This document shows positions 1 to 64,000 of a DNA stretch of 64,000 bases, piece after piece (the first letter of the stretch is position 1; every line of letters starts with the position of its first letter). Both the position numbers and the translations under genes were made by a program. The notes under the pieces are model-generated. The model was not told the origin of the DNA, did not search any database, and was given only the letters and a program-made list of their open reading frames with translations. This stretch comes from Alistipes sp. An66 (lineage in GTDB: Bacteria > Bacteroidota > Bacteroidia > Bacteroidales > Rikenellaceae), in the NCBI RefSeq assembly GCF_002161445.1, contig NZ_NFHT01000014.1, positions 1 through 64,000 of the forward strand, in the 5' to 3' direction.

Positions 1-993
1 CAATACCTTGTCGTGCGCCACACCGATACGAAACATCCCCACCTGCATATTCTCTACAACCGGGTACGCTACGACACGACGCTGGTCTCGGACCGAAACG
101 AACGCCTGCGCAACATGCGCATCTGCAGGGAACTCAAACAGGAATATGGGCTGACCTTCTCGCGCGGCAAGGAGCAGGTCTCCACGGAACGACTGCATGG
201 CCCGGAGCAACTGCGCCACCGCATTTACGACCACCTGCGGGAGCTGCTGCCCGACAGCACCTCCTGGACGGCATTAGCCGAAGAGCTGGCCAAACGACAA
301 GTCGCCACGATCTTTGTTCATCGGGGCGGAGATACGGCGAAGGAGATCCAGGGTGTGACCTTCACCCTGGAGGGGCATACGTTCAAGGCCTCGCAGGTGG
401 ATCGGAAGTTCAGTTACGGCCGCCTGACGCAACGTATCGAACAGAATCACTTCCGACAGATGATGATCGAGCGGGTCCGCAACTACGCGGACGAACAACG
501 TCCGCAGGTCACGTCCATTCTGCAAAAGCTGGAAGAGGAAAAACAACGACAACAGCAGTTAGAATCTCCGCGTTGGAATCTGTCGATTGCAGGCAAGCCC
601 TTGACCAAAGAGCAGATCGAGATGCTCCGTGAGGGAGAGCCGATCTTCGTGCGGGGGCAGCAAATGGAAGGTTATGTGGTGATGGACGACCGGCTGCAGA
701 TGGCGTGGGTCTATCGGGACGATCCGCGGGACTGGGTGGAGTATGGGAAATACACGATGCGACGCATGGATCGGGATCGAATCGAAGCGGGGTATGTCGT
801 GCGGGCACTGGTGAAATGGTGGGGAGGCACAACGGCACGTCCCTACCTGTGGAAGGAGAACGCATCAGATACGACCTATCGGGAGAGTTGGGACGATCCC
901 CGCGAACCGCGCCCTTCCCAAACCGAACGACAGCAGGATCGACCGCGCCGCTTTATCACCCCGAAGAAGAAGTCGCGAGGACCGAGTCGGTAA
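1..993 (+). CDS. Relaxase/mobilization nuclease, 5'-truncated by the window edge
   Basis: The reading frame is open from base 1, so the N-terminus with the catalytic tyrosine region lies upstream. The first visible residues contain the relaxase metal-binding histidine triad (HTDTKHPHLHILYNRV, pattern HxDxxxHxH). This is the MobA/VirD2-like fold that nicks DNA at oriT and pilots the strand during conjugation. The middle of the protein (EIQGVTF, HTFKASQVDRKFSYGRL) is typical of Bacteroidetes relaxases. The C-terminal third has a DUF3945-like stretch (LTKEQIEMLREGEPIFV) and a basic proline-rich tail. The frame ends in TAA at 991-993. The family is clear, but the MOB subtype cannot be settled without the N-terminus. 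Confidence 0.85.
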   Translation, partial: QYLVVRHTDTKHPHLHILYNRVRYDTTLVSDRNERLRNMRICRELKQEYGLTFSRGKEQVSTERLHGPEQLRHRIYDHLRELLPDSTSWTALAEELAKRQVATIFVHRGGDTAKEIQGVTFTLEGHTFKASQVDRKFSYGRLTQRIEQNHFRQMMIERVRNYADEQRPQVTSILQKLEEEKQRQQQLESPRWNLSIAGKPLTKEQIEMLREGEPIFVRGQQMEGYVVMDDRLQMAWVYRDDPRDWVEYGKYTMRRMDRDRIEAGYVVRALVKWWGGTTARPYLWKENASDTTYRESWDDPREPRPSQTERQQDRPRRFITPKKKSRGPSR

Positions 994-1188
994 CAGAGAG
1001 AGTGATCTGTTACAACTCTTTGCCGAAAGCTTTTCCCTTTCCACCCGTCCGCAAAGATCCGACTTGCCGGTATCGGCTGCAAGGCTGTACGAAGCGTCCC
1101 ACGGGGACGACCTTGCATCCGTTACCGCCAAGTCCAGAGCTGGTCGCTATCGGGTGGAAAGGGATGGATTGAAAAAAAATGGTTTATC

Positions 1189-1589
1189 TCACAAAAACAT
1201 CACCTTGTGTCGGCGGATGCAGGCCAAACGGTCGTTCCCTCGTTGGTTGACGGGTAGGATCACGTCGTAGCGAAACGGCTGTGTCCATCCACCCAACCGG
1301 TTGAGCAATCCGTAGCGGCCTCGTTGGCCGATGATATTGAATTGAGCTAAGTGGTTGGTTGTCAGATTGTATTGTGAGGGGCTTCGAAATTCACCAGGTC
1401 GTATCGCCCGAGGTCTGAAATCCCGTCTTGCTGTTCTTGGAATAGTATCTGATGCCCATATCCAGGCTTTTCGGCAAAGTAAAAGCCCTGCTGTGCCAAA
1501 TGGCTGCACGGCAGGGCATACTCAATCAAAAACGAGGGTATCTCAATTATTGAAAGATGTTTACATATTGCCGGATGTCCCGAGGACAA
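1189..1589 (-). pseudogene. Possible frameshifted small ORF downstream of the DUF932 gene
   Basis: Two adjacent minus-strand frames read like halves of one protein. The first (about 1589-1362) contains ALPCSHLAQQGFYFAEKPGYG and ends at a TGA after FEAPHNTI. The second frame carries on to 1189 with GRYGLLNRLGGWTQPFRYDV and LPVNQRGNDRLACIRRHKVM. Composition on both sides looks protein-like, and a single shift near 1365-1385 would join them. The first half overlaps the 3' end of the DUF932-like gene, so the true start is unclear. I do not recognise the family. The alternative is non-coding sequence with chance open frames; the rest of 994-1546 holds nothing else I can call. Confidence 0.35.
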
Positions 1590-2614
1590 TTGAGTAGCTG
1601 CAGGCTCTCCATCATCAGCCCGCTGCGACGATTGTCATCTGCCTTCCAGTCAGTGGTATGGGTTGCATAGGCTGTCAATCGATTGAACAGTTCCCTCATT
1701 TTCAGATCACTATGTGCCATGGTAAGTGCAAAATGCTTCAGGTCGTATCCAGCTGCGGCATACGAAGACAGCAACCGATGACAGGGAGCTATTTCATCGG
1801 CCACGGATTCGTCCACGCCGTAGCGTTTCAGCAGACGATTTGCCGTCTGCACCTCACCCACCGATGCGTCGGTTTGCATGGCAAGCAATGCATTCGTCTT
1901 CATCTTGTTGAGATTTCGCTGCGTGAATCCCTTGTTTTCAGGTAATGACAGCATGTTGTGCATCGAAGAGGCATCGAGCTGGTTCGTCCGTGCAATTTTA
2001 TTATCTACTCGAGCCATCTGGCCGTTTGTGCAGACCATGCGCATGTAGTAGTTCCCGGCTTCCACCTCGCCCAAATTCCAGCGGAACCATATGCCGTTGG
2101 AAATGAGTTCGTCTCCGGGTGCAAATTCATCGTAAATGACATGATGGGGTTGTAAACTTACTGTGACGCCGCCAATTCCGACCTCCGAGGTATAGAATTG
2201 TTCGGGCGCATAGTCGTTTTCATTCATGAACATCTCCAGAAAATCAAAAAACGAGGTAACTGGAATGGCCTCCTTCTTGATGGGGGTTGCTCCGACAACC
2301 GTCCGCGTACCGGGGTCGGCAAGCAACGCTATTTTCCCAGCTTTTTCAATGCTGTTCGACAGAGCCAGATAGTTGCGCAGGTCGCGGATGCCTTCGCTGC
2401 CGAACGTCTCTGAAACGGCCTTTGTCTGATGTTGGGACAAACCGAGAAATGAATCCAGCAGTCTGCACACTTCCGGTTCAAAGGTCAGTTCCAAACCATT
2501 GACCTTGTAGGTATGTTCGCCCGTTGAAATGAGCTCCTGCGGCGTCACGGTACGGAAGGGCAACTGCGCCGCGACGAACGAGTCCCGTCGTCTCAAATAA
2601 GTCTGGTTATCCAT
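1547..2614 (-). CDS. DUF932-like mobile-element protein
   Basis: This 355-residue protein resembles the DUF932 family found on phages and conjugative elements, often near recombination or replication genes; its biochemical role is unknown. It has no signal peptide or membrane segment. I start at the ATG at 2614 (MDNQTYLRRRD), not further upstream. That ATG lies inside the last codons of the preceding ATPase gene in the overlap ATGGATAA, so the two genes share 8 bases and are probably translationally coupled. The extra N-terminal residues of a longer open frame are the out-of-frame end of that ATPase. The 3' end overlaps a possible degraded ORF. Confidence 0.75.
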   Translation of the reverse strand: MDNQTYLRRRDSFVAAQLPFRTVTPQELISTGEHTYKVNGLELTFEPEVCRLLDSFLGLSQHQTKAVSETFGSEGIRDLRNYLALSNSIEKAGKIALLADPGTRTVVGATPIKKEAIPVTSFFDFLEMFMNENDYAPEQFYTSEVGIGGVTVSLQPHHVIYDEFAPGDELISNGIWFRWNLGEVEAGNYYMRMVCTNGQMARVDNKIARTNQLDASSMHNMLSLPENKGFTQRNLNKMKTNALLAMQTDASVGEVQTANRLLKRYGVDESVADEIAPCHRLLSSYAAAGYDLKHFALTMAHSDLKMRELFNRLTAYATHTTDWKADDNRRSGLMMESLQLLNCPRDIRQYVNIFQ

Positions 2615-3461
2615 TGTGTTGTCTATTAAGGGTGTTGAACAATTGGTCGAAGCGGTCGGCAAAGTTGTGAAGTTCATTCCGGACATTGTGTTGCAGACGC
2701 TTGATGGCCTGTTCCTGTTCGTAGCGCTCTTCGTCGAAAAATACATCTCCCGTCGTACTCAGGTTGTAGTAGAGTTTTACCCCGACATCTCCGCGACGAT
2801 GCTTCGAGAATGTGACGTACCGGTCGGAGTAGATGTTCTTGGGATTGTCCAAACGCAGCTCCATCATTGCTGTAATCATGTGTTTCAGCCGGTTCGAACC
2901 GATGAAGGCGCCCGATTTCGTCACCTGCTGGATGGTTAGAAACGTCGTGTTGACATCGCGTTGGTTCTGTGCCTTGTTCTGCTGCTTGATGAGCGACAGC
3001 AGCATGCTCTCGGCCCGCTTGTTCGTGACGTTCTCCTCCTCCTTGACAATGCCCTGCAGTTCGTAGAACGAATCGATGGCAACAATGTCCCAACCCTCGT
3101 TGAGCGTATCGGAAACGAGTTGCCAGGTATGGGCATCTTCATCGAATCCGCACTCTACGAAGAGAATTTCCAGATCGCTGAACTTCGGGAAACGCTCGAC
3201 ATAGACCGCCAGGTCAATCTCGTTCATTTCGGCACTGATGAAGAGAATCCGTGCCGCGGGTTGCGCGGCATGAATATTGGCAAGCATGTCGAGAATGATG
3301 GTGGTCTTGCCGACGCCGGGGTCTCCGATAATCATGTAATTCACCCCTTTGGGCAGCCCCTGGTAGCTGCACAACAGGTTGTCGAGCACGGTACGGGTGC
3401 GGAAATTGACGAAGAGACTCTTGTCAAACCGCACGTCGCGCATTTTTACGATCCGATTCAT
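2607..3461 (-). CDS. RecA/RadA-fold ATPase of the mobile element
   Basis: The 284-residue product begins MNRIVKMRDVRFDKS at 3461. A Walker A motif (GDPGVGKTT) sits at about residues 46-54 and a Walker B-like strand (WDIVAIDSF) follows, giving a RecA-type P-loop core as in RadA and DnaB-like helicases. The order LFISAEMNE, then QQVTKSGAFIGSNRLKH, matches the B strand and sensor regions of that fold. The likely role is DNA handling during element replication or transfer, which is inferred. The gene overlaps the downstream DUF932-like gene by 8 bases. A TAnnTTTG box lies just upstream. A longer open frame reaches 3668, but its extra residues look non-protein. Confidence 0.75.
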   Translation of the reverse strand: MNRIVKMRDVRFDKSLFVNFRTRTVLDNLLCSYQGLPKGVNYMIIGDPGVGKTTIILDMLANIHAAQPAARILFISAEMNEIDLAVYVERFPKFSDLEILFVECGFDEDAHTWQLVSDTLNEGWDIVAIDSFYELQGIVKEEENVTNKRAESMLLSLIKQQNKAQNQRDVNTTFLTIQQVTKSGAFIGSNRLKHMITAMMELRLDNPKNIYSDRYVTFSKHRRGDVGVKLYYNLSTTGDVFFDEERYEQEQAIKRLQHNVRNELHNFADRFDQLFNTLNRQHNG

Positions 3462-3486
3462 TGCCTTTGCCGTTTTGTCGTTGAGA

Positions 3487-3494
3487 CAAAGGTA
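3487..3494 (-). promoter_or_regulatory. Bacteroidetes -7 promoter box for the RecA-fold ATPase operon
   Basis: Read on the minus strand this is TACCTTTG, an exact match to TAnnTTTG. It sits about 26 bases before the ATG at 3461. No clear TTG was seen at the -33 spacing; the nearest candidate is TTTCGG. Confidence 0.5.
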
Positions 3495-3576
3495 GAGGGC
3501 AGTACGGCCGAAACACAGCTTATGTTCCCGAACGATTGGGGAAAATGCAGTCCATGACGAAGCGGGACAGGTGAGT

Positions 3577-4047
3577 TTATCGGATGCGGTTCGGGCAATA
3601 ATTCCTGCGGAGGCAGGATGGGCAATGGGCTCCCGTCCAGACCGAGTCGAAATGGTCGGCTGCAGCATCTACCAACCCCGGCTCATCGGCCAGAATACCC
3701 GCTTCGAAGTTGCGTTTGCCATCGCTTTTCATGCCGATGTCGGCACCTGTCAGGTTGGCCGAACCGATGTCGGCAACCTCACAGTCGAAAATCAGAATCT
3801 TGAAATGAATTCTCGGGCACAGCCTGCGTTTCAAGCTTCCCCACAAGGCCGGATATCGGTCGAAATCCGCCTGGAAGTTGGGCCCCGGTTCCTTGGCATG
3901 CATCGCACCTCCACACCCCCGCCGTGCTAGAATGTCCAACACCGCAAGGAAGGGTTCGCTCCCCGTTCCGAGCTTTACGTACAAATCCTTGATGTCGGCC
4001 GTGCCGATCCACAGCATATGTTTTATATGAGCCACACGGCTCAGCAC
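3577..4047 (-). CDS. PLD-family nuclease/phosphodiesterase, possibly 5'-truncated
   Basis: This 156-residue product carries one HKD motif (HFKILIFD) followed by GSANLTGAD, the phospholipase D catalytic signature used by PLD-type nucleases. The C-terminus has a small cysteine cluster (HCPSCLRRNYC) that may bind zinc. An in-frame stop lies two codons before the GTG at 4047, and the first residues (RVAHIKHMLWIGTADIKDLYV) look like the inside of a domain, so the N-terminus may have been lost. An ATG at codon 11 is an alternative start. Single-HKD proteins usually work as dimers. The gene lies directly upstream of the ATPase and DUF932 pair. Confidence 0.65.
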   Translation of the reverse strand: MLSRVAHIKHMLWIGTADIKDLYVKLGTGSEPFLAVLDILARRGCGGAMHAKEPGPNFQADFDRYPALWGSLKRRLCPRIHFKILIFDCEVADIGSANLTGADIGMKSDGKRNFEAGILADEPGLVDAAADHFDSVWTGAHCPSCLRRNYCPNRIR

Positions 4048-4174
4048 CTCTTATAATTGGCTGTATCTGCAATATAGCGAGTCATTCAATTATTATTGAT
4101 TCATCATGCGAATAAATTTCATAAAAAGTAGAACATATCACATTACACGTCATAGGGAAGAATACCTTTTGAAT

Positions 4175-4600
4175 CTATTCTTTTTTATTTAAGCGTTCGC
4201 ACAAAAAATCATAGTAGAATCGCACCGATTCCAACTCTTCAAATTTGCACACACTGACCGAATGCGTATCAAGATTATAAATTTTTGCTCCTTTGATCCC
4301 CAATAAAAAGGGTGAGTGCGTCGCCATGATAATCTGCGAATTGTTATAACGGGCCATGTAGAGGATGAGTTGTGACAATTGGTATTGTATCTCCGGCGAT
4401 AAACTGTTTTCCGGTTCATCCAGTATGTAAACGCCTTCGTTCTCCATCAACTGCGAAATATGGAGAAAACTGTTCTCTCCATTGGAGAGCCCGAGTTCCT
4501 CCTTGCCCAATTTATCCTTGATATCGTAATAAGGGAAGACATAAACGCTATGAGGGAAGTGAGAAAAGCAAGTATACCTGCAAATACTGCGGGCAATCAT
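4175..4600 (-). pseudogene. C-terminal fragment of an OLD/ABC-like AAA ATPase
   Basis: From about residue 28 on the frame shows the second half of a predicted AAA_21-type ATPase: the signature LGLSNGENS, the Walker B VYILDEPENSLSP, and the switch MATHSPFLLGI. The Walker A half is absent. The first 25 or so residues are the antisense of the zinc-ribbon fragment and are not homologous sequence. Only about 115 codons of a family usually several hundred residues long remain, so the gene is broken, with a breakpoint near 4520-4560. The stretch is more AT-rich than its neighbours. Such ATPases occur in defence islands and on mobile elements. Confidence 0.7.
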
Positions 4601-4686
4601 TTAGCAGTATCTCTTCCATGACAGCCAGTAACTGCGCGCGACATCCGGATGGCGTTTATAAAGGCCGACATGCTCCGGCCTTATAG
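4522..4686 (+). pseudogene. C-terminal zinc-ribbon repeat fragment
   Basis: Directly after a TGA, 54 codons read YRNKGRHKRYEGSEKSKYTC followed by KYCGQSFSSISSM, then CARHPDGVYKGRHAPAL and TAG. The pattern CxxC...SSI.SMT...C.RHP.G..KG.H is the repeated small zinc-ribbon unit I recognise from proteins on Bacteroides mobile elements. Here only the last unit remains, with no start codon. Its 5' edge overlaps, antisense, the broken edge of the AAA ATPase fragment, so both were probably cut by the same rearrangement. Confidence 0.55.
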
Positions 4687-4700
4687 CCTCGTTGTTATTC

Positions 4701-4735
4701 AAGAAGAATCCGGCTTATTTAGCTGGATTCTTCTT
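4701..4735. terminator. Bidirectional hairpin terminator
   Basis: AAGAAGAATCC and GGATTCTTCTT form a perfect 11-bp stem around a short loop. It lies just beyond the 3' ends of the zinc-ribbon fragment (+) and the WG-repeat gene (-), and has T/A-rich arms on both strands. Confidence 0.6.
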
Positions 4736-4749
4736 TGATGTCATTATGA

Positions 4750-5976
4750 CTAAAACAGGGTACGTTCGTTTTTGGGGTTTATGAAGGACCATTCGCCGCC
4801 TTTGCAGACGGCTATGCGGTCGGGATCGTCGCCCAAAAGAATGTCGTCGTATTCGGACGGTACGAGTTGTTCTCCGTTCAGGGAGAATATACCGCAACGC
4901 AGGGCCTCTTCTCGATGTCTGTTTTGTGCAAGGACAATGCATCCATGGCCTTGTGTTTCGGAATCGGGAAGCCAGTGCGGGTACACAAATCGGGCTGGAA
5001 AGACCTCTTGCACCTCCTTGTCCGGACCAATTCTTACCATTCCATAGTTCAAATCCGAACCGTTTCTATCGGTCCCGAATATCCATAGATTCTCATTTTC
5101 TTTTATCGGAATCCAGGTATAGACGCCAGCGTCTGCCGATATAATCGTGTGCCCGTCAGAATCGGCCAATCCGCAAAAAAACGTCTCTGCATCACCCACG
5201 CTGAAATACTTCCCATTCAATCTGTTTATTACGAACCAAATCGGCGGCAACAACTCCGTTCCGAAGGCATCGAGCATGCCGCACGCCCGATCATCCAGTC
5301 CACGCAACTTTTCCCGGCATGGAATATAATAGCAGATACGGTCGCCGTACAAATTGACACCCAACACATTCCCCGGTAGTGCAATTGCCGGCCGATTGGC
5401 CGTTCGTTCCCCATAAGCGTCCACATAAAACCATTCACCGGTCTGCCGGGCAAGGACCTTCCCGGCATCACAGGCTATCCGATCAAATGCAAGGATGCAC
5501 GGAACCGCCGTCTCGCCTTCTGACGTCCGGATTCCGAATTTCCCGGTTCGGGGATCCTGAACCAGAAAGCGCTCCCCGATACGGAATATCGCACCATATA
5601 TCTCGGGGACAACCTGTCGTCCGTCGTTATCCGCGATTCCGATGAGGCCTTGCCGGAACGTAAGAAAAAGTCCGTCATGGCCGGGAATCGGTTCGGGACG
5701 GCGATTGCTGCCGATGTGTATCCACGCTCCGGTTTGTGTGTCGAACAGGCGATAGCTGCTGTCCGAATCCGTCGGATGAAACTTGACATACCGCAAGTCG
5801 GTTCCCTGCCGGTCGGACCAATGGTAGTCGGCATATCGGAATCGCGCTTCGACAACAATCTCCCCGTTGCGGTCGATCAATCCATATCGACGGTCCTGTT
5901 CCGGTCCGACACCGAAGACGGCAAAGCCGTTGCGAATACCCCGGAGATGGGTAATATGGGACGGATTCAGAGGCAT
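4750..5976 (-). CDS. WG-repeat (KWG-like) beta-propeller-type protein
   Basis: This 408-residue protein is built of repeated units such as RYGLIDRNGEIVVEARF, GLIGIADNDGRQVVPEIYG, GKFGIRTSEGETAVPCI and CGIFSLNGEQLVPSEYDDI. These are the G(L/I)-D-x-G-x-x-(V/I)-x-P-x-Y/F units of the WG-repeat family. No signal peptide or membrane segment is visible, so it is probably cytoplasmic. Family function is unknown; the repeats probably form a binding surface. The gene starts one base after the stop of the WYL regulator, so the two form a tight operon and the WYL protein is the best guess for its regulator. Confidence 0.75.
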   Translation of the reverse strand: MPLNPSHITHLRGIRNGFAVFGVGPEQDRRYGLIDRNGEIVVEARFRYADYHWSDRQGTDLRYVKFHPTDSDSSYRLFDTQTGAWIHIGSNRRPEPIPGHDGLFLTFRQGLIGIADNDGRQVVPEIYGAIFRIGERFLVQDPRTGKFGIRTSEGETAVPCILAFDRIACDAGKVLARQTGEWFYVDAYGERTANRPAIALPGNVLGVNLYGDRICYYIPCREKLRGLDDRACGMLDAFGTELLPPIWFVINRLNGKYFSVGDAETFFCGLADSDGHTIISADAGVYTWIPIKENENLWIFGTDRNGSDLNYGMVRIGPDKEVQEVFPARFVYPHWLPDSETQGHGCIVLAQNRHREEALRCGIFSLNGEQLVPSEYDDILLGDDPDRIAVCKGGEWSFINPKNERTLF

Positions 5977-5977
5977 C

Positions 5978-6943
5978 TTACAATGTGCCGTTGTGCGCTT
6001 CCAGCAGATTGATTCCGACCTGCTTCATCTGGTCTCGGAGCCATGCGGGCTCCAACACTTCAAACCACTCGTCGGTATTGGCTGCCTGGGAGAGCAGTTC
6101 CTGCTGGAAATCGAGCGTCGGACGCAGGTAGAACTCGAAGAGGGAAGAATCGTCCGTAATTTCGGTCTCCTGCTGCGAAGCGTGCAGGGGCAGCGTGCGG
6201 ATGTATTGCCGCTGAATGCCCGATACCCGGACCCGAATCCGCTCCGGTTTGCAAATTCCATCAACCACCACCCCGAACGAGTCGGCAAAATAGGCCTGCG
6301 GATCGAAATCTTCGGGCAGGACAAACCGGTGTTCCGACGTGCGGAGTTCCCGGATGCGGTCCAGCGCGTAGATGCGCAGCCGGTCATCACTCGTGCTGCA
6401 TGCCACGACATACCACCGCTGGCGGAACACCTTGACGCAGTAGGGCGCCACTTCAAACGTTCGGGGCGTATCGTTCCAAAAACTCTGGTAGGTCATTTCC
6501 AGTGTCCGGTTGTCGCGCATCGTCTCGATGATCTGCGTCAGGAAACGCTGCCCCGAGGGAATCTCTTCGAAAAGAATACGTCGCTTGAGGTGGTGGCTCT
6601 CGTTGATGAGGTGATTCACGGCAAAGGTGTTCAGCAGCCACGTCCGCACGCCGCCCCGCTCCATGTCCTCGGCATGTTCGATGTAATAGAGGTAGCCGCC
6701 TTTGCGGTCGCACTCGATGTTGATGTCGAACATCTGTTGGATAGCGTTCTTGTGGTTGTGAAAGGTCTTCAGGGGAAGCTCCTCGCCGGTCTCGTTGAGC
6801 GACGAGCGCTGCCAGCGTTCGTTGATCTCCTCGAACGAGATCCGCCCGGCGCGGTAGATCGTATCGACCAGCCAGACATAGCGGTTGAAGAGCATGGCGG
6901 CGTTACTTTTCGACGAACTGCGTGTTTTTCTATTCCGTGTCAT
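5978..6943 (-). CDS. WYL-domain transcriptional regulator
   Basis: The 321-residue protein has an N-terminal winged-helix region (about residues 15-100, including RISFEEINERWQ) and a WYL domain (about 145-215, TLEMTYQSFW...FEVAPYCVKVFRQRWYVVACS, then IYALDRIREL). A WCX-like C-terminus follows, ending near FEVLEPAWLRDQMKQVG. WYL regulators bind nucleic-acid or nucleotide-type ligands and often control defence or stress genes. It is the first gene of a two-gene operon with the WG-repeat protein. A consensus -7 box lies 39 bases upstream of the ATG. Its target beyond its own operon is unknown. Confidence 0.85.
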   Translation of the reverse strand: MTRNRKTRSSSKSNAAMLFNRYVWLVDTIYRAGRISFEEINERWQRSSLNETGEELPLKTFHNHKNAIQQMFDINIECDRKGGYLYYIEHAEDMERGGVRTWLLNTFAVNHLINESHHLKRRILFEEIPSGQRFLTQIIETMRDNRTLEMTYQSFWNDTPRTFEVAPYCVKVFRQRWYVVACSTSDDRLRIYALDRIRELRTSEHRFVLPEDFDPQAYFADSFGVVVDGICKPERIRVRVSGIQRQYIRTLPLHASQQETEITDDSSLFEFYLRPTLDFQQELLSQAANTDEWFEVLEPAWLRDQMKQVGINLLEAHNGTL

Positions 6944-6981
6944 ATGGGACCTCGTTTAGGGTAAGAATTTGATTTCGTGTA

Positions 6982-6989
6982 CAAAGATA
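6982..6989 (-). promoter_or_regulatory. -7 promoter box for the WYL/WG operon
   Basis: The minus strand reads TATCTTTG, matching TAnnTTTG, 39 bases before the WYL start codon in an AT-rich gap. Confidence 0.55.
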
Positions 6990-7235
6990 ATAAATACATG
7001 TGCTAAATTATGGCTTATGTTCTTAATTTCCTCTATGCCCATATAATAAATTTCAACAAGACTTTTCGATTCGAGAAGAGTTTCCAATACTTTGTGCCGG
7101 AAAGGGCAAAGTGCGATATTGCGGAATGCATGTTAAAAACATGTGTCGTGATTTTTCCCATGTGAAGACTATTTTTGGCCCTGACTGGAAAAATAAATCA
7201 GCATCATGGAAACGATACCATAAAATCACGAAGCC
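6990..7235. other. AT-rich intergenic stretch, no gene seen
   Basis: No frame here has protein-like composition. A short inverted repeat, CATGTTAAAAACATG, is present at about 7130-7144. The stretch separates the minus-strand WYL operon from the plus-strand structured RNA unit. Confidence 0.4.
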
Positions 7236-7267
7236 TTGCGCAGGGAACGGAATTTTTGCTATATTTG
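7236..7267 (+). promoter_or_regulatory. Promoter upstream of the structured RNA element
   Basis: A TTG at 7236-7238 is followed after 21 bases by TATATTTG (7260-7267), matching the Bacteroidetes promoter layout. Transcription would start near 7274. One caution: the same bases can also pair with GGACATATAGC at 7288-7298 as a hairpin followed by five T, so a terminator role cannot be excluded. Confidence 0.5.
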
Positions 7268-7273
7268 TCCTAT

Positions 7274-7463
7274 GACATAAACAAGAAGGACATATAGCTT
7301 TTTCGACGGCTTGCACTTTATCTCTTAAACCGACCAAGTAAAAAGACGAAGTACCACAAAGCCCAAGTCGGAACTCGCGTACTGCGCGGGCTTCGCTTTT
7401 TGTGGTATGGGTACCTTGGTCGGACCTTAGAGATAAAAAGCCGGAGTTCGCGCCTCTTTTTTT
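7274..7463 (+). ncRNA. Highly structured non-coding RNA of about 190 nt (6S-like in outline)
   Basis: Nested pairings are visible. TTTATCTCT (7317-7325) pairs with AGAGATAAA (7429-7437). CCGACCAAG (7330-7338) pairs with CTTGGTCGG (7415-7423). TACCACAAA (7352-7360) pairs with TTTGTGGTA (7399-7407). An apical CGCG/CGCG hairpin sits around 7376-7389. An internal bubble (about 7339-7351 against 7408-7414) separates lower and upper stems. A T7 run at 7456-7463 could end transcription. A long closed rod with a central bubble recalls 6S RNA, but that is only a resemblance. It could instead be the leader of the graspetide operon starting at 7536. Confidence 0.5.
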
Positions 7464-7535
7464 GTCTGTCCAAAACCCGACGTCAAGCGTTGCCTTTGAA
7501 CGATAAATGATGTTTAACCTTTAAATTTCAGAGCT

Positions 7536-7799
7536 ATGATTTACAATCAAACAAGAACAAGTTGCGGCACGGTGATGCCGTTGCTGATGGGATGCACCAA
7601 ACCGCAGCCTATCGAAGTCCTCCAACAGGAAGAGCCCATTATCTACGATCCCATTATGCAGATTATACCGATTGAGATGCGTATCGTAGGGACGTATTCG
7701 CTGAAATCTTTTTCCACAAAATACAGAAATACTTCGGGCGGTACAGGTAGTAAAACGGATCGAAAGAATGAGATTGACGATCAGAAGAGTGTAAAATGA
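7536..7799 (+). CDS. Candidate graspetide (omega-ester peptide) precursor
   Basis: This 87-residue peptide ends in the overlap ATGA with the start of the ATP-grasp ligase, the tight coupling expected of a RiPP precursor and its maturase. The leader-like part (about residues 1-52) is apolar with QPIEVLQQEEPIIYDPIMQ. The C-terminal 35 residues (from SLKSFSTKYRNTSGG through TGSKTDRKNEIDDQKSVK) are rich in the Thr/Ser/Lys donors and Asp/Glu acceptors that graspetide ligases join as ester or amide crosslinks. TKYR is loosely like the TxKYPSD microviridin core, but the PSD part is missing. I do not recognise a named precursor family, and the exact start (the ATG at 7536) is not certain. Confidence 0.55.
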   Translation: MIYNQTRTSCGTVMPLLMGCTKPQPIEVLQQEEPIIYDPIMQIIPIEMRIVGTYSLKSFSTKYRNTSGGTGSKTDRKNEIDDQKSVK

Positions 7800-8782
7800 T
7801 TCTGATTATCACCAACAAGGAGGACGCACACCCCACACCGGTAATCGAACGATTGTCGGCGCGGGGTGTGCCGGTCTTCCGGTTGAATACGGAGGCGCTG
7901 CTCACCGATTACGATTTTGGTTGGCAGGTCGATGCAGCCGGGGAGATCTCTTTCTGGATTCGCTGTCGGCTGAACGGACTGGAAACGACCGGACGGGAGA
8001 TAACGGCCCTTTGGGACCGTCGTCCGGAAAAGCCCGAAGAGCTTCCCTATCCAAGTACTCCGGAGATTGACCGGCACAATCGCGAGGAGGCGCTCGGTTT
8101 TCTGGTATTTTTACGTTATTGGCTCAAGGATATCCCCTCCATCGGCAGCGTGGTCAACGACCGTCCGGCAGCATCCAAGATGCTGCAATATGCAACTGCC
8201 CGCGAAGTCGGATTCAAAATTCCAAGAACGTGTTTCTCCAACTCCAGGGAACAGTTCCTGAAACTATCGCAGGAGTGTGCCGACTTGATTTTGAAGCCGA
8301 TTGATGTTTGCGATGTTTGGGACGAGAAACACGGCGTGGACTATGTTTTCTATGCCCAGAAGACCCCGGCTGCCTCTCTGCGGGAAGTCCCGAACGAAGC
8401 CTTCTCGCAAACGGTGAGTTTCGTCCAGGAATACATCGAAAAGGCGTTTGAATTACGGGTTACGGTGGTTGGAAAACAGGTTTTTGCCTGCAAAATAGAT
8501 TCGCAGGCACAGCAGGAGGAGACCGGACGCATCGACTGGCGGCAGGGGTATGAACACGGGCTGAAACAGAACGCATTTGCCTTGCCGGACACCGTCTCAT
8601 CGCAATGCGTGGCGTTCCTGTATCGGATGGGCCTTAACTTCGGTTGCTTTGACTTTATCGTTACCCCCTCGGGCGAGTACGTCTTTCTTGAATGCAATCC
8701 CAACGGGCAATGGCTTTGGGTAGAATTATCAACCGGATTGAAAATCGCAGATGCGATAGCTGATTTTTTATCAAACGAATAA
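7796..8782 (+). CDS. MvdC/MvdD-like ATP-grasp graspetide ligase
   Basis: This 328-residue cytosolic enzyme resembles ATP-grasp RiPP maturases. It opens with MILIITNKEDAHPTPVIERL, followed by NDRPAASKMLQYATAREVGFKIPRT (lid region) and LILKPI (ATP-binding lysine strand). Next comes YIEKAFELRVTVVGKQVFACKIDSQ, a segment typical of the family, and then DWRQGYEHG. The C-terminal metal-binding signature is FLECNPNGQWLWVE at about 299-312. Family members link Ser/Thr/Lys side chains of a precursor to Asp/Glu using ATP. The start codon overlaps the stop of the preceding small gene. No GNAT acetyltransferase or peptidase transporter is adjacent, so the cassette is minimal. Confidence 0.85.
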   Translation: MILIITNKEDAHPTPVIERLSARGVPVFRLNTEALLTDYDFGWQVDAAGEISFWIRCRLNGLETTGREITALWDRRPEKPEELPYPSTPEIDRHNREEALGFLVFLRYWLKDIPSIGSVVNDRPAASKMLQYATAREVGFKIPRTCFSNSREQFLKLSQECADLILKPIDVCDVWDEKHGVDYVFYAQKTPAASLREVPNEAFSQTVSFVQEYIEKAFELRVTVVGKQVFACKIDSQAQQEETGRIDWRQGYEHGLKQNAFALPDTVSSQCVAFLYRMGLNFGCFDFIVTPSGEYVFLECNPNGQWLWVELSTGLKIADAIADFLSNE

Positions 8783-8798
8783 ATGAAAAAGTTATAAT

Positions 8799-9782
8799 AT
8801 GGATTGGGTTATTGTTATCCTTTATTACATCATCTGGATTCCGATAAAATATGCAGGATTAGGTATTTGGTGGCTTGTGAGCTATCCTGCTCGCAAGCGT
8901 AGGGAGAAACTATTGGCAGAACAAGAAGCAGAATTAAAAGCACAGAAAAAAGCTCGGACGGAACAACTGAAAACTCAACGCAAGGCTCGAATAGAAAAGG
9001 CCAGGACGCAATTAGAAAATTATTTGAATCAACTGAACACATTCGATCAGTTATCACATGCACAACAAATAAAACTTTCCGAAAAATGTAACTTCAACTT
9101 CAATCGACTTGAAGATGCAACGAAAAAAATTTTTGCTGTATTTCAGAACTGGATCGTCTCCGACCCGGAGAACAAACTAAAAATGGAGAGCATCAGGAAA
9201 TGGTGTAATCGCGATCATGCGATGAATCTTTTGGTTACGAACTATTGCGATAAGTTGGCAAAAAGTAAAGAAAAAGCCTCTGCCAATACGGAACTCGATA
9301 TGCAATTCTGTCGTACAACATTACAGATGGGATTCACCACTCGTCATGCTATTTCTGCACATGAATCGATTCTCAAAAACTATTACTTACGCGCAGGAAT
9401 TACATCGATCGATTGTAGCGATCTGATTGTCAATCGTCCATGCTTTTTCAAAAGTCCGATTAAGGGGGTTACCCAAAGACAATATAACGGAGAATTGTAT
9501 TACGATATGGATAATGCAATAGAACTCACCTTTTATCTTTTTGCAGACCAATTCGAAACACTGGGCAACAGTCACGTTAGGTATCTTTTGTCGGACATTG
9601 TGAACATACAAATAGATAAAAAAATAGAAACATTGGAAGACCAAGTATCGGAAGATCATTTTATGTTATTGATAACATTACGTAATCGTTTGAATATTAA
9701 TTTCTGGTGCGATGCTTACACGGCTGTTTTTTTGCTGACGCTGTTGCCGCTTATGGCGAAAGGGTGTATAGAATTTAAGTAA
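8799..9782 (+). CDS. Unrecognised membrane-anchored coiled-coil protein of the graspetide cassette
   Basis: I do not recognise this 327-residue protein. Residues 3-32 form a strongly hydrophobic, aromatic-rich segment (VIVILYYIIW...GLGIWWLVSY), followed by a basic, Lys/Arg/Gln-rich helix (about 35-80) likely to be coiled coil. The rest looks like a soluble helical domain, with a hydrophobic stretch near 307-320 (AVFLLTLLPL). It starts 16 bases after the ligase gene on the same strand, so it is probably co-transcribed. The DNA is clearly more AT-rich than the ligase gene, hinting at separate origin. It could be a transporter partner, an immunity protein or a peptide target; nothing in the sequence decides. 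Confidence 0.6.
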   Translation: MDWVIVILYYIIWIPIKYAGLGIWWLVSYPARKRREKLLAEQEAELKAQKKARTEQLKTQRKARIEKARTQLENYLNQLNTFDQLSHAQQIKLSEKCNFNFNRLEDATKKIFAVFQNWIVSDPENKLKMESIRKWCNRDHAMNLLVTNYCDKLAKSKEKASANTELDMQFCRTTLQMGFTTRHAISAHESILKNYYLRAGITSIDCSDLIVNRPCFFKSPIKGVTQRQYNGELYYDMDNAIELTFYLFADQFETLGNSHVRYLLSDIVNIQIDKKIETLEDQVSEDHFMLLITLRNRLNINFWCDAYTAVFLLTLLPLMAKGCIEFK

Positions 9783-9859
9783 AACCTCATCCATGATACA
9801 TGATGTGGTTGATTTTAGTCTTATCCTAAATATGGATTGTCATAACTCAAAAGAAAGTC

Positions 9860-10144
9860 ATGGTTAGATTTTTAACTTTTATTTTATTGACAGTGAGCAT
9901 CGTGGTTCTTGTCGCTTTCGATGTGCTCATGTGGGGCCTGACCTGGAAAGCCGGGCTTGCCGGTCTGCTTCCCCTGGCAGGATTTCTGATTGCTTACAAG
10001 TACAGCGTTGAGATGTGCATTGCCCCGCGTGATTTCTGGGCAAACCCCGATTGGGAGATTGCCAAGAAAAAACTGGGATATGCATGGTCGACGGCCGGTA
10101 CCCTCCTTTTTATCCTCTTAGTCGCCTCCGCGGCTGTGTCGTAG
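9860..10144 (+). CDS. Small multi-pass membrane protein, unknown
   Basis: The 94-residue product has three hydrophobic segments: about 4-22 (FLTFILLTVSIVVLVAF), 26-46 (LTWKAGLAGLLPLAGFLIAY) and 74-93 (WSTAGTLLFILLVASAAV). A short loop containing FWANPDWEIAKKKLGY lies between the last two. The composition is convincingly that of a membrane protein. It follows the coiled-coil membrane protein on the same strand after 77 bases. The role is unknown; it could be an accessory or immunity protein for the cassette. Confidence 0.55.
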   Translation: MVRFLTFILLTVSIVVLVAFDVLMWGLTWKAGLAGLLPLAGFLIAYKYSVEMCIAPRDFWANPDWEIAKKKLGYAWSTAGTLLFILLVASAAVS

Positions 10145-10487
10145 CCCGAGTGTGATTCCGTTTTTTACTGGCGGCATCCTGATTTTGACGCCTTGATTGT
10201 GCATGACCGATGTGCGGGCGACTGCCCCCGCATGTTGCGCTACGATTCGGCTCATCCTCCTCTTTATTTTGTGGAAAACTTCATGGTAACGATGAAAGAA
10301 TCCGCCACCCGAACCGCTGTCTATGGGGATGTTTGCGATGCAGGCTCATTGAGACGCCAAACTTCTGGAGGATGTTTCGCTTCTGATAATGATTTTATTT
10401 GAATCGGGATCAGCAATGGGAAAAAGCGTTCATCTTTGAGGTTTACTTGTTTTTAATTAAATTTGTTATTATCTAAATCTTTTTGTC
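10145..10487. other. Intergenic gap, nothing supported
   Basis: About 340 bases with one short open frame of poor composition (starting near 10193). No clean promoter or hairpin was identified. The last 60 bases before the next gene are AT-rich, as expected for its promoter. Confidence 0.4.
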
Positions 10488-11171
10488 ATGAACATCAAAG
10501 AATCGTTGAAAACGGCTGTTTACCCGTTGTATGAGAAATTGGCGAAAATCGAACAGGAGAAAAGCTACACGACATTTTGCGTGCAGTGGGGTGAAAAATA
10601 CCAACCCGGAGGCTTGCTGTTCGTCGGACGCGCCACCTATGGATGGGCCGTGGACGACCGGGATACCAAACGGTTGTTCACGGATGGTTGCGAATCGCAG
10701 GTATTTGCCCGTCCCGACCAGATGAAGTGGGTGGAGAGTTATTGGAAAAAATCCGCATTCTGGCGGGTTATCCGGAACGTTACGCAGGGGGTGATTGGCC
10801 CGCAGCCGGACTGGTATGAACATATTGCATGGGACAATCTTTACAAACTGTCTCCGGATGGTTCGAATCCTTCCAATGCGCTGTGCAAGAAACAGGAAAA
10901 CCTCTGTTTTGAGATATTCAAGCAGGAATTGTCTGTCCTGCGGCCAAAGGTTGTCATACTGCTCACCGGGAAGAACTGGAATTATGATTTCCTGTGCAGT
11001 GTGAACAATGATACGGCGCCTGCTGTTCTTGAGGAGAAAAACTGGGCCGGATACAAGGCTGTTGTTTACAAAATCGGAGATACCGTATTCCTCGGGACAG
11101 AACATCCGCAAGGGAAATCGGAAGCGGAACATGTCGCTGCCTTGACGGAACTGGCGAAGAAATACATGTAG
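10488..11171 (+). CDS. Uncharacterized protein, possibly uracil-DNA-glycosylase-like fold
   Basis: This 227-residue soluble protein contains GGLLFVGRATYGWAVDD early, AWDNLYKLSPDGSNPSN in the middle, LRPKVVILLTGKNW, and LGTEHPQGKSE near the end. The order of a glycine-rich strand-loop, an Asn-Leu-Tyr segment, a hydrophobic strand and a late His-containing loop recalls the uracil-DNA glycosylase superfamily, but the classical motifs are not intact. I therefore treat the assignment as tentative. It stands alone and is closed by a strong terminator. No link to the neighbouring cassette is shown by the sequence. Confidence 0.6.
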   Translation: MNIKESLKTAVYPLYEKLAKIEQEKSYTTFCVQWGEKYQPGGLLFVGRATYGWAVDDRDTKRLFTDGCESQVFARPDQMKWVESYWKKSAFWRVIRNVTQGVIGPQPDWYEHIAWDNLYKLSPDGSNPSNALCKKQENLCFEIFKQELSVLRPKVVILLTGKNWNYDFLCSVNNDTAPAVLEEKNWAGYKAVVYKIGDTVFLGTEHPQGKSEAEHVAALTELAKKYM

Positions 11172-11205
11172 CCTCTGATTTCGGAATAGAATTGGATTGC
11201 GATAT

Positions 11206-11240
11206 GCCCCCTCTTTTTGCGAAAGAGGGGGCTTTTGTTT
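11206..11240 (+). terminator. Intrinsic terminator
   Basis: GCCCCCTCTTT pairs perfectly with AAAGAGGGGGC around a TTGCG loop, followed by TTTTGTTT. It ends the transcript of the preceding gene. Confidence 0.85.
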
Positions 11241-11276
11241 AAATGAATATTAGGTTGAGTCATATTTTGGCGCAAC

Positions 11277-13007
11277 ATGTCTCGAACTTTGTTGCTGAAA
11301 TCAAATTCGGATGCCATGAAACGGAGATTGGATGCGAAAGAAACAGTTTGTGATACGGAGGTTAAACAGGTTCAGGACGGAAAGAAATCGAAGCAAACCT
11401 TGATCGGAGCCATCGAGCAGATTGTCAACCTGGCAGTTGAACTGAAACTCGGGGATACCTTCCATGAAAAGGCCCGCCCTGCCTTGGCGTATGTTGCCGA
11501 GAGCATGTCGCTCAACGAGGAACAGGCGCTGGTTTTCGCCCTCTTTATTGAAAAAAGCACAGACGACCATATCCAAATCAGCGACTTCGCCGAGTTGGTG
11601 GGATGCCGTACAGTGCGTATTATTTCGATGATGGCCGAAGCCGATATGTTGGTCGAAAAACGTTTCATCCGACGCATCAAGGATGGAGATTCTATCTGTT
11701 ATTCCGTGCCAAAGGAGTTGGTGAACGCCATCAAGGAGAACCGGGTATATACTCCAGCTCCGATTGATCATTTGACAACTGAACAGCTTTTCGACCGGAT
11801 GGCCGAGGTTTTTAAGGGAACCGATAAGGATCGGCTGTTGCAGGAACTTGACCTGTTGGTTGCCGCCAACCCGCAGCTTGCCTTCTGCCGGACGATTCAA
11901 TCCTACGGTTTAAGGGATTACAACGAAGAAAGGTTGCTTTTGTACGTTTTCTGTAATCGCTTCATCAATCTGGACAATGATATGGTTGGCGAACACGACT
12001 GGGATGAGTTTTTTTCTCGAAGCGACATGCGTTTTATATCCTATCATTTGAAAGGCCACAGTCTTGTACTTCAGACGATGAACGTCCTCGAAAACTGTAA
12101 CTCCGATGGCATAAACGATCCGGAATATTATCATCTGACGAACAAAGCTAAGGAAGAGTTGTTCGCCGATCTACATTGGACAGATCAGCAGACCAAAAAG
12201 AAAAGCCACCTGCTTGACTGCACGACTTTCGCCGCCAAGGAGCTCTTCTATAACCCGGCGGTGCAGCGGCAGATTGACCGATTGGGAGAACTCCTCGACC
12301 CCGAACATTTCGCCGATATCCAGCAGCGGCTGGAGGCGGGCGGTATGCGCAAGGGGTTTGCCTGCCTCTTCTACGGTGCGCCGGGGACGGGCAAGACCGA
12401 GACGGTCTACCAGTTGGCGCGTCGCACGGGGCGCGATCTGATGGTTGTCGATGTTTCACAGATCAAGAGTTGTTGGGTCGGCGAGAGTGAGAAGAACATC
12501 AAGGCGGCATTCGACCGTTACCGCTCTTATGTGCGCCAATCAGAGCGAGTCCCGATCTTGCTCTTTAACGAGGCGGATTCCGTGCTGGGTATCCGCCAGG
12601 AGGGGGCACAGCGGGCCGTCGAGAAGATGGAAAACTCAATCCAGAATATTATTCTGCAGGAGATGGAGCAGTTGGACGGCATCATGATTGCCACCACGAA
12701 CCTTACACAGAATCTGGACAAGGCTTTTGAGCGGCGTTTTCTCTATAAGATCGAGTTCGAGAAACCCTCGACGGAGGCGAAGAGTCGGATCTGGCGGTCG
12801 ATGATTCCGACACTCAACGAGCGGATGGCTGAGACACTGGCCGAACGGTACGATTTCAGCGGTGGACAAATTGAAAATATCGCCCGCAAACGGACGGTTG
12901 ATATGATCCTGCAGGGCGCGGAGCCTTCATTCGAGCAACTCGACGAATACTGTCGTTCGGAAATACTCGGGCAGCCGGAGCGGTCGCGGCGCAAAATCGG
13001 ATTTTGA
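11277..13007 (+). CDS. AAA+ family ATPase
   Basis: This 576-residue protein has a classical AAA+ module in its C-terminal 40%. Walker A GAPGTGKTE is at about 367-375, VSQIKSCWVGESEKNIKAAF follows as the pore-loop region, Walker B ILLFNEADS is at about 428-436, sensor 1 reads IATTN, and the second region of homology contains NLDKAFERRFLYKIEF. The Walker B has Asn in place of the usual first Asp, keeping the Glu-Ala-Asp that follows. The N-terminal 300 residues are helical without a known motif, probably substrate-binding. Such proteins act as remodelling motors; the target is unknown. An ATG 36 bases downstream (MKRRLDAKETV) is an alternative start. Confidence 0.8.
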   Translation: MSRTLLLKSNSDAMKRRLDAKETVCDTEVKQVQDGKKSKQTLIGAIEQIVNLAVELKLGDTFHEKARPALAYVAESMSLNEEQALVFALFIEKSTDDHIQISDFAELVGCRTVRIISMMAEADMLVEKRFIRRIKDGDSICYSVPKELVNAIKENRVYTPAPIDHLTTEQLFDRMAEVFKGTDKDRLLQELDLLVAANPQLAFCRTIQSYGLRDYNEERLLLYVFCNRFINLDNDMVGEHDWDEFFSRSDMRFISYHLKGHSLVLQTMNVLENCNSDGINDPEYYHLTNKAKEELFADLHWTDQQTKKKSHLLDCTTFAAKELFYNPAVQRQIDRLGELLDPEHFADIQQRLEAGGMRKGFACLFYGAPGTGKTETVYQLARRTGRDLMVVDVSQIKSCWVGESEKNIKAAFDRYRSYVRQSERVPILLFNEADSVLGIRQEGAQRAVEKMENSIQNIILQEMEQLDGIMIATTNLTQNLDKAFERRFLYKIEFEKPSTEAKSRIWRSMIPTLNERMAETLAERYDFSGGQIENIARKRTVDMILQGAEPSFEQLDEYCRSEILGQPERSRRKIGF

Positions 13008-13008
13008 G

Positions 13009-13040
13009 TTTGTATTTGGCCTGAAGATTTCTTATCTTTG
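13009..13040 (+). promoter_or_regulatory. Promoter of a non-coding transcript
   Basis: TTTG (13009-13012), then 20 bases, then TATCTTTG (13033-13040): a full match to the Bacteroidetes consensus. It starts just after the stop codon of the AAA+ gene and has no protein gene downstream on this strand. Confidence 0.7.
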
Positions 13041-13046
13041 TCGAAA

Positions 13047-13211
13047 GCATTGGGATGCAAACGAGTGCATGATGACCGCATCGCAGGAGTGACCTTTGAG
13101 GGAAATGCCTCACGTAATGCGCTGATTGTGAATGAGGAATATGCTTGGGTCGGAAATCCGTTTTCCGCTCCAAGAGGACAGGGAGAGCCGAAAGGTTCTC
13201 CCTGTCCTCTT
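13047..13211 (+). ncRNA. Candidate small RNA with terminal 15-bp hairpin
   Basis: A consensus promoter lies just upstream and no plausible coding frame follows; the ATGs stop within a few codons. The transcript would contain a small hairpin (TGAGG/CCTCA, about 13098-13112). It would end in a perfect 15-bp stem (13172-13186 with 13197-13211) around GCCGAAAGGT, followed by GTATTTTG. This promoter, structure and terminator layout is that of a small RNA gene of about 165 nt. A second hairpin at 13314-13348 would stop any read-through. Confidence 0.5.
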
Positions 13212-13313
13212 GTATTTTGTCGCAGGGCGGGATTCGTCACCCGCGACCTCAAAACACCCCTTTCAGGGACCGGTATCGAATCAATAGACGGGAATCTGTT
13301 TCACCCTTTTATG

Positions 13314-13348
13314 CTGCGGCAAGTTGAACCTTGTCGCAGTATTTTTTT
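13314..13348 (+). terminator. Intrinsic terminator before the convergent AraC gene
   Basis: CTGCGGCAAG pairs with CTTGTCGCAG (one G-U), followed by TATTTTTTT. The T-run is on the plus strand, so it stops plus-strand transcripts from the small-RNA unit. Confidence 0.75.
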
Positions 13349-13362
13349 GAGATGCAGACCGA

Positions 13363-14268
13363 TTATGTCTCGGACTGACTCCGGTACTCGTTCGGCGTCA
13401 TGCCCGTGGCTCGCTTGAAGACCCGCGTGAAGTGCTGCGGATACTGGAATCCCAGCCCGTAGGCGACTTCGCTGATGCTGTGTGACGGCATCAGAAGCCG
13501 CTCCCGGGCCAGACTGATGATCTTATGCTGGATGTATTCCCAGGCTGTTTTGCCGGTTTCGCGCTTGATGAGGTCGCTGAAGTAGTTGGGCGACAGGCAC
13601 AGTTCTCCGGCACAGTATTTCACCGTCGGCAGCCCCTTGTGCAGGGCGTTGTCCGCCGTGAAGTAGGCGTTGAGCAGCCTCTCGAAACGGGTCAGAATAT
13701 CGCGGTTGGCCTGCTGCCGGGTGATGAACTGCCGCTCGTAGAAGCGCAGGCAATAGTCCAGCAGCAGTTCGATCTGGGTGACCAGCAGCCGCCGGCTCAT
13801 ACGGTCGACATCGTGGGCGAGCTCCTCGCGGATAGCCTCCAGGCAGTTGATGAAGGTCGTGCGCTCGCGCTCGGAGAGGTGCAACGCTTCGTTAACCTCG
13901 TAGGAGAAGAAGGTGTACTCGCCGATATGGCGCCCAAGGTGGGTGCCACGGATCAGGTCAGGGTGGAAGCAGAGCGCATAGCCTTGGGGTTGGAACTCCT
14001 CGCCCGTGTCCTCGATGCCGATGACCTGTCCGGGGGCGAGGCAGACGACCGAACCCTTCTGATAATCGTAGCGCTGGCGGCCGTAGATCAGGTCGCAATT
14101 CTTCTCATCCTTGAGAAATACCACGTAGAAACTGAACGTATGCCGCATGTGGCGCATGGGACGGGCCTTCGCAAGGTCGATCACGCTCACCAGCGGATGC
14201 AGCGTCTCCACGCCGAGCAGGTCGTTGTATTCGGTGATGGTCTCGATATTCAACAGCGTCTTCTCCAT
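13363..14268 (-). CDS. AraC-family transcriptional regulator
   Basis: The 301-residue protein has an N-terminal cupin-like sensing region (about 40-130, with GSVVCLAPGQVIGIED). At the C-terminus is the two-helix-turn-helix AraC domain (about 195-298, including CAGELCLSPNYFSDLIKRETG and ISEVAYGLGFQYPQHFTRVFKR). It is transcribed divergently from the flavodoxin and SDR pair, so it most likely controls them from the shared 170-base gap. A -7 box lies 28 bases before the ATG. Confidence 0.9.
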   Translation of the reverse strand: MEKTLLNIETITEYNDLLGVETLHPLVSVIDLAKARPMRHMRHTFSFYVVFLKDEKNCDLIYGRQRYDYQKGSVVCLAPGQVIGIEDTGEEFQPQGYALCFHPDLIRGTHLGRHIGEYTFFSYEVNEALHLSERERTTFINCLEAIREELAHDVDRMSRRLLVTQIELLLDYCLRFYERQFITRQQANRDILTRFERLLNAYFTADNALHKGLPTVKYCAGELCLSPNYFSDLIKRETGKTAWEYIQHKIISLARERLLMPSHSISEVAYGLGFQYPQHFTRVFKRATGMTPNEYRSQSET

Positions 14269-14295
14269 AGGGGCGGATTTGCGGGTTTCGTCTCA

Positions 14296-14303
14296 CAAAG
14301 TTA
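14296..14303 (-). promoter_or_regulatory. -7 promoter box for the AraC regulator
   Basis: The minus strand reads TAACTTTG, an exact TAnnTTTG match 28 bases before the start codon. Confidence 0.5.
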
Positions 14304-14400
14304 GCAAATCCGGCCGAGTTTTCACCCTCGCTACGACGGGATCGGTGGATATGTGAAGTCTTCCCGTGTTTTGTATAACCCCGGGATGCCGCGCGCGGCG

Positions 14401-14408
14401 TAATTTTG
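14401..14408 (+). promoter_or_regulatory. -7 promoter box for the flavodoxin/SDR operon
   Basis: TAATTTTG matches TAnnTTTG and lies 33 bases before the ATG at 14442. No well-spaced TTG was found upstream, consistent with a promoter that needs an activator. Confidence 0.45.
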
Positions 14409-14441
14409 CCGTTGAAACCCAACCAACAGCTACTCATTGCC

Positions 14442-15068
14442 ATGAAACAGACGAAAAAACGAACTTTGATCGCGGCTTTGCTGCTGGCCGTATCGCTGCC
14501 GGCATTCACACACGCACAAAACACACTGGTAAAAGAGAGAAACATGAATACGAAAAAGATTTTGGTGGCCTTTTTCTCGCGCACCGGGGAGAATTACGCC
14601 GTGGGCCACATCGAGCAGGGGAATACGCATATCGTGGCGGAGCTGATCGCCTCCGCGACCGGTGGAACCCTCTTCCGCATCGAGCCGGCAATACCCTATC
14701 CCGACGATTATCGGGCCTGCACGGAGATCGCCCAGCGGGAAAAGCGGTCAAAGGCCCGTCCGGCACTCGTCGGAGAGATCGCCGCGGAGGAGTACGACGT
14801 CATTTTCCTCGGGTATCCCAACTGGTGGGGCGATCTGCCGATGCCCGTCTATACGTTCCTCGAACGGCACGACTGGCAGGGCAAGGTCGTCATTCCCTTC
14901 TGTACGCACGAGGGAAGCGGCCTTTCCGATACGGAGAACCGGCTGCGGACGGCCTGTCGGGGCGCTTCGGTGCTGAACGGGCTGGCCGTGCGGGGAGCCG
15001 TGGCGCAGAACGAGCGGGAGACGGCCCGGAGGCAGGTGCTGGAGTGGTTGAAACGGTTGAAATATTGA
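14442..15068 (+). CDS. Flavodoxin-like protein with N-terminal signal peptide
   Basis: The 208-residue product begins with a signal-peptide-like segment (MKQTKKRTLIAALLLAVSLP, then AFTHAQ). It continues as a flavodoxin: ILVAFFSRTGENYAVG binds the FMN phosphate, and VIFLGYPNWWGDLPMPV and FCTHEGSGLSDTENRL are the later FMN loops. Flavodoxins carry electrons or act as flavin-dependent reductases. An internal ATG at 14544 (MNTKKILV) would give a cytosolic form of the usual length, so whether the protein is exported is open. The next gene, an SDR oxidoreductase, begins 4 bases after the stop, and the AraC regulator lies divergent. Confidence 0.8.
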   Translation: MKQTKKRTLIAALLLAVSLPAFTHAQNTLVKERNMNTKKILVAFFSRTGENYAVGHIEQGNTHIVAELIASATGGTLFRIEPAIPYPDDYRACTEIAQREKRSKARPALVGEIAAEEYDVIFLGYPNWWGDLPMPVYTFLERHDWQGKVVIPFCTHEGSGLSDTENRLRTACRGASVLNGLAVRGAVAQNERETARRQVLEWLKRLKY

Positions 15069-15072
15069 GGAT

Positions 15073-15888
15073 ATGAAAAACGTCATGATCCTGACCGGTG
15101 CCGGACAGATCGGCATGGCAATCGCTCGCCGCATGGGCGCCGGCATGAAGATTGTCATCGGCGACAAGAGCCCGCAGCACGCCGCATCGATTGCCGAAAC
15201 GATGAATCGGGCCGGATTCGATGCCGTCCCGGTCGAGATGGATCTCTCCTCGCGGGATTCGATCCTCGCGTTGATCGACACGGCCCGGAGCTGCGGCGAG
15301 ATCTCGATGTTGGTCAATGCGGCTGGGGTCTCCCCGAGTCAGGCCTCCGTGGAAACGATCCTCCGGGTCGACCTCTACGGCACGGCGGTGCTGTTGGAGG
15401 AGGTCGGACGGGTCATCTGCCGCGGAGGGGTCGGCGTGACCGTTTCCAGCCAGTCGGGACACCGCCTGCCGGCTCTCGGCGAAGAGACCGACCGGCTGCT
15501 GGCCACGACACCGGCCGAAGAGCTGCTTGCGTTGGAGATTTTGCAACCCCGCAACATCCGCGACACGCTGCACGCCTACCAGCTGGCCAAGCGCTGCAAC
15601 GTCAAGCGCGTGATGGCCGAGGCGGTCAGATGGGGCCGGCGAGGCGCCCGCATCAACTCCATCTCGCCGGGCATCATCGTCACGCCGCTGGCGCTGGACG
15701 AGTTCAACGGCCCGCGCGGCGACTTCTACAAGGAGATGTTCGCCCGCTGTCCGGCCGGACGCCCCGGAACGGCCGACGAGGTGGCCAATGTCGCGGAGTT
15801 GTTGATGGGGCCCCGGGGATCGTTCGTCACCGGGAGCGACTTTCTGGTCGATGGCGGCGCCACAGCCTCCTGTTTCTACGGCGCGTAG
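15073..15888 (+). CDS. Short-chain dehydrogenase/reductase (SDR)
   Basis: This 271-residue protein has a Rossmann nucleotide-binding motif TGAGQIG (8-14), NAAG (82-85), the catalytic pair in HAYQLAKR (Tyr169 and Lys173), and ISPGIIVTPLAL after the active site. The C-terminus reads FVTGSDFLVDGGAT, a standard SDR ending. It oxidises or reduces a hydroxyl/keto group with NAD(P)(H); the substrate cannot be read from the sequence. The active-site segment carries an insertion between the Ser region and the Tyr (around 130-165). It is co-transcribed with the flavodoxin. Confidence 0.85.
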   Translation: MKNVMILTGAGQIGMAIARRMGAGMKIVIGDKSPQHAASIAETMNRAGFDAVPVEMDLSSRDSILALIDTARSCGEISMLVNAAGVSPSQASVETILRVDLYGTAVLLEEVGRVICRGGVGVTVSSQSGHRLPALGEETDRLLATTPAEELLALEILQPRNIRDTLHAYQLAKRCNVKRVMAEAVRWGRRGARINSISPGIIVTPLALDEFNGPRGDFYKEMFARCPAGRPGTADEVANVAELLMGPRGSFVTGSDFLVDGGATASCFYGA

Positions 15889-15943
15889 TTCCGAGACGGG
15901 TGTTTCTCCGATCGAACCGGATGTCCGGTTTCGTGAAATTCGC

Positions 15944-15951
15944 TATCTTTG
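15944..15951 (+). promoter_or_regulatory. -7 promoter box for the LuxR-type regulator
   Basis: TATCTTTG lies 25 bases before the ATG at 15977, which supports that start over an upstream in-frame ATG located inside the SDR gene. Confidence 0.55.
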
Positions 15952-15976
15952 TGCGAGAAAACTACATCTGCTCCCG

Positions 15977-16726
15977 ATGGAAATCCTGCAAAAACAATAT
16001 GCCGAACTGTTGGCCGGTCAGCAGTTCCGTGAGGAGGATTTTGATCCGGCCGTGCTCGCACGTCACATCGCCGCACTCTCCTCATCGGTCCTTCTGGCCG
16101 GGTGCGCCGTTTCGATCTTCGACCTGCACCGGTGCGAACACGCCTATGAGTCGGAGTTCCACCGGGCGCTTTTCAGCGATCCGCAGCAGGAGTATGCCGG
16201 CGTACGGATCCACCCGGAAGATCTCGTGCAGGTGGCCAGGAACGGCGTGGCAGGCATGCGCCACGTCTTTCTGCGCAGGAATCCGAATATGGATGTCCGG
16301 CGTTTCAAACTGATCCGCGAATATCGCGCCCTGGTTCACGGCGTGTACAAACGGGTGACGGAGGAGTTCCAGATTCTGGAAACCGACCGCGCGGGAAACG
16401 TGTGGCTGGTGTTGAGCATCGTCAACCTCTCGGCGAACCAGCAGCCGCCCTACAAGGTCGCCTCGCAGCTGATCGATACCCGCACGGGGGATTCCTTTTC
16501 GCCGCTCGACGACTTCTTCGACCGCGAGGAGATCCTCACGCCGCGCGAGCGGGAGGTGCTGCATCGCATCGCGCAGGGCCGCCCGAGCAAGGAGATCGCC
16601 GACGAACTGCACATCAGCATCCATACGGTCAACACCCACCGGCAGCGGATCCTCGCGAAACTCGGCGTCGACAACTCGCTCGAAGCGGTCAAGTACGCCT
16701 GGATCCTCGGGATTCTCGATGCCTGA
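15977..16726 (+). CDS. LuxR-family (HTH) transcriptional regulator
   Basis: The 249-residue product has a C-terminal LuxR helix-turn-helix (about 185-245: LTPREREVLHRIAQGRPSKE, then HISIHTVNTHRQRILAKLGV). The N-terminal part looks PAS-like, with RNGNVWLV-type strands (DRAGNVWLVLSIVNLS) before a linker. No receiver aspartate motif is visible, so it is not a classical response regulator. It sits immediately upstream of the TonB-dependent receptor, which has its own strong promoter and may be its target. The start was chosen from the -7 box position and the loss of protein-like composition upstream. Confidence 0.85.
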   Translation: MEILQKQYAELLAGQQFREEDFDPAVLARHIAALSSSVLLAGCAVSIFDLHRCEHAYESEFHRALFSDPQQEYAGVRIHPEDLVQVARNGVAGMRHVFLRRNPNMDVRRFKLIREYRALVHGVYKRVTEEFQILETDRAGNVWLVLSIVNLSANQQPPYKVASQLIDTRTGDSFSPLDDFFDREEILTPREREVLHRIAQGRPSKEIADELHISIHTVNTHRQRILAKLGVDNSLEAVKYAWILGILDA

Positions 16727-16743
16727 TTACTGATAAATCAGTA

Positions 16744-16774
16744 TTGCCGCAGGCGGATGCGGAGGTTAATTTTG
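16744..16774 (+). promoter_or_regulatory. Promoter of the TonB-dependent receptor
   Basis: TTG (16744-16746), 20 bases, then TAATTTTG (16767-16774), 27 bases before the ATG. A short inverted repeat TACTGAT-AA-ATCAGTA lies at about 16729-16744, overlapping the -33 region, and could be an operator. Confidence 0.6.
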
Positions 16775-16801
16775 CGGTAACAATCCGCAAACGAATCCGC
16801 C

Positions 16802-19141
16802 ATGAAGAGACTGCTCCTCCTGTTCCCCGTATTTCTGTCGATCTGCGCGACCCTGTCCGCCCAAACCGTCTCGCAGACCATCCGGGGCACCGTCACGGAT
16901 CGGGACAGCGGCCACCCCGTCGCGTATGCCACGGTCGTGGTCGCAGACATGCAGCCGCCGGTCGGTGCGACGACCGATTCGCTGGGACGATTTGTGTTGC
17001 GGAGGGTACCCGTGGGACGGCACGACGTCGCGGTGAGTTGTCTGGGCTATGAGCCGACACGGCTGCGCGAGATCCTCGTCGGTTCGTCGAAGGAGGTGGT
17101 GCTCGACATTCGCCTGTCGGAGGCGTTGGTTGCCGTCGAGGAGGTCGTTATACGGCCCGCGATCGACAAGACCGAGCCGCTGAATTCGATGGCCCTTGCC
17201 GGCGGCCGCATGTTGAGCGTCGAGGAGGCGGCGCGCTATGCCGGAGGTATGGACGACCCGGCGCGTCTGGTCTCGGCCTTTGCCGGAGTCGCCTCGACGG
17301 TCGGCAACAACGGCATCGTGGTGCGGGGCAATGCCCCGAAATTCCTGCAATGGCGCATGGAGGGGGTGGAGATCCCCAATCCGAACCACTTCGCCGAGGT
17401 GACGAGCTTCGGCGGCGGCGGGCTCACGACGTTGAGCAGCCAGGTCCTCGGCAATTCGGACTTCTATACGGGCGCCTTCCCCGCCGAATACGGCAACGCC
17501 CTCTCGGGTGTCTTCGACATGTACCTGCGCAACGGCAACAACGCGCGCCATGAACATACCTTCCAGTTAGGGATCCTCGGCATCGACGCCGCCTCCGAGG
17601 GGCCCTTTTCGAAAAACTACGACGGATCGTACCTCTTCAACTACCGCTATTCGACCCTCTCGCTGCTCACGCCGCTGCTTCCCGCGGATGCCGAGGGGAC
17701 GAACTACCAGGACCTCTCGTTCAAACTTTCCTTCCCGAGCCGCCGGGCCGGGACCTTCTCGCTGTGGGGTGTCGGCCTGATGGACCGCTCGGGGACCGTC
17801 GCCGGGACCGATCCTGCGAAATGGGCCTACGATCAGGATATGGAGAATCAGGACGTGCGCCAGTACATGGGCGCCGTGGGGCTCAACCACACGGTGCGGG
17901 TGGGCCGCGCCTCGCAATGGAAGGCCGGTCTTGCCGCGACGGTCAGCGGCCTGGACATGCACACCGAGCGGATGAACGACGAGGCGGTTCCCCTGCCGCA
18001 GAACGTCATCCGCAATACGGACTGGAATCTCGTCTTCGCAACGGCACTCCAAACCCGCTTCGGCGGGCGGCATACGAACCGGACGGGCATCCGGTTGACG
18101 GGGTTGCGCTACGACCAGTTCATGCAGGATGCCCCGGCGCGCGACGGCGCGTTGCAGACGCTGACCGACGAGGCGGGCATGAGCGTCCTGCTTTCCGCCT
18201 GGACACAATCGGTTTTCCGGATCTCGCCGCGCTGGGAGGCAGGCGTGGGGCTCCATGCACAGTGGTTCACGCTCAACGGCCGTTGGACGCTGGAACCGCG
18301 CGTGAGCGTGAAATGGCAGGCGGCTCCGGACCATTCGCTTGCTCTTGCCTGCGGATTGCACAGCCGGTTGGAGATGCTGAACTACTATTTTACGGAACGC
18401 GACGGCGTGCCGCTCAACCGGGATCTCGACTTTACGAAGGCTTGCCATCTGTCGCTTGCCTGGGATTGGCGGGTCGATCGGGATTGCCGCCTGCGGGTGG
18501 AGCCCTATGTGCAGTATCTCTACTCGGTGCCGACCGTCCCGGGGACTACCCTTTCGTTCGTCAACTTGCAGGGCGGTGACGACTGGTTCCTCGCCGAACG
18601 GCTGACCAACGATGGCCGGGGCCTGAACTGCGGCGTGGACATCACCTTCGAGCGCTTCCTCGCGCGGGGCTTCTACTACATGGCGACGGCCTCGCTGTTC
18701 GACGCCCGCTACCGGATGGCCGACGGCTCGTGGTTCGACACGCGCTACAACCGCCATTACGTGCTGAACGTGCTGGCCGGAAAGGAGTGGATGCTGGGAC
18801 GCGGCCGGAGAAACATGCTGGGCATCAGCGGCCGCATAACCTTCCAGGGCGGCGACCGCTATTCGCCGATCGACGAGGACGCTTCGGCGGCGCTCCGCGA
18901 GGCGGTCTACGACGGGAGCCGCCCCTTCACGGAACAGCTGAATCCCGTGCTGCTGGCCCATCTGACCGTCAGCTACCGGATCAACCGCCGGCGCGTGGCG
19001 CATGAATTCGCGCTGAAAGTTTTGAACCTGACGGGGTACAGGGACTATTACGGCCATCGCTACAACTACCTCTCCGGGCAGGTGGAGCCCGAGCGTGAGG
19101 CGAACATCGTCCCCAACATCAGCTATCGGATCGAGTTTTAG
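16802..19141 (+). CDS. TonB-dependent outer-membrane receptor with CarboxypepD-reg-like domain
   Basis: The 779-residue protein has a signal peptide ending near ATLSAQ (residue 21). A carboxypeptidase-regulatory-like beta domain follows (about 27-110, IRGTVTDRDSGHPVAYATVV). The plug domain contains NNGIVVRGNAPKFLQWRMEGVEIPNPNHF, and the rest forms a long beta-barrel ending in aromatic-hydrophobic YRIEF. It imports a substrate across the outer membrane using TonB energy. It is shorter than a SusC (about 1000 residues) and has no SusD partner, so metal chelates, cofactors or oligopeptides are as likely as glycans. A LuxR-type regulator lies just upstream. Confidence 0.85.
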   Translation: MKRLLLLFPVFLSICATLSAQTVSQTIRGTVTDRDSGHPVAYATVVVADMQPPVGATTDSLGRFVLRRVPVGRHDVAVSCLGYEPTRLREILVGSSKEVVLDIRLSEALVAVEEVVIRPAIDKTEPLNSMALAGGRMLSVEEAARYAGGMDDPARLVSAFAGVASTVGNNGIVVRGNAPKFLQWRMEGVEIPNPNHFAEVTSFGGGGLTTLSSQVLGNSDFYTGAFPAEYGNALSGVFDMYLRNGNNARHEHTFQLGILGIDAASEGPFSKNYDGSYLFNYRYSTLSLLTPLLPADAEGTNYQDLSFKLSFPSRRAGTFSLWGVGLMDRSGTVAGTDPAKWAYDQDMENQDVRQYMGAVGLNHTVRVGRASQWKAGLAATVSGLDMHTERMNDEAVPLPQNVIRNTDWNLVFATALQTRFGGRHTNRTGIRLTGLRYDQFMQDAPARDGALQTLTDEAGMSVLLSAWTQSVFRISPRWEAGVGLHAQWFTLNGRWTLEPRVSVKWQAAPDHSLALACGLHSRLEMLNYYFTERDGVPLNRDLDFTKACHLSLAWDWRVDRDCRLRVEPYVQYLYSVPTVPGTTLSFVNLQGGDDWFLAERLTNDGRGLNCGVDITFERFLARGFYYMATASLFDARYRMADGSWFDTRYNRHYVLNVLAGKEWMLGRGRRNMLGISGRITFQGGDRYSPIDEDASAALREAVYDGSRPFTEQLNPVLLAHLTVSYRINRRRVAHEFALKVLNLTGYRDYYGHRYNYLSGQVEPEREANIVPNISYRIEF

Positions 19142-19301
19142 CGTGCGGATGGAGGGCTGTCGGGTCATCCATCACGACCCCTCCCCTTCCTCCGCATGCC
19201 GGAACGCACGGAGTTCCCGATAGTCGGCGGAGCCCGCCGGCAGCGGTCGGGCCCGACCGCCGGAGATGGCGGCAACGGCAAACGGCCGGATCCGCACCCG
19301 T

Positions 19302-19342
19302 AAAAAATGCCGGCGGAATGTCCCGGATAAAATCCCGCCGGC
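19302..19342 (-). terminator. Intrinsic terminator of the SusC/SusD operon (19.4-24.5 kb)
   Basis: On the minus strand GCCGGCGG pairs with CCGCCGGC and is followed by ATTTTTTA. It sits just beyond the SusD stop. The remainder of the 19142-19371 gap holds nothing else I can support. Confidence 0.75.
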
Positions 19343-19371
19343 TCGATGGTGACGCGAATTCCGCATCAGCG

Positions 19372-21144
19372 TCATTCACCCCATCCTTCGTTTTGTCCCA
19401 GTGCCGGATTGATGATGCCGGCCGTCTTCGGAATGGGATGCAGGTACTTGCGGTCGGCCCACATGCGCGTTTCGTTGTAGACCAGGCAGTTGTCCGCATT
19501 GAGCGTGTACTGTCCCTTCGTCAGGTCGATGTAGAACACCCCTTTCTCCGTCCCCGGCTTGCCGTCCGTCACGCAGACGTCGTTGATGCCGTCGCCGTTC
19601 AGGTCATAGGCCTTCTCCTTCTCGGGGATGTAGATCCCGTCCCACTCCTTTTCCAGCAGCTTGCCCAGCTTCCAGCGCATCAGATCCTCGTAGCGCAGGT
19701 TTTCGAGCAGCAGCTCGATCGCCCGCTCGCGGCGGATTTCGAGGATCCATTTGTCGGAGGTCTGGTTGTCGTAGTAGGCGATCAGGTAGGGATCGGCCGA
19801 CAGCGGCGCCTTGCCGTTGACCCCGGCGCGCTCGCGCAGCAGCTTGATCGTCTGGTTCCATTCGGCCTCGCCGAACTCCCCGAGCTCGGCCTTCGCCTCG
19901 GCGTAGTTGAGCAGCACCTCGGCGAAGCGGAAGACCGACAGCGAGTTGATGCTGTTGTTCGTCCCTTCGTACTTGTCGTCGTCGAGCGTCCACTTGATGA
20001 CCTGATAGCCCGTGAGCGTCAGCGAGAAGTCCGGGGCTGTCGGCGTATCCACCCCGGCGACCTTTTTCGAATAGCCGGGCGTGATGATCGACTGCATCAG
20101 ACGGTAGTCGCGGTTCTGGACCTCTTCGGTGAACTCCGTTTGGTTGTAGTTGCTGCGGTCGGTGAAGCGCGAACCGTCGAGCATCAGGTAGGTATTGACG
20201 AACGCCTTCGAGAGCGACCAGCGGGCCCCGTACGATCCCGAGGTGAACTTCCACGTCGCGGAGTGGAACCGCAGCAGCTCCTCGCTGAACTCGTTGGCGA
20301 AGATGATCTCCTGATAGTCGACCTCCTCGCTGGTGAAGAGCTTGCGCCACTGGGTTTTCAGATTGGCCGGGCTGTGCACGAGCGAATAGGGGCTCTCGTT
20401 CATCAGCGTCTCGCACGCCGAAACGGCCTCCCGAAGCCAGCGCTCGGCCGAGGATTCCAGCCCCAGTTCCGTATGGTACTTGCGGTAGGTGCCCTCATAG
20501 AGGCAGACCCGGGCCTTGAAGGCCAGCACCACCCAGCGGTTGATCTGCGAATTGTTGACATACGCCTTGTCCGTCAGACAATAGGTCGCGGCAAAGTTCA
20601 GGTCCTCGAGGATCTTCCCCATGACGAACTCGCGGCTGTCGCGTCCCTTGTAGAGCTCCTTCTCGTCCTCGGGGTCGATGGGTTTGTCGTACCAGGGCAC
20701 CGCGCCGAAGGTCTGGACCTTCGTGTAGTAGAGCCAGGCCCGCCAGAAGCGTCCCACACCCTCGTAGTGTTTCATCTTCGCGTCGTTGTTTACGTCCGAA
20801 GCCGCCTCCGGGAGGCGCGACAGGAAGTAGTTGACGTTGTAGATGTTCGACCAGTCGCTGACATCCCAGCCGGTCTGTTTCTCGGGACTCCACTCCGTTT
20901 TGAGGAAATCCGAGGTGCTGTTTACGGCCATCAGATCGGAATACTGGTCCCCGTAGGTCAGCGTCGCGTAGCCCGGCATGTTCTTTTGCAGCAGTCCGTT
21001 GACGAAGAGCACCACATTCTTCTCCGAACGGAAGAACGTATCGGCTCCCACCTGCGAAAAGGGCTCGCGCTCGAAAAAGTCGGCGCACGACGCCAGTCCG
21101 AGGGACGTCAGCACCAGCAGCGATATGATTTTGCGGTTTTTCAT
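19372..21144 (-). CDS. SusD/RagB-family outer-membrane lipoprotein
   Basis: The 590-residue protein starts with a lipoprotein signal (MKNRKIISLLVLTSLGLASC, Cys20). The SusD layout follows: FFEREPFSQVGADTFFRSE near the N-terminus, helical TPR-like repeats (VGRFWRAWLYYTKVQTFGAVPWYD), and the RagB C-terminal part (FRFAEVLLNYAEAKAELGEF, then RRERAIELLLENLRYEDLMRWKLG). SusD proteins cap the SusC barrel and capture the ligand. It lies 13 bases downstream of its SusC partner. No glycosidase is in this operon, which makes the ligand type uncertain. Confidence 0.93.
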   Translation of the reverse strand: MKNRKIISLLVLTSLGLASCADFFEREPFSQVGADTFFRSEKNVVLFVNGLLQKNMPGYATLTYGDQYSDLMAVNSTSDFLKTEWSPEKQTGWDVSDWSNIYNVNYFLSRLPEAASDVNNDAKMKHYEGVGRFWRAWLYYTKVQTFGAVPWYDKPIDPEDEKELYKGRDSREFVMGKILEDLNFAATYCLTDKAYVNNSQINRWVVLAFKARVCLYEGTYRKYHTELGLESSAERWLREAVSACETLMNESPYSLVHSPANLKTQWRKLFTSEEVDYQEIIFANEFSEELLRFHSATWKFTSGSYGARWSLSKAFVNTYLMLDGSRFTDRSNYNQTEFTEEVQNRDYRLMQSIITPGYSKKVAGVDTPTAPDFSLTLTGYQVIKWTLDDDKYEGTNNSINSLSVFRFAEVLLNYAEAKAELGEFGEAEWNQTIKLLRERAGVNGKAPLSADPYLIAYYDNQTSDKWILEIRRERAIELLLENLRYEDLMRWKLGKLLEKEWDGIYIPEKEKAYDLNGDGINDVCVTDGKPGTEKGVFYIDLTKGQYTLNADNCLVYNETRMWADRKYLHPIPKTAGIINPALGQNEGWGE

Positions 21145-21157
21145 GATCTTGTCCGAA

Positions 21158-24100
21158 TTAGAAAGTGAGGTTTATTCCGAGGGTGAAGCTCCGCATCATG
21201 GGATATCCGTATCCGTCGCCCTCCTTGCCCGGGGACGACGAGAAGTCCTGGTCGCCGGAGCCGATCACTTCCGGGTCGAAGTTCTTGGCATACTTTTTCA
21301 GCGGGGTGAACGTCAGCAGGTTGTCGCCCGAGAAGTAGACTTTGAGCGACTCCATGCCGAGTTTTCGCGAGATCTTCTTCGGGAAGGTGTAGTCGATGGT
21401 CAGGTTCTTCAACCGGATGTAGGACGCATCCTGAATGTATCGGTCGTTCGACGTGGACATGATACCTTTCGTCTTCTCGGCGATGTATCCGCGCAGGCGG
21501 GGCCAATAGGCATTCGTGTTCCGGTTCTCCTCGGTCCAGCGGTTGTTCTCGTTCTGCCACGGCAGCGAGAATCCGTACGAACGCCCGTACTGTCCCCAGA
21601 AGTAGGAGGACTCCTTGGCCGGGAACCAGTCGCGCTGTCCGACGCCCTGCCAGAACATGCTCAACCCGATGCCGTTCCAGTTGAAGCCCACGTTGATGCC
21701 GTAGCAGTAGCGCGGCGTCGTGTTGCCGATCTTGCGCAGGTCGCCGGGGTTGTAGATGGTGCCGTCGCCGTTGTCCACCTGCCCGGAGTTGTCCAGGTCG
21801 GCGAATTTCAGGTCGCCGGCCAGATAGGTCTCGCTGCTGTTGTTGGTGAAGCTCGCCGTCTGACGCGGGCCCCAGTCGGCGGCCTCGGCATCCGTGGCGA
21901 AGAGTCCCAGCACGTGGTAGCCCCAGATCTCGCCGATGGTCATGCCCTCGTAGTAGTTGGTCTCGTAGAGCGTCGGGAGCAGTCCCTTCTTGCTCGTGTA
22001 CTTGGTGATCTTGCTCGTGCTGTCCCAGACGGAGACCTTCACGTTGTAGTTGAAGTCCTTGCCGGCGAGCTTGAAGTTGTCGCGCCAACCGACGCTCAAC
22101 TCCCAGCCGTCGGTCCGCATGCTGGCGTAGTTGCCGCGCGGAGCGGTGTATCCGGCGACGGCCGGAATCTCGTCACCCGGCGTGAACATGTCGGTGGTCA
22201 TGCGGCGGTAGAGGTCGGCCGTGAGGTTGAACCGTCCGCTGAACATGTCCAGATCGAGTCCCACGTCGTAGGTCGTTGCGGTCTCCCAGGTGAGGCTTTT
22301 GGGCTGCATGCCCGGCGCCGAGGTGTAGGAGAAGTAGGAGCCGTCCATCAGCACGGAGCTCTTGTTGATCGACATGATCGAGAGGTACTCGTAGGGATCC
22401 ACGGCTCCGTTGCCGGCGCTGCCGACCGAGAAGCGTACTTTCAGGTTGTCGAGCCAGCGGCGCGCGCCCTCCATGAAGCCCTCCTCGGAGATCCGCCATC
22501 CGGCCGATGCCGAGGGGAAGAATCCCCACACCTGGTTGCTGGGGAACTTCGACGATCCGTCGTAACGGCCGCTCAACTCGACGAGGTATTTGCCCCGGTA
22601 GCCGTAGTTCACGCGGAAGAACGCGCCGGCGAATCCCCATTCATAGCTGCCGTTGTCCTTCAACGTGATGTCGGTGCCGTCCATCAGCGAGAAGTTGGGT
22701 TTCGAGGAGTCGAGCAGCCCCGTCCGCTTGGCCAGCGTCTTCATGTACTGCTTCTCCTCGACGTTCCATCCGGCGAGCACCGTCAGCGAGTGGTTGTCGC
22801 CCAGACGGGGCGAATAGGTCAGCGTGGCGTTCGAGGCGTAGTAGTTCGTATTGTAGGTGCGGTTTTCGTAGTCGCTGTACTCCTCGCGCACGGCCGTGAT
22901 GCCGGGGCCGGTCGAATAGGTGTGCTGGCTGTTGACGCGGTCCTGCTCGGAGTGGTTGTAGAGGTAGGTGAAGTCGCCCCGGAAGGTGAGGACGTCCTTG
23001 ATGAGGTCGATGGTCAGGGCGGTGGTGTTCTTCATGTCGAACTTGAAGTTGTCCTGATAGGTGTCGCCCTCGACGAATCCGGCCCATCCGATGTAGACGG
23101 CCGTGTCGGTCCACGTGCCGTCGGGGTTCTTGACCAGCGTCACGGGGTATCCCTGGTGTTCGAGCATGCGGTTGATCGTCAGCAGGCGGTTTTCGAACGT
23201 GGCACTCACACGCGGCTGGCGGTTGGTGCGGCGGACGAAGTCGGTGCTGTTCTCGATGCGCATCCAGCGGAACGGTTTCAGACTGCCCTTGGCCCGCACG
23301 TTGTACTGCTTGAACTTGCCGTTCCCGGCGTTGTAGATGTCGTCCTGCTCGAAGAAGCGTCCCGACAGGTAGTAGTCCGCCACGTCGTTTCCGCCCGAGA
23401 TGCTCAAATTGTGCTGGTGTCCGGTGGTGAAGTCGCGGTAGACGACGTCGTGCCAGTCGGTGTTGCCGAAATACTCATACTCGCCGTCGGCGTTCACGCG
23501 CCACTTCTCGAAGGAGGGGTCGGCATCGCGGCGTGCCAGTTCGGCGGCCCAGGCCGCGCTGTACGGGAAGATGTTGTTGATCATCGCGGGCTCCTTCTCG
23601 AAGTAGCCGATGTAGGATTCCAGGTAGGAGTTGAACCAGCGCAGACCGTTGGTTTCGAGCTGCGGTTCGACCGTGCGGTTGAGGATGGAGAACGAGCCGT
23701 TGTAATTGATGTGGACCTTGCCCTTGACGGGATCCTTCGTGGTGACGAGCACGACGCCGAAGGCGCCGCGGGCTCCGTACACGGCCGTGGAGGAGGCGTC
23801 TTTGAGCACCGAGATGCTCTTGATGTCGTCGGGGTTCACGGCCGTGAGGTCGCCCTCGACGCCGTCGACCAGCACCAGGGCGTTGCCTCCGGCGCCGATG
23901 CTGCCCACGGCGCCGCGGATCTTGATGTCGGCGCCGCGCGACGCCTTACCGTCGCTCATGGTGATGTTCAGACCCGCGACCTGGCCTTGCAGCGACCGCA
24001 CGGGGCTGGGGTTGGCGCGCATTTCGAAGATTTCGCCCGAGACCTGCTCCACGGCGCCCACGACGTCGCGTTTCTTCATGGTGCCGTATCCGACGACGAC

Positions 24101-24454
24101 GACCTCTTCGAGCTGGTTGGCCGCCTCTTTCAGCGTGATGTCGAGCATCGTCTGGTTTTCGATGCGGAATTTCTGCGGCGCATAGCCGATGAACTGAACC
24201 AGCAGCGTTTCGCCTTTGGCCACGGCGATCGTGAAGGCTCCGTTCGCGTCGGTCGTAACGCCGCGCGGGGTTCCCTCGACAACGACCGTCGCTCCGAGGA
24301 CCGGTTCACCCGCTTCACTGCGTACCACACCTTTCAGATCGTGCGTCTGGGCCAGTGCGGGGGACGAGAACAGGACACACAGCAGAAGCAGAAAGAGCCT
24401 TCTGCAAGCGGTCGGCAGCTCGCCCGGCTTGTTTTCATAGGAACGATGTTTCAT
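21158..24454 (-). CDS. SusC/RagA-family TonB-linked outer-membrane transporter
   Basis: The 1098-residue protein has a signal peptide ending near ALAQT and a CarboxypepD-reg-like domain (LKGVVRSEAGEPVLGATVVV). The SusC box VVVVGYGTMKKRDVVGAV comes next, followed by the plug with IKIRGAVGSIGAGGNALVLVDGV, DIKSISVLKDASSTAVYG and ARGAFGVVLVTTK, and a large beta-barrel ending in FTLGINLTF. It imports ligand together with the downstream SusD. The operon is divergent from two surface lipoprotein genes across a 417-base gap. The leader is long: the -7 box is about 178 bases before the ATG. Confidence 0.93.
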   Translation of the reverse strand: MKHRSYENKPGELPTACRRLFLLLLCVLFSSPALAQTHDLKGVVRSEAGEPVLGATVVVEGTPRGVTTDANGAFTIAVAKGETLLVQFIGYAPQKFRIENQTMLDITLKEAANQLEEVVVVGYGTMKKRDVVGAVEQVSGEIFEMRANPSPVRSLQGQVAGLNITMSDGKASRGADIKIRGAVGSIGAGGNALVLVDGVEGDLTAVNPDDIKSISVLKDASSTAVYGARGAFGVVLVTTKDPVKGKVHINYNGSFSILNRTVEPQLETNGLRWFNSYLESYIGYFEKEPAMINNIFPYSAAWAAELARRDADPSFEKWRVNADGEYEYFGNTDWHDVVYRDFTTGHQHNLSISGGNDVADYYLSGRFFEQDDIYNAGNGKFKQYNVRAKGSLKPFRWMRIENSTDFVRRTNRQPRVSATFENRLLTINRMLEHQGYPVTLVKNPDGTWTDTAVYIGWAGFVEGDTYQDNFKFDMKNTTALTIDLIKDVLTFRGDFTYLYNHSEQDRVNSQHTYSTGPGITAVREEYSDYENRTYNTNYYASNATLTYSPRLGDNHSLTVLAGWNVEEKQYMKTLAKRTGLLDSSKPNFSLMDGTDITLKDNGSYEWGFAGAFFRVNYGYRGKYLVELSGRYDGSSKFPSNQVWGFFPSASAGWRISEEGFMEGARRWLDNLKVRFSVGSAGNGAVDPYEYLSIMSINKSSVLMDGSYFSYTSAPGMQPKSLTWETATTYDVGLDLDMFSGRFNLTADLYRRMTTDMFTPGDEIPAVAGYTAPRGNYASMRTDGWELSVGWRDNFKLAGKDFNYNVKVSVWDSTSKITKYTSKKGLLPTLYETNYYEGMTIGEIWGYHVLGLFATDAEAADWGPRQTASFTNNSSETYLAGDLKFADLDNSGQVDNGDGTIYNPGDLRKIGNTTPRYCYGINVGFNWNGIGLSMFWQGVGQRDWFPAKESSYFWGQYGRSYGFSLPWQNENNRWTEENRNTNAYWPRLRGYIAEKTKGIMSTSNDRYIQDASYIRLKNLTIDYTFPKKISRKLGMESLKVYFSGDNLLTFTPLKKYAKNFDPEVIGSGDQDFSSSPGKEGDGYGYPMMRSFTLGINLTF

Positions 24455-24631
24455 TTCAAAAAGGTTTGTTGGTTGTAATTTTCCCTTTCGGGCTTTCCGT
24501 CGGTTTCGTTTCGGAAACGCCCCGGAAGGAAATGTGCAAGTCCCCTACGACAACAGCGACAAACCTCGGTTTACATGCTCCGATACATTAATTATAGGTG
24601 CGAATCCATAAAAAAGTTTCTTCTCCTTTCG

Positions 24632-24639
24632 CAAATATA
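24632..24639 (-). promoter_or_regulatory. -7 promoter box for the SusC/SusD operon
   Basis: The minus strand reads TATATTTG, with a TTTG about 20 bases upstream (around 24661-24664). It implies a 5' leader of roughly 170 bases before the SusC ATG, a length at which small-RNA or leader control is possible. Confidence 0.6.
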
Positions 24640-24742
24640 CGCATATTTTCTTAAAAACAAACTTTTGTTTCCTTTTTTAATCGTATTTTAACAGAAAAGA
24701 AAACAAAAGCGTGCTGAAAAATAAAAAATAGTGCTCAAAAAG

Positions 24743-24773
24743 TTTGTATATGCAAAAAGAATAGTTACCTTTG
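24743..24773 (+). promoter_or_regulatory. Promoter of the lipoprotein pair
   Basis: TTTG (24743-24746), 19 bases, then TACCTTTG (24766-24773): a full consensus match about 98 bases before the ATG at 24872. Confidence 0.7.
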
Positions 24774-24871
24774 TCATGCAAGTTTTACCCGTCAGACAAT
24801 CCGGCGACACCCGCAATCAATGAAAATCGTTGCGGTGTGTTGACTTGTTCCAACCTTAAAACACTAAAAAC

Positions 24872-27439
24872 ATGAAACTTGCGTCTATACTATCCGCTCC
24901 GTTGGTTGCAGCGATGCTCCTTCTGCCTCCCGGCTGCGCCGACGATCCGGACGTCTCCGTGACCCGGGATACGGACGAACTCGAATTCCCGTACAGCGTC
25001 TCGACCCAATCGTTCACCATCCGTACGGACGGCAGCTGGAACCTCACCACCGAGGAGGACTGGATACACATGGATCCCGCACAAGGGGTCGGCGACGGCC
25101 GCAGCTATCAATATGTGAATGTCACCGTCGACCGCAATGCGGGGGAGAAACGCACGGGTGAGGTCGTGATTCACGCCGCGGGCCGGGATCTGAAAGTTTA
25201 TATCCGTCAGGACGACGGCATTTTCGCCCTGAAAGAGGCTTACCTGTTGGGCACGCTGCTCGAAGGCGAGGAGATCGCCGGCATCTATGTCGCCATACCT
25301 TATGAAAAGGCGTTGGGGACGGAATTGATGGATGTCGAGGTCGAACTCGACGGCGAGGGGGCTCCGGGCATCGAATGCGAGCCCGTGCAGGGTGAGAAGC
25401 TCCAGGAGGGCGATGGCGAGGTACTTGTACCGTTGAGCGGCACGCCCCGGTCGATGGGCGACCTCGACATCCGGGTAACCCTTACGTTTTCGACCCAGGA
25501 GGACCCCGTGACCCAGACGACGCGGAGTTTTGTTTCGTCGGAGAACATCGTCTACGAGATGACCTTCGACAAACTGATCTGGGGCGGCGATTACGTGGCC
25601 AACAAGACCGGCTTCTGGCCCGGCAACCAGAACCTCGACGTCACGCCCGACACGCCGGCGAACGATGTGGCGACATCGGGACAGGACGGCAGCGGCGACT
25701 TCTTCAATGCGGAGATGAACCCCGCGTTCACGGCCGACCGCGGGTTGGCCGAATGGGACGGATCGAAGGTCTACGAACACCCGGGCTATCCCAAGATCGG
25801 CACCGGGTCGGCGCTGGGCTGGATCATGGCCCCGGCGTTGAATTTCCAGGCTCTCGGGTTGAGCGAGCCGCAGGATATCTTCGTACAGTTCGACTGGTGC
25901 CGCTGGGACGGCGAGGAGGACGACATCGTCGTGACGGCCGAATATGCCGGGACGATGCCCGAGACCCAACTGGCCAAAGGCATGCCCAAACGTACGTGGC
26001 AGAGCATCGTCTTCAAGGTGACGGGCGCAACCAGCCAGACGCGCATCAAGATCAGCGGCACGAAGGCCGGCAACAACCGCTTCTTCATCGACAATTTCCG
26101 GATCTACGTCTCGCAGGCGAAGCCCGTGGAGGTGACCTCGAAACTGGAAACGCCGACGAATCTCTCCTGCACCGGGCAGCTGCCTTCGTCGTTGAGCTTC
26201 ACCTGGACGCGGGACTACGACGCCTCGTCCTACACCGTCGAGCTCTATCGGGCCGACAACGAAACCGAGGCCGTGCGGAGCGAGGTGGTCATGACCAACG
26301 AATGCACGTTCGAGGAGCTCGACCCGAGCACCGACTACAAGTTCCGCGTGATGGCCAACTGCCAGTCGAAGCCGGAGTTCAACTCCGATTTTTCGGCCTT
26401 CCTGCCGTGCCGGACGCTCGAACCGACTCCCATCCCGACGCCGCAGGTATCGCTCTACGAAGCGTCGCGCGGCCTGCTGGTCTTCGAATGGAACCGCGAC
26501 GACACCTATCCGCGCAAGTTCATCATCGAACTGGCCGAGTCGGAGTCGGGCGCCGCGATCCGCACCATCGAGTGCAAGGAGCCGGTCAAAGGTTCGGGAT
26601 TCTATGCCAACTATCCCTACAACCGCTTCGTCTTCGGCAATCTGCAAGCCGACAAGACCTATTACTGCCGCGTGAAGGTCCTCGGTGAAGGCATCTACGC
26701 CGATTCCGAGTTCGGAGTCGGATCGGGCAAGACCCTACCAATGCCCACATTAGATGATAACGTACTGCTTTATAAGGATTTCGACGATTTCTGGTGGGGC
26801 GGATACTCGATTGCTGCCGCCTTCGGAATCTGCCCTTCGTCGGCAGCACAGAAGCTCCCGGAGACGATGAACATCACGGGCAGCGTCTTTGCCGACGACG
26901 CGACGACCGTCGTGGCAGAGCCGTCGAAGAACGCCGACGATACGTTCAATACCATCGGGAAGGTCAATGCCGATTACCTCGCAGCCCGTTGGGGTGATGG
27001 AGACTGGGATACGGCCAACAGCAAGAAGATCTACGAAGTCTGCGGACACCTCAAATTCGGCACCGGATCGGCCGCCGGAAGCCTGATCCTCCCCCACCTG
27101 ACCAAACTCGGAGACGCGGCTGCGGACGTGGTGCTGACCTTCCGGGCCTGCCCCTACACCGAGCCCAAGCGCATCCAGGAGGATCCCATCGTCTACACAC
27201 TCTATGGGAACCAGGACCGCAAGGACTTTACGGTCAGCATCACGGGCGGCGGAACGTTCGAGGACGGATCGGAGAAGCTGACGCTGTACAACGACGACTC
27301 GGGCCGTGACCAGAACGGACGCTTCGCCTGGACCGACCACACGGTCGTCATCAAGGGCGTCACGGCCGAGAGCCGGATCACGATCGCCACGATCGAGAAG
27401 CGCATGTGGCTGGACAATATCAAAGTAGTAAAGCAATAA
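24872..27439 (+). CDS. BACON-domain surface lipoprotein with duplicated jelly-roll-like domain
   Basis: The 855-residue protein has a lipobox (LLPPGCADD, Cys22). A BACON domain spans about 30-115 (SWNLTTEEDWIHMDPAQGVG). A large domain (about 230-415, starting MTFDKLIWGGDYVANKTGFW) comes next, then fibronectin type III-like units (about 425-620, SSLSFTWTRDYDASSYTVEL). A second copy of the large domain closes the protein (about 625-855, YKDFDDFWWGGYSIAAAFG). Both copies end in a strand with RI.I...K...W/FIDNI/F, as in choice-of-anchor or jelly-roll folds. It is probably a surface ligand-binding protein for the divergent SusC/SusD system. No catalytic motif is visible. Confidence 0.75.
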   Translation: MKLASILSAPLVAAMLLLPPGCADDPDVSVTRDTDELEFPYSVSTQSFTIRTDGSWNLTTEEDWIHMDPAQGVGDGRSYQYVNVTVDRNAGEKRTGEVVIHAAGRDLKVYIRQDDGIFALKEAYLLGTLLEGEEIAGIYVAIPYEKALGTELMDVEVELDGEGAPGIECEPVQGEKLQEGDGEVLVPLSGTPRSMGDLDIRVTLTFSTQEDPVTQTTRSFVSSENIVYEMTFDKLIWGGDYVANKTGFWPGNQNLDVTPDTPANDVATSGQDGSGDFFNAEMNPAFTADRGLAEWDGSKVYEHPGYPKIGTGSALGWIMAPALNFQALGLSEPQDIFVQFDWCRWDGEEDDIVVTAEYAGTMPETQLAKGMPKRTWQSIVFKVTGATSQTRIKISGTKAGNNRFFIDNFRIYVSQAKPVEVTSKLETPTNLSCTGQLPSSLSFTWTRDYDASSYTVELYRADNETEAVRSEVVMTNECTFEELDPSTDYKFRVMANCQSKPEFNSDFSAFLPCRTLEPTPIPTPQVSLYEASRGLLVFEWNRDDTYPRKFIIELAESESGAAIRTIECKEPVKGSGFYANYPYNRFVFGNLQADKTYYCRVKVLGEGIYADSEFGVGSGKTLPMPTLDDNVLLYKDFDDFWWGGYSIAAAFGICPSSAAQKLPETMNITGSVFADDATTVVAEPSKNADDTFNTIGKVNADYLAARWGDGDWDTANSKKIYEVCGHLKFGTGSAAGSLILPHLTKLGDAAADVVLTFRACPYTEPKRIQEDPIVYTLYGNQDRKDFTVSITGGGTFEDGSEKLTLYNDDSGRDQNGRFAWTDHTVVIKGVTAESRITIATIEKRMWLDNIKVVKQ

Positions 27440-27449
27440 ATCATCCCTT

Positions 27450-28823
27450 ATGAACATCTTACGAAAATACAGCCAGACGAGGATCGTATCCCTGTTATCG
27501 GGGTTGTTCCTGCTGGCTACAACCCCCACCTTCTCCTCGTGTTCCGACGACACGGAAGAGGCAGACGTATTGAGTATCCTTTTTGAGAAATCGGCGGTCG
27601 GGCTCAACGTCAGCGGATCGGAACAGCTCCGCATCAAGGTCATACTCCCCGGAAAAGGTGTCTCGCAGACCGACTGGTACGATCTGGCGGCCAATCCGCA
27701 GGGTCTTGTCTGGCGTTCGGGCAACGAGAACGCCGTCCATGTCGACGCCCAAGGCGTCGTCACCGGCATCGGGACCGGAAACGCTCCGATCACGGTGACG
27801 GCCCCCAACGGAGTCTACGCACGGACATCGGTGTCGGTCTCCAACGATGCCATCTTTGAGCGGCTGAAAGCCGGGCTGACCGACGAGATCGTGTACAGCA
27901 GGGGCGTGCAGCTCGTCCGGAACGCCGTCATGCAGTGCTTCGACGTGGATTCGAAGGGCGAAATCTATTACGTGCAGATTGCCGGCACGGATGCGCACGA
28001 ACTCCACGTGATCCGGGGCGCGGCCAACGAGGCGCCGGCGGACTACATGACCCTGCGCTGGTTCGGTCACGGCACGAACATGGCCGTCGAGGAGCAGGGC
28101 AACGACCGCTACATCTGGATCGGCAGCAACGGCAACAAGCTCGACGACGGCAGTTACAGCCAGAACCAGACCGTCTCGCGTGTCAAATACGAGGCGGGCA
28201 AGACGCTCGACTGCTGTGCCGGCGAGACGTTCTGGCTCGAAGGCAAACGCAACGTGCATCCGGCAGTCGACGTTGCCAGCGACATGCTGGCCATCACGGC
28301 CTCGACGACAGGCGTCCGCGATTTCTATGTCTACCGGTTGAGCGAAGCGCTGGCGCTTCCCGAGAGCGAGGTTTCGCTGACGGTGACCTCGGGCGGTGAG
28401 GACGGCACGCAGGAGACGACCGGAGCCCGCACGGTCAAGGTCCGGAAGCTGGATCAGCTCAAGCCGGTCGGACGGTTCACGGTAAACACCGGGAAGACGG
28501 ACAGCGAGGTCGGATACTACGATTTCCAGGGGTTCGACTGTACGAACGGCATCATCTACTTCTACGAGGGTGTCGGCAACGACAACGACGGGAAGAAGGC
28601 TTCGGTGGCCTATGTGACGCTGCTCGACCTGACGGGCGCACAAGCCTACCCCCGCACGAAGGTGGGAGCCATTGCCGACATGCAGGCGCTCACGACGGCG
28701 GGCATCACCTCCACCGGTTACATGGAGGCCGAAGGCATCAAGATGAAGAACGGGTCGCTGTGGCTGGGCTTCGCCTCGAAATCGACCGACGACATCCGCC
28801 GGGCCAACATATTCCGCTATTGA
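27450..28823 (+). CDS. Lipoprotein with Ig-like domain and P68 RBP/TagC-like (helveticin J-type) propeller
   Basis: The 457-residue protein has a lipoprotein signal (cysteine in TFSSCSDD, about residue 31). An Ig-like Big_2 domain follows (about 45-130, VVTGIGTGNAPITVTAPNG). The beta-propeller region carries MTLRWFGHGTNMAVEEQGND, RYIWIGSNGNKLDDGSYSQN, VYRLSEAL, and YFYEGVGNDNDGKKAS near the end. I recognise this pattern from Bacteroidetes lipoproteins annotated as helveticin J or P68 RBP/TagC-like; in TagC and the phage P68 protein the fold acts on or binds teichoic acid. The similarity is from memory and the activity here is inferred. The gene is 10 bases after the BACON lipoprotein and ends before a strong terminator. 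Confidence 0.7.
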   Translation: MNILRKYSQTRIVSLLSGLFLLATTPTFSSCSDDTEEADVLSILFEKSAVGLNVSGSEQLRIKVILPGKGVSQTDWYDLAANPQGLVWRSGNENAVHVDAQGVVTGIGTGNAPITVTAPNGVYARTSVSVSNDAIFERLKAGLTDEIVYSRGVQLVRNAVMQCFDVDSKGEIYYVQIAGTDAHELHVIRGAANEAPADYMTLRWFGHGTNMAVEEQGNDRYIWIGSNGNKLDDGSYSQNQTVSRVKYEAGKTLDCCAGETFWLEGKRNVHPAVDVASDMLAITASTTGVRDFYVYRLSEALALPESEVSLTVTSGGEDGTQETTGARTVKVRKLDQLKPVGRFTVNTGKTDSEVGYYDFQGFDCTNGIIYFYEGVGNDNDGKKASVAYVTLLDLTGAQAYPRTKVGAIADMQALTTAGITSTGYMEAEGIKMKNGSLWLGFASKSTDDIRRANIFRY

Positions 28824-28841
28824 GCGGCCGGCCTGACGACA

Positions 28842-28882
28842 AAGAAGGAGGGCAGTTTCGTATAGGAACTGCCCTCCTTCTT
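28842..28882. terminator. Bidirectional terminator between convergent genes
   Basis: AAGAAGGAGGGCAGTT pairs perfectly with AACTGCCCTCCTTCTT. It ends the lipoprotein pair (+) and the DeoR gene (-), whose stops flank it. Confidence 0.85.
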
Positions 28883-28918
28883 GTTACCGGTCGTAAAATT
28901 TTACGTTCCGGAACCGGA

Positions 28919-29692
28919 TTATTTGACCACGATCAGATCCACGCCGGCCTCTTCGAGTGCCGCCGCCATCTGTTCGGAGACTTTGGCGTCGGTCACGATC
29001 ACGTCGACATCCTCCAACGACCCGATCCGTCCGAATCCGCGCTGTCCGAACTTCGAGGAGTCGGCCAGTACGATCGTCTTCGAGGCCGAGGCCATCATCC
29101 GCTGCGTCAGCTGCGCCTCCTCGATCGTCGAGGTGGTGATTCCGTGTTCGAGGTCGATGCCGTCGACCCCGAAAAAGAGTTTCGAGCAGATGCAGTCGTC
29201 GAGCCCCCGCGTCGTTTCGCTGCCCGACACCGACAGGGATTTCTTGTGCACCGTGCCGCCCAGCTGCACGACATTGACATTCTCGACGTCGTTGAGCAGC
29301 ACGCCGAGCCGCAGGAACGGCGTGACGATGTTCAGATGGTGCCAGGGCCGCATGCGGATCTCCTCGGCAAAGGCATAGATCGTCGATCCCGAGGCCACGA
29401 TCACCGAATCGCTGTCGTCCAGCAGCTCCACGGCCCGCCGGGCAATGGCGCGTTTGGCGTCGCGGTTGATGTTGTCCTTGACGTGCACGTCGAGGTCGGC
29501 GACATGGGGATTCGCCGGGCGGGCGCTTCCGTGGACCTTGTAGAGGAGCCCCTTGCTTTCGAGGATCTTGACGTCCTTGCGGATGGTGACCTTCGTCACG
29601 CCCAGTTCGTTGGCGATGTCCGTGATGCGCACGAATCCGTGTGCGTTCAGCGTATCGAGGATGTATTTATGCCGTTCGGCAATACTCAACAT
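28919..29692 (-). CDS. DeoR/GlpR-family transcriptional regulator
   Basis: The 257-residue protein has the DeoR helix-turn-helix at its N-terminus (about 4-57, RHKYILDTLNAHGFVRITDI, GVTKVTIRKDVKIL). The DeoR sensor domain follows (GSTIYAFAEEI, NIVTPFLRLGVLL, VQLGGTVHKKSLSVSG, FFGVDGIDLEHGIT, VLADSSKFGQRGF). DeoR regulators answer to phosphorylated sugars or glycerol-3-phosphate. Next to a GlpT/UhpT-type antiporter and glycerol-phosphate enzymes, a GlpR-like role is likely. Two GTGTCAA copies between its -7 box and ATG could be operators. Confidence 0.85.
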   Translation of the reverse strand: MLSIAERHKYILDTLNAHGFVRITDIANELGVTKVTIRKDVKILESKGLLYKVHGSARPANPHVADLDVHVKDNINRDAKRAIARRAVELLDDSDSVIVASGSTIYAFAEEIRMRPWHHLNIVTPFLRLGVLLNDVENVNVVQLGGTVHKKSLSVSGSETTRGLDDCICSKLFFGVDGIDLEHGITTSTIEEAQLTQRMMASASKTIVLADSSKFGQRGFGRIGSLEDVDVIVTDAKVSEQMAAALEEAGVDLIVVK

Positions 29693-29698
29693 GATAAC

Positions 29699-29742
29699 GT
29701 GTCAAAAAAAGATGCAACAAAAAAGTGTCAAGAACAAATGTA
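29699..29742 (-). promoter_or_regulatory. Promoter and possible autoregulatory operator of the DeoR gene
   Basis: The minus strand has TACATTTG (29735-29742) with a TTG 20 bases upstream. On the plus strand two GTGTCAA copies (29699-29705 and 29725-29731) lie 26 bases apart, between the -7 box and the start codon. Operator function is inferred. Confidence 0.45.
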
Positions 29743-29818
29743 GCGATTTCTCCGCTCTTTTCCAAGTGAAACCGTGCACATAAATCCTTGTTTTTCAATT
29801 TACGGACTCTTTCGGCGG

Positions 29819-31279
29819 TTATTTTCTTTCCGGTTCCGGAGCATACCCGTCGGCGCGGGCGCCCCACATCAGCAGGAAAACCCCCATTCCGATGAGCGCC
29901 ATGGCGAGGATCCCCGCATAGGCCCAGTTCCAGCCGTAGTGCTGGGCGACGAATCCGAGGCCGACACCCGAGACGAGCGTCGAGGCGTAGCCGAACAGTC
30001 CGGTCAGGCCGTTGGCCGTTGCAGCGGCCTTTTTGGTGGCCTGGTTGGCTGCGGCGATTCCGATGAGGGCCTGCGGTCCGTAGATGCAGAACCCGGCGGC
30101 GCAGAGCGTGGCGAAGAGCAGCCAGATCGGGGCATCGGCGGGCAGCTGCCAGAAGAGGAAGACGAACAGGGCGGCTCCGGCCATGCAGAAGACGCACGTG
30201 CGGTGTGCGCGGCCTTTCAGCCAGCGGTCCGTGGCCCATCCGGCGAAGAGCATGCCGAGGATTCCGGCGATCTCGAACATCGCCACAAGCCAGCCGGCAT
30301 GCGCCATGCTGACCCCTTTCGATTGGCTCAGCAGCGACGGGCCCCAGTCCAGAACCGAAAAGCGGACGACATAGACGAAGAAATTCGCTACGCCGAGGGT
30401 CCAGATCAACGGGTTGCGGAAGACGTGCTTCATCAGGAAGGCCTTGTATTCGGCCCCCTTGCTTTCGCCGGAACCTTCGCTGGCTCCGGTCTCGGTTCCT
30501 TCGAGCTCGGGCAGACCGACCGACGTCGGGGTGTCGCGCAGGAAGATGACCAGTCCGATGGCGCCGGCAAAGGCGATGGCCGAGGGGATCCAGAAGCACC
30601 AGCGCCACGCCCCGGAGTGTGCGGCAAAACTCATGGCGGTGGCCATCCCTTCGGGATCGGAGGTGTCAACGCCCAGATTGGCCGCAATCCGCGCCACGCT
30701 GTCGGGATCCGCGGCGAGATTCTGGCCGAGGTGTCCCATGATGTAGCCGCAGAGGATCACCACAAGGCCGGCTCCGATCGAGTGCGAGGTGTTCCACACG
30801 GACATCTTCGTAGCCAGCTCCTTCGGCGGGATCCAATGGGTCAGCAGCCGGGCGCAGGGCGGGAATCCCGTGCCCTGCAACAGTCCGTTGACCACCCACA
30901 TGATCCCCATGAAGAGGATCATCGTATTGGTGAAGCGGTCGCCGGTCTCCTGGCCGGTGATCCAGGTGGAGATGTCCTCGCCGAATCCGAAGGCGAAGTT
31001 GGCCAGCGCACAGAGCGCCAGACCGATGGCCATGTACCAGCGGGCGTTCATACGGTCGGCCAGAACGCCGTTCACGAAGCGCGAAAGTCCGTAGATGACG
31101 CCGTTGAGTGTCAGGAAGATGCCGAGGCTGACCTTCGAGATGCCGAGGTCGGCTTCCAGACCGGGCATCGCGAGGGAGAAGTTCTTGCGGACGAAATAGA
31201 AGAGCGCATAGCCGATCATCGTGGCGAGGATCGTGCGCATCTGCCAGTGCTTGAAACGTTTATTCTGTTCGGGGGTCAT
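29819..31279 (-). CDS. GlpT/UhpT-type organophosphate:phosphate antiporter (MFS, OPA family)
   Basis: The 486-residue protein has about 12 hydrophobic segments. It carries the OPA-family start (LFYFVRKNFSLAMPGLEADL, with the substrate-site Arg of helix I), followed by LGIFLTLNGVIYGLSRFVNG and the loop LADRMNARW. Family members exchange glycerol-3-phosphate or hexose-6-phosphate for phosphate across the inner membrane. The ATG at 31279 (MTPEQNKRFKHW) was chosen because upstream residues are not protein-like and a -7 box lies 29 bases before it. With G1P dehydrogenase, GDPD and a DeoR regulator beside it, a glycerol-phosphate substrate is the best guess. Confidence 0.85.
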   Translation of the reverse strand: MTPEQNKRFKHWQMRTILATMIGYALFYFVRKNFSLAMPGLEADLGISKVSLGIFLTLNGVIYGLSRFVNGVLADRMNARWYMAIGLALCALANFAFGFGEDISTWITGQETGDRFTNTMILFMGIMWVVNGLLQGTGFPPCARLLTHWIPPKELATKMSVWNTSHSIGAGLVVILCGYIMGHLGQNLAADPDSVARIAANLGVDTSDPEGMATAMSFAAHSGAWRWCFWIPSAIAFAGAIGLVIFLRDTPTSVGLPELEGTETGASEGSGESKGAEYKAFLMKHVFRNPLIWTLGVANFFVYVVRFSVLDWGPSLLSQSKGVSMAHAGWLVAMFEIAGILGMLFAGWATDRWLKGRAHRTCVFCMAGAALFVFLFWQLPADAPIWLLFATLCAAGFCIYGPQALIGIAAANQATKKAAATANGLTGLFGYASTLVSGVGLGFVAQHYGWNWAYAGILAMALIGMGVFLLMWGARADGYAPEPERK

Positions 31280-31307
31280 TGTGATTGTAGAATAGGGTTC
31301 CGCTCGG

Positions 31308-31315
31308 CAAAGATA
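31308..31315 (-). promoter_or_regulatory. -7 promoter box for the antiporter gene
   Basis: The minus strand reads TATCTTTG, 29 bases before the ATG. A GTGTGACAAAAC stretch just upstream (about 31323-31334 on the plus strand) is similar to the GTGTCAA repeats near the DeoR gene. Confidence 0.5.
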
Positions 31316-31374
31316 CGTTGCCCGTGTGACAAAACATCGACAAAACGACTGAAAGAGGGTTTTTTCGGGACGAA

Positions 31375-32715
31375 TCAACGGATTTCCCAGATGCATCCCG
31401 GACCGAAGAGCCGGTCGAGCCACTGCTCCATCCATCCGCAGCGGAAGGCGACGTCGACCACCGAGTAGCGGCTCCGCATGTAGGGAATGCGGCGGAAAGC
31501 CTCCCGGAAACGCGCCCGGGAGACGCCGATCTGCTCCGGTTCATAGGGTGCCCCGACGAGCCGCAGACGGCGCTGCACCTCCCCGAAGGGGATGATCTGC
31601 CGGCGGATGCGCTCCTTCAATTCGGGCCATGCCTTTTGGAGCCGGAGCAGCTCCTCGTGCAGTCCCTCCCGCCCGACGTACTTGTCGCGGGTCTCTTTCA
31701 ACGCCCGGGCGACCAGTTCGGCGTCGCTCCCGAAGAGCGTGCGGATGTCGGCCTCGGTCTCGGCCCAGGATTTCCATGCGCCGGCGCAGCGGTCGATGTC
31801 GAGCGTTTCGACGGGCGCTTCGAGCAGCATCTCGAAGAAGGCCGTCGAGGCCAGCGTCCCGATTCCGACCTTGAATCCGTGGGATACCGAAGCGCCGTTG
31901 CAGCGCAGATGTTCCATATCCCACAGGTGGCTGAACTGATGCTCGGCCCCGGAGGCGGGGCGGCTCGACTGGACGGCCTGCATGGCGAAGCCGCTCAACA
32001 GCAGCCCTTCGGCCAGCTGTCCGGTCTTTCCGACGTCTCCGGCATGAACTCCGGCCGGGTCGGACAACGCCTCCTGGAGGTCGTCCTGAACCAGCGCGAA
32101 GGCGAACGGGTCGATCGGGTCGGCCCCCACGGCGTCGGCCAGCATCCAGTCGGCGCCGGCCGGGATCTTGGCGATCAGGTCGGCGTATCCCGATGCGGAG
32201 AGTTCGGCGGGGGCCGCGGCGGCGATCGAGGGGTCGAACAGCATGCCGAGCGGAGCCGGGCAATCGAACGTCTGTTTGTTTCCGTCCTTCGTGATCGAGG
32301 CGCCGTAGGCCGTGTATCCGTCCATTGAGGCGGCGGTGCCGACGGTCATGTAGCGGCGGCCGTTGTGGTGTGCGGCGAGTTTGGTCAGGTCGTTGATGAC
32401 GCCCGAGCCGACGGCTACCGGAACGGCATCCGTCCGGGCGAGGACGCCGTCGAGCTCCTCGACGAAACGCCATTCGGCATAGAGCGACGGGTCGGTGAAA
32501 ATATGGGGTTCATCCTGCTGGATCCCGGCCTCGGCGAGGGTCCGGTGCACCTCCTCTCCGGCGACGCGCCACGTATTGGGGTCAGCCACGACGACGGCCC
32601 GGCATCCGGGGAAGAGTTCCGTAAAAAGCTCCGCCACGCGCGGGAGGGTTCCGACGCCGAACACCACGGCCCGGGTGTCGGTCGTGCGCTTCAAAGCGCC
32701 TTCAATCTTATCCAT
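31375..32715 (-). CDS. sn-Glycerol-1-phosphate dehydrogenase (EgsA/AraM-like)
   Basis: The 446-residue protein belongs to the iron/zinc-dependent dehydroquinate-synthase-like dehydrogenases. NAD(P)-binding features are GSGVINDLTKLAAHHNG (103-119) and the following TVGTAASMDGYTAYGASITK. Metal ligands are expected from the Asp in PAGADW (189) and His residues in ASGAEHQFSHLWD (259, 263) and NGASVSHG (279). Known AraM/EgsA enzymes interconvert dihydroxyacetone phosphate and sn-glycerol-1-phosphate. That enantiomer is found in archaeal lipids and in some Gram-positive glycerolipids and polymers. In this catabolic-looking neighbourhood the oxidative direction is plausible. The C-terminal 120 residues are helical, as in AraM. 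Confidence 0.85.
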   Translation of the reverse strand: MDKIEGALKRTTDTRAVVFGVGTLPRVAELFTELFPGCRAVVVADPNTWRVAGEEVHRTLAEAGIQQDEPHIFTDPSLYAEWRFVEELDGVLARTDAVPVAVGSGVINDLTKLAAHHNGRRYMTVGTAASMDGYTAYGASITKDGNKQTFDCPAPLGMLFDPSIAAAAPAELSASGYADLIAKIPAGADWMLADAVGADPIDPFAFALVQDDLQEALSDPAGVHAGDVGKTGQLAEGLLLSGFAMQAVQSSRPASGAEHQFSHLWDMEHLRCNGASVSHGFKVGIGTLASTAFFEMLLEAPVETLDIDRCAGAWKSWAETEADIRTLFGSDAELVARALKETRDKYVGREGLHEELLRLQKAWPELKERIRRQIIPFGEVQRRLRLVGAPYEPEQIGVSRARFREAFRRIPYMRSRYSVVDVAFRCGWMEQWLDRLFGPGCIWEIR

Positions 32716-32874
32716 AGGAGTTGGTTTTTGGTTACCTATACTATATAGGAGGCCGTTCGGGGCGCTCCTGCTTTGCGGAAGTTCCGGACATCCGGTATTC
32801 GGGGCGGCGTCACGGCCTTTGTTCCGGGTCTTTTCCGCCGTCTGCGTCCGGGGTCCTCATCCGTTCAGGTAGGA

Positions 32875-32882
32875 CAAAAGTA
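32875..32882 (-). promoter_or_regulatory. -7 promoter box for the G1P dehydrogenase gene
   Basis: The minus strand reads TACTTTTG, matching TAnnTTTG, 160 bases before the ATG at 32715. Confidence 0.45.
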
Positions 32883-33086
32883 ACTACAAAATTTCTTTTC
32901 TGCAAATAAAAGAAACTCAAAAATACCTGATTGGAAATAAAAACATACTTAAAGAATAAACTGAAAGAAAAAACGGCCGCTTGCTGATTTTCGATATTTT
33001 AGCTGTAATTTGCTGTTAGATAGCATGTTAATTAATATGAAACCTTTTTTTAGTGGATTTCGGGTCGAAATTTCACGGATTAAAAG

Positions 33087-33117
33087 TTGCTAAAAAGAAA
33101 AAATAAACATAAATTTG
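33087..33117 (+). promoter_or_regulatory. Promoter of the GDPD/HAD operon
   Basis: TTG (33087-33089), 20 bases, then TAAATTTG (33110-33117), about 70 bases before the ATG at 33187. Confidence 0.65.
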
Positions 33118-33186
33118 AGCGTCGAAACAAAAACAAAGGACACCGCAAGGCTCCATTTCACGAACGAACCCCAAAACAGTACCGAC

Positions 33187-34083
33187 ATGAACAAACCGCA
33201 ACTTACGCTCTTCGCAATCCTGGCTTTGCTGGGCGTCTCCTGCTCGGAGGCTCCCGCCCCGACCGGGGCCCCGCACCATATCGACATCGAGACCCGCGCC
33301 GATCTCCACGCCTGGTTCCGCTATGCGCCGGACCGCCCGGTCGTCGTCAGCGGACACCGCGGCGGCATGGTTGCGGGCTATCCCGAGAACTGCATCGAGT
33401 CGTTCGGGAAGACCCTCACGATGATGCCTTCGTTTTTCGAGATCGACCCCCGGCTGACCCGCGACAGCGTCATCGTCCTGATGCACGACGCCACGATCGA
33501 CCGCACGACCGACGGCAGCGGCCGCGTCTCGGACTACACGTGGGAGGAGCTGCGCCGGTTCCGGCTCAAAGACCGCGACGGCAAGGTCACGGAGTTCCGG
33601 ATCCCCACTCTCGAAGAGGCCATCCAGTGGAGCCGCGGCAAGACGATCCTCAATCTCGACATCAAGGATGTTCCGTTGGAGTTCATGTCCGACTTCATCA
33701 ACCGGCTCAATCCGCCCCATGTCATGTACACGGTCCACAACGCGCGTCAGGCGCGGCTGCTGCTCGACCGCGATCCGGACGCGATGTTCTCGGCCTGGTG
33801 CAAGAACCTCTCCGAGTACCGCGCCTATCGCGAAGCGGGCATCCCCGCCTCGCAGATGATGGCCTACGTCGGGCCGATGATGCTTGCGGACCGGCAGCCG
33901 CTCTACGACTCGCTCCACCGGCAGGGGATCATGTGCATGATCTCCGTGGCTCCGACCCACGACCGCCGGGCGACCGAGACCATGAAACAACACGGCTACG
34001 AGCTGGAAATCACCTCCGGATGCGACGTCATCGAGACCGATTACCCTTACCTGTTCCAGGACCTGGATCTGAACCGCCGATAA
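33187..34083 (+). CDS. Glycerophosphodiester phosphodiesterase lipoprotein (GDPD)
   Basis: The 298-residue protein begins MNKPQLTLFAILALLGVSCS, with lipobox Cys19. The GDPD catalytic set is present: HRGG (His57-Arg58), YPENCIESF, FFEIDPRLTRDSVIVLMHDATIDRTTDG (Glu85, Asp87, His100) and LNLDIK. It cleaves glycerophosphodiesters to a glycerol phosphate and an alcohol, and the lipid anchor places it outside the cytoplasm. Its products would suit the nearby OPA antiporter. An upstream in-frame start at 33115 is unlikely because it lies inside the promoter. The HAD gene follows after 28 bases. Confidence 0.88.
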   Translation: MNKPQLTLFAILALLGVSCSEAPAPTGAPHHIDIETRADLHAWFRYAPDRPVVVSGHRGGMVAGYPENCIESFGKTLTMMPSFFEIDPRLTRDSVIVLMHDATIDRTTDGSGRVSDYTWEELRRFRLKDRDGKVTEFRIPTLEEAIQWSRGKTILNLDIKDVPLEFMSDFINRLNPPHVMYTVHNARQARLLLDRDPDAMFSAWCKNLSEYRAYREAGIPASQMMAYVGPMMLADRQPLYDSLHRQGIMCMISVAPTHDRRATETMKQHGYELEITSGCDVIETDYPYLFQDLDLNRR

Positions 34084-34111
34084 CCCCGTCACACCCTTCA
34101 TCCATCCGAAG

Positions 34112-34987
34112 ATGACGCGCTTTCACCGTTATCGCTCCGTCTGGGAGCATGAAGAGCTGCTGCGACGCCTGTCGCAAATCCGCCACGTCGCCCTCGACAT
34201 GGACGGCACGATCTACATGGGTTCGGTGTTGTTTCCCTGGACGCCGGGCTTTCTGTCGGGGCTCGGGCCGGCCGGAATCGGCCATTCGTTTCTGACGAAC
34301 AACCCCTCGAAATCGATTGCCGACTACCTTCGCCGCCTTGCCGGCATGGGGATCCGGGCCACGCGCGAGGAGATGTACACCACGACGCTGGCGACGATCG
34401 ACTACCTGCAAACCCATCTTCCGACGGCCCGGCGACTCTTCCTGCTCGGAACGCCGTCGATGGTCTCGGAGTTCGAGGCTGCGGGCTACACGCCGACCGC
34501 GGACTCGGCGGAGGATGTTCCGGATGCGGTGGTGGTCTCCTTCGACATGACGCTCGAATACGCACGGCTGTGCCGGGCGGCCTGGTGGGTGAAGCAGGGC
34601 CTCCCCTACCTGGCGACGAATCCCGACCGGGTATGCCCGACGGACCGTCCGACGGTTCTGGTCGACTGCGGGTCGATCTGCGCGGCCATCGAGCACGCCA
34701 CGGGCCGCCGCCCCGACATCACGCTGGGAAAACCCGACCCGAACATGCTGTCGGGGATCCTGCAACGGCATTCGCTGCAACCCGGGGAGATTGCGATGGT
34801 CGGCGACCGCATCTATACGGATATCGAGATGGCGCATAATGCCGGGGCATTGGGTGTTCTGGTGCTGTCGGGCGAGACGACGCTCGACATGGCGGAGCAG
34901 GCTCCGCGCCAGCCGCAGTTGATCGTGGAGCATATCGGGGTTCTGGGCGAACTGCTCCGCGAGGCGCACGAAAAAGATCGGAACTGA
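34112..34987 (+). CDS. HAD-IIA family phosphatase (NagD/phosphoglycolate phosphatase-like)
   Basis: The 291-residue protein shows HAD motif I HVALDMDGTIYMG (Asp29, Asp31), motif II FLTNNPSKS, and a C2-type cap region. It ends with ITLGKPDPNM and MVGDRIYTDIEMAHNAG (motifs III and IV). HAD-IIA enzymes hydrolyse small phosphate esters such as glycerol phosphates, phosphoglycolate or nucleoside monophosphates. Co-transcription with a GDPD suggests glycerol-3-phosphate or glycerol-1-phosphate as substrate, which is an inference. No signal peptide is visible, so it is cytosolic. Confidence 0.85.
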   Translation: MTRFHRYRSVWEHEELLRRLSQIRHVALDMDGTIYMGSVLFPWTPGFLSGLGPAGIGHSFLTNNPSKSIADYLRRLAGMGIRATREEMYTTTLATIDYLQTHLPTARRLFLLGTPSMVSEFEAAGYTPTADSAEDVPDAVVVSFDMTLEYARLCRAAWWVKQGLPYLATNPDRVCPTDRPTVLVDCGSICAAIEHATGRRPDITLGKPDPNMLSGILQRHSLQPGEIAMVGDRIYTDIEMAHNAGALGVLVLSGETTLDMAEQAPRQPQLIVEHIGVLGELLREAHEKDRN

Positions 34988-35065
34988 CCCGGATCATCAA
35001 GGGCGTCGGCGAGTGGCTGCCCTTGCGTAATGATGCCGGCCGGCGGGTATCGGATGTTTATTGTC

Positions 35066-35074
35066 GGGGGGGGG
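35066..35074 (+). repeat. Poly-G tract (G9)
   Basis: Nine consecutive G lie just 3' of the stop of the regulator gene that begins at 37862, inside the 34988-35078 gap. The same gap holds a hairpin (AAGGGC/GCCCTT) without a T-run. Confidence 0.7.
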
Positions 35075-35078
35075 ACGG

Positions 35079-37862
35079 TCAGATGGAGAATATGTAGGAC
35101 ATGAGGTTCTCTTCCCGTTCGATGTTGAGTTTCTTTTTCAGCCTGTATTTTTTCAGCTCCACGGAACGGGTTGCTATTCCCATGACGGCGGCGATCTCCT
35201 TCGTCGACAGGCTCGACCGGATCAGACAGCAGAGCCGGAGCTCCGAACGGGTCAGATCGCGGTGCGCGTTCTGCATTCTCAACATGAAATCGCGGTGTAT
35301 CTCGACGAAATAATTCTCGAACGAAAGCAACTTGTCCGTCTCGGTCTCGCCGCTTTGGATCAATTTCACCAGCTTGAAGTAGAGTTTGTTGGGCCACCTC
35401 TCCCCCAACTCCTTCTTCTGGTGGTCGACCTCTTCGGAGATCGCGGCGAGGAGCTCCTGCTTCTGGGTGAGGAACCGCATGTTGTTTTTCAGTTCCCGTT
35501 CCTGGTCCTTCACCTTTTCGTTCAGATATTCGTAGGTCTTGCGGCGCAACTCCTCTTCGTGTCGGCGTTGCGACTGCTTCAACCTGTCCAGAAACTTCTC
35601 GTCGCGGCGTTTGACGACATAGTGCCCGATTCCAATCGTCAGAAACAGCCCGATGAGGATATATCCGGCAATGGCCCAGCCCCGTTTGTAGAAGGGTTGT
35701 TCGATGACCAGCGTAAAGTCCAGTACGCGCTCCTTGTCGTCCTTCACCGTCACGAGATAGGATCCCGACGGGAGCATGGGGAGGCGGATGATTCCGGATT
35801 TATCCCAGACGCTCCAACTGTCGTTCAGTTCTGCGATCCGATAGGAAAAGGAGGTGTCGAAGCCTGCGAGTCCCTCGGTCATGCGGATTTCGATGTTGCG
35901 GGCCGAGCCGGGCAGCACGAGTTCCCGCCCTTCGACCGGCGCATAGGCGATCCTTTTCCCGCTCCAATAGCGGCAGCTTTCGATCCGCGGCTCCGGATCG
36001 CGGAGCTCCGAGTTTCGCTTTCCGCTGTTGATGGCCACCGTACCCTGACACGTGGACACGAAGGTCAGCGAGTCGTTGATCTGCCGGAACTGGAAATGGC
36101 GGTCGTAGAGCAGCAGCGGATTGGCGATGAACGAATAGCGTTTCAGGAGTTCGATCCGGTTGTCGCCGATGCGGTACAGATAGAGTTCGTCCTTGGTCGA
36201 GATCCAGACGTTGTTTTTTGCCGTCGAGCAGGCGTTCTGCAAATCTTCCAGCTTGCGGATGCTTTGGCTGAACGCCTCTTTTTTGAGGAAGGTCTTTCGG
36301 TCGGGGTCGTAGACGTAGACGCCCCGCGGTGTGAAGAAACAGGCGGCACCCTCGATGTTCAGGATGCTGATCCGGTCGTAGTCGGCCCAACCGTCTATTT
36401 GTGTGAAGTTGTCGACGTGCTCCACGGCGGTCAGTTCCTGATTGATCCGCAGCCGGTAAATACCCTTCTGCGAATGTACGGCCCAGATCGTGTGAAGGTT
36501 TTCGGGAAGAATGTGCCTGTAATTCTCGGTTCCCAGCAGATAGGAGCGGAATTCCCAGGTCCCGGTCTCGAACTGCAATACCGAGATGCCGGAATACCCT
36601 CGCAGGAAGAGGAATTCCCGGCCCTTGTCGGCCACGTATTCGAATTGCCGGACACCGTTTATGTCGCCCATGGAGACGAACCGGTCCCGGGATTTGTCCA
36701 GTTTGTAGAGATTCGTCGTGGATCCGCACAGCAGTTCCTGCTTGATGTTGCAGAATTGCAGCGGATACCACGCGACGGGGAGTTGTTCCGAGCGGTCGCC
36801 GCGGATACGGAAGAGTCCGCGGTTCGTGGCCATGTAGATACAGTCGGCGTACTGCATGCCGTCGAAGAAGATGCCGGAGGAAGCGGACGAGCGCCATTCA
36901 CAGACCTCGGGATTGATGAAGAGAGCCGAGATCCCGTTGTCCAGCGAGAGCCAGAGGTTGTCGGGTCCGTAGAAGCGGAGAGCGTGTACGTTCAGATCTT
37001 GCAGCCGAGACGTTGCGATTTGCCGGTATTCCGCCGAGGCGACGTCGACGAGGAATACGCCGTGTCCGATTGTTCCGACGGCCAGGGTCCGGTTCCGGTA
37101 CATGCCGCCGCATTCGACCCGTACGGGGAGATGGTCGTCGGTTTCCAGCGAGCAGAACGGGCGGCAGCGCCCCTTTTCGATCCGGTAGATGCAGCCGTTG
37201 GAGAGCCCGCAGAGGTAGACCTCGTCGTCGAGGGCGAAGAGGAATTTCGCCTCCTGACCGTGCAGTACGGGGTCGTCGCAGAAGGGGTCGAGAGCTTCGT
37301 CTTTTCCGATCCGGAGGATCGAACCGTCTCGTTTCTGGGTGAAGATGGCCTCCGGAGTGGGGAACAGCCCCTTGTAGTGGTCGTTCCGGACGACGTATCG
37401 GAGTTGTCGGCCGTCGTAGCACAGGATGTTGGCGAAGGAGTGGAAATAGACCTTCCGGCCGTGCCGTGCGATGTTCCAGAAGGTTTCGCCCCGGACTCCG
37501 ATTTCGTCGGCCTGCGGCAGCAGGGAGACGTATTCGTAATTGCCGGCGGCGCGTTGTTTCCAGAAGCCGATGTTGTTGTCTCCGGCGGTGTAGATCACGC
37601 TGTCGGCGCACAGTACGGCCCGTACCGTGGCCGTCGTGTCGGGTTCCATGAGCGTCCAGTTGTTGCCGTTGTACCGCAACAGCCCGGCGTTGTTTCCGCA
37701 GTAGAGGATCTCTTCGTCGGAGATGTCGAGTCCCCAGTTCTGAATTCCGCCGTAATAATCCGTGTAGTTGAAATTGGCCACATGGATCGGTATCGCCTCG
37801 GACGCCACGGACGCCGGGACCCAGCAAAGCATCGATATGAATATGGACAGACAGCGCTTCAT
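35079..37862 (-). CDS. Membrane-spanning propeller regulator with Y_Y_Y-like and LuxR-like HTH domains
   Basis: The 927-residue protein has a signal peptide (to about residue 20) and a periplasmic sensor region built of two-strand propeller-like repeats (GLLRYNGNNWTLM, GLFRIRGDRS, GVYVYDPDRKTF). A Y_Y_Y-like beta domain comes before the membrane (SFSYRIAELNDSWSVWDKSG, about 660-715). A transmembrane helix at about 727-748 is followed by a basic coiled coil (about 750-840). The C-terminal HTH reads LTRSELRLCCLIRSSLSTKE and TRSVELKKYRLKKKLN. There are no histidine-kinase motifs, so it probably transmits directly to DNA binding, like other Bacteroidetes one-piece PUL regulators. It is divergent from the SusC operon starting at 38415, its likely target. 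Confidence 0.85.
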   Translation of the reverse strand: MKRCLSIFISMLCWVPASVASEAIPIHVANFNYTDYYGGIQNWGLDISDEEILYCGNNAGLLRYNGNNWTLMEPDTTATVRAVLCADSVIYTAGDNNIGFWKQRAAGNYEYVSLLPQADEIGVRGETFWNIARHGRKVYFHSFANILCYDGRQLRYVVRNDHYKGLFPTPEAIFTQKRDGSILRIGKDEALDPFCDDPVLHGQEAKFLFALDDEVYLCGLSNGCIYRIEKGRCRPFCSLETDDHLPVRVECGGMYRNRTLAVGTIGHGVFLVDVASAEYRQIATSRLQDLNVHALRFYGPDNLWLSLDNGISALFINPEVCEWRSSASSGIFFDGMQYADCIYMATNRGLFRIRGDRSEQLPVAWYPLQFCNIKQELLCGSTTNLYKLDKSRDRFVSMGDINGVRQFEYVADKGREFLFLRGYSGISVLQFETGTWEFRSYLLGTENYRHILPENLHTIWAVHSQKGIYRLRINQELTAVEHVDNFTQIDGWADYDRISILNIEGAACFFTPRGVYVYDPDRKTFLKKEAFSQSIRKLEDLQNACSTAKNNVWISTKDELYLYRIGDNRIELLKRYSFIANPLLLYDRHFQFRQINDSLTFVSTCQGTVAINSGKRNSELRDPEPRIESCRYWSGKRIAYAPVEGRELVLPGSARNIEIRMTEGLAGFDTSFSYRIAELNDSWSVWDKSGIIRLPMLPSGSYLVTVKDDKERVLDFTLVIEQPFYKRGWAIAGYILIGLFLTIGIGHYVVKRRDEKFLDRLKQSQRRHEEELRRKTYEYLNEKVKDQERELKNNMRFLTQKQELLAAISEEVDHQKKELGERWPNKLYFKLVKLIQSGETETDKLLSFENYFVEIHRDFMLRMQNAHRDLTRSELRLCCLIRSSLSTKEIAAVMGIATRSVELKKYRLKKKLNIEREENLMSYIFSI

Positions 37863-38414
37863 GGTCTTTTTCCCGCGTTTTGTCCGATAAATTTACGAAT
37901 AAATACCGAATGGACGCCTTCCGATGGCAGGAAATGTCGAAAAAATCGGATATTCGTTTCTTTGACAGCGCTCCCTGTCCGATTCTTCCGATTGTTGAGG
38001 ATTGGTGGGATTAATCTGCTGACAACCAATGTGTTGGTTCGCGTTGATGTGGTTTTGAAACATCCGGTTGCGGTCTGTTTCCATTTCGTGAAGAATTTGT
38101 AGGATGCGAATTCTGCCGTTTTGACGCCAATCTTCTTAATTTTATGTCGGGATTCACGTCCGGGGTGAATTCCGATGCGTGCAGGATCGGTGCTTCGCCG
38201 TCGGGCGGTCCGGCCGGTCCGATCTCAAACCCAAACTCATGTGACCATGCAAAGACCTTTCCGACTACCCTACTGTTCCGCACGCGGCATCCGACGGGAC
38301 GACGTGCGGAGCCAACCGCCGGACGGCGCGGTTCCGAATGACCTTTTCCCCGCTGCGTGGGGATGCTCTGCGAATCATGGAGCGGCCCGAAAACAAGAAC
38401 AAAAGCTTCCGAAC
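37863..38414. other. Regulator/SusC divergent intergenic region
   Basis: About 550 bases with no gene. The plus strand has a partial -7-like box TAATTTTA near 38137 and a nearby hairpin (GGATTCAC with GTGAATTCC, about 38150-38173), which would sit at the 5' end of a long SusC leader. The leader stays in frame with SusC for 80 codons but has no signal peptide of its own. Confidence 0.45.
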
Positions 38415-41400
38415 ATGAAAACTCATACCCTGTTATTATTGCTTCTGCTTTTCAGCGGTCTCTGCACGCCGGGCCGGGCGCAGGATCCGGGCAGCATCCG
38501 GGGCAAGGTCCTGGACGAGGAGACGAAGATGCCGCTTGTCGGGGTTTCCGTCACGGTGCAGGGCACGACGCACGGCGTGTCGACCGATCCGGACGGCGGT
38601 TTTGTCCTGAACGGCATCCGGGTCGGCGACCGGTTGCAGTTCCAGTATGTCGGCATGCAGACGCAGACGGCGGAGCTCGCGGCCCGGGATTTCGGCCGGG
38701 AACTTGTCGTCGTCATGCGGAACGACACCTATCTTCTGGATCAGGTGGTGGTCACCGGTTACGGCACGGCGCGCAAGCGGGACCTGACCGGAGCGATCGT
38801 CTCGGTCTCCGGCGAGGAGGTGCGGAACGCCCCGACCAACAACGTCATGTCGTCGCTTCAAGGGAAGGTCCCGGGTCTCACCGTGATCAATTCCGGTGCT
38901 GCCGGGAGTAGCCCCGAGATCAAGATCCGCGGCGTGGGGACGCTGAATGCCGACAGCAGTCCGTTGTATGTCGTGGACGGGATGTTCGCGTCGGACATTT
39001 CGTTTTTGAGCAACAGCGACATCGAGCGCATCGAGGTGCTGAAAGATCCCTCGTCGCTGGCAATCTTCGGCGTGCAGGGAGCCAACGGCGTAGTGATCGT
39101 CACGACGCGGCGGGCCGATGCGGAGCAGCCGCGGGTCGCCTACGACGGATATGTGGGCGTGCAGACGGTCTGGAAGCGCGACCGGGTTCGGCTGACCGAT
39201 GCGCGGGAGTTCACGATGCTCTACAACGAGATGTTGCAGAATCAGGATCCCAACGCCGCGTCGTGGGTTCCCGACATGCTCGGAACGGGGACCGACTGGC
39301 AGAGCAAGGTGCTTCGTGAGCGGGCCCTGATCACCAACCACAACGTTTCGGTGGCCATGTCGGGCAAGAAGAGCCAGTCCATGTTGTCGATGAGCTACTA
39401 CAAGCAGGAGGGCGTATTGAAGTATAACGACTACCAGCGTTTCAACGTCCGCTTTGCGCAGGATTACGAGGTTACGAAGAACTTGAAACTCGGCGGCAAT
39501 ATCAATCTTTCGCGGATGGACAACACGCCGGCTTCGGCCGATATCCAGAATGCCGTGATGGCTGTTCCTACCTACGTACCCTATGCTCCGGAGGAGGATT
39601 GGGATGCGGAGAATCCGGGTTCCTACTACCATCCGTCGGCCGACATCCAGAGCAACGTCCCCAATCCGGTTGCCCGGATGGAGATCTACAAGGATACCGA
39701 GAAATACCGGGATTACCGGATGGTCGGGAACCTGTATGGAGAGTGGAATTTCCTGAACGATTTTACGTTCCGGGCGAGTGGCTACATGGACCTCGGGTTC
39801 TACCGCGGGCAGGTCTACACGCCCAGGTACGACGTGAACAACGAATCGAGCACCTCGTCGGACAAGAACGAGGTTACGGAATTCTACCGCAAGAGCGACG
39901 AAAGCCGGACGATGCAGGGTGATCTGCTGCTGACCTACCGGAAGACGCTGGATGACCATCGCCTTGAAGTCACGCTGGGCTATACGGCGCGGAGCAAGCA
40001 GTCGGAAGGTTTCAATGCGAAGGTCGATTCGCTGGCAAGCGGGATGAACGTCGTTCCGGAGGATCTCCAAATGCTCTCCATGGGATCCCGGAACCGGGTT
40101 TCGGCCGGTGACTGGTGGGAGGAGGAGGCCTTCATCTCCTATCTGGCGCGTGTGAGCTACGCCTTCAAGTCCCGGTATCTGCTCACGGCGACGTTCCGGG
40201 CCGACGGGTCGTCCAAGTTTGCGCCGTCGCACCGTTGGGGCTATTTCCCGTCGGTGGGCCTGGGCTGGGTGTTCAGCGACGAGAAGTTCATGGAGCCTCT
40301 GCGCGGCGTGGTCGACTTTGCGAAACTCCGCGTCAGCTGGGGCAGGCTGGGCAACGACAAGATCGGCAACTACCTGTATTATCCGACGATCAATCCGATG
40401 GGCCAGCAGGTCGTCATCAACGGCAAGGTGGTCTATATCCCGACGTTCGACTATGAGGTGGACGACAACATCCACTGGGAGGTCATGAGCGGCGTCGATA
40501 TCGGTCTTTCGGCCTGCCTGTTCGATAACCGGCTGTCGCTGGAACTGGGCTGCTACGACAAGACCACGAACGACCTGCTGGCCTACGTCGAGCCTTCGAC
40601 CTCGATCGGCGCGGGCTATGCGATCACCAACGCCGGGTCGATCAACAACCGCGGCTTCGAGTTCAGCCTCACGTGGAAGGACCGGATCGGGAGTCTGGAT
40701 TACAGCATCGGCATCAACGGCACGACGTTGCGCAACCGGGTGACGGAGCTCGGGAACAACAATGCGGACATCATCTCGGACGACTACCACCGCACGGCGG
40801 TCGGCCACCCCGTCGGCTCCTATTACGGCTATGTCCAGGAGGGAATCTTCCAGACGCAGGCGGAGATCGACAACTACTGTACGATGAGCTGGACGGCCAA
40901 ACCGGGCGACATCCGCTACAAGGATCTCAACGGCGACGGCCGGATCACGGATGCCGACCGCACCTTCATCGGCAATCCGCTGCCGACGTTCACCTACGGG
41001 TTCAACGTGTCGCTGAACTGGAAGGGGTTCGATTTCGGCGTGGATTTCAACGGTGTGAGCGGCAACGAGATTCTGGATCTGAAAAAGACGGTGTCGTGGA
41101 CGAACGTGAACTTTTACGGGAAGACGCTCGGACGCTGGCATGGCCCGGGGACTTCGGACCGGGAGCCCGTTCTGGACAAGTCGCGTGGACACAACTACCT
41201 GTGTTCGACGAATCTGCTCGAAGACGGTTCGTATATCCGTCTGCGCACCATGACGCTGGGCTATACCCTGCCGCATTCGGTGACGCGGAAGATCGGGATC
41301 TCCCGTCTTCGGATCTATTTGAGCGGACAGAACCTGTGGACCTGGAAGCACACCTCGGGATATACGCCCGAGATTTACGGGAGCACGCTGGCCGGAGGCA

Positions 41401-41465
41401 TGGATCAGGGCGACACCTATCCGATTCCGTCGACCTGCCAGCTGGGTCTGTCCATCAATTTCTAA
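38415..41465 (+). CDS. SusC/RagA-family TonB-linked outer-membrane transporter
   Basis: The start at 38415 gives a proper signal peptide (MKTHTLLLLLLLFSGLCTPG, then RAQ); residues from further upstream do not. The 1016-residue protein then has the CarboxypepD-reg domain (IRGKVLDEETKMPLVGVSVT), the SusC box LLDQVVVTGYGTARKRDLTGA, and the plug (IKIRGVGTLNADSSPLYVVD, IEVLKDPSSLAIFGVQGANG). The barrel ends TCQLGLSINF. It is the outer-membrane importer of a PUL together with the SusD 13 bases downstream, and is probably controlled by the divergent propeller/HTH regulator. Confidence 0.93.
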   Translation: MKTHTLLLLLLLFSGLCTPGRAQDPGSIRGKVLDEETKMPLVGVSVTVQGTTHGVSTDPDGGFVLNGIRVGDRLQFQYVGMQTQTAELAARDFGRELVVVMRNDTYLLDQVVVTGYGTARKRDLTGAIVSVSGEEVRNAPTNNVMSSLQGKVPGLTVINSGAAGSSPEIKIRGVGTLNADSSPLYVVDGMFASDISFLSNSDIERIEVLKDPSSLAIFGVQGANGVVIVTTRRADAEQPRVAYDGYVGVQTVWKRDRVRLTDAREFTMLYNEMLQNQDPNAASWVPDMLGTGTDWQSKVLRERALITNHNVSVAMSGKKSQSMLSMSYYKQEGVLKYNDYQRFNVRFAQDYEVTKNLKLGGNINLSRMDNTPASADIQNAVMAVPTYVPYAPEEDWDAENPGSYYHPSADIQSNVPNPVARMEIYKDTEKYRDYRMVGNLYGEWNFLNDFTFRASGYMDLGFYRGQVYTPRYDVNNESSTSSDKNEVTEFYRKSDESRTMQGDLLLTYRKTLDDHRLEVTLGYTARSKQSEGFNAKVDSLASGMNVVPEDLQMLSMGSRNRVSAGDWWEEEAFISYLARVSYAFKSRYLLTATFRADGSSKFAPSHRWGYFPSVGLGWVFSDEKFMEPLRGVVDFAKLRVSWGRLGNDKIGNYLYYPTINPMGQQVVINGKVVYIPTFDYEVDDNIHWEVMSGVDIGLSACLFDNRLSLELGCYDKTTNDLLAYVEPSTSIGAGYAITNAGSINNRGFEFSLTWKDRIGSLDYSIGINGTTLRNRVTELGNNNADIISDDYHRTAVGHPVGSYYGYVQEGIFQTQAEIDNYCTMSWTAKPGDIRYKDLNGDGRITDADRTFIGNPLPTFTYGFNVSLNWKGFDFGVDFNGVSGNEILDLKKTVSWTNVNFYGKTLGRWHGPGTSDREPVLDKSRGHNYLCSTNLLEDGSYIRLRTMTLGYTLPHSVTRKIGISRLRIYLSGQNLWTWKHTSGYTPEIYGSTLAGGMDQGDTYPIPSTCQLGLSINF

Positions 41466-41478
41466 AACTTTCGATACC

Positions 41479-42963
41479 ATGAAACGTTTACGGATATTAT
41501 TGGTTGTTTGTGCCGTGGCGGCCGCCTCATGCAGCGGCGATTTTCTCGATACGCGGCCGAAGGGCAAATATCACGAAGGGAACTACGATATGGAGCATGC
41601 GGAGGAGCTGCTGGTCGTGTCGAAGCTCTTCGACGGATACAATGCGTTCCGCGACCAGACGTGGCCCGTGACGGCGATGCACTGCCACACGTCGGACAAT
41701 TCGCATCCCGGAGGACCGGCCGGGGACGGCGGGACGGATTTCTGCCAGTTCCCCACCCTGTCGTTCACACCGGCCAATTCGCACATCCTGTCCTATTACA
41801 GCGGACAGTATACGGCCATCACGAAGGCCAACGAGGCGCTGGACATGATCGCGGCGTTGTCGGAGGGCGGGGCTTCGGAGGCTGCGGTCAATCAGTTGAC
41901 GGCCGAGGCCTGTTTCATTCGGGCGGCAGCCTACTTCCGGCTGACGCAGGCTTTCGGGGCGGTTCCTTACGTGGATCACGTCATGGACAAGGGAGACGAG
42001 GTGGCCGACCAGCTCTCCGCCTCCGAAATCCGGCGCCGCTACACGGAGCGTCTGGCGCCGCTGATCGGGTCGCTTCCGACCCGTCGGGAGATGGTAGCCT
42101 CGGGGAACCTGGGGCGTGCCACGCAGAATGCCGCCCGGGCGATCCTTGCGAAGACCAGCCTCTACGAGAAGGAGTACGGGACGTGCCTGCAATACGTCGA
42201 GACGATCATCGCCTCGGGGGACAACGACCTGACGACGCCCTACGGGGATATCTGGTTGGAGTCGAACGAATATGGCCCGGAGTCGGTCTGGGAGATCAAT
42301 GCGGACTATGCTCCGGATCTGAATATCGACATGTGGTGCCAGTGGAACATGATGAACGGCATCCGAGGGTATCCGAATCTGGGCTGGGGGCACAACGCGC
42401 CGTCGGAAGACCTGATGGCGGACTATGAAACGGGAGATCCCCGTTACGAGGCGACAGTGCTGGAAGACGGCCAGAGCGTCGACGGCGAGGTGATCGTGGC
42501 GAGCGACTACCGCTATTTCAACCGGAAGGCCTACTGTCCGTTGAGCGAGCGTTCGCTGTACGGGCGTGCCGACTGGTGCTTCGGTTACTGGTCCAACCTG
42601 CGGATCATCCGCTATGCGGACGTCGTGCTGATGGGTGCCGAGGCGGCCTGCGAGAGCGGCAATCTGACGCGCGCCCGGGAGTTGCTCGAAATGGTCCGTT
42701 CGCGGGCCCGGGGCGACAATTCGCCGCTGACGTGCCTGCCGGAGATCAAGACGGAGCAGGTGGCGGAGCTTCGCGAAGCCATCCGGCATGAGCGCCGGAT
42801 CGAACTGGCGCTGGAATTCGAGCGCTATTTCGACCTGGTCCGCTGGGGGATCGCCGCGGAGAAACTGCCGGATTTCGTGACGGGGAAACATGAGCTCTTC
42901 CCGCTTCCGCAGAGCGAGATCGACAAGGCAAACGGCAAACTGATACAAAATCCGGGATATTGA
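41479..42963 (+). CDS. SusD/RagB-family outer-membrane lipoprotein
   Basis: The 494-residue product has the lipobox VAAASCSGD (Cys15 area). The SusD core follows (AEELLVVSKLFDGYNAFRDQ, FIRAAAYFRLTQAFGAVPYV, IIRYADVVLMGAEAACESGN, RRIELALEFERYFDLVRWG). It ends with FPLPQSEIDKANGKLIQNPG, the usual SusD tail. It binds the glycan target and caps the upstream SusC. The glycoamylase-family gene follows after 17 bases. Confidence 0.92.
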   Translation: MKRLRILLVVCAVAAASCSGDFLDTRPKGKYHEGNYDMEHAEELLVVSKLFDGYNAFRDQTWPVTAMHCHTSDNSHPGGPAGDGGTDFCQFPTLSFTPANSHILSYYSGQYTAITKANEALDMIAALSEGGASEAAVNQLTAEACFIRAAAYFRLTQAFGAVPYVDHVMDKGDEVADQLSASEIRRRYTERLAPLIGSLPTRREMVASGNLGRATQNAARAILAKTSLYEKEYGTCLQYVETIIASGDNDLTTPYGDIWLESNEYGPESVWEINADYAPDLNIDMWCQWNMMNGIRGYPNLGWGHNAPSEDLMADYETGDPRYEATVLEDGQSVDGEVIVASDYRYFNRKAYCPLSERSLYGRADWCFGYWSNLRIIRYADVVLMGAEAACESGNLTRARELLEMVRSRARGDNSPLTCLPEIKTEQVAELREAIRHERRIELALEFERYFDLVRWGIAAEKLPDFVTGKHELFPLPQSEIDKANGKLIQNPGY

Positions 42964-42980
42964 CACGAAAACTTCAAAAC

Positions 42981-44606
42981 ATGATAAAGACGATGTTTCA
43001 TTTGCTCGCCATCTGGTTCTCCGCCGCAGCTTTGCTGGGGTGCGTGGAGGACGAATCCACGACGGGCGATTCGTATGTGGAGAACGACAATACCTATGCT
43101 CCGGAGGTGATGCGCAACCTCATGAACGAGCACGAACAGAAGGTGATGGACTATTTCGTTTCGGGGTCGAATCCCGAGACGGGGATGGCCTACAACAGCT
43201 CGGCCAGCAAATCGACGCTGACGACGGGCGCGACGGGATTCGGGATCATGAGCCTGATTATCGGCGTCGAGCGGGGCTGGATCACCCGATCTGCGGCAGC
43301 GTCGCAGATCGTGCGGATCACGGAGTTTCTGAAAGAGGCCGATCGTTTTGCGGGAGCGTGGGCGCACTGGTACGATCCTTCGGGGAAGATTGTCCCGTTC
43401 GGGGATCAGAAAGCGGCCGGGGAGATCGTGGAGACGGCCTTCATGATGGGCGGTCTGCTGACGGCCAGCGAGTATTTCGACGGTGCGGATGCCGACGAGA
43501 CGGCCATTCGGGAGGCAACCGGGTATTTCTGGCAGACGATCGAGTGGAACCGTTTCCTCAAAGACGGAACGCTCTACTGGATCTGGCATGCGGATGAGGA
43601 CCGGCACGAATTGCCGCTTGTGGGCTGGAACGAGACGCTGCTGGTCTACATTCTGGGCATGGCGGCCCCGGAGGAGCACCGGATTCCGGCCGATGTCTAC
43701 CGCAACTGCTGGCAGGGCTACGACTTCTCGCACCCGACGCGCGAGACCTACGGCTATTCGCTGCCGCTGGGTACCGACAAGGGCGGGCCGCTGTTCCTTT
43801 CGCAGTACTCGTTCCTGGGTCTGGATCCCCGGGAGATGCAGGACAGCCATTGCTACTATTGGGCGCAGAATCAGAACCACACGATGATCAACCGCCACTA
43901 TTGCGTTTACGAGGCTCCCGCCGAATACGGCTATTCGGAATCCGCCTGGGGGCTGACGGCCTGCGGCGGTTGCGGGGAGCATCCGGATTACCGCTCGCGG
44001 GATCCGGAGAACGACGACGGGATCCTGGCCCCCACGGCGGCGATCAGCGCCTTCCCCTACACGCCGTTCTATTCGGCGCAGGTGCTGCTGAATCTGGAAC
44101 GCAACTACGCCAAATTGAATGGCCGCTACGGGTTCTACGTCTCCTACTGCCCGTCGGACAAGTCGGTCAGCGGCGAATACCTGGCCATGGAGCACGCTCC
44201 GATGGCGATCATGATGGAGAACTACCGTTCGGGCCTGATCTGGAAGCTGCTCATGGGGAATTCCTGCGTACAGGAGGGGCTTCGCCAGGCGGGGATCACC
44301 GCGCCGACGAATCTGGAAGGGTTCTGCACGTCGGTGGTGAATACGGCCACGGGGGTCTGCGACCTGCTGCGTCATCCGGACCGCGGCGCCTATGAAATCG
44401 ATCTCTTCACGTCGGAGCCGGGACGGGGGACGCTGACCCTGACAAGCACTAACGGCTCGGAGGCATACCGTACGGAGGTCACCCTCGCCGCGGGCCGCAA
44501 CACCTTGTCGTTTTTCGACAGCGGGATCGTCCGCGGGAAGAGATACCGGCTGACCGTAACCGGCTCTGCGGGCAGGTCTCATGTCATCGACGTGGTTTTG
44601 AGATAA
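42981..44606 (+). CDS. Glycoamylase-family lipoprotein (GH144-like, candidate beta-1,2-glucanase)
   Basis: The ATG at 42981 (MIKTMFHLLAIW) opens a 541-residue protein with a lipobox ALLGCVED. The body is the PF10091-type glycoamylase domain: an alpha/alpha-barrel with WAHWYDPSGKIVPFGDQKAA and WIWHADEDRHELPLVGWNET. It continues with SAWGLTACGGCGEHPDY, ILAPTAAISAFPYTPFYSAQ and a final LAMEHAPMAIMMENYR. Characterised members in GH144 are endo-beta-1,2-glucanases; others are unassigned. A C-terminal beta domain (about 455-541) is added. A TTG start at 42960 overlapping the SusD stop is possible but gives a poorer signal peptide. In this PUL it is probably the surface or periplasmic endo-enzyme. 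Confidence 0.8.
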   Translation: MIKTMFHLLAIWFSAAALLGCVEDESTTGDSYVENDNTYAPEVMRNLMNEHEQKVMDYFVSGSNPETGMAYNSSASKSTLTTGATGFGIMSLIIGVERGWITRSAAASQIVRITEFLKEADRFAGAWAHWYDPSGKIVPFGDQKAAGEIVETAFMMGGLLTASEYFDGADADETAIREATGYFWQTIEWNRFLKDGTLYWIWHADEDRHELPLVGWNETLLVYILGMAAPEEHRIPADVYRNCWQGYDFSHPTRETYGYSLPLGTDKGGPLFLSQYSFLGLDPREMQDSHCYYWAQNQNHTMINRHYCVYEAPAEYGYSESAWGLTACGGCGEHPDYRSRDPENDDGILAPTAAISAFPYTPFYSAQVLLNLERNYAKLNGRYGFYVSYCPSDKSVSGEYLAMEHAPMAIMMENYRSGLIWKLLMGNSCVQEGLRQAGITAPTNLEGFCTSVVNTATGVCDLLRHPDRGAYEIDLFTSEPGRGTLTLTSTNGSEAYRTEVTLAAGRNTLSFFDSGIVRGKRYRLTVTGSAGRSHVIDVVLR

Positions 44607-44630
44607 CGAATCGGAAAACGGGAAAAACGT

Positions 44631-46292
44631 ATGGAAAAGAGTTTGAAAACGGTTTTGTTATTGGTGTCGGCGCTTTGGATCCTGACGTTGGGAGCCCGCA
44701 CGCCGTCGGAGCTGATCATCCACGAAGACGGAAGCAGCGAGCTGCTGGTGGACGGACGTCCCTTCATCATGCTGGCCGGGGAGGTGCACAATTCGTCGAA
44801 CTCCACGCCCGGGTATATGAACACGCTGTGGCCCACGCTCCGGTCCCTGCATCTCAATACGGTTCTTGCGTCGATAGCCTGGGAGCAGTTCGAACCGCAG
44901 GAGGGCCTCTACGACTACACGCTTGTGGACAATCTGGTGACACAGGCCCGGGCCAACGGCTTGAAGGTCGTTGTTCTGTGGTTCGGCAGCTGGAAGAACG
45001 GAGAGTCGAGCTACGCCCCTGCCTGGGTGAAGCGGGATACGGAGCGTTTTGCCCGGGTGGAGACGGCCGACGGGCGACGGATCGAGACGCTCTCGCCGTT
45101 CTGCGAGGAGACCATGCTCGCCGATGCACGTGCGTATGGCGCCCTTGTGAAGCGCATCCGGGAGATCGACGCGGCCCACGGGACCGTCATCGCGCTCCAA
45201 CCGGAGAACGAGGTCGGGATCTTTCAGGACCGGGACTATACGGCCCGCTCGTTGGCGGATTACGAGCGCCCTGTTCCGCGGGCGCTGCTGGCCTATCTGA
45301 CGGAGCATCGGGCGTCGCTGCGTCCGGAGCTGCGCACGGTCTGGGAGGAGCACGGGGCGAAACGTTCGGGTTCGTGGCGCGAGGTCTTCGGCGACAACGT
45401 CTGGGGCCACAGCTTCCACCTGGCGTGGCAATATGCCACCTATATCGACTGCGTGGCGGCTGCCGGGAAGTCGGTCTATGCGCTGCCGACGTTCTGCAAC
45501 TGCTGGATCGTGCAGCAGGCGGAGGATCTGCCGGGCGTCTATCCGAACGGCGGTCCCGTTTCGCGCGTGATGGACATCTGGAAGGCTGCGGCGCCGCATG
45601 TCGACGTGCTGGCCCCCGACATCTATCTTCCGAACTTCAAGGAGATCGTGGCGGACTACCACCGTGCGGACAATCCGCTGCTGATTCCCGAGTCGGTCAT
45701 GAATCCGGCCCATGCCTTCTGGGCCTTCGGCGAGCACGATGCGCTGTGCTACTCTCCGTTCGGGATCGAGGATGGAGCGGGAAACCATCTTTTTGCCGAG
45801 TCCTACCGGGTTCTCGGGGAGCTTCTGCCGCTGATCGCGTCGCACCGGAACACCTCCGACATGATCGGAGTGATGAAGAGTCCCGGCGAACGGGAGCGCA
45901 TCGTGGAGATGGGCGATTACCGGTTGAAGATCACCTACGATGCCGATGACGCCTACGGTTTGATCATCCGCACGTCGGCCGACGAATTCGTTGTTGCGGG
46001 GATCAACTTCAAGGTCTCGTTCACGGCGGTCGATCCTGCGAAAACGGGTTATATTCTTCAAGTTTTGGAGGGAGGGTTCCCGTCCGGCACGTGGGAGACG
46101 TGGCGGGTCCTGAACGGCGACGAGACCTTTCACCATTCCCTGCTCATCGCCCGGGGGCGCAGGCACCTCTCGAACGAACGGGTGAATGACTATTCGGCCC
46201 ACCATTCGGACGAAGTGTTCGTCTATTCGCCGGAGTCCTACAAGGCGGTTTGGAGCCCCGGCATCTATCGGGTCACCACTTATTTACGTTAA
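44631..46292 (+). CDS. GH35-like beta-glycosidase with DUF5597-type C-terminus
   Basis: The 553-residue protein has an N-terminal signal-like segment (LKTVLLLVSALWILTLGA). The clan-A (beta/alpha)8 barrel follows: MLAGEVHNSSNST, LNTVLASIAWEQFEPQEGLY and IALQPENEVGIF, with the acid/base Glu in the NEVG segment (about 194). DNPLLIPESVMNP carries the likely nucleophile Glu (about 352). The C-terminal beta domain matches the DUF5597-type ending of Bacteroidetes GH35/GH42-like enzymes. It would trim oligosaccharides made by the upstream endo-enzyme. The sugar specificity cannot be read from sequence, and beta-galactosidase is only the default for the family. Confidence 0.75.
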   Translation: MEKSLKTVLLLVSALWILTLGARTPSELIIHEDGSSELLVDGRPFIMLAGEVHNSSNSTPGYMNTLWPTLRSLHLNTVLASIAWEQFEPQEGLYDYTLVDNLVTQARANGLKVVVLWFGSWKNGESSYAPAWVKRDTERFARVETADGRRIETLSPFCEETMLADARAYGALVKRIREIDAAHGTVIALQPENEVGIFQDRDYTARSLADYERPVPRALLAYLTEHRASLRPELRTVWEEHGAKRSGSWREVFGDNVWGHSFHLAWQYATYIDCVAAAGKSVYALPTFCNCWIVQQAEDLPGVYPNGGPVSRVMDIWKAAAPHVDVLAPDIYLPNFKEIVADYHRADNPLLIPESVMNPAHAFWAFGEHDALCYSPFGIEDGAGNHLFAESYRVLGELLPLIASHRNTSDMIGVMKSPGERERIVEMGDYRLKITYDADDAYGLIIRTSADEFVVAGINFKVSFTAVDPAKTGYILQVLEGGFPSGTWETWRVLNGDETFHHSLLIARGRRHLSNERVNDYSAHHSDEVFVYSPESYKAVWSPGIYRVTTYLR

Positions 46293-46312
46293 ACCAGACA
46301 TATTCCAGAAAG

Positions 46313-47512
46313 ATGAAATACACGTATCGAATTCTGTTTTTGTTCCTTTGCCTATGTCTCGGAGCCGCGTCCTGTCGGGACGACGGGAATGAGCCGGCCG
46401 CGGCGTCGTTGGAACTGGACTCGGATTATCTGTCATTCCCGGGTTACCGGAGCACGCTTGCCGTGAAGGTGGATGCGACACGCCGCTGGCGAGCTGTCCC
46501 CTCCGACTATTGGATTACGGTCGATCCGGACGGCTATCCGTCCGACGGGCAACACTTTGTCGCAAACGTGGCCGTGACCGTGAGCGACAATACGGGCGAT
46601 GCGCCGCGCACGGGAAGCGTCACCTTCTACATCGGAGACGACGCCCTGGCGACACTGACCGTCGATCAGGAGATCCGGTCGGAAGAGGAGCTTCCGGACG
46701 AGGAGTCTCCGGTCACGTGGGCGAACCTGCAATGGACGGCCTCATTGATCGTTGCGGAAGGAACGGCCTTCGAAGCCGGATGCTGTGTCTTTGCCGACGG
46801 AATCACGAATACGATGGAGAGCACGACCGGCGAGGGGATCACCTGTGAGATCGGCTATTCGACGGAGGATTCGAAGCCCGACGGTGAGGAGTGGGTCTGG
46901 ATTCCCTGTTGGTTCAACGGAGACTGGGGCAACAACTTCTACTATCAGGGCAAGATCGAGGGTCTCGGAGCCGGGATCTATTATTATACGTTCCGGATCC
47001 GTCAGGAGGAGGGTCCTTACGTCTACGCCGGGACGAACGGACTGTGGGACGGACAGGAGAATGTCAACGGCAGTTTCGAGGTTACGTCGGGCTCGGGCGG
47101 CGGAGACATCGATTACAGCCAGTACAGCATCTCCTGGGCGAACATCCAGTGGACCGTCGCAACGACGATCCATGCGGGAGAGCAGTTCGAGGCTGGTTCG
47201 AAGGTCAAGGTCGACGGACTCACGAATCGGGAGGAACCGAGTGCCGACGGCATGGGGATCGTCTGCGAGATCGGCTACGGCGGTACGTCCGATCCGACGG
47301 ACGGCGCGTGGTTGTGGACGGAGTGTCCGTTCAATGCCGATTGGGGCGACGAGTTCTACTACCAGGGGCGGACACCGGCCATCGGGGACGCGGGCAGCTA
47401 TTACTTTGCCTTCCGTTACAAACTCGGTCCCGACGGCACCTGGGTCTATGCCGGGAGCGACGGACTGTGGGACGGTACGGTCAATACGAGCGGGACATTT
47501 GTCGTAGAGTGA
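46313..47512 (+). CDS. BACON-type surface lipoprotein with two tandem repeats (candidate glycan-binding protein)
   Basis: From the ATG at 46313 the 399-residue protein has a lipobox (LGAASCRDD, about Cys21) and a BACON-like domain (about 32-120). Two repeats of about 120 residues follow. Each begins WAN(L/I)QWT and contains CEIGY near the middle. Each then has FN(G/A)DWG(N/D)(N/E)FYYQG and ends YVYAG.(N/S)DGLWDG-like (YAGTNGLWDG and YAGSDGLWDG). The repeats are aromatic-rich and have no catalytic motif, so they are probably carbohydrate-binding. It is the last gene of the operon, a usual position for a SusE/F-like surface glycan-binding protein. The repeat family is not one I can name. Confidence 0.75.
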   Translation: MKYTYRILFLFLCLCLGAASCRDDGNEPAAASLELDSDYLSFPGYRSTLAVKVDATRRWRAVPSDYWITVDPDGYPSDGQHFVANVAVTVSDNTGDAPRTGSVTFYIGDDALATLTVDQEIRSEEELPDEESPVTWANLQWTASLIVAEGTAFEAGCCVFADGITNTMESTTGEGITCEIGYSTEDSKPDGEEWVWIPCWFNGDWGNNFYYQGKIEGLGAGIYYYTFRIRQEEGPYVYAGTNGLWDGQENVNGSFEVTSGSGGGDIDYSQYSISWANIQWTVATTIHAGEQFEAGSKVKVDGLTNREEPSADGMGIVCEIGYGGTSDPTDGAWLWTECPFNADWGDEFYYQGRTPAIGDAGSYYFAFRYKLGPDGTWVYAGSDGLWDGTVNTSGTFVVE

Positions 47513-47532
47513 CTGCCCCGCTGCGGCGAGAC

Positions 47533-47568
47533 GAAGCACCCCGGATCTCATGAGATCCGGGGTGCTTC
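47533..47568. terminator. 36-bp perfect palindrome between convergent PULs
   Basis: GAAGCACCCCGGATCTCA is followed directly by its exact reverse complement. It lies between the stops of the lipoprotein (+) and the GH20 gene (-). TATTTTG follows on the plus strand, so it works as a bidirectional terminator. Confidence 0.8.
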
Positions 47569-47591
47569 CGTATTTTGGGAGGAGAGAGAAC

Positions 47592-49262
47592 TCAATGCAT
47601 TTCGTCGTCCGGAGTCGTATCCGCAGCGGCCGTCTGCCGGATGTGTCCGGCGTAGTGGTAACCGTATTTGTCGTAGAGGTGGAACAGGGCGTCCATTCTG
47701 TCGAGGAACCTGTCGTAGTTCTTGGTTCCGGGTTGCGTCCACTGCACCTCGGCGAGCGCGGCGAGCCGCGGCAGGAGCATGTATTCGACGTGTTCGGGCG
47801 TGGTGATGTACTCGGTCCAGAGGTTGGCCTGCACGCCGATGATGTGGAACGCCTGCTCGGGCGTCAGCGTCTCGGGAATGGGTTCGTAGTCGTAGACCTT
47901 GCGGACGGGGACGTATCCGCCGATGGCCAGGGGTTCGTTTTCGGTCTCTTTCGACTGGTAGTAGTCGAAATAGAGGGTCTGGCAGGGCACCATGATGACG
48001 TCGTGCCCGAGCGCTGCGGCCTTGATTCCGCCTTCGATTCCGCGCCACGACATGACGGTGGCGCCGCCGCCGATTCCGCCTTCGAGGATCTCGTCCCAGC
48101 CGATCACCTCACGGCCGCGGCTGTTGAGGAACTTTTCGATCCGCTGCACGACGTAGCTTTGGAGTTGGTTTTCGGCCGAATGCTCCTTCGTGGCGCGGAT
48201 GCCGAGTTCGCGGATCCGGGCCTGACATTTGGGGCAGGCTTCCCAACGCTCCTTGGGGGCCTCGTCGCCGCCGATGTGGATGAACTCCGAGGGGAACAGA
48301 TCGGTGATCTCCGCGAAGATGTCCTCCAGGAAGGCGTAGGTGCGTTCGTTCCCCATGCAGAGGATGTCGGGGAATACGCCCCATTCGGTTGCCGTTTCAT
48401 AGGGACCGCCCGTGCATCCGAACTCCGGATATACGGAGAGTGCGGCCAACATGTGCCCCGGGAGGTCGATCTCGGGGATGATCGTGATGAAGCGCTCGCG
48501 GGCATAGTCGACGATTTCGCGGATGTCGTCCTGCGTGTAGTAACCGCCGTAGGGCGTTCCGTCGTACTTCTTGTCATCGGTGTACAGCGTTCCGACGAGC
48601 GTCTCCTTGCGCCATTGCCCCTTTTCGGCGAGTTCGGGGTATTTCCTGATCTCGATGCGCCAGCCCTGGTCGTCGGTCAGATGCCAGTGGAAACGGTTGA
48701 TGTTGTGCATCGCGAGGATGTCGATGTATCGTTTGATGAACTCCTTGGGGAAGAAGTGGCGGGCGACGTCGAGGTGCATGCCGCGGTATCCGAACCGGGG
48801 CATGTCGGTGATTTCGACGGCGGGCAGTGCGATGTTGCACCCCTCGCTGCCGGCGGGGATGGCCTTTCGGAGGGTCTGCATGCCGTAGAAGACGCCGGCT
48901 TCGGAACTTCCGTTTATCGTCACCGTCTGTTCTCCGACCGTGAGCTGATAGGCTTCGGGGTTCGAGTTCGTGAAGTTGGTTTTCAGCAGGATGGCGTTCG
49001 AGTCCGTTTCACGGGAAGTGACGTTGAGTTTCAGCTCCGCAATGTCGGCGATGTATCCGGCGAGCAGTTCGGCGTTTCTTTTCAGGACCTTGTTTCCTTC
49101 GGGATAGACGATTCGGGTTGAGTTCCGGATCACGAAACCCTCCTCGGCGAGGGCTTCGATCCGTTGGGGCATGGGTACTATGTTGAAGTCTGCCGTCGTG
49201 ACTTGTTTCGAGCACGCGACGGATCCGATCATCAGTGCGGTCAATAACCATTGTTTTCTCAT
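47592..49262 (-). CDS. GH20 beta-N-acetylhexosaminidase lipoprotein
   Basis: The 556-residue protein has a lipobox (IGSVACSKQ, Cys17) and the GH20b N-terminal domain (about 25-150). The GH20 barrel follows: YRGMHLDVARHFFPKEFIKRY, HWHLTDDQGWRIEI, IIPEIDLPGH and the catalytic pair IHIGGDEAPKERW (Asp333-Glu334). VIGWDEILEGG and NLWTEYI come later and are the remaining substrate-site motifs. It removes terminal GlcNAc or GalNAc by substrate-assisted catalysis. As the last gene of a minus-strand PUL, it points to an amino-sugar-containing glycan such as host mucin or chitin-type oligomers. Confidence 0.93.
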   Translation of the reverse strand: MRKQWLLTALMIGSVACSKQVTTADFNIVPMPQRIEALAEEGFVIRNSTRIVYPEGNKVLKRNAELLAGYIADIAELKLNVTSRETDSNAILLKTNFTNSNPEAYQLTVGEQTVTINGSSEAGVFYGMQTLRKAIPAGSEGCNIALPAVEITDMPRFGYRGMHLDVARHFFPKEFIKRYIDILAMHNINRFHWHLTDDQGWRIEIRKYPELAEKGQWRKETLVGTLYTDDKKYDGTPYGGYYTQDDIREIVDYARERFITIIPEIDLPGHMLAALSVYPEFGCTGGPYETATEWGVFPDILCMGNERTYAFLEDIFAEITDLFPSEFIHIGGDEAPKERWEACPKCQARIRELGIRATKEHSAENQLQSYVVQRIEKFLNSRGREVIGWDEILEGGIGGGATVMSWRGIEGGIKAAALGHDVIMVPCQTLYFDYYQSKETENEPLAIGGYVPVRKVYDYEPIPETLTPEQAFHIIGVQANLWTEYITTPEHVEYMLLPRLAALAEVQWTQPGTKNYDRFLDRMDALFHLYDKYGYHYAGHIRQTAAADTTPDDEMH

Positions 49263-49281
49263 GGGCGTGGGTGGTGTTTGA

Positions 49282-50685
49282 TTAATAGGTCAGATTCTGG
49301 ATGTATTCCGCACGATACGGCAGGAAATCGCACTGAATGACTCTTTTGACATTTCCTTCGAGATCCGTGAACAGGGCCGCTTTTGCGCCGCTGGATCCGA
49401 AGAGCATCAGATCGTCGTCGATGAAGCAGGCGTTGCTTCTGTTCTGCGAGCCGTATTCGGCCGGGAGCGGGACTTCGAGCGAAGCTGTTGCCGACATGGC
49501 CGCGGGATCGATCTCGTAGATCAGGGCTCTGGTCACCTTTTCTCCGCCGCTTTTTCCGTTGTCGAGGACCAGAACGCGGTCGGGGTCGAGCGGATAGGGC
49601 GAATGGAGGCCGTCGGGGACGAAGCGTTCGTCGAGATCGACGTTTCCGTCGGCACCGACGCGGTAGAGGACGTGCCCGTCGTCGGGGTCGATCCGCCACA
49701 GCTGGCTGATCTTGTTGAAGGTCATGTAGCGGTTTCCTTCGCGGTCGAAGTTGACGGCATTGGCGTGGAGCCAGTCCCCTTTCTTCTTCATGATGTCCGG
49801 GTCCTCGCGGGGGTCGAGTTCTCCGTAGCAGTCCCAGGATTCCAGGACGTTCCCCTGCGGATCGAGGATCGAGTATCCGTCGCCCCAGACGGTCTCTTCG
49901 GAGCTTCCGCCGCAGGCCGAGAGGTCGAACGTTTTCGGGACGTAGTTGACCATAATGATGTTTCCGTCGGGCATGCGCCGGATGTCGTGATGGGGATGCA
50001 TCTCGACGATGTTCTTTTCGAGGAGGCGGTTTCCGGCGAGGTCGAGCATCAGAATTCCCGTTCCGGCATAGGATTTCAGCGGACTGGACCCGACGATTGC
50101 GAGGATGGTCCCCGTTGCGTCGTCGTAGGTTGCGACGCGCACGCCCTCCGGCACGGATTCATACCAGACGATGGTTCCGCGCATGTCGCAGAGGGTGATG
50201 AATCCGGGTTCGTCGCGTTTGCACATGAGGATGTATCCTTCGGGTTCGTCTGTCAGTTCATCCTTCGAGAGCGCGTATTCGGGGATGTTTCCCGGGAGCA
50301 TGCCGCTCCGGAAGGCATAGGTGTCGGTCGTGGAGGATCCGCCTCCGCACCGGGCGTGGATCCGGAAGAGATACCGGGTGTCGGGTTCGAGCAGGATGAG
50401 TTTCGAGACCTCCGTACCGGCGGCTTCGCGGCTCCGGGTCCGGAAGCACTTTGCGGGCCCCTCTTCCTTCCAGTATTCGATTTCGTAGGTGACGCTCTTC
50501 TTGAACTCGATGGCGACCTCCATGCGGAGGGCGTTGTCGTCCGCAACCTTCACGCCGACGCTTTTGAACACTTCGCCGGGGCTGATCTCCGCATTGTCGC
50601 GGTTGCAGGAGACGGCACAGGCCAATATGAGGATTGCTCCGCACACCAGCTTTCGTCTCGGGATGAGTGAATGGAGTCTTTTCAT
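49282..50685 (-). CDS. Arylsulfotransferase-family lipoprotein (ASST-like)
   Basis: The 467-residue protein has a lipobox (ACAVSCNRD, Cys27) and a fibronectin-like N-terminal domain (about 40-130). Next comes the six-bladed arylsulfotransferase propeller: YILMCKRDEPGFITLCDMRG, IVEMHPHHDIRRMPDGNI (His230, 232, 233) and GDWLHANAVNFDREGNRYMT (His307). DGLHSPYPLDPDRVLVLDNG (His361) follows. Known bacterial ASST enzymes move sulfate between phenolic molecules without PAPS through a histidine intermediate, and the spaced histidines here match that plan. Its place in an amino-sugar PUL is unusual; it may act on a sulfated substrate or simply bind ligand. Confidence 0.8.
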   Translation of the reverse strand: MKRLHSLIPRRKLVCGAILILACAVSCNRDNAEISPGEVFKSVGVKVADDNALRMEVAIEFKKSVTYEIEYWKEEGPAKCFRTRSREAAGTEVSKLILLEPDTRYLFRIHARCGGGSSTTDTYAFRSGMLPGNIPEYALSKDELTDEPEGYILMCKRDEPGFITLCDMRGTIVWYESVPEGVRVATYDDATGTILAIVGSSPLKSYAGTGILMLDLAGNRLLEKNIVEMHPHHDIRRMPDGNIIMVNYVPKTFDLSACGGSSEETVWGDGYSILDPQGNVLESWDCYGELDPREDPDIMKKKGDWLHANAVNFDREGNRYMTFNKISQLWRIDPDDGHVLYRVGADGNVDLDERFVPDGLHSPYPLDPDRVLVLDNGKSGGEKVTRALIYEIDPAAMSATASLEVPLPAEYGSQNRSNACFIDDDLMLFGSSGAKAALFTDLEGNVKRVIQCDFLPYRAEYIQNLTY

Positions 50686-50801
50686 TTCAAGTCATTTTTT
50701 GCACGGCCCCGCAGCCGGAGCCGTTCTTTTCCGAAGATCGGGCGGGGCCGCTGCCCGGAGCGGCAGGCTTCCGGGCAACGGTCTCCGTTCCGAATCGGGG
50801 G

Positions 50802-51479
50802 TTATTCGAACCGCAGGTATTCCATGTAGTCGAAGAGCCCGTAGTTGTCCTGCGCGGGGATGTGGTCACCGATGAAGAGCAGGTTCTCGACGCTGCACAT
50901 GATGGTGAACGTGATCTCCGGGCCGAAGGTCAGCTGTACGGCGGCGACCTCGTTTCCGTCGATGAGCCACCGGGCGTAGTAGCGACCGTCGCGCAGCGAG
51001 AGTTCGATGTCGCAGGTGTGCCATCCGCAGGCGATCGGGACCTGTACCGACTGATGGGGGTTGTCCTGCGTGGTCATGTAGGCGACCATCTCGCCGGGTT
51101 TGGCGCCGATCCGCTCACGCACCTCCTGGGGGCCGTATCCGATCTCGAAGTCGAGTTCGTGCTGGTCGTCGTGATAGATGAATGCTCCGACGCTGGCCTG
51201 ATCCCCCACTCCCATTTCGGGGATGTAGACCCGCCACGTGTAACGCCCGGCTCCGTAGTCGGAGCCGACGGTCCGGACCTTCTTGCGGTCGCGCGAGTTG
51301 GCCCGGGTGAAGATCTTCATGACGCCGTTCCGGCACTCGATCTGCCGGGCCGGGTTATCGTCCTGATGGGTGCAGACGAGTCCGTCGAGGTTGTCGAAAT
51401 CCCAGCGTTCGGGTTTCTCCGAACAGCTGCATGCGAGACATCCGGCGCAAAGCGTTGCGAACAGCCATTTAGCAGTCAT
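50802..51479 (-). CDS. GH16-like lipoprotein
   Basis: The 225-residue protein has a lipobox (CLACSCSEK) and a concanavalin-like jelly roll. YTWRVYIPEMGVGDQASVGA precedes HELDFEIGYG, which holds the ExDxE catalytic signature of GH16, and the ending FDYMEYLRFE is typical of the fold. GH16 enzymes cut beta-1,3/1,4-glucans, galactans or related polymers. The family is broad, so the substrate is open. The protein is short for GH16 but keeps the core. Downstream the 50686-50801 gap holds a GC-rich hairpin (GGCCCCGC/GCGGGGCC) but no gene. Confidence 0.7.
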   Translation of the reverse strand: MTAKWLFATLCAGCLACSCSEKPERWDFDNLDGLVCTHQDDNPARQIECRNGVMKIFTRANSRDRKKVRTVGSDYGAGRYTWRVYIPEMGVGDQASVGAFIYHDDQHELDFEIGYGPQEVRERIGAKPGEMVAYMTTQDNPHQSVQVPIACGWHTCDIELSLRDGRYYARWLIDGNEVAAVQLTFGPEITFTIMCSVENLLFIGDHIPAQDNYGLFDYMEYLRFE

Positions 51480-51498
51480 ACGTTCATGCTTTTTCCGG

Positions 51499-53154
51499 TT
51501 AATCGAACACCCGGTTCTCTTTGAGCGCGGGGTTGATGTCGGTTTCGCGCTTCGGGATGGGATAGTAACGCCGGACGTCGTTCTCCGTGAGGTTCTGCGG
51601 ATAGACCTTCCACATGGTGGAGTAATCGGCGTTGGGATCCGAGGAGTTCTTTTCGGACCATTCGGACTTCTCCTTGATCCGTGCGATGTAGGTATCCATG
51701 CGGTCTTTCCAGAGACCCATGCGGATCAGGTCGGGCCGGCGGCGCCCCTCGTGGGTGAGTTCGAGCAGGCGCTCGTCGCAGATGGCGCTCCGCAGGTCGG
51801 CCGTGGAGGCGTAGTCGGCGAGTTTGAGGTTGTGGTCCGAGTTGTGGAAGGCGCGTTCGCGGATCCGGTTCACCAGATCGACCGCCTCCTGCGTGGGACC
51901 GTTGAGTTCGTTGAGGATCTCGGCCTTGCAGAGGATCATGTCGGCGAGCCGGATGTGCACCATGTTGTTGTTCGTGTTGTAGTTGTAGGTGCCGGGGTTT
52001 AGGTACTTGTATTTCTGGGTGTAGGAAGCGCTCAACTCCTCGGTCCGCCACCCCTCCTGGGGTTTGTTCTCGCCGTAGACGAGTCCGACCTGTTCGACCG
52101 ATGCGGGGATTTCGTAGTGGATCTGGTCTCCGTATACGTTGTCGAATTCGGTGACGAGCAGTTTGGTGTAGCGGTCATCCGCGGGGTCGTACTGCCAGGT
52201 GAGTTCGAGGGGCACGTTGAAGATGTCCCACCCCATGTCGTAATTCCACGGGGTGAAATACATGCCGAGGTCGGTGCTTCCCGTGGGCACGTCCTTCCGC
52301 GAGCGGACGGCGAAGATCAGCTCGTTGTTGTAGAGGGTCGCGTCCTTCGAGGGGTCGAATACGTTCCAGATGTCCTGTTGGAGGGAGTGCACACCCTTCG
52401 TTTCGAGTTCCAGCACCTTGTCGACATAGGTGAGCGCCTCGTTCCAGAGCGTCTGCGCATTGCCTCCCGCGAGCCGGGTACGTCCTGCGGCGCGCATCTT
52501 GACGCGGCACAGCATGGCGTAGGCGGCCCCGATTGGCGCGCGTCCGGCGTCGACCGTGGAGCCATAACTCTCGGGGAGCCCTTCGAGCGAGAGGGTCAGG
52601 TCCCGGATGATCTGCTCCTCGATGGCGTCGATGCCGGCCAGCGGTTCCTTGGCCGTCACCTTGATTTCGCTGTCGGTCACGAGGGGGACCTTGTAGAAGA
52701 AGTCCGTGAGGTTGTAGTAGGCGAACGCACGGAGGAAGTAGGCTTCCGCGAGGAGCCGTTCTTTCGAAGGCTTGGAGTCGAGGAAGGCTTCGCTGTCGAT
52801 ATCGGGGAGATGGTCGATGACGAGGTTCGCACGGCTGATCATCTGGTAGTATCCGTTCCAGGCGTTTGCGACGTCGCTGTTCTCGCTCATTTTTCCGTCG
52901 TTGAGAATCTCGAAGTCGTTTTCGCTCTTGAAGCAGGCGTCGGTCGAGAGGTCGTTGAGGTAGATCGTCGCCAGGGATACGGAGTGGAACGGGGCGTATA
53001 TTCCGTTTACGGCCTCGATGGCGTTGTCCTGGGTTTCGAATGCATTCTGGTCCGTATAGGTGTACATGACCTCTTCGGGATTCGTGCAGGCGTAAGCCAG
53101 GGCGAGAATTCCGATTCCGAACCGGCACAAGTTGCTCTTGAATAGGTTTTTCAT
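51499..53154 (-). CDS. SusD/RagB-family outer-membrane lipoprotein
   Basis: The ATG at 53154 (MKNLFKSNLCRFGIGILALA) gives a good lipoprotein signal ending in ALAYACTNP. The 551-residue protein has the SusD plan: YTDQNAFETQDNAIEAVNGI, EAYFLRAFAYYNLTDFFYKV, VHIRLADMILCKAEILNELN and ERLLELTHEGRRRPDLIRMG, then the tail KRETDINPALKENR. It binds the PUL target and caps the upstream SusC, which ends 13 bases before this start. A start 4 codons earlier is possible. Confidence 0.92.
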   Translation of the reverse strand: MKNLFKSNLCRFGIGILALAYACTNPEEVMYTYTDQNAFETQDNAIEAVNGIYAPFHSVSLATIYLNDLSTDACFKSENDFEILNDGKMSENSDVANAWNGYYQMISRANLVIDHLPDIDSEAFLDSKPSKERLLAEAYFLRAFAYYNLTDFFYKVPLVTDSEIKVTAKEPLAGIDAIEEQIIRDLTLSLEGLPESYGSTVDAGRAPIGAAYAMLCRVKMRAAGRTRLAGGNAQTLWNEALTYVDKVLELETKGVHSLQQDIWNVFDPSKDATLYNNELIFAVRSRKDVPTGSTDLGMYFTPWNYDMGWDIFNVPLELTWQYDPADDRYTKLLVTEFDNVYGDQIHYEIPASVEQVGLVYGENKPQEGWRTEELSASYTQKYKYLNPGTYNYNTNNNMVHIRLADMILCKAEILNELNGPTQEAVDLVNRIRERAFHNSDHNLKLADYASTADLRSAICDERLLELTHEGRRRPDLIRMGLWKDRMDTYIARIKEKSEWSEKNSSDPNADYSTMWKVYPQNLTENDVRRYYPIPKRETDINPALKENRVFD

Positions 53155-53167
53155 GGGTCGTGTCATT

Positions 53168-56100
53168 TTAGAAGGTGATTTTTAATCCGCAGTTATACAT
53201 TCTGTATGCGGGATAGGAGCTGAAATCGAGACCCTGGGCCACGGGATTTCCGCCGTTGGTGCTGACGTCGGGGTCGAATCCCGTGTATCCGGTCAGTACG
53301 AAGAGGTTCTGGGCGCCGACATAGATCCGGCAGGCCTTGATGTAGCGGGAGAGTCCGCCCCACTTTGCGATCGGGAGGTTGTATCCGATCTCGATGTTTT
53401 GGAGCCGGAGATAGCTGGCGTCCTCCACGAAGCGGGAGTTGATGTAGGAGCCGTACTTCACGCCGGCATCCTTCCGGTATCCGTTCCGGGGGATCGAGTT
53501 CGAGGGGTTGGCCTGCGTCCAGCGGTCCATCGACGCGCGGAGGCGGTTTTCGTCTTCGAGCAGCACGCGGGTCAGGTTGAGGAGCTTGTGGCCGACGGCG
53601 GATTCGAGGAAGAACGAGAAGTCGAAGTTCTTCCAACGGAAGTTGTTGCCCAGGCCGATGATGACGTCGGGATTTCCGTCTCCGAGGACCGTGCGGTCGT
53701 TCAGGTCGATGGTTCCGTTTCCGTCGACATCGACGAATTTGGGGTCACCGGCCACCGACGTGGGCTGCGGGGCATAGGTTTCGCCGGTCTGGATGATTCC
53801 CGCGAACTTGTAGCCGTAGATCGAGCTGAGCGAGTATCCGGGTTTGAGCATGACGTAGTCCTCGAAGTTGTAGTGCCCGTGGGGACGGATCTGCTCGTAC
53901 TTGGCCTCCATGTCGCTCAACCGGAGTACCTTGTTCTTGTTGTGCGAGAGGTTGAGGGTCGTACTCCACGAGAAGTCGGGCCGCGAGAAGTTGTTCGACT
54001 TGATGAAGAGTTCGAAGCCCTTGTTTTCGAGTTCTCCGTTGTTGCCCATGTAGGTTTCGAAGCCGCCGGCGGAGGTCGAGATGTTGACGGGGTTCAGCAG
54101 GTCGGTCGTTTTCTTGTAGTACCAGTCGAAGTTGACCTCGATGCGGCTGTTCCAGAGCGCGAGGTCGAGTCCGATGTCGAACTGCGAGGTGGTTTCCCAG
54201 GTGAGTTCGTCGTTGCGGGGGTTGTAGGGATACATCATCTTTTGGAGGGCGTCTCCGCCGAGGTAGACGTCGCTGACGCGGTACTGGAACTGCGAGAGTC
54301 CGTATCCGATTCCGTCGTTTCCGTTCTGACCGTAGCTTGCGCGGAGCTTGATGGTCGAGAAGAGCGGACGAGCGAACTCCATGAAGGGCTCGTCGCCGAG
54401 CTGCCAGGCGAAGGAAGCCGAGGGGAAGTATCCCCAGCGGTTGTCGCGACCGAAGTGCGTGGCGTAGTCGGCGCGGAACGAGACGTTGAAGATGTACTTG
54501 TCGTTCAGGACATACTCGCCGCGTCCGAAGAAGGATCGTTTTTCGTTTTCGGTGCGCCCCGTTGAGATGTAGTTGATCGTCTGTGCGAGGCTCATGTTGT
54601 GATACCCGAACATGTCGGTGGCGAATCCCAGTGCATCCATTTCGCTGCTTTCGGCGACATAGGTGATCCGGCTGGCCCCGGCGATGAGTTTCAGGTGATG
54701 GATTCCGAAGATCTGGTCGTAGGTCAGCAGGGCATCGAGCTGGCTGCGGTCGGCCTTTTCGTTGGATACGAAGGCGGAACCGTCGACGGCCTGACCGACC
54801 ACGGTGCTGCGGGGATAGTATCGCTGCTGTTTGAGGTTTTCGTTGTTGTAGATGTAGGAGGCGCGGAAGGTCAGGGGTTTTGCGATCTTGATGTCGGCGT
54901 AGATGCCGGCATAAACCTGATTGGCGGAGTTCTTCTGGTCGAGGTCGTTGATCTCGTCCATGATGGTTGCGCGTCGTTCGCTTTCACCGAAGACGTTCTT
55001 GCCGTCGGGGAGGAGCGTCGGCGAGAGCATGAAGATGCTGTACATGACGTTGTCCGTGGAGGCATTCGTACCCATGTTCAGATAGCCCTTGGTGCTCTTG
55101 ACGACGGATACGTTGGCGCCGACGTTGATGAAGCTGTTGACCTTCATGTCGACGTTGATGCGGCCGTTCCAGCGTTCGAAGTCCGTGTTGTAGAGGATAC
55201 CCTTGTCTCCGGCGTAGTTGGCCGACCCGAATACGGTGACGCGGTCGTTTCCGCCGCTGATGGATACCTGGTGGGTCTGGGTGAATCCGGTCCGGGTCGT
55301 CAGGTCGAGCCAGTCGGTTCCGGAACCGTGGAATTTGAGCTGTTCGTCGGTGTAGGGGGGATTCCCCTGGCTCCCGTTCTCCCGCCAAATCTTCATGTTG
55401 TAGTCGATCTCATCGCGGGCATCCATGAGGTCCCAGGGGTTTTTGAGTTGCTTGAAGGAGGTGTTGAGCGAGTATTCGACGCGGTACTGATCCTTGATAC
55501 CCTTCTTCGTGGTGATGAGCACGACGCCGTTTGCACCGCGGGAGCCGTAGATCGAGGTTGCGGCGGCATCCTTGAGGATTTCGATGGACTGGATGTCGTC
55601 GGGGTTCACATAGCCGGGGTCATCGGTCAGAAATCCGTCGATGGAGTACAGGGGCTCGTTGTTCGAGCTGATCGAGGATGCGCCGCGGACCCGGATCGAG
55701 ATGCTGCCGCCGGGTTCGAGGGAGTTGGTCTTGACCTGGACGCCGGCGGCGCGGCCTTTGAGCAGCGAGGAGAGGTCGGTGACGACACCGGCCTTCACGT
55801 CGTCGCGTTTCATGGAGGTGATGGCTCCGGCGAGGTCGCGTTTGCGGGTTACGCCGTATCCGACGACGAGGACCTCCTCGACGTTCAGTGCGTCGGTTTC
55901 GAGCATCACGTCGACGTGGTTCATGGCGGGAGCGATGGTGATTTCCCGGGTTTTCATTCCGAGGAACGACACGACGAGGGTCTCGCCGGGAGAGACCTGC
56001 AAGGCGAATTCACCGCCGTTTCCGGAAGTGACACCGCGGGCCGAACCTTTGACGGTTACGGTAGCTCCCGTAATGGGCTTTCCGGACTGGGCGTCCACGA

Positions 56101-56179
56101 CGGTTCCTGTCAGGTTCGTCTGCGCGAGGGCGACCCATCCCGACAGGAGAGCGATTGAACATAGCAGAAATTTTTTCAT
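53168..56179 (-). CDS. SusC/RagA-family TonB-linked outer-membrane transporter
   Basis: The 1003-residue protein has a signal peptide (to about VALAQ) and the CarboxypepD-reg domain (LTGTVVDAQSGKPITGATVT). The SusC box NVEEVLVVGYGVTRKRDLAG is next, then the plug (VKTNSLEPGGSISIRVRGAS, IQSIEILKDAAATSIYGSRG). The barrel ends RMYNCGLKITF. It opens the PUL operon SusC, SusD, GH16-like, ASST-like, GH20 and lies divergent from the hybrid two-component sensor at 56337, which is expected to control it. Confidence 0.93.
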   Translation of the reverse strand: MKKFLLCSIALLSGWVALAQTNLTGTVVDAQSGKPITGATVTVKGSARGVTSGNGGEFALQVSPGETLVVSFLGMKTREITIAPAMNHVDVMLETDALNVEEVLVVGYGVTRKRDLAGAITSMKRDDVKAGVVTDLSSLLKGRAAGVQVKTNSLEPGGSISIRVRGASSISSNNEPLYSIDGFLTDDPGYVNPDDIQSIEILKDAAATSIYGSRGANGVVLITTKKGIKDQYRVEYSLNTSFKQLKNPWDLMDARDEIDYNMKIWRENGSQGNPPYTDEQLKFHGSGTDWLDLTTRTGFTQTHQVSISGGNDRVTVFGSANYAGDKGILYNTDFERWNGRINVDMKVNSFINVGANVSVVKSTKGYLNMGTNASTDNVMYSIFMLSPTLLPDGKNVFGESERRATIMDEINDLDQKNSANQVYAGIYADIKIAKPLTFRASYIYNNENLKQQRYYPRSTVVGQAVDGSAFVSNEKADRSQLDALLTYDQIFGIHHLKLIAGASRITYVAESSEMDALGFATDMFGYHNMSLAQTINYISTGRTENEKRSFFGRGEYVLNDKYIFNVSFRADYATHFGRDNRWGYFPSASFAWQLGDEPFMEFARPLFSTIKLRASYGQNGNDGIGYGLSQFQYRVSDVYLGGDALQKMMYPYNPRNDELTWETTSQFDIGLDLALWNSRIEVNFDWYYKKTTDLLNPVNISTSAGGFETYMGNNGELENKGFELFIKSNNFSRPDFSWSTTLNLSHNKNKVLRLSDMEAKYEQIRPHGHYNFEDYVMLKPGYSLSSIYGYKFAGIIQTGETYAPQPTSVAGDPKFVDVDGNGTIDLNDRTVLGDGNPDVIIGLGNNFRWKNFDFSFFLESAVGHKLLNLTRVLLEDENRLRASMDRWTQANPSNSIPRNGYRKDAGVKYGSYINSRFVEDASYLRLQNIEIGYNLPIAKWGGLSRYIKACRIYVGAQNLFVLTGYTGFDPDVSTNGGNPVAQGLDFSSYPAYRMYNCGLKITF

Positions 56180-56220
56180 ACGGAAAGTGGTTTAAGGTTA
56201 GAATGTCTTTTTGACCTATA

Positions 56221-56228
56221 CAAATTTA
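56221..56228 (-). promoter_or_regulatory. -7 promoter box for the SusC-to-GH20 operon
   Basis: The minus strand reads TAAATTTG, 42 bases before the SusC ATG at 56179. No clear TTG at the right spacing was seen, consistent with activation by the divergent sensor. Confidence 0.55.
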
Positions 56229-56336
56229 TGATTTTCGTGCGGGACGGGATTCCGCTATCGTCCGGAAAGAGTCAAGAATCGTCCAAATCGACCCTTCGGA
56301 TATCGGGAATTGGAAAAATATGCGTACTTTTAAGGT

Positions 56337-59300
56337 ATGATAAGCGACGGATTCAAGAGGCGTCTTTCGATGCGGGGGATTCTTTTGTTTTTGGGATTGA
56401 CTCTTTGTTCGGCGGCGGTCGGTGCGGACCGTCAGCCCGATTTTTATTGCAAGCAGATCTCCATCGAGTCGGGGCTTTCGCAGTCGAGCGTGACCTCGTT
56501 GTTGCGCGACCGCCGGGGTCTTCTGTGGATCGGGACCCGGTCGGGGTTGAATCTGTTCGACCGGGACGATCTGACGAACTACTTTCACGACCGGGACGAT
56601 GCACGGTCGATTCCGGGGAACTACATCTACCATCTTTCGGAGGATTGCCGGGGCCGGATCTGGGTTGCGACCGACGGCGGGCTTGCCGTCTACGACCGGA
56701 GCACGGACGGTTTCCGGACGGTCACCGAGGAGCTGGTCTTTTCGTCGGCGGTGGTCGGCGAACGCATCTATTTCGGCGGCAAGAAGGTTCTCTACCGTTA
56801 CGACTGCACGACGGACGAGATGGAGAACATCTATTTTACGGGCATCGAACCCTACAACGTGTCGCCGGACTATCATATCACGGGTATCGAACGCCTCGGG
56901 CCGCATTCGCTGCTGCTGGCCACGCCGGGCAAGGGCGTGTTCCGCTACGACGACCGGAGCCGGAAGGTCGGTCCGTTCCTCGAACTGCCTTCGACCGCGA
57001 CGCTGACATCGCTGTACGTCTCCGCGGACGGGACGGTCTGGCTGTCGCTGTTCAAGCGGGGTCTGTTCCATTACGATGCTTCGGGTCGTTTTCTCCGGCG
57101 CTACGGGAGCGCGGATTCGGGGTTGAGCAACGACATCATCCTGGACCTTGCGGAGTACAACGGGCGGCTGTGGCTCGCCACGGACGGCGGCGGGATCAAC
57201 ATTCTGAATCTTGCGACATCGGAGGTGCGTATTCTCCGCCATATTCCGGGGGATGCGGGTTCTCTGCCGGTGAATTCGATCACGGTGCTGTACAACGATT
57301 CGGGGAACAACCTGTGGGCGGGGACGGTCCGCGGCGGGCTGCTCGGGATCAAGACGACGCACATGCGGGTCTTCCCGGATGCGACGCTCGGCAGCCATTA
57401 CGGGTTGAGCGAACGGTCGGTGATCAGTCTCTATGAGGATGCGGATGGAATTGTCTGGGTGGGGACCGACGGCGGGGGGCTGAACCGCTACGATCCGGCC
57501 ACGAACAACTTCACGCACTACGAGTCGACCTACGGGGACAAGATCACCTCGATCACGGAGCTGTCGCCGGGACGGCTGCTGCTGTCGGCATACAGCAAGG
57601 GGCTGTCGGTGTTCGACACGTCGAGCGGTCGGACCACGCCGTTCGTGATCGAGAATGCGATGACGAATCTGCGGGAGATCGGCTCGGGATTCCAGCAGCT
57701 GGCGCACCGGGTATCCGACGACAAGATCTACATTCTGTCGCGGCGGGCGATCGTCTACGACATTCCGCACGGGAGATTCCGCTACATGGGTTACGATCCG
57801 AAGACGGTGGATCCGGGGGCGATGTTTCTGGTCTATTCGGATACGGTCCGCTCGTATGGGATCCAGAAGAACCGGATCTACGAGATCCGGCAGGCGGACG
57901 ACAGCATCCGGCTGATGCACACGCTGGATGCGCACGAGACGATCTCGGCGTTGTGCCACGACGGCGGGGATCGGATCTGGATCGGCACGAACCACGGGCT
58001 GTTCCGTTACGAGCGGGCTGCGGACTCGGTCTTTGCGGTGAAGACGAACCTTTTCGACGAGATTTCGGCCATGCAGCTCGACAGCCGGGGCCGTTTGTGG
58101 ATCGGCGCCCACAACATGCTCTTTTCGTACGATACGCGGGAGGAGCGCTTCTCGATCTGGGGCGAGGCCGACGGCTTCTCCTCCAACGAGCTGCTGTACA
58201 CCTACCAGTCCACGCCCCGCCACGGGAACGTCTATCTCGGGGGAACCGGCGGACTTGTGCGGATCCGTGAGGATATCTCCTTCGAGGAGGAGTCCGTTCC
58301 GACGGTCTCGCTGGGAGAGGCGCTGCTCGACGGCCGAATCTGTTTGCCGGATCCGGCGGGCCGGATCCGCATTCCGTGGAACTATCGGACGCTGACGGTG
58401 AAGGTGGCGCTCAACGAGAAGGATGTCTTCCACCGGCCGCTGCTCCGCTACGAGATTCACGGCAAGAGCACGCGGCGGATCGAGACGTTCGACCACCGGC
58501 TGGATCTTTCGATGTTGAGTCCCGGGGATTGGCAGGTCGATGTGTCGTGCAGCACGCGGAGCGGCGGTTGGACGACTCCGGCGCCGCTGCTGTCGGTATT
58601 CGTGCGTCAGGCGTGGTACAAGACGCCCTTGTTTTTCGGGTTGACGCTGCTGTTTCTGATGTCGGCCGTTCTGTATGCCGCCTACCGGGTTTTCCGGCGC
58701 CGGGAGCGGCACCTGCAATGGGAGTTGAAACTGCGCGAGCAGTCGGTCAACGAGGAGAAGATCCGCTTCCTGATCAACATCAGCCATGAGCTCCGCACCC
58801 CCTTGTCGCTGATCTACGCGCCGTTGAAACGACTTCTTTCGCGTCCGGACGTTTCGTCGTCCTCCGAACTCGGCGAACCGCTGCGTTCGATGCTGAAACA
58901 GGCCGGGCAGATGAAGGAGATCATCAACATGGTGCTCGATCTGGACAATCCGGTCGCCGAACAGGAGCGCGTGAAACTGGGTTGGTACGACTTCAACGAG
59001 TGGGCGGGCCAGGTTGTCGGGGATTTCCGGAGCGAGTTTGCGAACAAGGGGCTGTCGCTGGATTTCCGGCCCGCTCCGGAGTTGGGCCCGGTGTGCTTCG
59101 ACGTTGCGAAATGCAAGATCGTGCTGTCGAATTTCCTGATGAACGCCCTGAAATTCAGTGCGGGAGTCGGGAAACGAGTCCAAATCTCCACCTTGCGGGA
59201 CGGGGACCGGGTGCGCGTCTTGGTTGCCGACGAGGGCCTCGGACTGGGGGATGTCGACATCGACCGGCTTTTCACCCGCTTTTACCGGGCTCACCGCGAC

Positions 59301-60326
59301 ATCAAGGGGAGCGGAATCGGACTCTCCTACTCGAAGTTCCTGATCGAGAAACAGGGCGGGCACATCGGAGCCTTCGACAATGGCAGCGGAGCGACCTTCT
59401 GGTTCGACATTCCGGCCGACGGACTGCGGACTGCGGGGTCTCCCGGCCGGAGCCCGGACGGGTGCGATTCCGCAGGAAATCCGGCACTTCCGGATGTCCC
59501 GGCTGATCCGCTCCGGACACCGTCCGAAGCGCCGGAACCGATGCCGTGCTCGGTGCTTGTCGTCGAGGACAATGCGGATCTGAACGCCTTCCTGACGGCG
59601 CTGCTCCGGGAGTATTTCGATACCGTCCATTCGGCGTTCGACGGGGTGCAGGCTCTGGACGTGCTGCACACGCAGCGGATCGACCTCGTGGTGAGCGACG
59701 TGATGATGCCGCGCATGGACGGGTACGAGTTGTGCCGGAGTGTGAAGAACGATCTTTCGATCAGCCACGTCCCGGTGGTGCTGCTGACGGCGCGTAGCGA
59801 CGCGGAGAGCATCCTGACGGGTTACAAGATGGGAGCGGACGGTTATCTGTCGAAACCGTTCGACAATGAGGTGCTTGTCCGGTTGGTTTCGAACATCGTA
59901 TCGGGCCGCCGCCGGGTTTTGGCGCAGGTCCGGCAGTCGGCGACCCCTCCGCACCCCGACGAGATTTCGATAAGCCCGGCCGACGAGCGCTTCCTGACGA
60001 AGCTGAACGGCCTGATCGAGACGAGTCTGGGAGATCCTGCGCTGAATGTGGCCTATCTGACGGACCGGATGGCGATGAGCCGGGCGACGCTTTACAGCAA
60101 GATGAAACAGCTGACGGGCATGGGCGTGAACGACTACGTCAACCGGAAGCGGATCGAGCGTGCCATCGACCTGCTGGTGCATACGGATGCGGCGATCGGC
60201 GAGATTTCGGACCGATTGGGCTTCGAGTACCCGCGTTATTTCAGCACGTTGTTCAAGCAGGTTACGGGGCAGTCTCCCACCGACTACCGGGACAGTCATC
60301 GGACGACGGACACCCCGCCGGCATAG
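56337..60326 (+). CDS. Hybrid two-component system sensor/regulator (HTCS)
   Basis: The 1329-residue protein joins all parts of a PUL sensor. It has a signal peptide (to about ALGA-type SAAVGA) and a periplasmic two-propeller region of Reg_prop repeats (GLLWIGTRSGLNLFDR, GRIWVATDGGLAVYDR, IVWVGTDGGGLNRYDP). A Y_Y_Y domain is followed by a transmembrane helix at about 763-785. The histidine kinase carries NISHELRTP at about 815 and an ATPase domain with GLGLGDVDIDRLFTRFY. The receiver domain spans about 1071-1188 (VVEDNADLN, VSDVMMPRMDG). An AraC-type helix-turn-helix closes the protein (about 1221-1321, YLTDRMAMSRATLYSKMKQL). It senses oligosaccharide in the periplasm and activates the divergent SusC operon. 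Confidence 0.95.
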   Translation: MISDGFKRRLSMRGILLFLGLTLCSAAVGADRQPDFYCKQISIESGLSQSSVTSLLRDRRGLLWIGTRSGLNLFDRDDLTNYFHDRDDARSIPGNYIYHLSEDCRGRIWVATDGGLAVYDRSTDGFRTVTEELVFSSAVVGERIYFGGKKVLYRYDCTTDEMENIYFTGIEPYNVSPDYHITGIERLGPHSLLLATPGKGVFRYDDRSRKVGPFLELPSTATLTSLYVSADGTVWLSLFKRGLFHYDASGRFLRRYGSADSGLSNDIILDLAEYNGRLWLATDGGGINILNLATSEVRILRHIPGDAGSLPVNSITVLYNDSGNNLWAGTVRGGLLGIKTTHMRVFPDATLGSHYGLSERSVISLYEDADGIVWVGTDGGGLNRYDPATNNFTHYESTYGDKITSITELSPGRLLLSAYSKGLSVFDTSSGRTTPFVIENAMTNLREIGSGFQQLAHRVSDDKIYILSRRAIVYDIPHGRFRYMGYDPKTVDPGAMFLVYSDTVRSYGIQKNRIYEIRQADDSIRLMHTLDAHETISALCHDGGDRIWIGTNHGLFRYERAADSVFAVKTNLFDEISAMQLDSRGRLWIGAHNMLFSYDTREERFSIWGEADGFSSNELLYTYQSTPRHGNVYLGGTGGLVRIREDISFEEESVPTVSLGEALLDGRICLPDPAGRIRIPWNYRTLTVKVALNEKDVFHRPLLRYEIHGKSTRRIETFDHRLDLSMLSPGDWQVDVSCSTRSGGWTTPAPLLSVFVRQAWYKTPLFFGLTLLFLMSAVLYAAYRVFRRRERHLQWELKLREQSVNEEKIRFLINISHELRTPLSLIYAPLKRLLSRPDVSSSSELGEPLRSMLKQAGQMKEIINMVLDLDNPVAEQERVKLGWYDFNEWAGQVVGDFRSEFANKGLSLDFRPAPELGPVCFDVAKCKIVLSNFLMNALKFSAGVGKRVQISTLRDGDRVRVLVADEGLGLGDVDIDRLFTRFYRAHRDIKGSGIGLSYSKFLIEKQGGHIGAFDNGSGATFWFDIPADGLRTAGSPGRSPDGCDSAGNPALPDVPADPLRTPSEAPEPMPCSVLVVEDNADLNAFLTALLREYFDTVHSAFDGVQALDVLHTQRIDLVVSDVMMPRMDGYELCRSVKNDLSISHVPVVLLTARSDAESILTGYKMGADGYLSKPFDNEVLVRLVSNIVSGRRRVLAQVRQSATPPHPDEISISPADERFLTKLNGLIETSLGDPALNVAYLTDRMAMSRATLYSKMKQLTGMGVNDYVNRKRIERAIDLLVHTDAAIGEISDRLGFEYPRYFSTLFKQVTGQSPTDYRDSHRTTDTPPA

Positions 60327-60345
60327 CATGCATTCTTCCTCGTCC

Positions 60346-60382
60346 TCTCCATCTCCATCTCCATCTCCACTTGCCCCCCCCC
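60346..60382 (+). repeat. TCTCCA hexamer repeat (4 copies) and C9 tract
   Basis: Four tandem TCTCCA units (60346-60369) are followed by nine C (60374-60382), in the gap between the HTCS stop and the rmlB stop. It is not in a coding frame. Confidence 0.75.
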
Positions 60383-60419
60383 TTCTCCCGCATCCATTCG
60401 GGGATGGGGGAATTCCGAC

Positions 60420-61556
60420 TTACCTGTTTTTATACATTTCGTCGTAATACTTCTCGTAATCACCGGAGGTGATGTTGTCCATCCAGGCCTGGTTGTCGAG
60501 ATACCAGCGGACGGTCTTCTCGATTCCCTCCTCGAACTGCAACGAAGGCTCCCAACCCAATTCGCGCTGCAACTTCGACGAGTCGATCGCATAGCGCAGA
60601 TCGTGTCCGGCGCGGTCGGTGACGAAGGTGATCAGCTTCATGTCCTCCCCTTCGTGTCGTCCCAGCAGCCGGTCGACCGTCCGGATGACCACTTTGATCA
60701 GGTCGATGTTCTTCCACTCGTTGAATCCGCCGATGTTGTACGTCTCGGCCACCTTTCCCCGGTGGAAGATCAGGTCGATGGCCCTTGCGTGATCCTCCAC
60801 GTAGAGCCAGTCGCGGACATTCTCGCCCTTTCCGTAGACGGGCAGCGGCCGGCGGTGACGGATGTTGTTGATGAAGAGCGGGATCAACTTTTCCGGGAAC
60901 TGGTAGGGCCCGTAGTTGTTCGAGCAGTTGGTCACCAGCGTCGGCATGCCGTACGTGTCGTGATAGGCCCTCACGAAGTGGTCGCTCGACGCCTTCGATG
61001 CCGAATAGGGGCTGTGGGGGTTGTACTTCGTCGTTTCGAGGAAGAACTCCTCGCCGTAGGCCAGATGATGTTCCGCCGAGGATGCCGTCGTCGAGAATGG
61101 CGGCTTGATCCCTTCGGGCCGGGTCAGTTCCAATGCGCCGTATACCTCGTCGGTCGAGATGTGGTAGAAGAGCTTGCCCTCGAACCGCTCGGGACGTGAT
61201 TCCCAGCAGCGGCGGGCCGCTTCGAGCAGCGAGAGCGTTCCCATGACGTTCGTTCGTGCGAAAGTGAAGGGATCGCGGATCGAACGGTCGACATGGCTCT
61301 CTGCCGCCAGGTGGATGATGCCGTCCACCTCATACTGCCGCATCAGCGACAGAATGGTTTCGAAGTCGCAGATGTCGGCCTTGACGAAGGTATAGTTCGG
61401 AGCGTGTTCGATGTCTTTCAGGTTGGCGAGGTTGCCGGCATAGGTCAGTTTGTCGAGGTTGATGATGCGGTACTCCGGATACTTCGTGACGAAGAGCCGC
61501 ACGACGTGCGAGCCGATGAACCCGGCGCCGCCCGTAATCAGAATGTTTCGTTTCAT
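60420..61556 (-). CDS. rmlB: dTDP-glucose 4,6-dehydratase
   Basis: The 378-residue protein starts MKRNILITGGAGFIGSHVVR with the NAD Rossmann motif. THDEV-region features follow: HLAAESHVDRSI, YHISTDEVYGAL and the catalytic segment PYSASKASSDHFVRAYHDTY (Tyr and Lys). CSNNYGPYQFPEKLIP comes next and GENVRDWLYVEDHARAI later. It converts dTDP-glucose to dTDP-4-keto-6-deoxyglucose, the second step of dTDP-L-rhamnose synthesis. A short insert before the catalytic Tyr (SAEHHLAYGEEFFLETTKYN) is also seen in other Bacteroidetes RmlB. Its ATG overlaps the rmlD stop by four bases, and it is the last gene of the rml operon. Confidence 0.95.
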   Translation of the reverse strand: MKRNILITGGAGFIGSHVVRLFVTKYPEYRIINLDKLTYAGNLANLKDIEHAPNYTFVKADICDFETILSLMRQYEVDGIIHLAAESHVDRSIRDPFTFARTNVMGTLSLLEAARRCWESRPERFEGKLFYHISTDEVYGALELTRPEGIKPPFSTTASSAEHHLAYGEEFFLETTKYNPHSPYSASKASSDHFVRAYHDTYGMPTLVTNCSNNYGPYQFPEKLIPLFINNIRHRRPLPVYGKGENVRDWLYVEDHARAIDLIFHRGKVAETYNIGGFNEWKNIDLIKVVIRTVDRLLGRHEGEDMKLITFVTDRAGHDLRYAIDSSKLQRELGWEPSLQFEEGIEKTVRWYLDNQAWMDNITSGDYEKYYDEMYKNR

Positions 61557-62440
61557 GGTTTTTCGGTGGGTTGGTTCGGCTGGGACAGGATCCGTTTCAG
61601 ACAGTAGAACATCGACTCTCTCCAATGCGGGATCTCGATGCCGAACGTACGTTTGAGTTTGCTTTTGTCGAGCACCGAGTAGGCGGGGCGCGGTGCTTTC
61701 GTGGGATACTCCGCGGTGCGGCAGGGTGCGATCCGGCACTTGTCGTGCCCTGCGGCGCGGGCGATCTCCACGGCGAAATCGTACCACGAACAGACGCCCT
61801 CGTCCGAGAAGTGGTAAATACCCTCGTTTCCGCGGTCGAGCCCGCCTTCGAGGATCGAAAAGATGGCCAGCGCCAGATCTCCGGCATAGGTTGGCGTGCC
61901 GACCTGGTCGAATACCACGTTGAGCGACTCGCGCTCGGCGGTCAGACGCAGCATGGTTTTCAGGAAGTTGTTTCCGTATTCGGAGTAGAGCCAGGCCGTG
62001 CGCAGGATCAGGTAGCGGCAGCCGGCCTTCACGACCGCCTCCTCGCCGGCGCGTTTCGTTCGTCCGTAGGCCCCGAGCGGAGCCGTCGGGCACTCCTCGG
62101 TGTAGGGCTCCGAGGCCCGTCCGTCGAAGACGTAATCCGTCGAGACGTGTACCAGCAGCGCCCCGGTTTCGGCTGCGGTCCGGGCGAGGTTTTCCACCGC
62201 CTGACGGTTCAGCCGGTCGGCGGTCTCTTCGTCCTCCTCGGCGCGTTCGACGTTGGTGTAGGCCGCGCAGTTGACGATGGCTTCGATGCGGTGCTCCGTC
62301 ACGCAGGCGCGGACGGCAGCGGCATCCGTGATGTCGAGCTCGGCGACATCCGTAAAGAGATAGTTGTTGGGCGACACGGCTCCCAGACGCTGCATTTCGC
62401 GCCCCAACTGACCGTTGGCGCCCGTTACGAGTATGTTCAT
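61553..62440 (-). CDS. rmlD: dTDP-4-dehydrorhamnose reductase
   Basis: The 295-residue SDR-like protein begins MNILVTGANGQLGREMQRLG. It has INCAAYTNVERAEEDEE, VHVSTDYVFDG, and the active-site segment PLGAYGRTKRAGEEAV with the Tyr and Lys pair. LRTAWLYSEYGNNFLKTMLR and GIYHFSDEGVCSWYDFA follow. It makes dTDP-L-rhamnose from dTDP-4-keto-rhamnose with NAD(P)H. It lies 3 bases after the rmlC stop and overlaps rmlB. Confidence 0.95.
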   Translation of the reverse strand: MNILVTGANGQLGREMQRLGAVSPNNYLFTDVAELDITDAAAVRACVTEHRIEAIVNCAAYTNVERAEEDEETADRLNRQAVENLARTAAETGALLVHVSTDYVFDGRASEPYTEECPTAPLGAYGRTKRAGEEAVVKAGCRYLILRTAWLYSEYGNNFLKTMLRLTAERESLNVVFDQVGTPTYAGDLALAIFSILEGGLDRGNEGIYHFSDEGVCSWYDFAVEIARAAGHDKCRIAPCRTAEYPTKAPRPAYSVLDKSKLKRTFGIEIPHWRESMFYCLKRILSQPNQPTEKP

Positions 62441-62443
62441 TGC

Positions 62444-63013
62444 CTAATAGAGTTTCATGTTGTAATCGAAAAGCCACTCTGCATCGTGCAGACGGCTGTG
62501 ATGACGATCCTTCTCCGAGAGGATCACCTTCTCCGCGGGAATCCGCCAGTCGATTGCCAGATCGGGGTCGTCCCAGGCCAGGGCGCCTTCCGACTGCGGG
62601 GCATAGAAGTTGTCGCACTTGTATTGGAAGACGACCTCGTCGGAGAGAACGCTGAACCCGTGGGCGAATCCGCGCGGGATGAAGAACTGACGATGGTTCT
62701 CCTCGGTCAGTTCCACGGCGACATGCTGCCCGAAGGTCGGGGATCCGCGCCGGATGTCGACCGCGACGTCCAGCACGGCGCCCTTGATGACGCGCACGAG
62801 TTTCGACTGTGCATGGGGCGGTTTCTGGAAGTGCAGCCCGCGCAGCACGCCATAAGAGGATTTGCTTTCGTTGTCCTGCACGAAGTGAATGGGCATCACC
62901 TTTTCGCAGAATTCGCGTTCGGAGAAGGATTCGAAGAAATAGCCGCGTTCGTCGTATGCCAGATGAGGCTCGATGATGATGAGCCCGTCTATGGATGTTT
63001 TGATCACTTCCAT
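62444..63013 (-). CDS. rmlC: dTDP-4-dehydrorhamnose 3,5-epimerase
   Basis: The 189-residue cupin-fold protein starts at the ATG at 63013 (MEVIKTSIDGLIIIEP). It contains DERGYFFESFSEREF, FVQDNESKSSYGVLRGLHFQ (the catalytic His is in RGLHFQ), VLDVAVDIRRGSPTFGQHVA, FFIPRGFAHGFSVLSDE and the late WDDPDLAIDW. It epimerises C3 and C5 of the keto sugar. One base separates the rmlA stop from this start. A further upstream in-frame start lies inside rmlA and is unlikely. Confidence 0.95.
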   Translation of the reverse strand: MEVIKTSIDGLIIIEPHLAYDERGYFFESFSEREFCEKVMPIHFVQDNESKSSYGVLRGLHFQKPPHAQSKLVRVIKGAVLDVAVDIRRGSPTFGQHVAVELTEENHRQFFIPRGFAHGFSVLSDEVVFQYKCDNFYAPQSEGALAWDDPDLAIDWRIPAEKVILSEKDRHHSRLHDAEWLFDYNMKLY

Positions 63014-63014
63014 G

Positions 63015-63920
63015 TTACACAAAATCGGAGTCTTCGGTTTGTTGCTTCTCCTCAATTACTTTGAGCAGATACTGGCCATATTGGTTTTTGCACATGGGTT
63101 CCGCCAGCCGTCGCATCTGCTCCGCGGAGATCCACCCTTTGCGGAAGGCGATGCCTTCGAGACAGGCGATTTTCAGCCCCTGCCGCTTCTCGATTACTTC
63201 GATGAAGATTGATGCCTCCGAGAAAGAGTCGTGCGTTCCGGTGTCGAGCCATGCGAAGCCGCGCCCGAGGGTTTTGACCTTCAACTCCCCGGCGGCGAGG
63301 AACTCCTGATTCACGGCGGTGATCTCCAACTCGCCGCGGGGCGAGGGTTTGATTCCTTTGGCGATCCCGACGACGCGGTTGGGATAGAAGTAGAGCCCCA
63401 CGACGGCGTAGTTGGACTTGGGTTTTGCGGGCTTCTCTTCGATGGAGAGGCAGTTGCCCTCACTGTCGAACTCCGCCACGCCGTAACGCTCCGGGTCGTC
63501 GACCCAATAGCCGAAGACGGTGGCCTTTGCCTCCGTTTCGGCATTGGCCACAGCCTCTTTGAGCAGGGCCGAGAAGCCGTTTCCGTGGAAGATGTTGTCT
63601 CCGAGCACCAGACATACGGCGTCGTTTCCGATGAATTTCTCACCGATGAGGAAGGCCTGGGCGAGTCCGTCGGGCGAGGGCTGCTCGGCGTATTCGAACC
63701 GCACGCCGATCTCGGAACCGTCGCCCAACAGACGCCGGAAGCCCGGCAGGTCAGCTGGCGTCGAGATGATCAGAATCTCCCGGATCCCGGCCAGCATCAG
63801 CACCGAGATGGGATAATAGATCATCGGCTTGTCATAGATGGGCAGCAGTTGCTTGCTGACCCCTTTCGTAATCGGATAGAGCCGGGTGCCGCTGCCGCCG
63901 GCCAGAACGATGCCTTTCAT
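63015..63920 (-). CDS. rmlA: Glucose-1-phosphate thymidylyltransferase
   Basis: The 301-residue nucleotidyltransferase has the signature [20 protein letters not shown] followed by [26 protein letters not shown] provides the metal-binding Asp, and [20 protein letters not shown] and [17 protein letters not shown] complete the fold. It activates glucose-1-phosphate with dTTP and opens the rmlA-C-D-B operon on the minus strand. dTDP-L-rhamnose goes to cell-surface glycans. About 48 bases separate it from the tail of a possible upstream gene. Confidence 0.95.
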
Positions 63921-63968
63921 ATTCCGGTAATTATTATAACATGATTGCAGGTTGCCTTCCGTTCCGGA

Positions 63969-64000
63969 TCAGATCTTGTCGACGAGGTTTTGTATGCTGA
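63969..64000 (-). CDS. 3' end of a possible upstream gene, cut by the window edge
   Basis: The last 32 bases read, on the minus strand, SIQNLVDKI followed by TGA. The length is far too short for a family call. Its position just upstream of rmlA on the same strand would fit another cell-surface glycan gene. Confidence 0.25.
   Translation of the reverse strand, partial: SIQNLVDKI

Follow-up and report, generated by a model that had tools for sequence, protein, structure and literature searches.

Graspetides are closed by ester or amide rings between side chains, each link lowering the mass by 18 Da. Their precursors carry the core TxKxPSD in the microviridin group and TTxxxxEE in the plesiocin group. 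A GG-type cleavage site occurs in about half of graspetide precursors and is not strictly defining. About half of the known precursors have a Phhx(1,2)h leader motif, and protease inhibitors are among the known products (PMC8939145). The locus described here lies in a window of 64,000 nucleotides (the whole stretch of Alistipes sp. An66 DNA that was analyzed) and is quite probably a graspetide-type RiPP module, with a cyclized constant stem and a changing recognition loop, whose product is used in microbial conflict. Loci of ligase relatives, designated by L-numbers, were collected for comparison with the window: patterns derived from the window ligase found 389 relatives, of which the best 80 were taken as loci and 62 were counted (L028 and L037, recorded as Bacilli and Clostridiales, are probably mis-binned). 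Precursors were compared in alignment A1, which consists of 43 hand-picked sequences; near duplicates and the GGG subtype are not included, nor are L004 (partial) and L035 (divergent). The features of the locus are as follows.

4750-5976, minus strand: WG-repeat protein (homologue in L062).
5978-6943, minus strand: WYL-domain regulator (homologues in L062, L092, L004-L007, and L069).
7260-7267, plus strand: promoter-like box TATATTTG (kept in L003, similar in L092).
7268-7466, plus strand: structured leader RNA, a single long nested hairpin ending in a T-run (z -5.0; homologues in L003, L062, and L092).
7536-7799, plus strand: graspetide-type precursor gene, 87 aa, conserved beside the ligase.
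7536-7688, plus strand: precursor leader, residues 1-51, with P15-L-L-M-G-C.
7689-7718, plus strand: constant core segment before the loop, G52-T61, with T53, S55, and T61 (alignment A1).
7719-7757, plus strand: variable loop, residues 62-74 (segment comparison).
7758-7796, plus strand: constant core segment after the loop, D75-K87, with D75, K77, N78, D81, D82, and K84 (alignment A1).
7796-8782, plus strand: ATP-grasp ligase, TIGR04187/MvdC/MvdD-like, 328 aa (profile matches, solved relatives, tree).
8799-9782, plus strand: protein with a membrane helix, a coiled coil, and a C-terminal PH-like domain at about residues 217-320, absent from the first description; a variable accessory gene.
9860-10144, plus strand: 94-aa membrane protein (homologues in L003, 66%, and L062, 52%).
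10488-11171, plus strand: uracil-DNA-glycosylase (UDG)-superfamily-like protein (weak Pfam match, structure model with Foldseek, alignment).
11277-13007, plus strand: IetA-like AAA ATPase (in L003, its homologue immediately precedes the RNA).

A first reading, made from the sequence alone, had proposed a precursor-like ORF overlapping an ATP-grasp ligase. ORF inspection bore this out: the stop of 7536-7799 overlaps the start of 7796-8782 as ATGA, and both quoted ligase motifs were found in the larger ORF. The assignment of the latter to the RiPP maturases also held, with 202 bits for TIGR04187 and 159 bits for each of two further maturase models versus 49 bits for RimK, all scores lying under the curated cut-off of every named subfamily model. 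Relatives of solved structure back the same placement. The gene next to the precursor encodes a graspetide synthetase-type ATP-grasp ligase. In the ligase tree, the family groups as a single clade (61 rows, support 98/90), and the nearest relative, L003, has a ligase 91% identical to that of the window. A phage-borne unit was rejected, as viral contigs held only seven ligases, at 28 to 32% identity, and no ligase above 35% identity appeared among the 20 of 87 plasmid records listed.

The small ORF is kept beside homologous ligases across Bacteroidota, as expected of a genuine precursor. Judged by a strict pattern, 52 of 62 Bacteroidota loci have a precursor of the same family directly beside the ligase; two more (L018 and L021) were recognized by eye, and five have the GGG subtype. 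Among 295 Bacteroidales genomes, five contain the precursor, and the same five hold the ligase (E <= 5e-95), at a distance of at most 27 nt; in 22 further genomes, every ATP-grasp is more distant (best 6.7e-46) and the precursor is absent. This two-gene kit is common to many related bacteria and spread through gut Bacteroidales, with a patchy distribution (within the genus, 2 of 151 genomes carry it). Silent precursor copies elsewhere in the genome were also considered and rejected, a single match being recovered. The precursor matched nothing in Pfam and NCBIfam and the ligase nothing in PADLOC, so pipelines built on these libraries would miss the pair or name the ligase only.

Conservation extends to the last 35 residues of the precursor, which follow an invariant framework, G-T-x-[SC]-L-[KR]-x3-T, a spacer of 4 to 20 residues, and D-x-K-N-x-x-D-D-x-K. 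T53, N78, D81, and D82 are invariant in all 43 precursors of A1, and P15 of the leader signature Phhx(1,2)h (PLLMGC or PLLMGF) is equally constant (43/43). As first read, the core lacks both TxKxPSD and TTxxxxEE yet offers Ser/Thr/Lys donors and Asp/Glu acceptors, and the alignment shows these to be conserved, as in graspetides. No GG-type cleavage site was found in the main clade; GGG is present in side-group precursors (L054, L055, L056-L058, and L066), the neighbors of which include radical SAM proteins. The framework matched no motif found in the literature covered, i.e., the main texts of open-licence papers, and a published group may contain it. The string "Bacteroid" is absent from the main text of Carter 2026, which deals with 43 RODEO graspetide groups (PMC13097080).

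Between the two constant parts, the loop has been replaced in some lineages, not always. Because the loop alignment is arbitrary, dS, which was saturated, was dropped as the measure for the core, and segment identity was set against the family background instead. In the pairs L005/L006, L006/L007, and L005/L007, the loops are 37 to 44% identical, within the range of 300 random pairs (43 +/- 9), against 93 to 94% for the upstream DNA, 92 to 97% for the leader, and 86 to 91% for the ligase start; the two stem parts are intermediate (70 to 93% and 74 to 81%). Elsewhere, loop identity is 56% in window/L003 and L011/L013, 70% in L042/L052, and complete in L008/L009, and L034/L039 and L046/L053 show no amino-acid change throughout the core.

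These patterns suggest a route from precursor to product. The ligase would bind the leader around P15-L-L-M and, with ATP, activate core carboxylates, most likely those of D75, D81, and D82. The activated groups would then be joined to donors in the opposite half of the core, with T53 and T61 as the likeliest partners and S/C55 or a conserved lysine as possible ones. The predicted product is a cyclized hairpin in which the cross-linked stem is constant, whereas the loop of 4 to 20 residues can vary freely and acts as recognition element; it most likely serves microbial conflict.

The genes around the kit are less constant. Rather than being minimal, as first described, the cassette is extended on the same strand beyond 10144 by the UDG-like and IetA-like AAA genes, with the WYL regulator and WG-repeat genes upstream in the opposite orientation. 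The coiled-coil gene does start 16 bases after the ligase stop, but, being missing from L003 and AT-rich (38.0% GC versus 52.7% in the ligase and 58.1% in the window), it was rejected as a core part. Relatives of the encoded protein carry a fused uracil-glycosylase-like domain, which in the window is encoded separately by 10488-11171. The small membrane protein has, as proposed, three hydrophobic stretches by eye, and it is shared by the window and L003, as is the AAA gene. Foldseek ranks 1 to 46 of the 10488-11171 model are all UdgX, SMUG1, or TDG, albeit modest (TM 0.34 to 0.49, best E 4.7e-4), and a His-Pro motif occurs in 10 of 10 aligned sequences; the predicted fold together with this motif places the protein in the UDG superfamily. 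The AAA protein is IetA-like in PADLOC (E 1.7e-29), a likeness judged from the ATPase alone and under the NCBIfam cut-off; the IetAS anti-phage system is defined by IetA in combination with a partner, IetS. The upstream RNA, preceded by a box that we take to be a Bacteroidota promoter motif, is predicted to fold as originally suggested: 7272-7466 folds better than 200 of 200 shuffles, and of the 51 pairs, 2 show covariation on both sides. It has no Rfam match and so is not an RNA known to that database. The RNA is conserved but not specific to graspetides, since in one genome, where the ligase search had no match, it lies ahead of a gene pair for DUF6140 and UDG-like proteins.

Neighbor genes change from locus to locus, and PD-(D/E)XK nucleases, TerB, and restriction-type proteins are overrepresented among them. 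From 45 non-redundant loci, 152 ORFs were listed (L059 and L067 gave none) and 150 scanned: PDDEXK_4 matched 11, TerB 10, and GmrSD_N 4, where roughly 0.01, 0.08, and 0.04 were expected, and PADLOC, among the 25 of 115 families listed, matched PDC-S26 in 9 and HEC-06 and SspE-type in 4. Our tentative first choice is an intracellular, defense-like role of the peptide with neighboring DNA- or membrane-directed proteins. Because the kit often lies beside DNA-cutting or defense-like genes, the peptide may be a weapon or shield against phages or rival microbes. We give somewhat less than an even chance to a module that acts against phages or in the DNA-damage response, its cyclized peptide sensing or controlling the effectors next to it (nuclease, UDG-like, AAA, and membrane proteins). 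The above enrichment and PADLOC matches, the IetA-like AAA, WYL regulators near several loci, and the patchy distribution argue for it. However, this is guilt by association: effectors vary between loci, some of which have none nearby, WYL matches just 2 of the 150 scanned neighbors, and common descent of the neighbors inflates the counts.

It seems unlikely that the peptide is secreted as an antibacterial or protease inhibitor, with cleavage and export supplied by genes elsewhere, self-protection by the 94-aa and other membrane proteins, and a loop that tracks the changing targets of rivals. Known protease-inhibiting graspetides, the recurrence of small membrane proteins (the 94-aa protein in the window, L003, and L062; another family in 19 loci), and the possible cleavage site of the GGG side group are consistent with it. 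Nevertheless, nuclease, TerB, and UDG-like neighbors are unusual for export, a GG site is lacking in the main clade, and none of the exporter or C39 peptidase families was matched by at least two of the 150 neighbors; the last two points also weigh against the main reading, as they give no account of leader removal and export. It is similarly doubtful that the cassette merely resides in defense islands among unrelated neighbors, although the defense-like genes may reflect only such residence. The window and L003, close relatives, differ in neighbors, and loop type is independent of downstream genes in L005-L007, as this explanation predicts. Yet a same-strand gene adjoins in 46 of 62 loci (in the other 16, none lies within 200 nt downstream, counting the window, leaving out L048, and with some loci at contig ends), and nuclease, UDG-like, and membrane families recur directly downstream in several lineages. 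Finally, the small protein might be no RiPP precursor but serve as adaptor or regulator, either simply bound by the ligase or modified by it, much as RimK-type enzymes of the same superfamily add glutamate. This would fit the missing cleavage site and protease and the conservation up to the C-terminal end, but it is highly improbable given the graspetide leader signature, the donor/acceptor framework, and a ligase matching peptide maturases far better than RimK.

Returning to the defense-like reading, its fullest form is a RiPP-armed immune module, i.e., an intracellular cyclic peptide with a constant stem, a naturally swapped recognition loop, and interchangeable DNA- or membrane-directed effectors, serving as an anti-phage or DNA-damage-triggered defense and in some loci under a WYL regulator and the structured RNA; this we consider speculative and rather unlikely as a whole. 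If the defense link is true, a ring-forming RiPP would be part of bacterial immunity. In any case, the core framework is a precise and testable one for a graspetide family of gut Bacteroidales, and natural loop variants on a fixed scaffold reveal changeable positions and could lead to the target.

Compared with microviridin, chryseoviridin, and plesiocin, the locus shares an MvdC/MvdD-like ligase, a small precursor with a Phhx(1,2)h leader, and Thr/Ser/Lys donors with Asp/Glu acceptors, and it departs from the microviridin and plesiocin groups in its core (alignment A1) and from known graspetides in the main clade without GG site and in DNA-directed and membrane neighbors that replace exporter and peptidase. 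Grasp-with-spasm (Makarova branch 5, TIGR04192, Carter group 14) has the Bacteroidetes phylum, an ATP-grasp, and a small precursor in common with it, whereas the window ligase reaches only 112 bits with TIGR04192 (cut-off 230) versus 202 with TIGR04187, and the radical SAM/SPASM protein that marks those systems was absent from the 10 window proteins scanned. Branch 5 precursors (PMC8939145) lack Phhx(1,2)h and carry GG sites, the opposite of the main clade here. CPR branch 1, described in the same paper, resembles our family in two Thr, a spacer, and Asp (TxxxTx(6-10)Dx(1-4)D) and in the Phhx(1,2)h leader; our family differs in its T-x7-T spacing, D-x5-DD, K-N framework, and phylum. Gra-4 (TxxKxxDD; PMC9576775) likewise combines an Asp pair with Thr and Lys, but in short repeats rather than in a single core with a long variable spacer. 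The cross-linked stem and loop proposed here have a parallel in fuscimiditide (ThfA/ThfB), the enzyme of which takes loops of 0 to 72 residues (PMC12291112). Fuscimiditide differs in its methyltransferase, as no isoaspartyl methyltransferase family was matched by at least two of our 150 neighbors, and its loop was changed by engineering, whereas that of the Bacteroidales family has changed naturally.

The sequence-only reading had described a minimal cassette in which a precursor gene overlaps an ATP-grasp ligase gene at ATGA, and its precursor ORF, overlap, ligase motifs, 16-base gap and downstream genes were all confirmed in the sequence. The locus lies on a 79,283-base contig whose first 64,000 bases form the window:

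13-993 (+), relaxase (Pfam Relaxase, E 2.3e-12)
2607-3668 (-), KaiC/DnaB-like ATPase
4750-5976 (-), WG-repeat protein
5978-6943 (-), WYL protein
7268-7466, structured RNA
7536-7799, precursor
7796-8782, ligase
8799-9782, coiled-coil/PH-like protein
9860-10144, 94-aa membrane protein
10488-11171, UDG-like protein
11277-13007, IetA-like AAA protein

The relaxase and ATPase near the left end suggest a mobile element adjoining the locus.

The ligase matches ATP-grasp peptide maturases over its full length. Since every score falls under the curated cut-off of its model, it belongs to an unnamed subfamily:

TIGR04187, 202 bits
MvdC and MvdD, 159 bits each
grasp-with-spasm, 112 bits
RimK, 49 bits

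Relatives with solved structures are 5ig8, 5ig9, AMdnB (7m4s) and CdnC (7mgv). A tree of 75 ligases places it inside a 61-row clade (support 98/90) of almost exclusively Bacteroidota records; the strict conservation of ECNPNGQW is in part a selection effect, because this motif served as one of the search patterns.

The precursor matched nothing in Pfam or NCBIfam at E up to 1. Recurrence beside the ligase was counted over 62 loci with related ligases (given L numbers and drawn from the best 80 of 389 relatives), including L048 and L051 and excluding four outgroup loci. In 52 of them, a small ORF carrying the D-N-DD-K pattern stops close to the ligase start, at most 26 bases short of it or 4 bases past it. 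Five more (L054, L056, L057, L058 and L066), whose ligases form a side group, carry a GGG-subtype precursor ending in DD. The L018 and L021 precursors are family members by eye, outside the strict pattern; L035 is divergent, L051 truncated, and L059 has no precursor ORF in range of the ligase start. Across 43 hand-picked, aligned precursors, there is no variation at P15, Y37, T53, N78, D81 or D82; D75, K77 and K84 occur in 42 and T61 in 38, and position 55 is Ser (36) or Cys (7); the T61-D75 spacer spans 4 to 20 residues across the family. PLLMGC agrees with the graspetide leader signature Phhx(1,2)h, as defined in PMC8939145. Among 295 genomes of the order, precursor profile matches and ligases at E <= 5e-95 occur in the same five, adjoining in all five with at most 27 nt between; in 22 others the ATP-grasps are all more distant (best E 6.7e-46) and the precursor is missing. 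A TerB-like gene lies 5' of the precursor in L038, L041, L043, L044, L047 and L049 (one cluster; Pfam TerB for L044), and likewise in survey genome G231. Within the side group, a radical SAM protein adjoins the L057 ligase, with the same cluster present in L056 and L058, and L066 encodes a 619-aa fused protein whose C-terminal half resembles a nuclease-like family. In gammaproteobacterial L063, a small ORF 5' of the ligase (5741-5973) has a similar end (DKKTADDTK), so the core framework may extend past Bacteroidota.

Replacement of the loop (residues 62-74) is frequent but not universal. The L005, L006 and L007 ligases are 90-94% identical. Identity is 93-94% over the 300 upstream bases, 92-97% in the leaders and 86-91% at the ligase starts; the flanking stem parts retain 70-93% and 74-81%, and the loops 37-44%, the level of random family pairs (43 +/- 9, n=300). 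L018 and L022 share 99% upstream, 79% in the leader, 90% at the ligase start and 27% in the loop. Counter-cases are window/L003 and L011/L013 (loops 56% identical), L042/L052 (70%) and L008/L009 (identical). L034/L039 and L046/L053 have changes in the leader and none at the amino acid level in the core; together with the differing loops, these pairs indicate that leader and core vary independently.

The nearest relative, L003 of Candidatus Alistipes faecigallinarum (ligase 91% identical), shares three DNA blocks with the window:

RNA, precursor and ligase, 87% identity
94-aa membrane protein, 75%
AAA gene, 83%, differently positioned in L003

The coiled-coil and UDG-like genes were not found in the L003 stretch. 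L004, L006 and L069 connect the two, since there a part resembling the 8799-9782 protein is fused to a UDG-like part. For the 8799-9782 protein, a weak model (overall pLDDT 62, rising to about 80 across most of the PH-like part) predicts a PH-like domain, comparable to that of SIN1 (E 1.3e-4; TM 0.62, normalised by target length). The 10488-11171 protein, with a better model (pLDDT 77) and modest Foldseek scores (E 4.7e-4), probably adopts a UDG fold.

The RNA has homologues in L003, L062 and L092, with a single long nested hairpin in common. Both sides changed in 2 of 51 pairs, so sequence conservation is strong and covariation support thin. Within the genus, 3 of 151 genomes carry the RNA, this one in a single copy. 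It sits directly 5' of the unit's first gene, the precursor in the window and L003. L062 comprises WYL, WG, RNA, a DnaJ-zinc-finger-like protein directly after it (start placed by eye), precursor, ligase, a homologue of the 94-aa protein and a PDDEXK_4-type nuclease, which clusters with one designated PDC-S26 by PADLOC. In L092 the RNA precedes DUF6140 and a UDG-like protein, and a ligase search of that genome found none. Three of the four RNA loci (window, L062, L092) have a WYL homologue nearby, and the L003 stretch yielded none. By eye, a GAAGCC-TGCGCAG element before the RNA promoter (7229-7243) looks similar to the apical stem (CTGCGCGGGCTTCGC, 7382-7396) read from the opposite strand; it also occurs 5' of the RNA in L003 and L062, and partly in L092. 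Possibly this element serves as an operator, for which the WYL regulator is a candidate.

Among 150 same-strand neighbours, Pfam assigned PDDEXK_4 to 11, TerB to 10, SH3_3 to 5, GmrSD_N to 4, Radical_SAM to 3 and WYL to 2, counts inflated by shared descent among loci. Density across 149 genomes (36 PDDEXK_4 matches in total; TerB, GmrSD_N and WYL totals estimated from among the matches listed) gives rough expectations, with mean genome size set at 3.4 Mb, of about 0.01 PDDEXK_4, 0.08 TerB and 0.04 GmrSD_N, which would rise if defence genes cluster in islands. Our best guess is a role for the product in conflict. Intracellular defence is proposed tentatively as its function; that the product is a secreted agent seems somewhat less likely. 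The biochemical reading as a whole, a predicted graspetide-type precursor/ligase pair, we consider likely. Judged by the open-licence papers searched, the pair would be a new variant within the known graspetides.
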